Shown: piece after piece, positions 1 to 32,321 of the stretch | How the letters are laid out: each line of letters begins with the position of its first letter | Position numbering within the stretch: position 1 is the stretch's first letter | Notes under the pieces: model-generated | The model's database searches: none | Seen by the model: only the letters and a program-made list of their open reading frames with translations | Told to the model about the DNA's origin: nothing | Origin: an uncultured Bacilli bacterium | Lineage (GTDB): Bacteria > Bacillota_I > Bacilli_A > RFN20 > CAG-826 | Length of the DNA: 32,321 nt | Direction of reading: 5' to 3' | Assembly (NCBI GenBank): GCA_905236395.1 | Contig: CAJOPR010000075.1 | Span: 1 to 32,321 of the forward strand | Position numbers and translations under genes: made by a program

Positions 1-10
1 ACGCTGACAT

Positions 11-87
<77 letters not shown>

Positions 88-99
88 ATTTACAAAGAT

Positions 100-126
100 A
101 CACGGCATTGCCGTGTTTTCTTTTTA
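100..126 (+). terminator. Rho-independent terminator of tRNA-Arg
   Basis: Stem CACGGC/GCCGTG (101-106 with 110-115) closed by an A-T pair, a three-base ATT loop, then a T-rich run at 116-125. It lies 12 bases past the tRNA CCA end. Confidence 0.85.
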
Positions 127-175
127 TGAAAAGAGTAATATGTTATTTAGTTAATAGATAAGAAGGTAAAAGATT

Positions 176-502
176 ATGAGTTCAATTGAAATTGCAGTAT
201 TAGTTTTATCTAGTGTTGACGCATTATGTTGCGTTATCTGTCGTGTTCCTCAGTTAGTGAGATTAATAAAATTAAAAGAATCGCAAGCGATTTCGATTCC
301 TTTCTGGGCATGTAATATTTTGTCTTGTGTGATGTGTATAACCGCTTATTCGTTGCAGTTATCTATCGGTAATATCTCAATGATTATCTTCTTATGCTCT
401 GCGACATTTAATTTGGTATTAAATACATTGATCTTTATTTTGGTTCGTAAATACAGAAAAAACGTTAAAACTAAACAAGATAGTCTAGAAGCTCAAAAAT
501 AA
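176..502 (+). CDS. SemiSWEET/PQ-loop small membrane transporter
   Basis: A 108-residue protein with three predicted membrane helices (about 4-26, 38-60 and 66-90), the size and layout of one triple-helix bundle of the SemiSWEET/PQ-loop family. The signature is VPQLVRL near residue 24, with the Pro-Gln pair that gives the family its name, followed by a KESQAISIPFW segment typical of the loop into helix 2. SemiSWEETs work as homodimers that pass sugars or other small solutes through the membrane; the substrate cannot be told here. The Shine-Dalgarno site is AAGAAGG, 9 bases upstream. The C-terminal tail is basic and polar (RKYRKNVKTK). The last 32 bases overlap the 3' end of the convergent mtnN gene. 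Confidence 0.75.
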   Translation: MSSIEIAVLVLSSVDALCCVICRVPQLVRLIKLKESQAISIPFWACNILSCVMCITAYSLQLSIGNISMIIFLCSATFNLVLNTLIFILVRKYRKNVKTKQDSLEAQK

Positions 503-1139
503 TAGATTGCAGTTTTTTATTAACTTTCAAGACGCTGTCTTGATATAAAGTCCCCTTTAATTCGCTATTGGATATAATTCGATAAGCGATACAAGGGGTA
601 TTTTTATCTTTGCACGCTTTATAAATTGCGATTGTTTCCATATCTTCACATAAGTGATGATATTTATTATTTAATGCTTTAATTACTTCGACATCTCTAG
701 TGAAGAAATCACCAGATAGAGTTCTTCCGTGTCTGATCGTTGTATCAGCGGTTATTTCATCGAATAGTTTAGATAATTTCTCATCGCCTTTGATTACTAG
801 ATTGGTCTCTTCAATTACATCCCAAGTAGAAGTGGGCTTATTGGTCATAATATAACCACCATGAAAGATAGTTTCGTCACAAACTACGATGTCACCGTCA
901 TTTATTTCTAATGTATGCCCTCCAGCGGTTCCGATATTAATTACCATATCTGGATGAATTTGTTCTAATAAAGAAATCGTGGAAGAAAAAGCATTAAGGA
1001 TTCCGACCCCAATAATCGCGGTATAAATCTCATTATTATTAAGTTTTGCATAGCAAAAATTACCTTGAGGTTTTGTTTTTAATAATTCGTTTAAAATAGA
1101 GATTTCTTTATCTAACGCCGCTAAAAGTAATATCTTCAT
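471..1139 (-). CDS. mtnN: 5'-methylthioadenosine/S-adenosylhomocysteine nucleosidase
   Basis: A 222-residue protein, close to the usual family length. It starts MKILLLAALDKEI, has the nucleoside phosphorylase-fold stretch NIGTAGG, the substrate segment EDMETIAIYKAC (the catalytic ME-E region of MTAN) and RIISN near the end, where the usual RxISD aspartate is Asn. It hydrolyses MTA and SAH to adenine and the thioribose or ribosyl-homocysteine product in the methyl cycle. The open frame extends 31 codons further upstream, but that part lacks family resemblance, and a good promoter (TTGAGA, 17 bases, TATATT) ends 6 bases before this ATG. No Shine-Dalgarno site is present, so the mRNA may be leaderless. 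It converges with and overlaps the PQ-loop gene by 32 bases. Confidence 0.87.
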   Translation of the reverse strand: MKILLLAALDKEISILNELLKTKPQGNFCYAKLNNNEIYTAIIGVGILNAFSSTISLLEQIHPDMVINIGTAGGHTLEINDGDIVVCDETIFHGGYIMTNKPTSTWDVIEETNLVIKGDEKLSKLFDEITADTTIRHGRTLSGDFFTRDVEVIKALNNKYHHLCEDMETIAIYKACKDKNTPCIAYRIISNSELKGTLYQDSVLKVNKKLQSIIFELLDYLV

Positions 1140-1145
1140 AGAAAA

Positions 1146-1174
1146 AATATAATCTATTATCACTTTGTTCTCAA
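1146..1174 (-). promoter_or_regulatory. mtnN promoter, probably leaderless
   Basis: On the minus strand, -35 TTGAGA (1169-1174), a 17-base spacer and -10 TATATT (1146-1151). Only 6 bases separate the -10 box from the ATG at 1139, so transcription would begin at or within one base of the start codon. Confidence 0.6.
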
Positions 1175-1191
1175 TAACCGTATTTCTTTTA

Positions 1192-1338
1192 TTAAAAGTA
1201 AATACCATGAATGGTATAATTTGAGTAAGCATGAATATAGAACGTGAAATATTTGCGAGTTATCGTCAAATAAATGACAAACTTCTCAAAATCGTCTGGA
1301 TTCAACCCAAACAGCTTCAAAAATATGTTAGAATTCAT
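1192..1338 (-). pseudogene. N-terminal remnant of a transposase (ISL3-like)
   Basis: A 48-codon minus-strand frame opening with a perfect AAGGAGGT ribosome site and ATG at 1338. The first 21 residues (MNSNIFLKLFGLNPDDF and a few more) look like the start of an ISL3-family transposase; the rest, to the stop at 1192, looks like random AT-rich coding. A full ISL3 transposase is about 400-550 residues, so the gene is broken. The ISL3 reading rests mainly on the flanking insertion-sequence end at 1459 and on recollection of the family, not on a search. It could also be an unrelated short peptide. Confidence 0.45.
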
Positions 1339-1459
1339 ATGTACCTCCTTGTTCTAACTTTTGTGCAAAATAATTATAACAAGAGGTACTTTTCTTGTTT
1401 TCACATTAACTAAAAAGTGGGGATACCCCACATAACCCCACATTCTATTCAAAAGAGCC
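1276..1459 (-). mobile_element. Left-end remnant of an ISL3-family insertion sequence
   Basis: Read on the minus strand from 1459, the sequence opens GGCTCTTTTGAATAG. This GGCTCTTT start is typical of ISL3-family terminal inverted repeats. It is followed by the palindrome GTGGGG-TAT-CCCCAC (1417-1431), a TATAAT box (1373-1378), a perfect ribosome site and a transposase-like start at 1338. Homology seems to stop near 1276, and no matching right end is seen in the window. The element points toward mtnN. Confidence 0.5.
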
Positions 1460-1480
1460 AAAAATCATTAAATAGATTTT

Positions 1481-1509
1481 AACCACTCAATTGAGTGGTT
1501 TTTTTCTTT
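1481..1509 (+). terminator. Orphan intrinsic terminator upstream of degV
   Basis: A perfect inverted repeat AACCACTC-AATT-GAGTGGTT (1481-1500) followed by TTTTTCTTT. No intact plus-strand gene precedes it within 970 bases, so it may belong to a gene lost around the insertion-sequence remnant, or it may insulate degV from upstream transcription. Confidence 0.75.
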
Positions 1510-1536
1510 GATTAAATCATATAAATATATTAAGAT
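1508..1536 (+). promoter_or_regulatory. Probable degV promoter
   Basis: TTGATT (1508-1513), a 17-base spacer and TAAGAT (1531-1536). It starts in the tail of the upstream terminator and leaves a short leader with an AGGAG ribosome site before the ATG at 1561. Confidence 0.5.
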
Positions 1537-1560
1537 ATTAGCAAATAGGAGACACATCAT

Positions 1561-2445
1561 ATGCCTTATCAAATATTTATAGACTCTTCTTCTGGCATGT
1601 CCAAAGAACTCAGAGAGAAATATCATATCGATTATTTCCGTATGGGTTTAAACATCAATGGAGAAGATAAATTAGCAGACCTCGACTTTGTCGAATTCTC
1701 TAGAGAGCAAATGTTCGACTGGGTGAGAGATCCGAAAGTGGTTATTAAAACTTCTTTAGTCACACCAGTGGAATTTGAAAGTAAGATGGAGAAATACTTA
1801 AAGAAAGGTATCGATATTTTATATATCGCTTGCGCTGATGCATTAAGTGGAACTAGACAAGCATTCGAACTCTTCAAAGAAGAATTACTTGAAAAGTATC
1901 CTGAAAGAAAGATTATCTCTGTTAACTCCGCAAGAGCGGAAGCTGCTCTTAGCTTAATGGCTATGGAAGCTAGCAGGCTTCAAGATCAAGGTAAATCCTT
2001 AGAAGAAGTTGCTCAATATGTTGAAGATAACAAACAGTACTATCATGAAACTGGTAGCGTTGACACTCTTAAATATTTAAGAATGTATGGCCGTGTCAGT
2101 GGTGCAGCAGCGTTCTTCGCTGATACATTAAATATCAAACCAGTCATTATCTTTGATATTCATGGACATAACTACACAATGAAGAAAGTCCGTGGTGAAA
2201 AGAAAGCCATGGAAGAATGCTTTAATTATATTAAAGCTCACGTCGTTGAAGGCGTTACCGATGTCATCTATTTAGGTGAAACGGTTCCTGTTCCAGCATT
2301 AGATTATTTATATAAGAGAATCACTGAAGAATTACATATCCCAGTGGAGAAATACTACATTGGACCAATTGTCTCTGTGTGCTGTGGCCCAGGCATGTAC
2401 GGCTGCTGGTTCAAGGGTGACTTAGTTACTGTTGAAGCAAAATAA
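1561..2445 (+). CDS. DegV family fatty-acid-binding protein (FakB type)
   Basis: A 294-residue protein matching the DegV family in length and landmarks: an N-terminal IDSSSGMS strand-turn, the TSLVTPVEF and SGTRQAFE lipid-head-group region, SVNSARAE, then LKYLRMYGRVSGAAAF and the C-terminal domain ending GPGMYGCWF. DegV/FakB proteins bind a fatty acid and present it to FakA kinase, which makes acyl-phosphate for phospholipid synthesis. No fakA lies in the window. The Asp/Ser near residues 8-9 and the TS pair near 62-63 are in the places expected for ligand binding. The gene has its own promoter, an AGGAG ribosome site and its own terminator, so it is monocistronic. Confidence 0.9.
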   Translation: MPYQIFIDSSSGMSKELREKYHIDYFRMGLNINGEDKLADLDFVEFSREQMFDWVRDPKVVIKTSLVTPVEFESKMEKYLKKGIDILYIACADALSGTRQAFELFKEELLEKYPERKIISVNSARAEAALSLMAMEASRLQDQGKSLEEVAQYVEDNKQYYHETGSVDTLKYLRMYGRVSGAAAFFADTLNIKPVIIFDIHGHNYTMKKVRGEKKAMEECFNYIKAHVVEGVTDVIYLGETVPVPALDYLYKRITEELHIPVEKYYIGPIVSVCCGPGMYGCWFKGDLVTVEAK

Positions 2446-2453
2446 GAATATTG

Positions 2454-2480
2454 GAGTGGTGGAAACCCCACTCTTTATTT
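2454..2480 (+). terminator. Terminator after degV
   Basis: Stem GAGTGG (2454-2459) with CCACTC (2468-2473), an 8-base loop, then TTTATTTT. Confidence 0.75.
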
Positions 2481-2494
2481 TCATATAAAAGGGG

Positions 2495-2500
2495 TATAAT
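2495..2500 (+). promoter_or_regulatory. -10 box close to the start codon at 2510
   Basis: A perfect TATAAT ends 9 bases before the ATG, with no Shine-Dalgarno site between. No clear -35 box is seen. Transcription would start within a few bases of the ATG. Confidence 0.5.
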
Positions 2501-2509
2501 AGTCCGGGT

Positions 2510-3079
2510 ATGAAAGTTAACAAAGTCTTAATTATCATTCAATTAGCGATCATGTATATCTCGGAAATCCTTTTAGCGTTAGCCGCTTTTCCGAGTGTCT
2601 TTAATATTCAAGAATTAGAGAATGCTTCCGGTGCATTATTTATTGCGGCGATTGTCGCCTCTTTAGTAGCGGTATTATTCGCATTTGCTATCTTAGTGCC
2701 ATCAGTCATCTCAATATTCAAAAAGAATAATGAGGATATGACACTATTTACAATGATCATCAAATTAGCGGCGATACCTTGGTATATCATCAACTTCATC
2801 CTATGTGGTTTTATGCTCGCGGGTGCTTTGAACCCATTTATGTTCTTTGCCATTCCATTCATGATTGTCATCTTTGAATGTGTGACATATATCGATATGT
2901 TCGCTGTTAGTTTCAATAACGTTGCGGTTCTAATTTCAGAATTAAGAACTAAAACAATCAAACCAAGCGCTCTATTAATAGTGGGTATGGTATTTCACTT
3001 CATCTTCTGTTTAGATGTCTTGGGAGCGATATTCACTTATGTGAATTATAGAAAAGTTAATAATAAGGAGATTCAATAA
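2510..3079 (+). CDS. Unrecognised multi-pass membrane protein
   Basis: I do not recognise this 189-residue protein. It has about five hydrophobic segments (near 5-30, 42-70, 83-110, 112-135 and 150-175), separated by short polar loops, one of them KKNNED. The ends are basic (MKVNK at the start, NYRKVNNKE at the end). There are no cysteine clusters or catalytic motifs. It is followed after one base by a second small membrane protein that has its own GGAG site, so the pair is probably co-transcribed. Both carry a similar SKVLL/NKVLI opening before the first helix, which suggests they may be distant paralogues or two parts of one membrane complex. Confidence 0.7.
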   Translation: MKVNKVLIIIQLAIMYISEILLALAAFPSVFNIQELENASGALFIAAIVASLVAVLFAFAILVPSVISIFKKNNEDMTLFTMIIKLAAIPWYIINFILCGFMLAGALNPFMFFAIPFMIVIFECVTYIDMFAVSFNNVAVLISELRTKTIKPSALLIVGMVFHFIFCLDVLGAIFTYVNYRKVNNKEIQ

Positions 3080-3080
3080 T

Positions 3081-3482
3081 ATGAAAAAAGTATCAAAGGT
3101 CTTACTTCTCATAGGACAAATCCTAATGATTGTGGACATCGTCAGTGTCTTCATCGCTAGTGTCATCATGTTCTTATGCGCCACTCCAATTGCTTTAAAT
3201 CCAATTAGAGATGCAATTATCGCAAGTGATTCAACCATCTCTGGTACCGCGGTGGATGCGATGATGTATTACATTCAAATCAGTTTCATCTTCACAGGCG
3301 CAAGCATGCTAATAAGCATTGTCCCAATGATCATTGCTGCGACATTCGCTAGCAAAGCTAGAAAAGAAGAAACTGAAGTCAGTATCGTGGTTACAATGGT
3401 GTTTGCTTTCCTCACTGGCTCATACGTTATGCTAGCGGGCGGCATCCTCGGATTGATTGCTTACTTAAAAGAAAATAGATAG
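3081..3482 (+). CDS. Unrecognised small membrane protein, partner of the preceding gene
   Basis: A 133-residue protein with three or four hydrophobic segments (about 6-32, 65-95 and 102-128). It begins one base after the stop of the upstream membrane-protein gene and has the ribosome site AAGGAG, partly inside that gene's end. The loop at 35-60 is polar and would lie on one face of the membrane. No known family was recognised. A strong intrinsic terminator overlaps its stop codon, so this is the end of a two-gene unit. Confidence 0.7.
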   Translation: MKKVSKVLLLIGQILMIVDIVSVFIASVIMFLCATPIALNPIRDAIIASDSTISGTAVDAMMYYIQISFIFTGASMLISIVPMIIAATFASKARKEETEVSIVVTMVFAFLTGSYVMLAGGILGLIAYLKENR

Positions 3483-3509
3483 TTCCCGACTGGGAATTAT
3501 CTTTTTTTA
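3479..3509 (+). terminator. Terminator overlapping the stop codon of the 3081-3482 gene
   Basis: Stem ATAGTTCCC (3479-3487) with GGGAATTAT (3492-3500), a GACT loop and one G-U pair, then CTTTTTTTA. The TAG stop is inside the stem. Confidence 0.8.
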
Positions 3510-3578
3510 TAGCGCGTAGCGAAATGCGCGTGATAGAATAATTGCAATTAATAATCTTTGAAGAAAGGAGGCTGAATT

Positions 3579-4700
3579 ATGAAAAAGAAAAACATATTTC
3601 TTTGCATAGGCTTATCTTCTTTATTGGCTGCTGGTGTTTTTGCCGGTGTTGTTGCCGGAAGCAGAAATTTTGCAAAAGCGGAAGCTGCAAACGAAAGAAT
3701 TTACTTCAATTTATCTGAATTTGGGCCTACCTATGATGACAGTGGTGTCACAAAAGAGACATCCTTCTCTGTTTGGGCTTACGGTAGCGGAAGTGAAAGC
3801 GATGCTTGGATTGAAGTTCATAAAGAAGGATCTTATTCGAACGTTTTCTATATTGACTGCGATGATTCTTATGCAACATTCAAAGTTGTTAGAGCCGCAA
3901 ATGGTGTTACCAACACATGGCCTAATGGCAGCACTTCGTGGAATGAGACCTGCGCTATCACGAAAAGTTCATATAATTATTTCTGGCTTGGAAATGATGG
4001 TGGGATGGGGCAATCTTATGGCCCACACACAATAAAATCTGCAACCGTTGATATAAAAAATGGTGTGAGAATAAGCCTTTATTACAACTTCACTAATTTC
4101 CAACAAGCAAACGTCAATGTGTCTTTAGAAGCTGGCAAACAATTCAAAATCAACAATGGTGGAGATTTGTATGGCTATAGTGCACTTGAAGAAGCTGCTA
4201 AAGCATTGTTCACTGAGGAAGAAGACGATTATATTGGTGTCAAGTCAACGTCTTTATATGAAATATACTATAAAGAAAGTGGCGCTATTTGGGCACAAAT
4301 CGATTCCTTTACTGAAGCGAGCACATGGGCGGAAGATTTTGTTGAACATGTTGGCTGTTTATCAACCTATGACGCAAAACCAGCGAACTGGGATTCATTT
4401 GCTGCATCATTCGCCTTACTAACTAATGGTGGAAAAGATTTGCTTATTGGTGCAACAGCTAGTAACGCAAACAACGCAACCTATATTCAACAAGCTGCAT
4501 TCATCCATGATATGTGTGTTGCTAAATATGCGGGATGTACTGTTTTCATGGCGAGAGAAGGCGGTGGATCTAGAGCTGCTTTTATGAATCCGATTGCTAA
4601 AACTTCAACAACTCCAGTTATAGTGATTAGCATTATTTCTATCATTTCAATCTCTGCAGTTGGTGCATTTTTCATCATTCGTAGAAGAAAACATCAGTAA
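3579..4700 (+). CDS. Secreted, membrane-anchored surface protein
   Basis: A 373-residue protein with a signal peptide (MKKKN, a hydrophobic core at 6-27, likely cut near the Ala-rich AKAEAANE). A C-terminal helix (about 343-366) followed by RRRKHQ anchors it with the bulk outside. Residues 40-135 form a beta-rich, Trp/Tyr-rich region with FKVVRAANG and SWNETC, which recalls starch-binding modules of the CBM25/26 kind; this is only a resemblance. Residues 225-335 form a helical region with paired cysteines (C254, C308 and C315 by count), W-x-F and a late AKYAGCTVF, similar to a module I associate with repeated surface proteins of uncultured gut Bacilli. There is no LPXTG. The ribosome site is AAAGGAGG. 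It may bind glycans or mediate host contact. Confidence 0.7.
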   Translation: MKKKNIFLCIGLSSLLAAGVFAGVVAGSRNFAKAEAANERIYFNLSEFGPTYDDSGVTKETSFSVWAYGSGSESDAWIEVHKEGSYSNVFYIDCDDSYATFKVVRAANGVTNTWPNGSTSWNETCAITKSSYNYFWLGNDGGMGQSYGPHTIKSATVDIKNGVRISLYYNFTNFQQANVNVSLEAGKQFKINNGGDLYGYSALEEAAKALFTEEEDDYIGVKSTSLYEIYYKESGAIWAQIDSFTEASTWAEDFVEHVGCLSTYDAKPANWDSFAASFALLTNGGKDLLIGATASNANNATYIQQAAFIHDMCVAKYAGCTVFMAREGGGSRAAFMNPIAKTSTTPVIVISIISIISISAVGAFFIIRRRKHQ

Positions 4701-4721
4701 TATTGATTAATTAAATTAGAG

Positions 4722-4747
4722 GGAACCTATGGTTCCTTCTTTTTTAT
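4722..4747 (+). terminator. Terminator of the surface-protein gene
   Basis: GGAACC-TAT-GGTTCC (4722-4736) followed by TTCTTTTTTATT. Confidence 0.85.
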
Positions 4748-4750
4748 TGC

Positions 4751-4778
4751 AACAAAAAAGCGGCATCTCTGTCGCTTT
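4751..4778 (-). terminator. Terminator of the minus-strand zinc-ribbon gene
   Basis: Stem AAAGCG (4757-4762) with CGCTTT (4773-4778). Read on the minus strand, the stem is followed by TTTTTTGTTG, 13 bases past the stop of the gene at 4791. Confidence 0.7.
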
Positions 4779-4790
4779 ATTGATTGTTCA

Positions 4791-5468
4791 TTATTTGTCT
4801 TGTTTTGGATCTTTAACTAGGATTGTTCTAGCCACTGTCCATTTTTCAATCTTCGCAGGAACGAACCAAGCAAAGATGGTTAATGTGACGATAGATAATA
4901 ACATCCATAACATCCACCAACCGATTAAGCCACCGGCTTTACCGACAAATTGTCTTCTATAACCTTGAACGACTGTGTGGTTGATTTTCCATCTGGCAAT
5001 CCAGACATAGGCCATTGGGAAGCAAATACCAATTGTAACGATACTAACTAATGCTCCTAATAAGGTCCAACCGAAGAATGCAGCGGTTTTACCATCGAAG
5101 TATGTATTTTCTTTTGTTGGTTCAGGAAGTAGTGGTTCTTCTTTCTTTTCTTCCTCAACAACTGCAGGAGCAGCGACTTCTGCTGGTTTCTCTTCTTCTT
5201 TTGGTTCTTCTGCAGGGAGTTCCACAACGGCTTCAGCAGGAGCTTCTTCCTCTGAGACTTCTTCAGCCTTTGGCTGTTCTTCTTCTACAGGGGCCTCTTC
5301 AACTACAGGCTCTTCCTCTTTGGGTTCTTCTTTTTCTTCAGGTTTTTTATAAGTTTCTAGAAGATGAGCATCTTCCTTCTTATATCTAAATAACGCATTG
5401 CAACGTGGGCATCTTTCATGGAATCCTTCCACGATAGCACCACACTTAGGACATCTAAATCTAGCCAT
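4791..5468 (-). CDS. Zinc-ribbon protein with acidic linker and membrane domain
   Basis: A 225-residue protein in three parts. Residues 1-30 are a zinc ribbon (CPKCG and CPRCN, four cysteines). Residues 38-120 are a low-complexity linker rich in Glu, Pro, Ala and Val (PEEKEEP-type repeats). Residues 122-215 form a membrane domain with two long hydrophobic segments (about 128-155 and 178-202) and an INHTVVQGYRRQFVG loop, which recalls DUF898/YjgN-type membrane proteins. It sits 23 bases downstream of the CobW-type GTPase on the same strand with its own GGAG site, so the two are probably one operon. The function is unknown; the ribbon next to a metal GTPase suggests a metal-linked role, which is inference. 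Confidence 0.75.
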   Translation of the reverse strand: MARFRCPKCGAIVEGFHERCPRCNALFRYKKEDAHLLETYKKPEEKEEPKEEEPVVEEAPVEEEQPKAEEVSEEEAPAEAVVELPAEEPKEEEKPAEVAAPAVVEEEKKEEPLLPEPTKENTYFDGKTAAFFGWTLLGALVSIVTIGICFPMAYVWIARWKINHTVVQGYRRQFVGKAGGLIGWWMLWMLLSIVTLTIFAWFVPAKIEKWTVARTILVKDPKQDK

Positions 5469-5491
5469 AATATAATCTCCTATCTAATTCA

Positions 5492-6757
5492 TTATATATT
5501 ATCTAATTCTTTTTTGATTCCGGTTTTATCAAGATTTTGTCCAATGAAGACTAATTTGATTAATTTATCTCCATATTTCTCATCCCAGTCATGAGCGAAA
5601 TTCTCGTCATTATCAATGAGATATTGGATTTGTTTCTTGGTTAATTTACCACTGTACCATTCACCAGTTTTATTAAGTTTTCTCTGATGACCAGCGGATT
5701 CATAGACATAGGCATATTTCTCTTCTTCTTTGAAGTAGAGAATACCTTTCGCTCTAATGATATTTCTACCATTTTGTTCCACCCATTCCATGAATTTTTG
5801 CTTTGCAAATGGTCTTCTTCTGTAATAGACAAAGGTATTGATATTGTATTCATCAGCGGTACCTTCATCATCATTTTCATCCATGCCATTTTCATGGTGG
5901 TGGTGATGATGGTGATGGTGGTGTTCATGCTCTTCATGTTCATGATGGTGATGATGTTCGTGTTCATCTTCATCGTCATCATCGTCATCTTCATCATGAT
6001 CTTCATCCGCATCAACTTCGTTAGACCAGTCTTCAAATTCTCTAATCCAAGCAGCAGAAGTGCTGGCTTCTTCAAACTTGAATAAGTGAGTGTCGATCAT
6101 CTCATCGACATCGACTTCACAATAGTCGGATTCAATAATCTTGGCCTTTGGTTGAATCGCTTTAACTGCGATTTTTACTTTTCTTAATTCCTCTTCAGAG
6201 ATATCACTTACCTTATTTAAGATAACGATGTCACAGAATTCGATTTGCTGGATGATAAGATTTTCTAAATCTTCTTCCCCTCTAACTGTGTCTTTGAAGA
6301 CATCGCCACAGTTGAATTCGTCTCTTAATCTAAGAGCGTCTGTCACAGAGATAACTGCATCTAATGTATAGAAGATTGGTAAGTGTTGTTTCTTGAATTC
6401 TTCTTCCATATAGCAGATGGTCTGTGCGATAGGCACTGGCTCACAGATGCCTGAAGCTTCGATTAAGATGTGATCAAACTTCTGAGACTCCACTAAATCA
6501 GCGAGTTGTTTAATTAAATCTTTCTTTAACGTGCAGCAGATACATCCGTTTTGAAGGGCCACTAGCGAATCATCTTTAGATGAGACAACTCCACCTTGTT
6601 GTATTAGTTCGGCATCGATGTTCACTTCACCGATATCATTAACGATGACCGCCATACGGTGGCCTTTAGCGTTTTTTAAGATATGATTAAGAAGTGTGGT
6701 TTTGCCACTTCCTAAGTATCCGGTAATTAAGGTAATTGGGACGGTTTTGATATTCAT
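5492..6757 (-). CDS. CobW/ZNG1-type GTPase metallochaperone with Asp/His-rich insert
   Basis: A 421-residue G3E GTPase of the COG0523 family. Walker A is GYLGSGKTT (13-21), the metal-binding CxCC is at 72-75 (GCICCT), Walker B lies in LIEASG (98-103), and NKVSD is near 181. Residues 247-299 are a very acidic and His-rich stretch, including a run of ten His (279-288), between the GTPase and the C-terminal CobW domain (about 304-415). These proteins use GTP hydrolysis to load zinc or other metals onto clients, and His-rich inserts bind the metal. It is the first gene of a minus-strand operon with the zinc-ribbon membrane protein. The ribosome site is GGAG. A palindrome lies over the promoter. 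The metal cannot be told from the sequence. Confidence 0.88.
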   Translation of the reverse strand: MNIKTVPITLITGYLGSGKTTLLNHILKNAKGHRMAVIVNDIGEVNIDAELIQQGGVVSSKDDSLVALQNGCICCTLKKDLIKQLADLVESQKFDHILIEASGICEPVPIAQTICYMEEEFKKQHLPIFYTLDAVISVTDALRLRDEFNCGDVFKDTVRGEEDLENLIIQQIEFCDIVILNKVSDISEEELRKVKIAVKAIQPKAKIIESDYCEVDVDEMIDTHLFKFEEASTSAAWIREFEDWSNEVDADEDHDEDDDDDDEDEHEHHHHHEHEEHEHHHHHHHHHHENGMDENDDEGTADEYNINTFVYYRRRPFAKQKFMEWVEQNGRNIIRAKGILYFKEEEKYAYVYESAGHQRKLNKTGEWYSGKLTKKQIQYLIDNDENFAHDWDEKYGDKLIKLVFIGQNLDKTGIKKELDNI

Positions 6758-6777
6758 AATTTTCTTTTCTCCGATGT

Positions 6778-6809
6778 CTATTCTATCACTTTAAGTAAAA
6801 ATGATAGAA
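6778..6809 (-). promoter_or_regulatory. Operator-like palindrome over the cobW promoter
   Basis: TTCTATCA (6781-6788) and TGATAGAA (6802-6809) are perfect 8-base arms about a 13-base centre, with further TTT/AAA symmetry inside. On the minus strand the inner half contains TAGAAT, a good -10 box, 21 or more bases before the ATG at 6757, so a repressor here would block the promoter. It differs from classic Fur/Zur boxes, and the regulator is unknown. Confidence 0.5.
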
Positions 6810-6889
6810 AAGATATATCAAAAACCGCCATTTTTGTTATAAAAATGAGAAATATTAAAAATTTAATAACTCTGTTATTACTAAGATTT

Positions 6890-6916
6890 TTAGCACTCTC
6901 GCTTGCCGAGTGCTAA
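6890..6916 (+). promoter_or_regulatory. CIRCE element (HrcA operator)
   Basis: An exact match to TTAGCACTC-N9-GAGTGCTAA (arms 6890-6898 and 6908-6916). HrcA binds this inverted repeat to repress heat-shock genes. It overlaps the -35 region of the clpB promoter. Confidence 0.96.
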
Positions 6917-6930
6917 TTTTGTGCTACAAT
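6903..6930 (+). promoter_or_regulatory. clpB promoter
   Basis: TTGCCG (6903-6908), a 16-base spacer and TACAAT (6925-6930) with an extended -10 TG at 6922-6923. The -35 lies within CIRCE, which fits repression by HrcA. Confidence 0.6.
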
Positions 6931-6956
6931 AGAAGTGGTTAAAGGAGGATTTACTT

Positions 6957-9071
6957 ATGCAAATGGAACAAATGCCTGATTATGAAAATGATAAAGATGT
7001 CCTTCAAAAATTCGGAAGAAATATTAATGAAGAAGTGAAGAAGGGCAAGATTGATCCCGTCATCGGTAGAGATGAAGAGATTAGAAAGATTATTGAAATC
7101 TTAGCCAGAAAGACGAAAAACAACGTCATCCTTTTAGGTGAACCTGGTGTTGGCAAGACCGCAATCTTAGAAGGTCTTGCAGAACGTATCGTTAAAGATG
7201 ATGTGCCCACAATCTTAAAAGATAAAACTATTTATGAATTAGATATGGGCGCACTTGTCGCCGGTGCTAAATACCGTGGTGAATTTGAGGAGAGATTAAA
7301 AGCGGTCCTTAATAAAATTAAGGAAAGTGAAGGTAAAATCATCCTCTTCATCGATGAGATTCATTTAATCGTAGGAGCTGGTAGAGCCGATGGAGCGCTT
7401 GATGCTTCTAACATGCTTAAGCCAATGCTTGCCAGAGGTGAAATTGATTGTATCGGTGCCACCACATTAAAAGAATATAGAGAATATATTGAAAAGGATC
7501 GTGCGCTAGAACGTAGATTCCAACCTGTCTTAATTAATGAACCAAGTGTGGAAGATACAATTACCATCTTAAGAGGACTTAAGAATAGATTTGAATCTTT
7601 CCATGGTGTGAAAATCACCGATGGCGCTTTAATTGCAGCGTCTACATTGTCCAATCGTTATCTAACTTCTAGATTCTTGCCAGACAAGGCCATTGACCTT
7701 GTTGATGAGGCCTGTGCCTCCATCAAAGTGGAACTCGCCTCTATGCCTGGTGAACTCGAAGAATTAGAGAGAAGAATTAGACAGTTAGAGATCGAAAAAG
7801 CGGCGCTTAAAAAGGAAAGCGATGAAGCCAGTAAAAAGAGACTAAATGACTTAGAAAAAGAACTTTCTTCTCTTTTAGAGAAAGATAAAGAATTGACATC
7901 TGAATGGAAGAAAGAAAAAGATGATATTTCTAAAGTCAAAGGAATCAAAGAAAAACTCGAAAAAGCGAAGTTTGATTTAGATGTTGCTTTAAGCCATTCG
8001 GAATATGAAAAGGCTGGCGAACTGCAATATAAAACCATACCTGAATTAGAAAGAAAACTTAAAGAGTTAGACACCAAAGATGGTGGAGGAAAACTCCTCT
8101 CTGAAGTCGTCGATGAAGAACAAATCGCTAAGATCATTTCTCGTATGACCAATATTCCTTTAAGTAAGATTGAAAAAGGTGATAGAGAAAAGGTTTTAGA
8201 CTTAAAGAAAACCTTATCTAGACGTGTCATCGGTCAAGATGAAGCTTTAGCTTTAGTCAGTGACGCAATTCTCCGTCAAAGAGCGGGTATCAAAGATAGC
8301 AATCGACCAATTGGTAGTTTCTTATTCTTAGGACCCACTGGCGTTGGTAAGACTGAAGTCGCTAGAGCGCTCGCGGAATCATTATTTGATTCAGAGAGCC
8401 ATATCATCCGTATTGATATGTCTGAATATATGGAAAAATATAGCACCTCTAGATTAATCGGTGCCCCTCCAGGATATGTCGGATATGAAGAAGGTGGACA
8501 GCTCACTGAGAAAGTGAGAAGAAATCCATATTCCATCGTCTTATTCGATGAAATCGAAAAAGCCCATCCAGAAGTGTTTAACTTGTTACTTCAAATGTTA
8601 GATGATGGAAGACTTACCGATAGTCAAGGAAGAGTCGTGGACTTTAAGAACACAATCATCATTATGACTAGTAACTTAGGTAGTGAATATCTCTTAAATA
8701 ACGAGAGAGATAAAGTGGACGCTTTACTCCATCAAACATTTAAACCAGAGTTCTTAAATCGTATTGATGAAATTGTCTACTTCTCACCACTTAGCAAAGA
8801 GACACAATCAAAGATTGTTGAGAAGATGCTTAACAACCTCAATGATAGATTAAAAGAATCTTATTATTCATTTGAATTCTCTCATGCTTTGAAAGCTTGG
8901 ATCTTAGAAAGTGCCTATTCACCAATCTATGGTGCCAGACCAATCAAGAGATTCATCCAAAACAAAGTGGAAACAGTGCTTGCGAATAAGATTATTTCCC
9001 AAGAGGTTGATACCAGTCATAAATACCTCGTTGATTACGATGGTAAAGATGTGATTGTGAAACAAAAATAA
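6957..9071 (+). CDS. clpB: ClpB disaggregase lacking the N-terminal domain
   Basis: A 704-residue Hsp100 ATPase with two AAA+ modules: Walker A GEPGVGKT (61-68) with Walker B ILFIDEIH, and Walker A GPTGVGKT (459-466) with [14 protein letters not shown] long charged coiled coil (about 261-390) is the ClpB middle domain that docks DnaK. The ClpP-binding IGF/IGL tripeptide is absent, so it works as a disaggregase and not as part of a protease. Canonical ClpB is about 860 residues; the missing part is the N-domain of about 150 residues, and the protein starts only 32 residues before [10 protein letters not shown]. Mycoplasma-type ClpBs are similarly short. The start is fixed by AAAGGAGG and the CIRCE-promoter just upstream. 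It is a single-gene heat-shock unit. Confidence 0.95.
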
Positions 9072-9075
9072 GATA

Positions 9076-9107
9076 GAGGTCATCTTCGGATGACTTCTTT
9101 TCTTTAT
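9076..9107 (+). terminator. clpB terminator
   Basis: Stem GAGGTCATC (9076-9084) with GATGACTTC (9089-9097) closed by a stable TTCG tetraloop, followed by TTTTCTTTATT. Confidence 0.88.
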
Positions 9108-9126
9108 TATTTAAATAATATTGATA

Positions 9127-9132
9127 TATAAT
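9127..9132 (+). promoter_or_regulatory. -10 box of the wHTH-EIIC operon
   Basis: TATAAT 19 bases before the ATG at 9152, with only a weak AGG as ribosome site. The -35 is unclear (the region is TTTAAATAA-rich). Confidence 0.4.
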
Positions 9133-9151
9133 TAACCAGGTAAAAAACATT

Positions 9152-9340
9152 ATGGATGCAAATAAGTTAGTAGCTTTAAAAGCTAACGTGAAAAGAATGG
9201 ATTATATCTCTATCGCAGATATTAAAATGTTTTTCTCTGTCTCTGACAGTGAAGCGCAAGAATTATTAGATAAGCTCATCCAAGGTGGATTGGTTCAACC
9301 ATATCCTATGGATGGCATTCATCACAAAGTGAATAAATAA
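9152..9340 (+). CDS. Mini winged-helix protein, FtsK-gamma-like
   Basis: A 62-residue protein, entirely one predicted winged helix-turn-helix: helix (NKLVALKANVKR), then YISIADIKMFFSVS-DSEAQELLDKLIQGGLV and a short wing (QPYPMDGIHHKV). The spacing recalls the FtsK gamma domain (S-x-S-x-LQR, then AARLxxxLExxGIV). It could also be a tiny transcription factor. Its stop is one base before the next start, and the next gene has no ribosome site of its own, so translation of the permease probably depends on it. The role is unknown; control of the adjoining permease operon is inference. Confidence 0.65.
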   Translation: MDANKLVALKANVKRMDYISIADIKMFFSVSDSEAQELLDKLIQGGLVQPYPMDGIHHKVNK

Positions 9341-9341
9341 G

Positions 9342-10475
9342 ATGGAAGAACAAGTAGAAGCAAAGAAAGAAAATAGATTTGTCAGTTTCTTAAAATACTG
9401 CAAAGACATTTTAATGAAGACCACCAATGGCATGGCCATCGGTCTTTTTGGTACTTTAATCATCGGTACTGTCATTGCGTTATTCGCTAAGATTCCCGGA
9501 CTAGAAAGAATTAATGACTGGGCCAAAATCATCCAAGGTTTAATGGGCGCTGGCATTGGTTTAGGTGTTGCTCTTTCTCTAAAGAGAAATGGTGTCACTG
9601 TGGTTACATTGACCGCGGCCGGATTTGTCGGTAACTACGCCTGGGAATGGCTCAAGTTTAAAGACCTGGGTGGTGGAATCCTGGGTGGAGAAGTCGGACC
9701 ACAATTTGCCGTCTCTTCAATTGGTGATCCATTGTCCTGTTATGTAGCAGTTATGCTCGCCGCAATTGTCCTTAAATATGTGATGGTTAAAAAGACTCCT
9801 GTAGACTTAATTTTAATTCCACTTGTGGGATTAACTGTGGCGATTTCCTATTCCTTCTTACTAGCAGAATGGGTCCATTATGTGACTATCTTTATCGAAT
9901 TCATCATCAAGTCTTGCTTTGATGTTGTTCCAGTCTTAATGTGTATCATTATTTCCGCATTGATGGGCATGGCACTTACAGCACCGATTTCATCAGTGGC
10001 GATCTGTGTTGCTATCAAGATTGGTGGTGTTCCAATGGCGGCTGCCGCAGCCTTAATAGGCTGTATCACCCAAATGGTCGGATTTGCCGTTCATACCGCT
10101 AGAGATAATAAGTGGGGAAGTATCATTGCTGTCGGCATTGGTACATCCATGCTTCAGTTTAAGAATATCTTAAGAAAGCCATTAATCTGGGTTCCTACTA
10201 TAGTAGTGTCTGCTGCACTCGGCCCAATCGCTATGCTTTTCCCATATGATAAGTTAGGGAATACAAGTGGTCTCTCTGTCGGAGCGGGCATGGGTACCTG
10301 CGGTCTTGTTGGCCCGCTTAACTTCTTTGACGCTTTTAACTATGACTGGAGAGTTATAGTAATCGTTGTCTCAATTATTATTGGATCTGGATTATTGGTC
10401 TTCCTTATTGATCTGTTATTCAGAAAACTTGGATGGTTTAAAAAAGGGGATTTCTCCCTATCCAATAACTTGTAA
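9342..10475 (+). CDS. PTS EIIC-like permease (PTS_EIIC_2 type)
   Basis: A 377-residue integral membrane protein with about ten hydrophobic segments, with landmarks of the EIIC family that lacks attached IIA/IIB domains: NGMAIGLFGTLIIGT near residue 30, IQGLMGAGIGLGVA, a re-entrant-like region around MGMALTAPISSVA, and AGMGTCGLVGPL in the C-terminal third. Family members move a sugar or related solute. No IIA, IIB, HPr or EI gene is in the window, so coupling to phosphotransfer is unproven. It starts one base after the 62-residue winged-helix ORF and has no Shine-Dalgarno site, which points to reinitiation coupling. A terminator hairpin follows. The N-terminus is charged (EEQVEAKKENR) and cytosolic. 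Confidence 0.82.
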   Translation: MEEQVEAKKENRFVSFLKYCKDILMKTTNGMAIGLFGTLIIGTVIALFAKIPGLERINDWAKIIQGLMGAGIGLGVALSLKRNGVTVVTLTAAGFVGNYAWEWLKFKDLGGGILGGEVGPQFAVSSIGDPLSCYVAVMLAAIVLKYVMVKKTPVDLILIPLVGLTVAISYSFLLAEWVHYVTIFIEFIIKSCFDVVPVLMCIIISALMGMALTAPISSVAICVAIKIGGVPMAAAAALIGCITQMVGFAVHTARDNKWGSIIAVGIGTSMLQFKNILRKPLIWVPTIVVSAALGPIAMLFPYDKLGNTSGLSVGAGMGTCGLVGPLNFFDAFNYDWRVIVIVVSIIIGSGLLVFLIDLLFRKLGWFKKGDFSLSNNL

Positions 10476-10520
10476 TTATTCACAATTTTTAATTATTTGT
10501 TATATTATAACAAGAAGAAC

Positions 10521-10572
10521 GGAGCCCTCACAAGCATTAGTGGTTATGTAGCTATGGAGGCTCTTTTTATTT
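10521..10572 (+). terminator. Terminator (long-loop hairpin) after the EIIC gene
   Basis: GAGCC (10522-10526) pairs with GGCTC (10559-10563), extended by nearby partial pairs across one mismatch, enclosing a structured loop of about 30 bases, followed by TTTTTATTTT. A TATATT box at 10501-10506 with TTCACA 16 bases upstream could make this a short independent RNA of about 55 bases. Confidence 0.55.
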
Positions 10573-10609
10573 TCTAAATATGGTGATGATTTTTTAAATA
10601 AAAAAGTTA

Positions 10610-10615
10610 TAGAAT
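10610..10615 (+). promoter_or_regulatory. -10 box close to the HAD-phosphatase start
   Basis: TAGAAT ends 8 bases before the ATG at 10624, with TATAGA overlapping it and no ribosome site between. This suggests a leaderless start of the three-gene operon. Confidence 0.4.
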
Positions 10616-10623
10616 ATTTGTGT

Positions 10624-11427
10624 ATGCAAAAGAAACTTATCATCTTCGATATGGACGGGACCGTCTATCTCGGAAAAAACCTCTTTGATGGTGTCTTAGA
10701 AACTTTTAAATATCTAAAAGATAACAATATTGATTTCGTCTTCTTTACCAATAACTCATCTCATGACTTAGAGTTCTATCATCGAAAGATGACCGCTTTT
10801 GGTATTGAGTGTGATTTAAAGAAGAATTTCTATTCATCCACAGAAGTGACAATCGCTCACTTACTAAAGCTAGGTGTCAAAGACATCTACGTTATCGGTA
10901 ATAAGTGTCTTAAAGACAAGCTAGAGAAGCATTTCCATCTCGTTAATGAATTTATACCTGATCAGAAAATTGACGCGGTAATTGCTGGATTTTCTACAGA
11001 ACTCACTTATAAAGAATTACAAGACGGCTGTCTCTATTTAGAAACTAACAATTGTCTATTTATTGCCACTAATGGCGATTGGAGATGTCCAATTGAAGAT
11101 GGACTATATATTCCTGATTGTGGTGGTATGTGCGAATGGATTTATCATTGCACTGGTAAGAAAGCCACAGTTATGGGTAAGCCAAATCCTGAAATTATCA
11201 CCTATCTCGCGGAGCAATTTAACGTCTCGTTAGACGAAGTGCTAGTCGTAGGAGATCGTCTCTACACCGATATCCAAGTGGCGATTAACGCAAAAGTGGA
11301 TTCCTTATGTGTTTTATCAGGTGAATCTTCTTTAGAAGATGTTAACAATTATTCCGCTAGACCATCATATATCTTAAAATCAGTCAAACAACTTCCAGAT
11401 TTATTAAAAAAGATAGGAGAAAAATAA
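10624..11427 (+). CDS. HAD-IIA phosphatase (NagD/phosphoglycolate-phosphatase-like)
   Basis: A 267-residue protein. Motif I is FDMDGTVYLG (nucleophile Asp and acid Asp), motif II is FFTNNSS, the lysine region is VMGKPNPEI, and motif III is VVGDRLYTDI. The cap domain between motifs II and III is of the C2a type typical of NagD. It dephosphorylates small sugar phosphates or nucleotides; the substrate is not readable. A TTG two codons upstream could start the frame, but ATG at 10624 fits the family start (MQKKLIIFDMDGT) and the -10 box. The next gene starts one base after the stop, giving an operon with the sugar transporter and glycerophosphodiesterase, so a phosphorylated carbohydrate or glycerol substrate is likely. 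Confidence 0.87.
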   Translation: MQKKLIIFDMDGTVYLGKNLFDGVLETFKYLKDNNIDFVFFTNNSSHDLEFYHRKMTAFGIECDLKKNFYSSTEVTIAHLLKLGVKDIYVIGNKCLKDKLEKHFHLVNEFIPDQKIDAVIAGFSTELTYKELQDGCLYLETNNCLFIATNGDWRCPIEDGLYIPDCGGMCEWIYHCTGKKATVMGKPNPEIITYLAEQFNVSLDEVLVVGDRLYTDIQVAINAKVDSLCVLSGESSLEDVNNYSARPSYILKSVKQLPDLLKKIGEK

Positions 11428-11428
11428 A

Positions 11429-13093
11429 ATGGAAACTACCGCTGAAAAAAAGCCATTTAAGCTAAACATTAAGCGTACCATGCTTATTGGTTTTGCTTTC
11501 TTTGGCATCTTGCTTTTATGGCAAGTTTACGATTCATGGTGTCCAACATTCCTCAGTGAGATGTTTGCGAAGATGGCAAACGCTGATTTTGTGAGTTGGA
11601 GAAGCCAGGCCTTTGATCTATCAGAACAGGCCAGACAGTACTTACAGTGGGCTCAAGAAGCGAGCAATGACGCGATTGCCGCTGCCTTTAGAGAAGCCGC
11701 TGAAGGCTATGCTGCTCAATCAAATGCATTGATTAAACAATGCAATGAGGTTGTTGAGCAACAGCAATACCTAGTTGGTATTATGATGGCTATCGATAAT
11801 ATCGCCGCCTTAATCTTATTACCAATCTTCGGTATGATTTCTGACAAGACCAAATCCCCAATTGGTAAGAGAATGCCTTACATCTTAATCGGCACATTTG
11901 TCTGTGCAGTGGCGTTCCCATTCATCCCTGTTTTATTCCATATTAATAACTTAGCAGGTGTTATCGCGTTAATGGCAATCGTCGTCTTATTTGCCATGAT
12001 GTATCGTAACCCTGCAGTCGCCTTGATGCCTGATATCACACCAAAACCTTTACGTAGTAAAGCTAATGGTATTATCAACATCATGGGTTATATCGGTGGT
12101 GCTTTCGCCACAGTCGTTGGTATCTTCTTTGTGTTAAGCCAATACTTAGGCAGTGCTACCCAACATTTAGCGTATAAAGTCCCAGATGGTTTTGACGCTC
12201 ATAACAATCCTCTATACAAATTAATTACATCCGATTCATTAATCATCAAAGCCCATTCTTGGCAATACAATAACCTCTGGGCTATTGAAATCCCATTCCT
12301 CATCGGTTCTGTTTTGATGCTCGCATCGGCGATCGTCTTATTCATCAAGATTAAAGAAAACAAACTCGCTGAAGAGTTAAAAGATGAATTAGCTCGTGGT
12401 GAAGAAGAAGCGGAAGTCGTTGATAAAGTCAGCGAAGATAAACCAATGTCTAAAGCTAATAAGATTATGTTAATCTTAATCTTAATCGCTGAATTCTTCT
12501 GGTTCATGGCCGATAACGGTATCGGAACCTTCATGGGTAACTATACAGTTTATTATTTAGGTGCTGAAAGTAGCTCCAATATGATTAATACCATCGTCGG
12601 TGGTGTTGGTTCAGTCGTTGGCTTTGCCTTAGGTGGCATTATTGCCAGTAAGATTGGCCGTAAATGGACATTATTTGGTGGTTTAGGCCTTACAGGCGTT
12701 TCATATGTCCTCTGGGTTATATTAACATTTACCGCAATTCAACCAGGAAGCGGTGTTTTCCCATGGTGGATTTATGCCATCTGGTTCATTAAGGGTTTTG
12801 GTATGTCATTAGTCCATGTTAACTCCTTCCCAATGGTCGTCGAACTATGTCCAAACAGCAAGATTGGCAGATTTACCGGTTTATATTACGCAGCCTCTAT
12901 GGCCGCTCAAACAATTACACCTATCGCCTTAGGCAGTTTGTTATTACATCCAAACTTCTCATGGCAATTATTACCAGTCTACGCTTTAGTGTGTATTGCC
13001 GCTTCTGCCATCGTCTTCATCTTTGTGAAAAACGTCAAATCCACAAAGACCACATTCAAGAAAGGCTTAGAAGCTTTAGATTCCGATGAATAA
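11429..13093 (+). CDS. GPH/SLC45-type sugar:cation symporter (MFS) with extracellular insert
   Basis: A 554-residue protein with about 12 hydrophobic segments. The signature loop is DKTKSPIGKRMPYIL (near 139), equivalent to the D-x-T-x-S-x-x-G-R-R-x-P motif, with LMPDITPKPLRSKANG later, as in SLC45/sucrose-type members. Between helix 1 (17-40) and helix 2 (about 114-136) lies a polar, Ala/Gln-rich, probably helical segment of about 65 residues (45-110), which the family normally lacks. A charged loop (about 312-350) separates the halves. Ribosome site AGGAG. It is the middle gene of an operon: one base after the HAD phosphatase, and its last 8 bases overlap the start of the glycerophosphodiesterase. 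A glycoside or sugar is the likely cargo. Confidence 0.85.
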   Translation: METTAEKKPFKLNIKRTMLIGFAFFGILLLWQVYDSWCPTFLSEMFAKMANADFVSWRSQAFDLSEQARQYLQWAQEASNDAIAAAFREAAEGYAAQSNALIKQCNEVVEQQQYLVGIMMAIDNIAALILLPIFGMISDKTKSPIGKRMPYILIGTFVCAVAFPFIPVLFHINNLAGVIALMAIVVLFAMMYRNPAVALMPDITPKPLRSKANGIINIMGYIGGAFATVVGIFFVLSQYLGSATQHLAYKVPDGFDAHNNPLYKLITSDSLIIKAHSWQYNNLWAIEIPFLIGSVLMLASAIVLFIKIKENKLAEELKDELARGEEEAEVVDKVSEDKPMSKANKIMLILILIAEFFWFMADNGIGTFMGNYTVYYLGAESSSNMINTIVGGVGSVVGFALGGIIASKIGRKWTLFGGLGLTGVSYVLWVILTFTAIQPGSGVFPWWIYAIWFIKGFGMSLVHVNSFPMVVELCPNSKIGRFTGLYYAASMAAQTITPIALGSLLLHPNFSWQLLPVYALVCIAASAIVFIFVKNVKSTKTTFKKGLEALDSDE

Positions 13094-13820
13094 AAAGAAA
13101 GTTTTAGAAAAACTTAATCCTCTATTACTTAAAGGCATTGCCCATCGTGGTTTTCATAATGATAAATACACGGAAAATGGCATGAATGCCTTTTCTAATG
13201 CCATAAGACATAATCTGCCTATCGAGTTAGATATTCATCTAACTAAAGATAATGAACTTATCGTCTGTCACGATGAGGATTTAAAAAGAACCACAGGCAC
13301 AAGCGGAATCATTGAAGATTTAACAGTGGAAGAGATCAAAAAGAATTATCGCCTCCTCGATGGGGGTGAAGTTCCGACCTTCTTAGAAGTACTAGATTTA
13401 GTCAATGAACAAGTTCCTCTTGTGATTGAACTCAAAGTTTTTAGAAAGAACTATAAGCCACTTTCAAAGAAAGTGATAGAGGTCTTATCTGAAAGAGTAA
13501 GAGATAAGAGAAACTATATGCTTATCTCCTTTGATCCTCGTAGCTTATGGCCTTTAAAGAAATTAGGCATTATTAGAAGCCTATTAGCCACAGGTGGAGA
13601 ATATTTCTATGTTTATAGATATTTCCGTCACACTGTGGAATCTGTGGACTTAGATCAAACATTGTTTGATAAGAAACAGATACAAAAATATCATAAGAGA
13701 TACTTTGTTAATGCTTGGACGATTGAAAGCGAAGAGCAATTAGACAAAGTCTTACCATATGTTGATACAGTGACGTTCCAGCATATGGATGAGAACATCG
13801 TGAGAAGCAAACTTAAATAA
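13086..13820 (+). CDS. Glycerophosphodiester phosphodiesterase
   Basis: A 244-residue GDPD-family TIM barrel. Visible catalytic elements are IAHRGFHN-x-x-x-TENGMNAF (His19 pair with Glu and Asn), IELDIHLTKDNELIVCHDEDLKRTT (metal-binding E-x-D and catalytic His) and a later VIELKVF lysine. It splits glycerophosphodiesters such as glycerophosphocholine into glycerol-3-phosphate and an alcohol. There is no signal peptide, so it is cytosolic and acts on imported or internal substrates. Its start overlaps the end of the transporter gene by 8 bases, so it is translationally coupled to it. The transporter may import its substrate or a product sugar; this is inference. Confidence 0.9.
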   Translation: MNKKKVLEKLNPLLLKGIAHRGFHNDKYTENGMNAFSNAIRHNLPIELDIHLTKDNELIVCHDEDLKRTTGTSGIIEDLTVEEIKKNYRLLDGGEVPTFLEVLDLVNEQVPLVIELKVFRKNYKPLSKKVIEVLSERVRDKRNYMLISFDPRSLWPLKKLGIIRSLLATGGEYFYVYRYFRHTVESVDLDQTLFDKKQIQKYHKRYFVNAWTIESEEQLDKVLPYVDTVTFQHMDENIVRSKLK

Positions 13821-13821
13821 A

Positions 13822-13855
13822 AAAGAAGCACCGAGTACGATGCTTTCTTTTATTC
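13822..13855 (+). terminator. Shared terminator between the converging gdpd and gpx genes
   Basis: AAAGAAGCA (13822-13830) pairs with TGCTTTCTTT (13841-13850) with one bulge. T-runs lie on both sides (TTCTTTTATT on plus, CTTCTTTTTTATTT on minus), so it can work in both directions. Confidence 0.7.
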
Positions 13856-14328
13856 TATAAAAGTTCTTTAATTTTATCTTCGAATTCACTTGGTTTAGCG
13901 GTGGGTTCGAATCTATTGACTACGTTACCTTCTTTATCCACGAGGAACTTTGTGAAGTTCCATTTGATGTTTTTACCTTTATTAACTGGGCAGTTATCTT
14001 TTAAGAATCTATATAAAGGATGTTCTTTTCTGCCGTTGACATCAATCTTTTCAAATTGTGAGAACTTGATATTGAATCTTAAGACACATGCGGAGTGAAT
14101 GTCTTCACTGGAGCCTGGTGCTTGGGCAAAGAATTGGTTACATGGGAAATCTAGGATTTCAAATCCTTGATCTTTGTATTTTGCATACAATTCTTCTAAT
14201 TCAGTGTATTGTGGGGTGAATCCACATTTGGTGGCGGTGTTAACGATTAATAACACTTTGCCTTTATATTGTTCTAAAGAGACTTCATTGCCTTTGTAAT
14301 CATTGGCTTTATATTCATAAATGCTCAT
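13855..14328 (-). CDS. Glutathione-peroxidase-family thiol peroxidase
   Basis: A 157-residue, Cys-type GPx. The peroxidatic Cys35 is in NTATKCGFTPQY, followed by FPCNQF (61-66). Gln69 is displaced within FFAQAPG, where GNQEPG is usual, and WNF-x-KFLV is at 123-130 (Trp123 and Asn124 of the tetrad). Cys81 is at the usual position of the resolving cysteine, so it most likely uses thioredoxin and not glutathione. It reduces peroxides in the cytosol. The usual G-N of the FGNQEPG motif is replaced by F-A, an uncommon variant. The ribosome site is AGAAGG about 8 bases upstream. Divergent to the alpha/beta hydrolase, convergent to gdpd. Confidence 0.93.
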   Translation of the reverse strand: MSIYEYKANDYKGNEVSLEQYKGKVLLIVNTATKCGFTPQYTELEELYAKYKDQGFEILDFPCNQFFAQAPGSSEDIHSACVLRFNIKFSQFEKIDVNGRKEHPLYRFLKDNCPVNKGKNIKWNFTKFLVDKEGNVVNRFEPTAKPSEFEDKIKELL

Positions 14329-14421
14329 AGTTTTTTACCTTCTTTCTGGCTATATAATATCTAATTAATCGAATAATACAAAATAAAATGCTTACAAACT
14401 TTATAATGTTTGAAAATTAAG

Positions 14422-14427
14422 TAAAAT
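14422..14427 (+). promoter_or_regulatory. -10 box close to the hydrolase start
   Basis: TAAAAT ends 8 bases before the ATG at 14436. A second box, TATAAT (14402-14407), lies 20 bases further up. No Shine-Dalgarno site is present, so the nearer box would give a leaderless mRNA. Confidence 0.4.
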
Positions 14428-14435
14428 ATTAACAT

Positions 14436-15365
14436 ATGGAATGGTGGCAGATATTACTAATAGTTGTCGGAGCAGTGGTGTTAGGCGGCATTATCGCCTA
14501 TATCTGTTTTGTGGTGTTTATATCCAGATATATGGCTATCACCATGTGTGAACCAAAACACTTCAAAACTAGAGAAGAAAAAGAAGTGGAACTTTCTCAC
14601 TGTGGACATCACGATGGCTTTAATGAATACACCAGAACACCAATACAATTCACAATGCCTGATGGCTATATTATCCATGGAGATTATTCTTTGAATAATC
14701 CTAAGAAGTTTGTTATTTTATGTCACGGACATAGAAGTAATAGATATGGCTCTCCTAAATATGCCTATGCGTTTTATCGCTTAGGATATTCCGTCCTTTT
14801 CTATGACCACAGATCTCATGGTGATAATGAAAGAGGAATTATCACCCTTTCTTACCAAGAACACTTAGATCTTATTGAGATTGCTAAACAAGTGAGAGAG
14901 AAATTTGGTGAAGATGTGGAATTAGGTTTATTTGGTTGTTCCATGGGTGGCGCAACCGCACTTATGTGCGTGAATAAGATTCCTAATCTTTCATTCATTG
15001 TCAGTGACTGTGCTTTCGCATCCTCTGAAGATTTAGTGAGATGCTTCGTGATGATGCATCACGCCAGTCCGTTATTGATACTGCCTTTAACCGGTCACTT
15101 TATTAAAAAGTATTATAACTTTAGTTATAAAGACTCATCTCCATACTTAGAATTAAGAAAGAACAAAGAGGTTCCAATCTTATTCATCCATGGAGACAAG
15201 GATCCACTGGTGTATCCATTCAATGTTCATAAGTTATATAATAACGATAATGGACCAAAAAGATTGGAAATCTTTGAAGGTGCTAATCACTGTGGCTCCA
15301 TCAGTTTAGATAAAGAAAGATATTACAGAGTAATAGAAGAATTCATTAAGGAAGAAGGAAAATAA
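14436..15365 (+). CDS. Membrane-anchored alpha/beta hydrolase
   Basis: A 309-residue protein. An N-terminal helix (about 6-32) anchors it, and the rest is an alpha/beta hydrolase fold with LCHGHRSNRYG (oxyanion strand), YDHRSHGDNER, the nucleophile elbow FGCSMGGA, IHGDKDPLV (catalytic Asp) and GANHCGS (catalytic His). The layout resembles the YqkD/FrsA-like serine hydrolases of Firmicutes. The substrate may be an ester, lipid or peptide; it cannot be told. The gene starts with no ribosome site close to a -10 box. It is followed after one base by a membrane-protein gene, so the two form an operon. Confidence 0.85.
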   Translation: MEWWQILLIVVGAVVLGGIIAYICFVVFISRYMAITMCEPKHFKTREEKEVELSHCGHHDGFNEYTRTPIQFTMPDGYIIHGDYSLNNPKKFVILCHGHRSNRYGSPKYAYAFYRLGYSVLFYDHRSHGDNERGIITLSYQEHLDLIEIAKQVREKFGEDVELGLFGCSMGGATALMCVNKIPNLSFIVSDCAFASSEDLVRCFVMMHHASPLLILPLTGHFIKKYYNFSYKDSSPYLELRKNKEVPILFIHGDKDPLVYPFNVHKLYNNDNGPKRLEIFEGANHCGSISLDKERYYRVIEEFIKEEGK

Positions 15366-15366
15366 T

Positions 15367-15948
15367 ATGGATATAGAACAAGAAGTTGAACGCGCAATTA
15401 AAAAGATGAAGATTATATTCCTCGTGGAATTTTTAATATTTGTAGTGGTGTTCATTGTATTAGGAATATTAGAAATATTACATATCATCGGTAATAAAGA
15501 AGTCATGCACACAGTCTTTAACTGGGTGACTATCTTCGGTGGAACCTGGATGCTCGTGGATTTCTTCTGGACTCTCTTTTCAAAGAAAAGAAGACTTAAA
15601 AATTCCGTTCTCGATAAAGCTTTAATCGTTCCTGCAGGTATTTACTTAATCACATTCGATATTATGTGCTTTTGCAAACTCAGTTTTATTGACACTGCCT
15701 TTAGGCAATTGATGATTGGTATTTTATTCTTCTACTTTGCAGCGGTTTATCTCTTCCAAGCCATCTATCACTGGTTTGTCCCTCTCCCAGCTTTAGCTAA
15801 TTCTAGAAAAGACTTTGAAGAACAAATCAGAGCGGAAATGGAAAAAGAACAAGCGGCACAGATTGAAGAGCCCAAACCCGCAAATGATCCAAACATCATT
15901 GATGCAGAAGTTGAACCTGTAAAAGAAGATAAAGAAAAAGAGGATTAA
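15367..15948 (+). CDS. Unrecognised four-helix membrane protein with charged tail
   Basis: A 193-residue protein not matched to a known family. Hydrophobic segments are near 14-38, 47-70, 84-105 and 109-135. The C-terminal 45 residues are charged (EEQIRAEMEKEQAAQIEEP and on to KEDKEKED) and likely cytosolic. It starts one base after the hydrolase and has an AAGGA ribosome site in that gene's tail, so it probably works with the hydrolase. Its stop lies in a perfect 20-base palindrome shared with the convergent yggS gene; the two coding regions overlap by 4 bases and both proteins end in KED. Confidence 0.7.
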   Translation: MDIEQEVERAIKKMKIIFLVEFLIFVVVFIVLGILEILHIIGNKEVMHTVFNWVTIFGGTWMLVDFFWTLFSKKRRLKNSVLDKALIVPAGIYLITFDIMCFCKLSFIDTAFRQLMIGILFFYFAAVYLFQAIYHWFVPLPALANSRKDFEEQIRAEMEKEQAAQIEEPKPANDPNIIDAEVEPVKEDKEKED

Positions 15949-15956
15949 TCCTCTTT
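15937..15956. terminator. Palindromic bidirectional terminator inside two coding ends
   Basis: AAAGAGGATTAATCCTCTTT is a perfect inverted repeat. It contains the stop codons of both convergent genes and encodes Lys-Glu-Asp-stop on each strand. The minus-strand side continues into TTTTTCTTTATC, a good T-run; the plus side continues TTTATATAAA, a weaker one. Confidence 0.65.
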
Positions 15957-16598
15957 ATATAAATCAAATAAGATACGACCAAGGCGCACATGAGTGGCGC
16001 CTTCTTTTATAGCCTCTTTATAATCCTCGCTCATACCCATGGATAGATATGGGAGCTTGATATCTAATTCCTTTTCGATCTCATCTCTGAGTAATCTCAG
16101 TTTTTCAAACTGATTATCTAAAGATTCATCATCGCTGGAGCGGATAGCCATCATCATTAAGCCCACAACTTGGATATTGGGATATTGTTTTAACTCTTGA
16201 ATAAAGCTTTTTGCCTCAAAATAGGGCACTCCGTTTTTGTTTTCCTCTAAATTGATTGAGACTTCAACGAAGCATTTAAGAGGGCTTAAACGGTGCGAAT
16301 TGATGTATTTTGCTAATTCTAGAGAGTCAAGTGATTCCAGATAATCGATTTTATCAATAACTTTGTTAGCTTTATTTCTCTGCAAGTGTCCGATAAAGTG
16401 CCAGATAACGCCTTTATCTTTTAACTCTTCATATTTATGAAGAAAAGAATCGACACGGTTTTCACCGATATTGTTGATTCCATTTTCTAGTAGCGTCTCC
16501 ACATCATGCGCGCCTACGTATTTAGAAGCAGCAACAATTGTGACATCACTTGGAATAGACTTGATAAATTCTTTGATATCTGACCTGACCATATGCAT
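15945..16598 (-). CDS. yggS: YggS/PLPBP pyridoxal-phosphate homeostasis protein
   Basis: A 217-residue family member of usual length. The PLP lysine is K26 in VAASKYV. Others are IGENRVDSF, WHFIGHLQRNKAN, SLDSLELA and the phosphate-binding LSMGMSEDYKEAIKEGATHVRLGRILF. It binds PLP, buffers the free cofactor and affects amino acid metabolism. The start is uncertain: ATG at 16598 and ATG at 16592 are both possible and neither has a Shine-Dalgarno site. It is not linked to the usual ylm/sepF cluster here. Its 3' end overlaps the convergent membrane protein by 4 bases. Confidence 0.92.
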   Translation of the reverse strand: MHMVRSDIKEFIKSIPSDVTIVAASKYVGAHDVETLLENGINNIGENRVDSFLHKYEELKDKGVIWHFIGHLQRNKANKVIDKIDYLESLDSLELAKYINSHRLSPLKCFVEVSINLEENKNGVPYFEAKSFIQELKQYPNIQVVGLMMMAIRSSDDESLDNQFEKLRLLRDEIEKELDIKLPYLSMGMSEDYKEAIKEGATHVRLGRILFDLYKED

Positions 16599-16626
16599 AA
16601 TAATAGCATTCTTTTTATAAAAAGGT

Positions 16627-16632
16627 TATAGT
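16627..16632 (+). promoter_or_regulatory. -10 box close to the tsaC start
   Basis: TATAGT ends 9 bases before the ATG at 16642; no ribosome site between. The -35 is unclear. Confidence 0.4.
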
Positions 16633-16641
16633 TATCTCAGT

Positions 16642-17244
16642 ATGAAACTCGCTGAAGAAATCAGACTCGCTAAAGAAGCATTATTAAAGCATCAAGTAGT
16701 AGCTTTTCCTACGGAAACAGTTATGGGTTTAGGTGTTCTTTTTGATGATAGAGAAGCTTATGACTTACTAAATAAAATTAAGAGAAGACCAGAAGATAAA
16801 CCTTACACAATGATGGTTAAGGATGTTTCCGAGATTGGAAAATACGCAGTTATTAATGAAGTCACTCAGAGAGTGATTGATGCATTTATGCCTGGTTCAA
16901 TAACTGTTTTAGTTCCTGCTAAAGATTGTGTTCCTGCATACGTTACGCATAATACAGGCGTATTAGGTATTCGCATTCCTACGAACAAAGAGGCTGCTGA
17001 ATTGCTTGTAGCAATTGATAAACCATTGTTAGTACCATCCGCAAATAGAAGTGGAGAGAAGCCAGCGCTAAATAGTGATGAAGTAAAAGCTATTTTTGGA
17101 TCTGAAATCGCTCAAATTGTGTCTGGAAAAGCCCTTGGAGAAGTGCCTTCAACCATAGTGGATCTCACTAAAAATGAGGTGAAAGTAGTGCGCCCTGGTC
17201 CAGTCAAAGAAGAAGACATTCTAAAAGTTGTTAAAGAATGTTAA
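16642..17244 (+). CDS. tsaC: L-threonylcarbamoyladenylate synthase
   Basis: A 200-residue YrdC-domain protein. It starts with FPTETVMGLG, then IKRRPEDKPYTMMV (ATP and threonine site), MPGSITVLVPA, GVLGIRIPT, PSANRSGEKPA and PSTIVDL, ending VVRPGPV. It makes threonylcarbamoyl-AMP from threonine, bicarbonate and ATP, the first step to t6A37 in tRNAs that read ANN codons. The length fits TsaC without the C-terminal Sua5 domain. It is transcribed away from yggS; both starts lie in a 43-base divergent region. The tRNA-Arg(UCU) at 11-87, which reads AGA, has the A37 that this pathway modifies in such tRNAs. Confidence 0.93.
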   Translation: MKLAEEIRLAKEALLKHQVVAFPTETVMGLGVLFDDREAYDLLNKIKRRPEDKPYTMMVKDVSEIGKYAVINEVTQRVIDAFMPGSITVLVPAKDCVPAYVTHNTGVLGIRIPTNKEAAELLVAIDKPLLVPSANRSGEKPALNSDEVKAIFGSEIAQIVSGKALGEVPSTIVDLTKNEVKVVRPGPVKEEDILKVVKEC

Positions 17245-17315
17245 CCTACACATATTTAACTATGTTAATAAATACTAAAAATATACTAATAAATAACTAG
17301 CAAAGGAGAGTAAAA

Positions 17316-18224
17316 ATGGACAGTTTAAAGTCATTAATGGACAGAAAAGACTACGATCTTGTCATCAAATTGACTGAGGGTAGCCAAGACATGAATTATC
17401 TTTTTTACCGTATCAGCGCTTTTTTGGCGTCTGGACGTGGCGAGGAAGCTTTAAAAACCATTAAAGATAACCGTCGTATTCTTGAAGGTGACCTTGGCTT
17501 GCTTATGAAAATCCATATTGAGATCCTTTGTTTACTCAATAACTTTGATGAAGCTTATAAAGAACTCAAGTATTATGAAAATCTTCCATATGTCTCTCAA
17601 CAAGTTGAGGAGGTTTTAAGAGACCTTCCAAAACTCATTCGTGAAGAAGAAAAGAAATCCGTTTCCTCTCACGAACTCAACAATGACGCATTGCATGAAA
17701 GACTACAATCTGACGATCAAAACTTAGTTTTGCCTGCTTTAGATATGGTCAGAGATAGAGATGTGAACATGTTCTTAGCGGATATCCAAAGAATTATGGT
17801 TAAATTTCCTAAGCAAAGCATTCGCTCGTTTGCGTTGCTCCTGCTCGTACAAAAGCACATAGACAAAGAGATGGACTTTAATCATATTGGCAAACCCATA
17901 AAGATTAACCCAAGCAAACTCGAACCTCCGTTTATTGGAAGCGAATTCAATGATTTTGTTAGAGAACTTCAAAACGAATTAAGAAATCCAGCGGTCAGTC
18001 AAGACGCTATACAGATTCTAAGCAGCTATATAATCTACACATATCCAGAAAAGCTTGAGATTAACTATGCTGTACTAATTGAAGCCTTACGAGAAATCTC
18101 TGAAGAGTATCTTCAAATCACTAATGACAAATCACTTTCTGAACGTTGTCTAGAAAAAGGCGTTTCCGAGGAAGATGTCAAAGAATTAATTCAAAGAATT
18201 AAAGAATCGTTGAACGATTTCTAG
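17316..18224 (+). CDS. Helical-repeat protein, DUF3196-like
   Basis: A 302-residue mainly helical soluble protein with TPR-like regularity in its first 120 residues (FYRISAFLASGRGEEALKT, then LKIHIEILCLLNNFDEAYKEL-type pairs). A later HEAT-like region runs from about 130 to 230, and the final helix is acidic. It resembles the DUF3196 family of Mollicutes and relatives, a recollection and not a search. There are no catalytic motifs, cysteines are few, and there is no signal peptide. Ribosome site AAAGGAG. The 70-base AT-rich gap before it contains TATACT (17282-17287), a possible -10. Likely a protein-protein adaptor; the partner is unknown. Confidence 0.7.
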   Translation: MDSLKSLMDRKDYDLVIKLTEGSQDMNYLFYRISAFLASGRGEEALKTIKDNRRILEGDLGLLMKIHIEILCLLNNFDEAYKELKYYENLPYVSQQVEEVLRDLPKLIREEEKKSVSSHELNNDALHERLQSDDQNLVLPALDMVRDRDVNMFLADIQRIMVKFPKQSIRSFALLLLVQKHIDKEMDFNHIGKPIKINPSKLEPPFIGSEFNDFVRELQNELRNPAVSQDAIQILSSYIIYTYPEKLEINYAVLIEALREISEEYLQITNDKSLSERCLEKGVSEEDVKELIQRIKESLNDF

Positions 18225-18250
18225 AGTTAATTATAAATTAAAGAAAATAG

Positions 18251-18269
18251 CGCTCAAATGAGCGTTTTT
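18251..18269 (+). terminator. Terminator upstream of tig
   Basis: CGCTC-AAAT-GAGCG (18251-18264) followed by TTTTTCTT. It ends the helical-repeat gene. Confidence 0.88.
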
Positions 18270-18270
18270 C

Positions 18271-18299
18271 TTGTTAGAAAAAATAAAGTCATATATAAT
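18271..18299 (+). promoter_or_regulatory. tig promoter
   Basis: TTGTTA (18271-18276), a 17-base spacer and TATAAT (18294-18299), directly after the preceding terminator; leader about 27 bases with GGAGG. Confidence 0.75.
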
Positions 18300-18332
18300 C
18301 TATCTCGCATATTATTTTGGAGGCATATAAAT

Positions 18333-19607
18333 ATGGAAAGAAAAGTTAACAAATTAGAACACGGCCATGTTGAAGTTCTTGTCACTGTTGATGAGAAGAC
18401 ATGGAAAGATGCTCAAGACAAAGCCTTTAACAAATTAGCGGAGAATGTCACAATTGATGGTTTCCGTAAAGGAAAGGCTCCAAAAAATCTCATTAGATCC
18501 AAAATCGATCCAATGAAAGTCTTGGATGAAGCTATTAATGCTTTATTACCAAAGATGTATCAAGAAATTTTAGAAAAAGATGGCGTCAGACCATACGCCC
18601 GTCCAAGAGTGGATGTTACTAAAGTAAGCGATACAGAATTAGAAGTGAAATTCCTTCTCGCTGTCGCTCCTGAAGTGAAACTCGGAAAATACAAAGGCTT
18701 AGAAATTGGTAAGAAAGCCGTTAAGGTCACAAAGAAAGATGTCGAAGAAGCTTTAGAAAAGGCTTTAAAAGATAACGCTAGCTTAGTCCTTAAGGAAGGC
18801 GAAGCTGCATTAGGTGACACAGTCGTTATGGACTTTGTCGGTAAAATCGGCGGTGAAGAATTCGAAGGCGGTTCCGCTCAAAACCACGAATTAGAATTAG
18901 GTTCTCACCAATTCATCCCTGGCTTTGAAGAACAATTAGTCGGCCATAAGGCTGGTGAAAAAGTTGACGTCAATGTCAAATTCCCAGAAAACTACACCGA
19001 AGAATTAAAAGGCAAAGATGCGACATTTGAATGCACCATTCACGAAGTGAAAGAAAAGAAACTTCCTGAATTAAACGATGAATTCGTCAAAGAATTAAAG
19101 ATCGAAGGCATTAGCGATGTTGAAGCATTCAGAGTCCGCAAAGAAGAAGACTTAAAGAGAGCGAAAGAAAACGAAGCTCGCAGAGAATACATGAGCAAGT
19201 TAATCGAAGCCATCGTAAAAGATAGCAAGATTGATCTCGCTGAAGAAATCGTCGAGAGCCAAGTTGAATCCAGAAGAGAAGATATGGTCAAACGTATCGA
19301 ACAATCTGGATTAAAACTCGAACAATATTTACAAATCTTAGGCCAAACCGAAGAACAATTCATTGCTCAACTTCGTGAACAAGCCTTAAAAGAAACCAGC
19401 GAATTCGTGGTTTTAGAAGAAATCGGCAGAGCCGAAAAGATTGAAATCACCGACGCAGATTTAGAATTCGAATATGCGAAACTCGCTGATCAATACAAGA
19501 TGAAAATCGAAGACGTCAAGAAAGCATTAGCCCAAAACCTTGGCGAATTCAAAAATAACTTAAAGATGCAACGCATCGATGACTTATTATACAACTCAAA
19601 CAACTAA
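18333..19607 (+). CDS. tig: Trigger factor (peptidyl-prolyl isomerase chaperone)
   Basis: A 424-residue protein of usual length. The N-terminal ribosome-binding region has the signature FRKGKAPKNLI (G-F-R-x-G-x-x-P). The FKBP domain holds GDTVVMDFVGKI and HQFIPGFEEQLVGHKAGEKVDV. The rest is the helical arms that cradle nascent chains. The open frame extends 25 codons upstream, but this start (18333) has GGAGG at 18319-18323, and the tig promoter lies inside the extension. It is followed by lon after 31 bases, with a small AACTTAT/ATAAGTT hairpin and its own AGGAGG; tig-lon is a usual order with clpX absent here. Confidence 0.96.
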   Translation: MERKVNKLEHGHVEVLVTVDEKTWKDAQDKAFNKLAENVTIDGFRKGKAPKNLIRSKIDPMKVLDEAINALLPKMYQEILEKDGVRPYARPRVDVTKVSDTELEVKFLLAVAPEVKLGKYKGLEIGKKAVKVTKKDVEEALEKALKDNASLVLKEGEAALGDTVVMDFVGKIGGEEFEGGSAQNHELELGSHQFIPGFEEQLVGHKAGEKVDVNVKFPENYTEELKGKDATFECTIHEVKEKKLPELNDEFVKELKIEGISDVEAFRVRKEEDLKRAKENEARREYMSKLIEAIVKDSKIDLAEEIVESQVESRREDMVKRIEQSGLKLEQYLQILGQTEEQFIAQLREQALKETSEFVVLEEIGRAEKIEITDADLEFEYAKLADQYKMKIEDVKKALAQNLGEFKNNLKMQRIDDLLYNSNN

Positions 19608-19638
19608 CTTATAAATAAGTTAAGAAGGAGGAAAACTT

Positions 19639-21966
19639 ATGGCAAATCAACCACGAGCTTTAACACTTCCACTCCTTATAACTCGTTCATTAGTAATCTA
19701 TCCTGGCAATCAACAATTAATTGAAGCAGGTAGAAGTTTCTCAATATCCGCGGTCAACGCGTCTAAAAATGAGTGCGATTCACTTATTTTAGTGACCACC
19801 CAAAAGAAATTTGATACTGAGAATCCGACTTATGAGGATGTTTATCAAACAGGCGTTCTATGCCACATCATTTCTATCTCTGAAAGAGACAATCGCCTCA
19901 GAGTGAGAATTGAAGTCATGGAAAGAGTCCAATTAAGCGATGTGAAATTCGAAGAGAACGCGGGATATTATTCCGCGATTGGCTCCGTCAATCCAATCGC
20001 TTCCATTTCTCCTGTGGAGAATGAAGCTATTTTAAAGGCGGTCAGCAAAGCACTCGAAGGTGTTCCAAGCGTCTTTTCACAGATGCCTAAGAACATTATT
20101 AACGTCGTTACTAAATCTCCATCCGCAGTCACAGTCTGTTTCGCTTTAGCGGGTTACTTAGAAGCCCCGCTTGAAACAAAACAAAAAATCTTAGAGAGTG
20201 AATCCGCGAATTCTTTGATGGAACAAGTTTTAATATTATTAAATGGTGAAAATCAGAGAAACCAAATCGAACATGATATTTCCGAAACTGTTCGTGAATC
20301 AGCGGAGAAATCTCAAAGAGAATATTTCCTTAGAGAAAAGCTTAAAGCTATTAAGCACGAACTCGGTGAAGATGGCTCTTCTGGAAACGACCCCGATAGC
20401 ATTTTAGAAAAGCTTGAGAAAAACCCTTATCCTGAGAACGTAAAAGCAAAGGTCAAGGCAGAACTCAAGAAATTTGAAATGATGCCTCAGGGCTCCTTAG
20501 AAGCCGCATTAATCCAAAGTTATTTGGATGTCTTACTCTCCGTCCCATGGTGGCAGAAGACAGAAGACAATGAATCTTTAGAAAATGTCGAAAAGATTTT
20601 AGATGAAGATCACTATGGATTAGAAAATCCAAAGAAGAGAATTGTCGAATATTTAGCGGTTAAGAAATTAACTGGCAATTTAAAATCTCCGATTTTATGT
20701 TTCTATGGTCCTCCAGGAACTGGTAAAACTTCGTTAGGTAAATCCATCGCAAGAGCGTTAGGAAGAAAATTCTTCAAAGCCTCTTTAGGTGGTATTTCCG
20801 ATGAAGCTGAAATCAGAGGACATAGAAGAACCTATGTCGGCTCCTTACCTGGAAGAATTATTCAAGGTATGAGAAAAGCGGGTGTTAATAACCCAGTTTT
20901 CCTTTTAGACGAAGTCGACAAATTAGCGAGTTCCTATAAGGGCGATCCCGCTTCTGCATTATTAGAAGTCTTGGATCCAGAACAAAATTATCAATTTAAT
21001 GATAATTACTTAGAAGAACCATACGATTTAAGCGATGTTTTATTCATCTGCACAGCGAACTATTTAGAGAACATCCCTGGTCCACTTAGAGATAGATTGG
21101 AATTAATCCAACTCTCCTCTTATACCGAACTAGAGAAAGTGCAAATCGCCAAAGGCCATTTAGTGAAGAAACAATTAGAACTCAATGGTTTACAAAGTAA
21201 ACAAGCCTCATTTACTGAAAATGCGATTAAATTCATTATCCGTTCCTATACCAGAGAATCTGGTGTTCGTGATTTAGAAAGAAAGATTGCTTCTTGCTTA
21301 AGAAAGGTTGCGGTCGCAATCGTTAAAGATCCAAGCATTAAGACCATCAAGATTGATGAAAAGAAAGTCAGAGAATATCTTGGTGTCCCAATCTTTGAAG
21401 ATAGCAAGAAAGAACAAAAACCACAGATTGGTGTTGTCACCGGTCTTGCCTATACCGAATTTGGTGGGGATATCCTCCCAATTGAAGTAAATTACTTCAA
21501 AGGTAAAGGTGCACTCGTGCTCACAGGCCACTTGGGTGATGTTATGAAAGAATCCGCAGCTATTGCTTTAGACTATGTCAAAGCTAACGCTGAGAAGTTC
21601 GAAATTGACGCGAGCTTATTCGCGGACAACGACATCCATATCCACGTGCCAGAAGGCGCAGTCCCGAAAGACGGACCAAGCGCTGGTGTGGCCATCACAA
21701 CCGCGATTGTCTCATGCCTGAGCAAGAAACCAGTTAATCCCGATGTGGCGATGACTGGTGAAGTTACATTAAGAGGTAACGCTTTACCTATCGGTGGTCT
21801 CAGAGAGAAATCTCTTGCCGCTTTAAGAAGTGGTATCAAGACCATTATCGTTCCGGAAGAGAACAAGAAAGACGTTGATGAACTTCCAAAGGAAGTTAAA
21901 GAAACACTTAACATCGTCTTTATGAAATCTGCGGACGATGCAATTAAATTAGCATTGGTGAAATAA
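19639..21966 (+). CDS. lon: ATP-dependent Lon protease
   Basis: A 775-residue LonA protease. The N-terminal substrate-recognition domain (about 1-200) is followed by a coiled coil, the AAA+ module with Walker A GPPGTGKT (357-364) and Walker B VFLLDEVDK, and the serine protease domain with catalytic Ser681 (in PKDGPSAG) and Lys724 (in GGLREKSL). It degrades unfolded and regulatory proteins in the cytosol. Ribosome site AAGGAGG. The start could be ATG 19639 only; upstream lies tig. Its stop overlaps the start of engB by one base (TAATG). Confidence 0.97.
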   Translation: MANQPRALTLPLLITRSLVIYPGNQQLIEAGRSFSISAVNASKNECDSLILVTTQKKFDTENPTYEDVYQTGVLCHIISISERDNRLRVRIEVMERVQLSDVKFEENAGYYSAIGSVNPIASISPVENEAILKAVSKALEGVPSVFSQMPKNIINVVTKSPSAVTVCFALAGYLEAPLETKQKILESESANSLMEQVLILLNGENQRNQIEHDISETVRESAEKSQREYFLREKLKAIKHELGEDGSSGNDPDSILEKLEKNPYPENVKAKVKAELKKFEMMPQGSLEAALIQSYLDVLLSVPWWQKTEDNESLENVEKILDEDHYGLENPKKRIVEYLAVKKLTGNLKSPILCFYGPPGTGKTSLGKSIARALGRKFFKASLGGISDEAEIRGHRRTYVGSLPGRIIQGMRKAGVNNPVFLLDEVDKLASSYKGDPASALLEVLDPEQNYQFNDNYLEEPYDLSDVLFICTANYLENIPGPLRDRLELIQLSSYTELEKVQIAKGHLVKKQLELNGLQSKQASFTENAIKFIIRSYTRESGVRDLERKIASCLRKVAVAIVKDPSIKTIKIDEKKVREYLGVPIFEDSKKEQKPQIGVVTGLAYTEFGGDILPIEVNYFKGKGALVLTGHLGDVMKESAAIALDYVKANAEKFEIDASLFADNDIHIHVPEGAVPKDGPSAGVAITTAIVSCLSKKPVNPDVAMTGEVTLRGNALPIGGLREKSLAALRSGIKTIIVPEENKKDVDELPKEVKETLNIVFMKSADDAIKLALVK

Positions 21967-22541
21967 TGATCAATTTCAAAAATTCCACATTTGTCAAATC
22001 GACACCCACAATTAAAGAAAGACCTTCGGATTTATTTTCGGAGGTTTTAATCGTGGGTAAGAGTAATGTTGGTAAGAGCTCATTGATTAATTCACTCTGT
22101 GTGAAGAAAGCTTTGGCTTTTACTTCTAGTAAGCCTGGTCATACCAGATTACTTAACTATTACAACATCGATAACAAATTCTATTTAGTGGACGCTCCAG
22201 GATATGGCTACGCCAAAGGAGGAGTGGACCTCGATAGATTATTTGGGACAATGATGGATGAATATTTCACCGATAACAATCATTTAAAACTAGTGTTATT
22301 ACTCATCGATTCTCGTAGAGAATTTGGTGAGAATGACATAGAGATATTGGAATATCTTAAGGCCAGTCAGATTCCTTATTTTGTGGTCATCACAAAGATT
22401 GATAAGGTTAATCAAAAAGGAAAATCGGAACTGGAAAAGAGATTGAAGAAATTAGAGGTTATAGAGAATGTCTACTATACCTCCAGTTTATCCGATAAAA
22501 GTCTCGACAAATTAAAATCAGGAATTGAACAATATATTTGA
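21966..22541 (+). CDS. engB: Ribosome-biogenesis GTPase EngB/YsxC
   Basis: A 191-residue GTPase. G1 is GKSNVGKSSLINSL (near 31), G2 is in PGHTRLLNYY, G3 is LVDAPGYGYA, and G4 is TKIDKV. It acts in late assembly of the 50S subunit. The start codon overlaps the lon stop (TAATG), so translation is coupled. lon-engB is a common order in Firmicutes. It ends TGA, which shows TGA is a stop in this genome. The valS leader promoter begins right at its stop codon. Confidence 0.95.
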   Translation: MINFKNSTFVKSTPTIKERPSDLFSEVLIVGKSNVGKSSLINSLCVKKALAFTSSKPGHTRLLNYYNIDNKFYLVDAPGYGYAKGGVDLDRLFGTMMDEYFTDNNHLKLVLLLIDSRREFGENDIEILEYLKASQIPYFVVITKIDKVNQKGKSELEKRLKKLEVIENVYYTSSLSDKSLDKLKSGIEQYI

Positions 22542-22562
22542 TGACTTTTATAAAATAACCGG

Positions 22563-22568
22563 TATAAT
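22563..22568 (+). promoter_or_regulatory. valS promoter -10
   Basis: TATAAT at 22563-22568; a TTGATG at 22538-22543 lies 19 bases upstream, a little far. The T-box leader starts near 22575. Confidence 0.55.
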
Positions 22569-22574
22569 AGTTTT

Positions 22575-22773
22575 AGCCGTTGAAAAAGAGGAGTAACTAA
22601 TACTTCTATTATAGAGAGTCGAGGATGGTGGAAGCTCGACATAGGGGATTAGCGAAGGTCGCTTTGGAGGATAGTTGCCTAGCGAAAATAGGTTAATGAA
22701 GTGCGCTAGAAATAGCGAACTAAGGTGGTACCGCGCTTAAAGAGCGTCCTTAGACAGGGACGCTTTTATTTTT
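22575..22773 (+). promoter_or_regulatory. T-box leader riboswitch (tRNA-Val sensing)
   Basis: Shows the T-box sequence AAGGTGGTACCGCG (22722-22735) and, in stem I, the GAGAGTC and GATGGTGG distal-loop elements. The probable specifier GTC (22658-22660, valine) precedes GCTTTGG. The terminator stem is AGCGTCC (22743-22749) with GGACGCT (22758-22764), then TTTATTTTT. Uncharged tRNA-Val would pair with the specifier and T-box and prevent termination. Followed by AGGAGG and the valS ATG. Confidence 0.92.
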
Positions 22774-22787
22774 AGGAGGATTTACCT

Positions 22788-25382
22788 ATGTTAGATAAGA
22801 GATATGATCCACACAAAGTGGAAGAAGGAAAGTATGAAAATTGGAAGCAAAAAGGATATTTCACCGCGGGTGATAAATCCAAACAAGCTTTCTCTATGGT
22901 CATCCCTCCTCCAAATGTCACAGGTAAATTGCATATCGGTCATACATGTCAGACCACAATTCAAGATATCGTTGCTAGATATAAAAAGATGCAAGGATAT
23001 GATGTCTTATGGCTCCCAGGTATGGACCACGCTGGTATTGCCACTCAAGCGAAAGTTATGGAGAAACTCCGTAATAACGGAGTGGATGTCACAAAGATCA
23101 CTCGTGAAGAATTCCTAAAGGCCGCTTGGGGATGGAAAGATGAATACGCTGAAAACATCCATTCTCAATGGGCGAAAATGGGTCTTGCTTTAGATTACAC
23201 TAGGGAGAGATTTACGCTTGATGAAGGGCTCAATTATGCGGTGAGAACCGTATTTGTGTCTTTATACAATAAAGGATTAATTTATCAAGGTGAGAGAATC
23301 ATCAATTGGGATCCAGTTCAGATGACCGCTTTAAGTAATATTGAAGTCATCCACCAAGATGACCCTGGACAGATGTTCTACTTCAGATATCCAGTCGTGG
23401 GAACTGATGATGCTTTAATCGTTGCCACAACAAGACCAGAAACCATGTTCGGCGATGTCTGTGTGGTTGTTAATCCAAAAGATAAGAGATATTCCAAATA
23501 TGTTGGAAAGAAGGTTATCAATCCCGCGAATCATGAAGAACTTCCAATCATCGCTGATGAATACGTTGATATCAGTTTTGGAACTGGCGCGATGAAATGT
23601 ACACCAGCTCACGATCCTAACGACTTTATCATCGGTGAGAAATATGGTTTTCCAAAACCAATCATCTTCAACAAGAATGCCACAATGAATGAATTATGTG
23701 GCAAGTATGAAGGTTTAGATCGTTTTGAATGTCGTAAAGTCCTCGTAGAGGATATTAAGAAAGATGGCAATTTCGTGAAGATTGAAAATATCGTTCACCC
23801 AGTTGGCCATAGTGAAAGAAGCCATTGCGTAGTGGAACCAATGCTTTCCAAACAATGGTTTGTGAAGATGCGTCCTTTAGCGGATCAAGCCTTAGCTAAT
23901 CAAAAAGGTGACGGCAAAGTAGAATTTGTTCCAAAGAGATTTGAACATACATTTATCCAATGGATGGAAAATGCTGAAGACTGGTGTATTTCTCGTCAGT
24001 TGTGGTGGGGTCATAGAATTCCTGCTTATTACAATAAGCAAACTGGCGAAGTCTTAGTCAGTATGGATCCTCCAAAAGATATGGAGAATTGGGAACAAGA
24101 AAGCGATGTTCTCGATACCTGGTTCTCATCTGCCTTATGGCCATTCTCCACATTAGGCTGGCCTAATAAGACTGAAGACTTTGAAAGATACTTCCCAACT
24201 GACACGATGGTTACAGCCTATGACATCATCTTCTTCTGGGTGTCTCGTATGATTTTCCAATCCTTGGAGATGAATCACGTGAGACCGTTCAAAGAAGTGG
24301 TGATCCACGGTTTGGTGAGAGATGAGTTAGGCAGAAAGATGTCTAAGTCTCTCGGTAACGGTGTCGATCCAATTGAAGTTATCGATAAGTATGGTGCGGA
24401 TGCTTTGCGTTATTTCTTAACCACAAATGCAGCGCCTGGACAAGATATGAGATATATCGAAGAGAAGGTTATCGCAAGCTCCAATTATTTGAACAAGATT
24501 TGGAACTCTGCAAGATATGTCTTAAGCGTCCTTCCAGAAGGCTTCAAGGAAGAAGAAATTAACACAAAAGATTTATTTCCATTAGACCAATGGATTATCA
24601 ATCGTTTAGAGAAAACAATTAAGTCTGTGACTCTCAACATGGAGAAGTATGACTTCAACGCTGCGAGCAGTCACTTATATAACTTCGTCTATGACGATTT
24701 CTGCTCTCAATACTTAGAGATGAGTAAAGTCTCACTTTCATCAAATGATGAAAAAGTGAAGAATGTCACATATCAAGTATTATTCAGATGCTTGAAAGAT
24801 ATCATCTTATTAATTTATCCATACACTCCATTTATCGCTGAAGAGCTATATCAAAACCTCCCAGTGCATAAAGAATCCATTATGTTAGAAACATATCCTA
24901 AATATGATGCACATATGGTTCATGCTGCAGTGGATAAACAAATCGATGTGTTATTCTCCATCATCAGAGATGTCAGAAATTACAAGATTGAAAACAAACT
25001 AGCGCCTAACGCTAAGTTAGATTTATCTCTCAACTTAAGAATTAAGATGTTTGATGGATATGAAGCATATCTCAATAGATTCACTTTCAGTGATATCAAG
25101 CTAGTTGATGATTCTATCGTCAAAATGCGTGGTGAATTAAAGATCTATGATAACGCTGACTTATTAATCGTCAATGAAGCCGGTTTAGAGGACATTATCG
25201 CTAGAATCGATAAAGAAATCGCTGAGGAAGAAAACGAGATTGCTAGATGCCAAAAAATGCTCTCTAATCCTAATTTCGTGAGCAAAGCACCGAAAGAAAA
25301 AGTGGCACTTGAAGAAGAAAAACTCAAAACTCACCAAGAAAACTTAGCTTTGCTAAAAGAGAAGAAAAATAAAATAATGTAA
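22788..25382 (+). CDS. valS: Valyl-tRNA synthetase
   Basis: An 864-residue class I synthetase. HIGH is at 49-52 (GKLHIGHT), KMSKS at 517-521, with the editing (CP1) domain around TTRPETMFGD and the GTGAMKCTPAHDPND stretch. The C-terminal 70 residues are the usual coiled coil of charged helices (IARIDKEIAEEENE and on). It charges tRNA-Val and edits threonine. Expression depends on the T-box leader upstream. Ribosome site AGGAGG. Confidence 0.97.
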   Translation: MLDKRYDPHKVEEGKYENWKQKGYFTAGDKSKQAFSMVIPPPNVTGKLHIGHTCQTTIQDIVARYKKMQGYDVLWLPGMDHAGIATQAKVMEKLRNNGVDVTKITREEFLKAAWGWKDEYAENIHSQWAKMGLALDYTRERFTLDEGLNYAVRTVFVSLYNKGLIYQGERIINWDPVQMTALSNIEVIHQDDPGQMFYFRYPVVGTDDALIVATTRPETMFGDVCVVVNPKDKRYSKYVGKKVINPANHEELPIIADEYVDISFGTGAMKCTPAHDPNDFIIGEKYGFPKPIIFNKNATMNELCGKYEGLDRFECRKVLVEDIKKDGNFVKIENIVHPVGHSERSHCVVEPMLSKQWFVKMRPLADQALANQKGDGKVEFVPKRFEHTFIQWMENAEDWCISRQLWWGHRIPAYYNKQTGEVLVSMDPPKDMENWEQESDVLDTWFSSALWPFSTLGWPNKTEDFERYFPTDTMVTAYDIIFFWVSRMIFQSLEMNHVRPFKEVVIHGLVRDELGRKMSKSLGNGVDPIEVIDKYGADALRYFLTTNAAPGQDMRYIEEKVIASSNYLNKIWNSARYVLSVLPEGFKEEEINTKDLFPLDQWIINRLEKTIKSVTLNMEKYDFNAASSHLYNFVYDDFCSQYLEMSKVSLSSNDEKVKNVTYQVLFRCLKDIILLIYPYTPFIAEELYQNLPVHKESIMLETYPKYDAHMVHAAVDKQIDVLFSIIRDVRNYKIENKLAPNAKLDLSLNLRIKMFDGYEAYLNRFTFSDIKLVDDSIVKMRGELKIYDNADLLIVNEAGLEDIIARIDKEIAEEENEIARCQKMLSNPNFVSKAPKEKVALEEEKLKTHQENLALLKEKKNKIM

Positions 25383-25408
25383 ATTTTGTGCGAAAAAATC
25401 GCAATTGT

Positions 25409-25440
25409 CCCCCTTATGTATAGTGTAAGGGGGATTTTAT
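25409..25440 (+). terminator. Hairpin: valS terminator and cover of the next ribosome site
   Basis: CCCCCTTA (25409-25416) pairs with TAAGGGGG (25426-25433), 9-base loop, followed by ATTTTATT. The AAGGGGGA arm is also the only ribosome site for the ATG at 25442, 8 bases away. Confidence 0.7.
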
Positions 25441-25441
25441 T

Positions 25442-25624
25442 ATGAAATATGAAATCTTAACGAAAAACGAGTGCGATTCTCATCTAGTTGGCGAAGGAAT
25501 TACATTAGCCGCAGTGATGGCTATTGCAGCAATTGCTGTTATGGCGGTGGTGGTCTACCGTTTATTTATGTCTGGTAAAGGCACCGCAGCGATACCGGGT
25601 GGCTTTAAGTTCACTTGGGAGTAA
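25442..25624 (+). CDS. Unknown 60-residue hydrophobic peptide
   Basis: Not a family I recognise. Residues 1-18 are polar with one Cys (MKYEILTKNECDSHLVGE), residues 19-44 form one hydrophobic helix rich in Ala, Val, Ile and Met, and the tail reads SGKGTAAIPGGFKFTWE. The polar N-part followed by GEG and a hydrophobic core is reminiscent of leader-core bacteriocin peptides, but the usual GG/GA cleavage pair is not clean. It could equally be a single-span membrane protein. The start has AAGGGGGA, buried in the hairpin at 25409-25433. The next gene, radC, has its ribosome site inside this gene's last codons, so the two are one unit. Confidence 0.6.
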   Translation: MKYEILTKNECDSHLVGEGITLAAVMAIAAIAVMAVVVYRLFMSGKGTAAIPGGFKFTWE

Positions 25625-25627
25625 CCT

Positions 25628-26314
25628 TTGAGCAAGATAAAAGATTTACCAGAGCTAGATAGACCCAGAGAAAAGGCCATTAGATATGGCATAGAATCAT
25701 TATCAGATTATGAACTTCTTTCTATATTAATAGGATCGGGTTCTTTAAACTGTTCTGCGAACGATATAGCTTACGCTATGTTGAACGATCATGGAGGTCT
25801 ATCCAGCCTTATAAAAGTGCCTTATACTGAGCTACTTCATTACAAAGGAATGGGTAGCTTTAAAGCGATTAAGATTATCGCCGCTTTTGAGATTGCGAAA
25901 CGGTGTCAGGAGAAAGGAGATAATTCCATTCAAAAGATTGTTTCTCCAGAACAATTGTTTGAACGATATCGACTAAGAATTACCTCAAATTCTGACCAGG
26001 AAATCATGTATCTAGTTATCCTCAATAAAAAGAGAGAAATTATTCATGAAACAACTATATTCAAAGGCACAAAGAGTAGTGTAAATTATTCCATCCATAA
26101 TGTCATCCAAAAAGTGCTTATCAACTCTGGCAAATATTTCTATGTCATTCATAACCATCCAAGCGGAGATATCACCCCATCAAAAGATGACTTATTCTTC
26201 ACGGAAACGTTACGAAGTGAGTGTCGAAAATTTGAGATAAAACTGCTCGATCATTTGATAATATCAACCAAGGGATTTTTCTCTTTTAACGAGTCGGAAA
26301 AATACGTGTTCTAA
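25628..26314 (+). CDS. radC: RadC family JAB/MPN+ protein
   Basis: A 228-residue UPF0758 protein. The helix-hairpin-helix region is LDRPREKAIRYGIESLSDYELL and HYKGMGSFKAIKI; the JAMM metal site is HNHPSGDITPSKDD near the end, all zinc ligands kept. The C-terminus is short. Starts with TTG at 25628; GGGAG (25617-25621) lies 6 bases upstream inside the previous gene. The biochemical role of RadC is still not settled in the family, with links to DNA repair and mobile DNA. No mobile element adjoins it. Confidence 0.9.
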   Translation: MSKIKDLPELDRPREKAIRYGIESLSDYELLSILIGSGSLNCSANDIAYAMLNDHGGLSSLIKVPYTELLHYKGMGSFKAIKIIAAFEIAKRCQEKGDNSIQKIVSPEQLFERYRLRITSNSDQEIMYLVILNKKREIIHETTIFKGTKSSVNYSIHNVIQKVLINSGKYFYVIHNHPSGDITPSKDDLFFTETLRSECRKFEIKLLDHLIISTKGFFSFNESEKYVF

Positions 26315-26332
26315 AAGTTTTTGAAAAAATGT

Positions 26333-26362
26333 TTGACCGTTATTTATAACTTTTGTTATATT
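26333..26362 (+). promoter_or_regulatory. rplU operon promoter
   Basis: TTGACC (26333-26338), 18-base spacer, TATATT (26357-26362); leader begins near 26369. Confidence 0.7.
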
Positions 26363-26368
26363 AATAAC

Positions 26369-26460
26369 GTTGTCGCCTCACTAGCTACAACCGCATAGAG
26401 AAGGTTCTACAAAACCTATTAAGGTTACCTTAATAGCGAGTCCTTAGTGAATCTAATTTA
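26369..26460 (+). promoter_or_regulatory. L21 ribosomal-protein leader RNA
   Basis: About 90 bases with several pairings (TATTAAGG/CCTTAATA among them) and a GTTGTCGCCTC start directly before rplU, where Firmicutes carry the L21 leader that binds L21 for autoregulation. Position and style match; fold not computed. Confidence 0.65.
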
Positions 26461-26472
26461 AGGAGGGACATT

Positions 26473-26778
26473 ATGTACGCAATTATCGAAACTGGTGGTA
26501 AACAAGTCCGTGTTGAAGTCGGTAGCAAAATCTACGTTGAAAAACTAGAAGCCGAAGTCGGTTCTACCATCACAATCGACAAAGTTCTCTTAGTCGGAGA
26601 CAAGTCTGTCAAAGTCGGTACCCCATATGTTGAAGGTGCTAAAGTGACAGCTAAAGTCGAAAAGCAAGGATTAAATAGAAAAATCCGTGTCTTCAAGTAC
26701 AAGAGCAAAGCAAATGAGCACAAGACCATCGGTCATCGTCAACCATATACTTGCTTAGTTATTGAAAGCATCAAGTAA
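26473..26778 (+). CDS. rplU: 50S ribosomal protein L21
   Basis: A 101-residue protein. [17 protein letters not shown] at the start and [17 protein letters not shown] at the end are the family marks. First gene of the L21-Prp-L27 operon. Ribosome site AAGGAGGG. The leader upstream is probably an L21 autoregulatory site. Confidence 0.97.
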
Positions 26779-26780
26779 TC

Positions 26781-27083
26781 ATGATTAAAGTTTTAATCAA
26801 AAAAGAAGAAAAGTTTGTTTCCTTAAAGGTTACAGGACATGCGAATAGTGCACCACATGGTGAAGACCTCGTATGTGCCGCTGTTAGTTCCGTCATCACT
26901 GGTGGACTAAACAGCCTCGAACATCCCGAAGACTTCGCGATTGTTCTTAAGGAAGGTAATGCTTCCGTGGAAGCTAAAAAAGACGTTTCTTCTCATGATG
27001 AAGTTGTCCTAGAAACAATCATCACTGGTCTAAAGACCATTGCTGAAGGAAATGACAAATTCATCACCATCAAAAATCTTTAG
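26781..27083 (+). CDS. prp: Ribosomal-processing cysteine protease Prp
   Basis: A 100-residue YsxB-family protein. The catalytic pair is His20 and Cys32 in [19 protein letters not shown], the same 12-residue spacing as in known Prp. It removes the N-terminal extension of L27, a required step in Firmicutes. It starts 2 bases after rplU, without a clear ribosome site, and is likely coupled to it. The substrate rpmA is the next gene. Confidence 0.95.
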
Positions 27084-27099
27084 AAAGGAAGTCGTCGTT

Positions 27100-27387
27100 A
27101 TGATGTTTAAATTAAATCTACAACTCTTCGCATCTAAAAAAGGTGTTGGTTCTACTAAAAACGGTCGTGATTCCGCTGGTCGTCGTCTAGGAGCAAAAGT
27201 CGCTGATGGACAATATTGCCACTGCGGTTCCATTATTTATCGTCAAAGAGGAACCAGAATTTATCCAGGGGAAAACACCAAGAGAGGTAAAGATGACACA
27301 ATCTTTGCTACAGCCTCAGGTGTAGTTCGTTATGAACGCCTCGGTAAAGATCGTACTTGTGTGAGAGTTGTTGTCGCTAGCAAATAA
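27100..27387 (+). CDS. rpmA: 50S ribosomal protein L27 with Prp-cleaved extension
   Basis: A 95-residue protein. The N-terminal extension [11 protein letters not shown] precedes [20 protein letters not shown], the body of L27. The extension is the Firmicutes type (usual LNLQFFA) that Prp removes; the first F of the FF pair is Leu here. The open frame extends 20 codons upstream into prp; start 27100 follows AAAGGAA at 27084-27090. ATG 27103 is a second choice. L27 sits at the peptidyl-transferase centre. Confidence 0.96.
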
Positions 27388-27404
27388 GCGATAATAATTG
27401 AAAG

Positions 27405-27435
27405 AAAGACCACTTAGTTGTGGTCTTTTTCTTTT
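27405..27435 (+). terminator. rpmA terminator
   Basis: AAAGACCAC (27405-27413), loop TTAGTT, GTGGTCTTT (27420-27428), then TTCTTTTT. Confidence 0.9.
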
Positions 27436-27443
27436 TGCTTATA

Positions 27444-27449
27444 TATAAT
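27444..27449 (+). promoter_or_regulatory. -10 box for the glycosyltransferase-obg unit
   Basis: TATAAT 19 bases before the ATG at 27469; -35 not evident; ribosome site weak (TAGG). Confidence 0.4.
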
Positions 27450-27468
27450 ATAACTAGGTACTATTTTT

Positions 27469-28428
27469 ATGAAAAAAATCTCTCTTGTTATCCCTATGTA
27501 CAATGAGGAACCGATGGTTTCTCTTCTTATTGCCACTTTAAAAGAAAAAGTCCTCAGTGTTTTGAAAGATAAATACGCTTTTGAAATTGTGGCTCTTAAT
27601 GATGGAAGTAAGGACAAAACATTAGAGCTTCTTCAAGAAGAACAAAAAGAGTGCCCAGAATTAGTAATTGTTGATTTAAGCAGAAACTGGGGACAAGAAC
27701 CAGCGGTCAGAGCGGGATTATTAACCGCGACTGGTGATTGTGTTATTCCAATGGACGCTGATTTACAAGATCCACCAGAAGTTATTCCTCTCATGGTCAA
27801 GATGTGGGAAGACGGATTTGAAGTGGTTAACGCTGTGAGGGTTTCCAGAAAGAGTGATACCTCATTTAAGAGAGATTCCGCTGGATTCTTTTATAGGTAT
27901 TTAGATAAGATTTCACCTAAGGTGAAGATACCAGGTAACGTCAATAACTTCCGTTTGATTGATAGACGTGTTGTTGATGAAGTAAACGCCCTCAGTGAAT
28001 CTAACCGTGTCTTGAGAGTGGAAATCCCATTTGTCGGCTTCAAAACAGGAGCGGTGGAGATTGTTAGAGCCAAGAGAGCGAAAGGTGAATCTCATTATCC
28101 ATTATCAGCGATGGTGAACTTAGCCAAGAACTCCATCGTTAACATTTCTGTTAAACCATTAGATATCGGTTTGAAGATTGCTTTATGTTTAGCCATCTTC
28201 TTCTGCTTATCTGGAATCGTTGAATTAGTGATGTTCATTTTGAGACTCACAAGTGTTTTCAATATTGGTGATTTAGCATTATGGGCTTGGTTAGTGATTA
28301 ACGTCATTTTATTCGTTGGAACATTAATCACAACTGTTCTAGCAGTGCAATCCCTATACATCGGCAAGATCAGCGAAGAAAGTGCTCATAAACCAAGCGT
28401 TATTATTAGGGAAGTAATTAGGAAATAA
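27469..28428 (+). CDS. Family 2 glycosyltransferase, polyprenyl-phosphate type
   Basis: A 319-residue protein of the GtrB/CsbB/DPM-like group: VIPMYNEE, NDGSKDKT, SRNWGQEPAVRAGL, MDADLQDPPE (metal-binding DxD) and RAKRAKGESHYPL near the membrane. Two C-terminal helices (about 233-255 and 265-292) anchor it. It likely transfers hexose from a nucleotide sugar to undecaprenyl phosphate for surface glycan making. The sugar is not readable. It is 3 bases ahead of obg, with which it is likely co-transcribed. Confidence 0.9.
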   Translation: MKKISLVIPMYNEEPMVSLLIATLKEKVLSVLKDKYAFEIVALNDGSKDKTLELLQEEQKECPELVIVDLSRNWGQEPAVRAGLLTATGDCVIPMDADLQDPPEVIPLMVKMWEDGFEVVNAVRVSRKSDTSFKRDSAGFFYRYLDKISPKVKIPGNVNNFRLIDRRVVDEVNALSESNRVLRVEIPFVGFKTGAVEIVRAKRAKGESHYPLSAMVNLAKNSIVNISVKPLDIGLKIALCLAIFFCLSGIVELVMFILRLTSVFNIGDLALWAWLVINVILFVGTLITTVLAVQSLYIGKISEESAHKPSVIIREVIRK

Positions 28429-28431
28429 ACT

Positions 28432-29709
28432 ATGTTTATAGATCGTGCAGTTATCGAAGTCAGGAGCGGAAAAGGTGGCGATGGCGCCATTGCCTTTTTA
28501 CGTGAAAAATTCGTTCCTAAAGGCGGTCCTGCTGGAGGTAATGGTGGTAGAGGCGCTTCTATCTTTTTAAGAGCCAACTCTCACATCAATACCTTATTCA
28601 ATTTCCGTCACAGTAAAGCCTTTATCGGTGATGATGGTGAAAAAGGTGGAATTAAAAACCAATTTGGCAAATACGCTACTGATGTCATCGTTGATGTCCC
28701 AGTTGGAACTGTTGTCTTTGAAGAAGAAGGCCACAAGTTCTTAGGAGACTTAAACGAAGATGGCAAAATCATCAGGGTCGCCAAAGGCGGTCGTGGTGGT
28801 AGAGGTAACTCTGCATTTAAGAGTTCCACCAATAGAGCTCCAAAGATTGCTGAGAATGGCGAACCGGGGGAAAGAAAGAGATTAATTTTAGAATTAAAAT
28901 TATTAGCCGATGTCGGTTTAGTGGGATTCCCAAGCGTTGGCAAGTCCACATTGTTATCCGTGGTTTCATCTGCTAGACCAGAAATCGCTGATTACCCATT
29001 CACCACAATCATTCCTAACTTAGGTGTGGTTTCTGTTAAAGATGGTCGTTCATTCGTGATGGCGGATCTTCCTGGACTTATTGAAGGTGCCCACCAAGGT
29101 AAAGGACTTGGCTTACAGTTCCTAAGACACATTGAAAGATGCAGAGTCATCATTCATATGGTGGATATGGGCAATTCTGGCAGAGATCCAGTCAATGATT
29201 ACAAAGTAATCAATAATGAACTTAAGACCTATGGTTTTGGTTTAGATAAGAGACCTTATATCATCCTTGCTAGCAAGATGGATGAAGAAGGCGCTGAAGA
29301 GAGATTAAAAGAATTTAAAAAGCACATTAAAGAGCAAATCATTCCAATTTCTGCATTAACAGAAGAAGGAATTGAAGAAGCGATGTTTAAGTGTGCTGAT
29401 TTATTAGAGAAAACTCCATTATTCCCACTTTATAGTGAGGATAGTGAAGAACTCGATACCAAAGTATATGAATTACCAGAAGAAGAGAAACCTTTCTCTA
29501 TTGAGAAAGTTAAAGCTCACGAATACCATATTATCGGTGATCAAATTGTAAAATTCTACCGCATGACCAACATCTCCACAGATGAAGGTATGATGGTGTT
29601 AATGACTAGATTAAGAAAGCTAAGAGTTGATGATGAACTCGAAAAGATGGGAGCGGAAGATGGTGACATCGTCTGGTTGGACGATTTCTCATTTGAGTAT
29701 GTGAGATAG
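28432..29709 (+). CDS. obg: Ribosome-assembly GTPase Obg
   Basis: A 425-residue protein in three domains: the Gly-rich Obg fold (GGPAGGNGGRG and GGRGGRGNSAFKSS), the GTPase (GFPSVGKSTLL, DLPGLIEGAHQGKGLG) and a C-terminal OCT domain (about 340-425, ending WLDDFSFEYV). Acts in 50S assembly and stress response. Ribosome site AGGAAA inside the previous gene's end. Confidence 0.96.
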   Translation: MFIDRAVIEVRSGKGGDGAIAFLREKFVPKGGPAGGNGGRGASIFLRANSHINTLFNFRHSKAFIGDDGEKGGIKNQFGKYATDVIVDVPVGTVVFEEEGHKFLGDLNEDGKIIRVAKGGRGGRGNSAFKSSTNRAPKIAENGEPGERKRLILELKLLADVGLVGFPSVGKSTLLSVVSSARPEIADYPFTTIIPNLGVVSVKDGRSFVMADLPGLIEGAHQGKGLGLQFLRHIERCRVIIHMVDMGNSGRDPVNDYKVINNELKTYGFGLDKRPYIILASKMDEEGAEERLKEFKKHIKEQIIPISALTEEGIEEAMFKCADLLEKTPLFPLYSEDSEELDTKVYELPEEEKPFSIEKVKAHEYHIIGDQIVKFYRMTNISTDEGMMVLMTRLRKLRVDDELEKMGAEDGDIVWLDDFSFEYVR

Positions 29710-29710
29710 T

Positions 29711-30448
29711 ATGAAGTTAGAACAATATTTAGATGTCATTGTGAAATTCCTTCAAGACTACTTGGAAAAGACACACGCCAAAGGATATGTTTTAGGCTTG
29801 TCCGGTGGTGTTGATTCTTCCTTAGTGGCTGCTTTAACAAGAAAAGCAGTTGGTAAAGAGAAACTCATGTGTCTCATGATGCCTATTCAAAGCCATCCAA
29901 GCGATTTAGAAGACGCTATTAAAGTTGCAGAAGCGTTAGATGTCCGTTATTTAATCCTTGATGGTGAGAAATCCTTTGAAGAAACTGTGAAACAGTTTGC
30001 GGATCAAGATGTCAACTTAGATAAGCTCTCATTATCTAATTTAAAAGTACGTATACGCATGACCATGCTATACGCATATGGACAAGCTCATGGATATTTA
30101 GTGCTCGGCACTGATAATATGGATGAGAGATATACCGGTTACTTCACCAAATATGGTGATGGCGCCGCTGATCTCTTGCCAATTACCAAACTCACCAAAG
30201 GTGAAGTCGTGGAAGCCGCGAAGATATTAGGCGTCCCATGTTCCTTGGCTGAGAGAGTTCCAACAGCCGGTCTATTTGAAGGCCAAACCGATGAAAAAGA
30301 AATGGGTGTTTCTTATAAAGATTTAGATGATTTCCTTCTAGGAAAGAAAGTGGCTCTAGAAGCGGAAGAGAGAATTAAACATCTCCACAGAGTCAGTGAG
30401 CATAAGAGAGCCCCAATTCCTGAACCTGAGGAGTTTATTAGAGATTGA
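29711..30448 (+). CDS. nadE: NH3-dependent NAD+ synthetase
   Basis: A 245-residue protein. PP-loop SGGVDSSLVAAL (about 31), GTDNMDERYTGYFTKYGDGAADL and LPITKLTKGEV are the marks. It makes NAD+ from nicotinate adenine dinucleotide with ammonia; the glutaminase domain is absent. Begins one base after the obg stop. Ends TGA. A small membrane peptide ORF follows one base later. Confidence 0.95.
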   Translation: MKLEQYLDVIVKFLQDYLEKTHAKGYVLGLSGGVDSSLVAALTRKAVGKEKLMCLMMPIQSHPSDLEDAIKVAEALDVRYLILDGEKSFEETVKQFADQDVNLDKLSLSNLKVRIRMTMLYAYGQAHGYLVLGTDNMDERYTGYFTKYGDGAADLLPITKLTKGEVVEAAKILGVPCSLAERVPTAGLFEGQTDEKEMGVSYKDLDDFLLGKKVALEAEERIKHLHRVSEHKRAPIPEPEEFIRD

Positions 30449-30449
30449 T

Positions 30450-30545
30450 ATGAAACGTAAAAGTGACGCTATATTAATCGCTGGCTTAGTATCCGCAGTG
30501 TTAACAATCGGATTTATCGTGTTATTTATTCTCATTTATCGATAG
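30450..30545 (+). CDS. 31-residue single-span membrane peptide
   Basis: Reads MKRKSDAILIAGLV and then a hydrophobic helix ending LFILIYR, with TAG at 30543-30545. A positive N-terminus (KRK) and one helix of about 23 residues suggest a small integral membrane protein with the N-end inside. The gene fills the nadE-ruvA gap, starting one base after the nadE stop, with AGAGAT or GAGGAG upstream; its stop overlaps the AGGAGG of ruvA. No known family recognised. Confidence 0.5.
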   Translation: MKRKSDAILIAGLVSAVLTIGFIVLFILIYR

Positions 30546-30556
30546 GAGGGAAAGAT

Positions 30557-31111
30557 ATGATTTATAGTCTCAGAGGCAAAGTATTCGCTAAAGACGGTGA
30601 TACCGTTATCGTTGATGTCCATGATGTTGGATATCAAGTTTTAGTCAGTCATATTAATGACTATGAAGAGGGCCAAGAAGTCCTTTTATATACCTACAAC
30701 GTCGTCAGAGAAGACGAGCAATATCTTGTTGGTTTTTCATCATTAGATGAAAAGTCAGTGTTCTTATCCCTCATCAAAGTCAAAGGTTTAGGTCCTAAGA
30801 GCGCAATCGGCGCACTTAGCTCAACAACCCCACAAGAGGTCGTTAATGCCATTGCTAGTAATAATGTTGCTTACCTTAAGAAACTCCCTGGTATCGGCGC
30901 AAAAGCGGCCGCGCAAATCATTTTGGATCTCAAGGGTCAACTAACCGGTGGTGAAAAAGGTGATCCAACCGTATATGATGAAGTTTATGAAGCTCTTAAA
31001 GGCCTTGGATTTAAAGGTGCTGCTATCGATAGAGTTTTAGCCACAATTAATGAGCCAGGAGCAAGCGCGGAAGAGATTCTCCGCTTAGCGCTTAATAAAT
31101 TAAGGAAATAA
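30557..31111 (+). CDS. ruvA: Holliday-junction DNA helicase subunit RuvA
   Basis: A 184-residue protein: OB-fold start (MIYSLRGKVFA), helix-hairpin-helix motifs KVKGLGPKSAIGAL and KLPGIGAKAAAQIILDLKG, and a C-terminal helical domain. Works with RuvB in branch migration. Ribosome site TAGGAGGG. It precedes ruvB by 2 bases. Confidence 0.96.
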   Translation: MIYSLRGKVFAKDGDTVIVDVHDVGYQVLVSHINDYEEGQEVLLYTYNVVREDEQYLVGFSSLDEKSVFLSLIKVKGLGPKSAIGALSSTTPQEVVNAIASNNVAYLKKLPGIGAKAAAQIILDLKGQLTGGEKGDPTVYDEVYEALKGLGFKGAAIDRVLATINEPGASAEEILRLALNKLRK

Positions 31112-31113
31112 TT

Positions 31114-32118
31114 ATGTCACGCTTATTAGATGCACATGCGAATAAACTAGACGCTCAAGAAGAGATGTCTTTAAGGCCTCAGACATTAGACGAATATGTC
31201 GGTCAAAAAGACTTGAAGAAGAATCTCACTGTCTTTATCGGCGCGGCTCTTCATAGAGATGAACCTCTTGATCATATTCTTTTCTATGGTCCTCCAGGCT
31301 TAGGAAAGACAACTTTAGCCTATGTCATCGCTAATGAGATGCACACACATGTGCATGTCGCGAATGGCCCAAGTATTGAAAAGATTGGCGATTTAGCCGC
31401 CATCCTTTCCGGCATTGAACCAGGTGATATTCTCTTCATCGATGAGATTCATAGACTACCCCGAATAGTGGAAGAATCGCTCTATACAGCGATGGAAGAT
31501 TTTAAATTTTCCGTGGTCATAAATAGGGATGTAAATTCCAAAGCTTTGACCATGAATTTGCCTCCATTTACCCTCATTGGTGCGACCACCAGAGCGGGTG
31601 ATTTAAGCGCTCCATTACGCGCTCGTTTCGGTATAACCGAAAAATTGCACTTCTACGACCAAGATGAAGTGGTGCAAATCGTCAAGAGAACCGCACGTGT
31701 TTTCAACACCACAATTAGTGATGAAGCAGCTGTGGAAATTGCCAAGAGAAGTCGTGGGACTCCACGTATCGCTAACCGTCTTTTCAAACGTGTGAGAGAC
31801 TTCGCAAACTTCAAAGGAAAAGACGACATTTCCTTATTTGATGCCCTTGAAGCACTTAATGCTTTAAAGGTTGATGATATTGGTTTAGATGATGTCGATA
31901 TTAGATACTTAAAGACATTGATTGAAAGATTCAATGGTGGACCGGTTGGTCTTGATACCTTAGCGAACGCTATCGGTGAAGAAATCATGAATCTTGAAGA
32001 TGTTTATGAGCCATATCTACTGCAAATTGGATTCATCGATCGTACGCCACGCGGACGTGTCGCAAATGATAAAGCCTACAAGCATTTGAAAATCACTCAT
32101 CAAAGCAGATTATTCTAG
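31114..32118 (+). CDS. ruvB: Holliday-junction branch-migration ATPase RuvB
   Basis: A 334-residue AAA+ motor. Start region LRPQTLDEYVGQKDLKKNL, Walker A GPPGLGKTTLA, Walker [11 protein letters not shown], sensor ATTRAGDLSAPLRARFG, and the C-terminal winged helix ending TPRGRVAND. Ribosome site AAGGAA in the tail of ruvA. No ruvC here, as in many Firmicutes. A terminator follows. Confidence 0.97.
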   Translation: MSRLLDAHANKLDAQEEMSLRPQTLDEYVGQKDLKKNLTVFIGAALHRDEPLDHILFYGPPGLGKTTLAYVIANEMHTHVHVANGPSIEKIGDLAAILSGIEPGDILFIDEIHRLPRIVEESLYTAMEDFKFSVVINRDVNSKALTMNLPPFTLIGATTRAGDLSAPLRARFGITEKLHFYDQDEVVQIVKRTARVFNTTISDEAAVEIAKRSRGTPRIANRLFKRVRDFANFKGKDDISLFDALEALNALKVDDIGLDDVDIRYLKTLIERFNGGPVGLDTLANAIGEEIMNLEDVYEPYLLQIGFIDRTPRGRVANDKAYKHLKITHQSRLF

Positions 32119-32121
32119 ATG

Positions 32122-32147
32122 ACCACTTAGAAAGTGGTTTTCTTTTT
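32122..32147 (+). terminator. ruvAB terminator
   Basis: ACCACTT (32122-32128), loop AGA, AAGTGGT (32132-32138), then TTTCTTTTT. Confidence 0.9.
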
Positions 32148-32178
32148 ACATATACATATGTATGTGCACACAATTTTA

Positions 32179-32207
32179 TTGAAATGTATTAGCGATTAGT
32201 TTATTGT
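32179..32207 (+). promoter_or_regulatory. Possible promoter of the last gene
   Basis: TTGAAA (32179-32184), 17-base spacer, TATTGT (32202-32207), about 54 bases ahead of the ATG. Confidence 0.4.
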
Positions 32208-32260
32208 ATTAAATAGCGTGCAAGCGCATATGTATTTTTAATTACTGAGGAGGAAGAAAT

Positions 32261-32321
32261 ATGAGAAGATTGTGGTCCTATATAATCTTAACTGGTGCAT
32301 CCCTTCTTTTGATGGGCTCAA
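32261..32321 (+). CDS. Start of a membrane or secreted protein, cut by the window end
   Basis: Only 20 codons are seen: MRRLWSYIILTGASLLLMGS, a positive N-terminus and a hydrophobic helix, after a strong GAGGAGGAAG ribosome site. SecD/SecDF is a reasonable guess because it often follows ruvB in Firmicutes relatives and begins with a similar helix; a signal-peptide protein is also possible. Confidence 0.5.
   Translation, partial: MRRLWSYIILTGASLLLMGS

Follow-up and report, generated by a model that had tools for sequence, protein, structure and literature searches.

Background

Peptides with a double-glycine (GG) leader are usually patchily distributed antimicrobials or pheromones encoded in accessory clusters. 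Gly-ended polar leaders are also carried by the short membrane-helix peptides known as type IV and Flp prepilins, from which they are trimmed by a membrane peptidase, prepilin peptidase. In substrates of C39 peptidases, the leader follows the rule L(-12)-x3-E(-8)-L(-7) before the double Gly motif (PMC6363468). Protein 0401 of JCVI-syn3A was annotated as a C39 transporter and tentatively assigned to lipoyl-lysine import, GG peptides having been found neither for it nor for the C39 proteins of other mycoplasmas (PMC6609329).

GG peptides and C39 transporters are both already known; a fixed housekeeping pair of the two with an engine-less transporter appears to be new, and no such GG-peptide/C39 pair with an ATPase-less transporter was found in the literature searched, of which coverage was incomplete. 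The locus described here lies in contig CAJOPR010000075.1 of an uncultured Bacilli bacterium; the whole 32,321 nt stretch that was analyzed is referred to as the window. Here a GG peptide is encoded by a housekeeping gene that is fixed throughout an order, and an ABC transporter retains its protease after losing its engine.

Results and discussion

A conserved small gene between valS and radC

A 60-codon ORF with an ATG start (25,442-25,624, + strand), its product ending in ...IPGGFKFTWE, is flanked upstream by valS (22,788-25,382, + strand; from the ORF list and synteny in relatives) and downstream by radC (25,628-26,314, + strand; TTG start at 25,628; PF04002, E = 7e-29; PF20582, E = 4e-22). 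The ribosome site of radC, GGGAG (25,617-25,621, + strand), falls within the last codons of the ORF, as originally predicted. Conservation was assessed in 58 genomes, comprising the source genome and its relatives. One full-length homologue per genome was found in 54 of these (43 of 47 genera and 8 families of a single order), including all 42 genomes with completeness of at least 90% and contamination of at most 5%; two additional matches were fragmentary and contained a stop. In a class-wide sample, the peptide was present in 40 of 40 members of the window's order. Within the genus, dN was 0.10–0.17 against dS of about 1.0–2.8 in most pairs, with dS near saturation, giving a dN/dS of about 0.1. 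A scan of public contigs with a hand-written, consensus-like query returned 41 loci in uncultured Bacilli, Erysipelotrichaceae and similar records; most of the named contigs are MAGs of uncultured Bacilli/Erysipelotrichaceae, with rumen and gut as frequent sources. Sequence searches of Pfam, NCBIfam and PDB yielded no family for the window peptide, and no named small protein of Pfam or NCBIfam was matched at curated cut-offs. These comparisons indicate a genuine small gene, nearly universal in an order of uncultured gut Bacilli and under purifying selection on its codons, in agreement with the original prediction of a small gene upstream of radC.

The gene order valS-peptide-radC is retained at nearly all loci of the relatives, and the homologues keep the FKFTW tail. 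At three loci (L036, L042 and L043) radC does not adjoin the peptide gene, which is still present. The first of these has the order valS-peptide-rplU with no radC in between, an arrangement that reads as an intermediate between the radC-linked and rplU-linked forms. A functional link through radC was rejected because the peptide persists where radC does not adjoin it. Elsewhere in the window, a reading of the translation at 5,492-6,757 (- strand) identified a CobW-like, metal-chaperone-type GTPase containing a long run of residues rich in His, Asp and Glu.

Leader, membrane helix and tail of the peptide

Column counts over the 54 homologues define residues 1–17 (25,442-25,492, + strand) as a GG-type leader with L-12, T-11, E-8, V-2 and G-1 and a predicted cut after G17. 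It is followed by a predicted membrane helix at residues 18–43 (25,493-25,570, + strand; 19-residue hydropathy up to 2.84; helix 18–43 in the AlphaFold model) and by a tail at residues 47–59 (25,580-25,618, + strand) predicted to form a beta-hairpin with a PGG turn (GTAAI-PGG-FKFTW; strands 47–51 and 55–59). The model has a mean pLDDT of 77.6, with the tail at about 70. In the tail, F57 is invariant and G47, P52, G53, G54 and W59 are conserved at 90% or more. The original prediction described a polar head, one hydrophobic helix and an FKFTW tail; the helix and tail were retained, and the head, which had been missed as such, appears from its residue pattern to be a double-glycine leader matching the C39 rule.

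Among the 54 sequences, L-12 occurs in 44, S or T at -11 in 42, E-8 in 50 and M or L at -7 in 30; at the end of the leader, -2 is G in 26 and V in 17, G-1 occurs in 53, and the residue at +1 is E in 46. Side-by-side frames give, for example, MRELTIEEMKNLKGG followed by ELTV... in one family and MRKLSDNELNEVEGG followed by EAIT... in another genus. Relatives from other genera exceed the NCBIfam cut-offs for TIGR01847 (bacteriocin leader) or TIGR03949 (cerein 7B family). The -2 Gly has decayed in 28 of the 54 members and is V in the window's genus; L-12, E-8 and G-1 are still conserved in this VG group. The window's member has L-12, T-11, E-8 and G-1, but C-7, H-4 and V-2, and so follows the GG-leader rule only in part, while the family as a whole follows it. 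This imperfect leader, for which a VG cut is predicted, argues against reading the window's own peptide as a C39 substrate.

A hairpin over the ribosome site

A hairpin with a T-rich tract (25,405-25,441, + strand), resembling a terminator after valS, precedes the ORF. Its 5' arm CCCCCTTA (25,409-25,416) pairs with the 3' arm TAAGGGGG (25,426-25,433), in which lies the Shine-Dalgarno (SD) sequence AAGGGGGA (25,427-25,434, + strand). The 78 nt around the stem fold at -22.4 kcal/mol (z = -4.45), and 0 of 200 shuffles folded as well. The stem is followed by TTTTATT, and therefore scores as a terminator too. Across the relatives' loci the median fold z was -2.9, at least five of six SD bases were paired in the 3' arm at 41–42 of 54 loci, and at least five T were present in the 8 nt after the stem in 27 of 41 stems. 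With the upstream side shuffled, SD pairing was expected at 28.5 +/- 3.3 loci against 42 of 54 observed, and at 18.2 against 29 of 32 in the window's family; in control genes of the window it was seen in 6 of 25. Some families have a weak hairpin or none, and it is mostly missing in f4, f8 and some others. A small peptide with one hydrophobic helix, its ribosome site being the 3' arm of a strong, terminator-like stem, had been predicted, and is what the hydropathy, the fold and most relatives show. Compensatory change in the stem is a more qualified matter: the arms vary jointly (CCCCC/GGGGG in the window, CCTCC/GGAGG at other loci), and the pairs were chosen by folding, so that the covariation counts lean towards structure.

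No known regulatory RNA was found in the hairpin by an RNA family scan of the window, the sole matches of which were a T-box and an L21 leader, and a promoter scan was at chance level; a promoter within the hairpin loop was a candidate considered by eye. The T-box leader (22,571-22,754; RF00230, 109.5 bits) lies before valS with a terminator-like site at 22,740-22,767; read-through into the peptide gene would therefore start from a tRNA-controlled message. The ribosomal protein L21 leader RNA (26,379-26,454; RF00559, 42.3 bits) lies between radC and rplU. The hairpin may serve both as the valS terminator and as a lid on read-through messages.

A reduced C39 transporter upstream of ybeY

In the window's genome, a C39 gene (L067:8295-9491, on G000:C55; PF03412, E = 2e-16) lies between dnaJ and ybeY. 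Across 20 relatives, C12 and H89 do not vary and Q6 and D105 are conserved at 90% or more; the window organism also has these residues. The protein has 398 aa and stops before the nucleotide-binding domain, ybeY following. Its model (pLDDT 89, pTM 0.80) gave PCAT1 and the LahT150-leader complex as best PDB matches (Foldseek against PCAT1 8vp5/6v9z, E = 1e-13). As modeled, the protein is a peptidase plus ABC membrane domain without an ATPase.

C39 was above the Pfam cut-off in 50 of the 58 genomes, usually as a single copy. Its gene typically lies upstream of ybeY in the window's order, and family f20 and Mollicutes have it at this position too. Full C39 transporters of about 680 aa occupy the ybeY locus in f20, and in Mollicutes the C39 gene at this locus has room for a full transporter. 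In most of the window's order the frames are about 370–450 aa. Family f2 has C39 plus one helix (171–176 aa; L074, L081 and L225), still directly before ybeY, and family f4 has the C39 domain alone (119–131 aa; L079, L223 and L224, of which L224 is still directly before ybeY). The peptide stays throughout this series, from a PCAT to C39 with a membrane domain, C39 with one helix and C39 alone, in which the peptidase, with its catalytic residues, appears as the conserved part of a reduced transporter.

Four genomes lack the peptide; in a full-length profile search, one of them (G008) gave a C39 fragment and three gave none; the copy in G020 is a contig-edge fragment. No convincing C39 was found in G010, G033 and G050, which are fairly complete and carry the peptide, and this counts against the pairing. 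A few genomes of the window's family (G012, G009 and G027; L055, L056 and L057) have an extra full-length C39 transporter of about 725 aa besides the truncated one. Family f17 (G247; L109 and L194) has a full C39 transporter away from ybeY, with another, different GG-leader peptide encoded some 2 kb from it; this arrangement looks like a conventional bacteriocin-type cluster.

Relatives outside the order

The group labels Erysipelotrichales-like and Mollicutes were deduced, with Mollicutes read with TGA as Trp and with the aid of public record titles. The class-wide search gave weak matches outside the order, of which 13 of 15 adjoin radC and most have a GG leader; they share the helix and tail (MKELTLQQQCEIQGGSLIATALLYLILGAAAYKIIKSKKGRISIPRLISIEWRD). 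Core-only hhalign against the f20 and f25 peptides, which links the window's family to peptides adjoining radC in Erysipelotrichales-like families, gave 93%, and column shuffles at most 0.1%. In Mollicutes, with TGA as Trp, the gene immediately before rplU encodes a GG peptide and often follows rsmI; the tails include KGSFKVG...SWDD, GEIK...YKW and SSLKW. Against the window's family the whole peptides matched at 95.5% and the cores at 10.6% (shuffles at most 0.3%); core-only homology being weak, the link to Mollicutes rests on the whole-peptide match, the tail and synteny.

In the Mollicutes family f11, the peptide is present in 51 and C39 in 50 of 60 genomes: both are present in 49 and both absent in 8, with peptide only in 2 and C39 only in 1 (Fisher p = 1.5e-7 for co-loss, genome relatedness ignored). 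A peptide-only Mollicutes genome, G309, has SGV where its relative has SGG, and in G337, a genome without a C39 match, GG has become GR. G340 (Mollicutes) is a counterexample to co-loss, its GG peptide being kept and C39 absent. G168 (f25), also without a C39 match, encodes a leaderless form of the peptide core (L101:3000-3107) that has a GGAGG site of its own, and offers a natural test of the leader's purpose. In family f22, C39 is found in 58 of 59 genomes and the peptide profile reaches 33 of 59, so divergence or other C39 substrates are possible there. The housekeeping pair spans the Erysipelotrichales-like families and probably Mollicutes.

Interpretation

The ORF is fairly likely to encode a vertically inherited, leader-processed, membrane-resident housekeeping peptide that is cut by the C39 peptidase and insulated by the hairpin from valS read-through. 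The leader would dock on the C39 cysteine peptidase, a membrane-bound protein from another locus of the genome, which would cut the precursor behind Gly17. This would leave a mature peptide of 43 residues, made up of one membrane helix and a short beta-hairpin tail, that remains in the cell envelope. The hairpin would end transcription and hide the ribosome site. The export-driving ATPase is lost from the order's peptidase, and the conserved step is therefore taken to be leader removal and not pumping; an ATPase may be supplied to the C39 carrier in trans, which counts against a reading of leader removal only.

GG leaders are typical of pheromones, the peptide gives weak matches to ComC and VP1 models, and full C39 transporters occur in f20 and Mollicutes, all of which would suit an exported ComC-like pheromone that is cut, released through a C39 carrier borrowing an ATPase and sensed by a receptor. 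This is unlikely, since no histidine kinase or response regulator adjoins the peptide gene in the window and the neighbors in relatives are valS, radC and rplU, the peptide is under strong purifying selection, its mature part is modeled as one long membrane helix, and it stays where the carrier has lost its ATPase and, in f2 and f4, also most or all of its membrane domain. The same neighbors, with no immunity gene, partner peptide or transport cluster among them, weigh against a class II bacteriocin or antimicrobial GG peptide, as do a single copy at a fixed housekeeping locus in many genera and 8 families and the strong conservation of the sequence. Despite leader-model matches to class IIb bacteriocins and a hydrophobic core, we consider this very improbable; from the bacteriocin- or toxin-like guess of the original prediction, the leader survives, with some relatives passing NCBIfam leader cut-offs, and the rest does not.

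The original prediction had also placed the peptide in a controlled unit with the JAMM-domain protein RadC. A small regulator whose translation opens the radC ribosome site, with the hairpin controlling RadC, would account for that site lying inside the ORF, for adjacency in nearly all relatives and for the covered ribosome site of the peptide. Strong amino-acid conservation, a dedicated peptidase and the persistence of the peptide away from radC (valS-peptide-rplU at L036; L042 and L043; rsmI-peptide-rplU in Mollicutes) leave such coupling scarcely any probability, and the likely partner is instead the C39 peptidase at another locus. It is doubtful, though somewhat less so than for the bacteriocin, that C39 has other main substrates and that the peptide has drifted into a membrane protein that no longer depends on a leader, particularly in the window's genus (GG to VG): the decay of GG in about half of the members and the leaderless version in C39-less G168 would fit, but the VG group keeps L-12, E-8 and G-1, and the peptide is lost together with C39 in Mollicutes. 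The peptide was also considered as pilin-like and linked to the ATPase of a type IV pilus; this was rejected because family f3 has the peptide and C39 with no T2SSE above cut-off.

For the mycoplasma C39 transporters, including JCVI-syn3A 0401, the rplU-linked GG peptide is a candidate substrate. This proposal is an alternative to lipoyl-lysine import and makes the question testable. It is an evenly balanced matter whether an ancestral housekeeping pair, a GG membrane peptide at radC/rplU and a C39 protein upstream of ybeY, runs through Mollicutes, the Erysipelotrichales-like families and the window's order, forms the substrate system so far lacking for the orphan mycoplasma transporters including 0401, and has had its transporter cut back to a mere leader peptidase in the window's order.

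Comparison with known systems

The GG-leader peptides of PCAT/AMS transporters (ComC-ComA, class II bacteriocins, LahA-LahT) share with the present system the leader grammar, a C39 domain with Q, C, H and D and, in the partner, the PCAT1-like fold of the peptidase and membrane part. The ABC membrane domain is present in the partner but lost in f2 and f4, and the ATPase is lacking in the window's order. In contrast to PCAT/AMS systems, peptide and peptidase are encoded at separate housekeeping loci and are vertically inherited, and the mature peptide combines a membrane helix with a tail predicted to form a beta-hairpin. The peptide locus has neither the adjacent kinase/regulator pair of ComC-type pheromones nor the immunity and transport genes that lie beside class II bacteriocins. 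By analogy with prepilin peptidase and its prepilins, C39 and the peptide are proposed to work likewise, a polar leader ending in Gly being trimmed; however, C39 is a cysteine peptidase and prepilin peptidase an aspartic one, the peptide has no E+5, and f3, which has the peptide and C39, has no T2SSE ATPase above cut-off. The Mollicutes C39 transporter (NF045998, Mbov_0121 family; JCVI-syn3A 0401, considered here from PMC6609329 alone) is matched weakly by the C39 part of the partner protein through NF045998, and in Mollicutes the C39 gene lies in the same place upstream of ybeY, with a GG peptide of similar tail upstream of rplU. Unlike the window's order, Mollicutes still have a protein of the transporter type at this locus.
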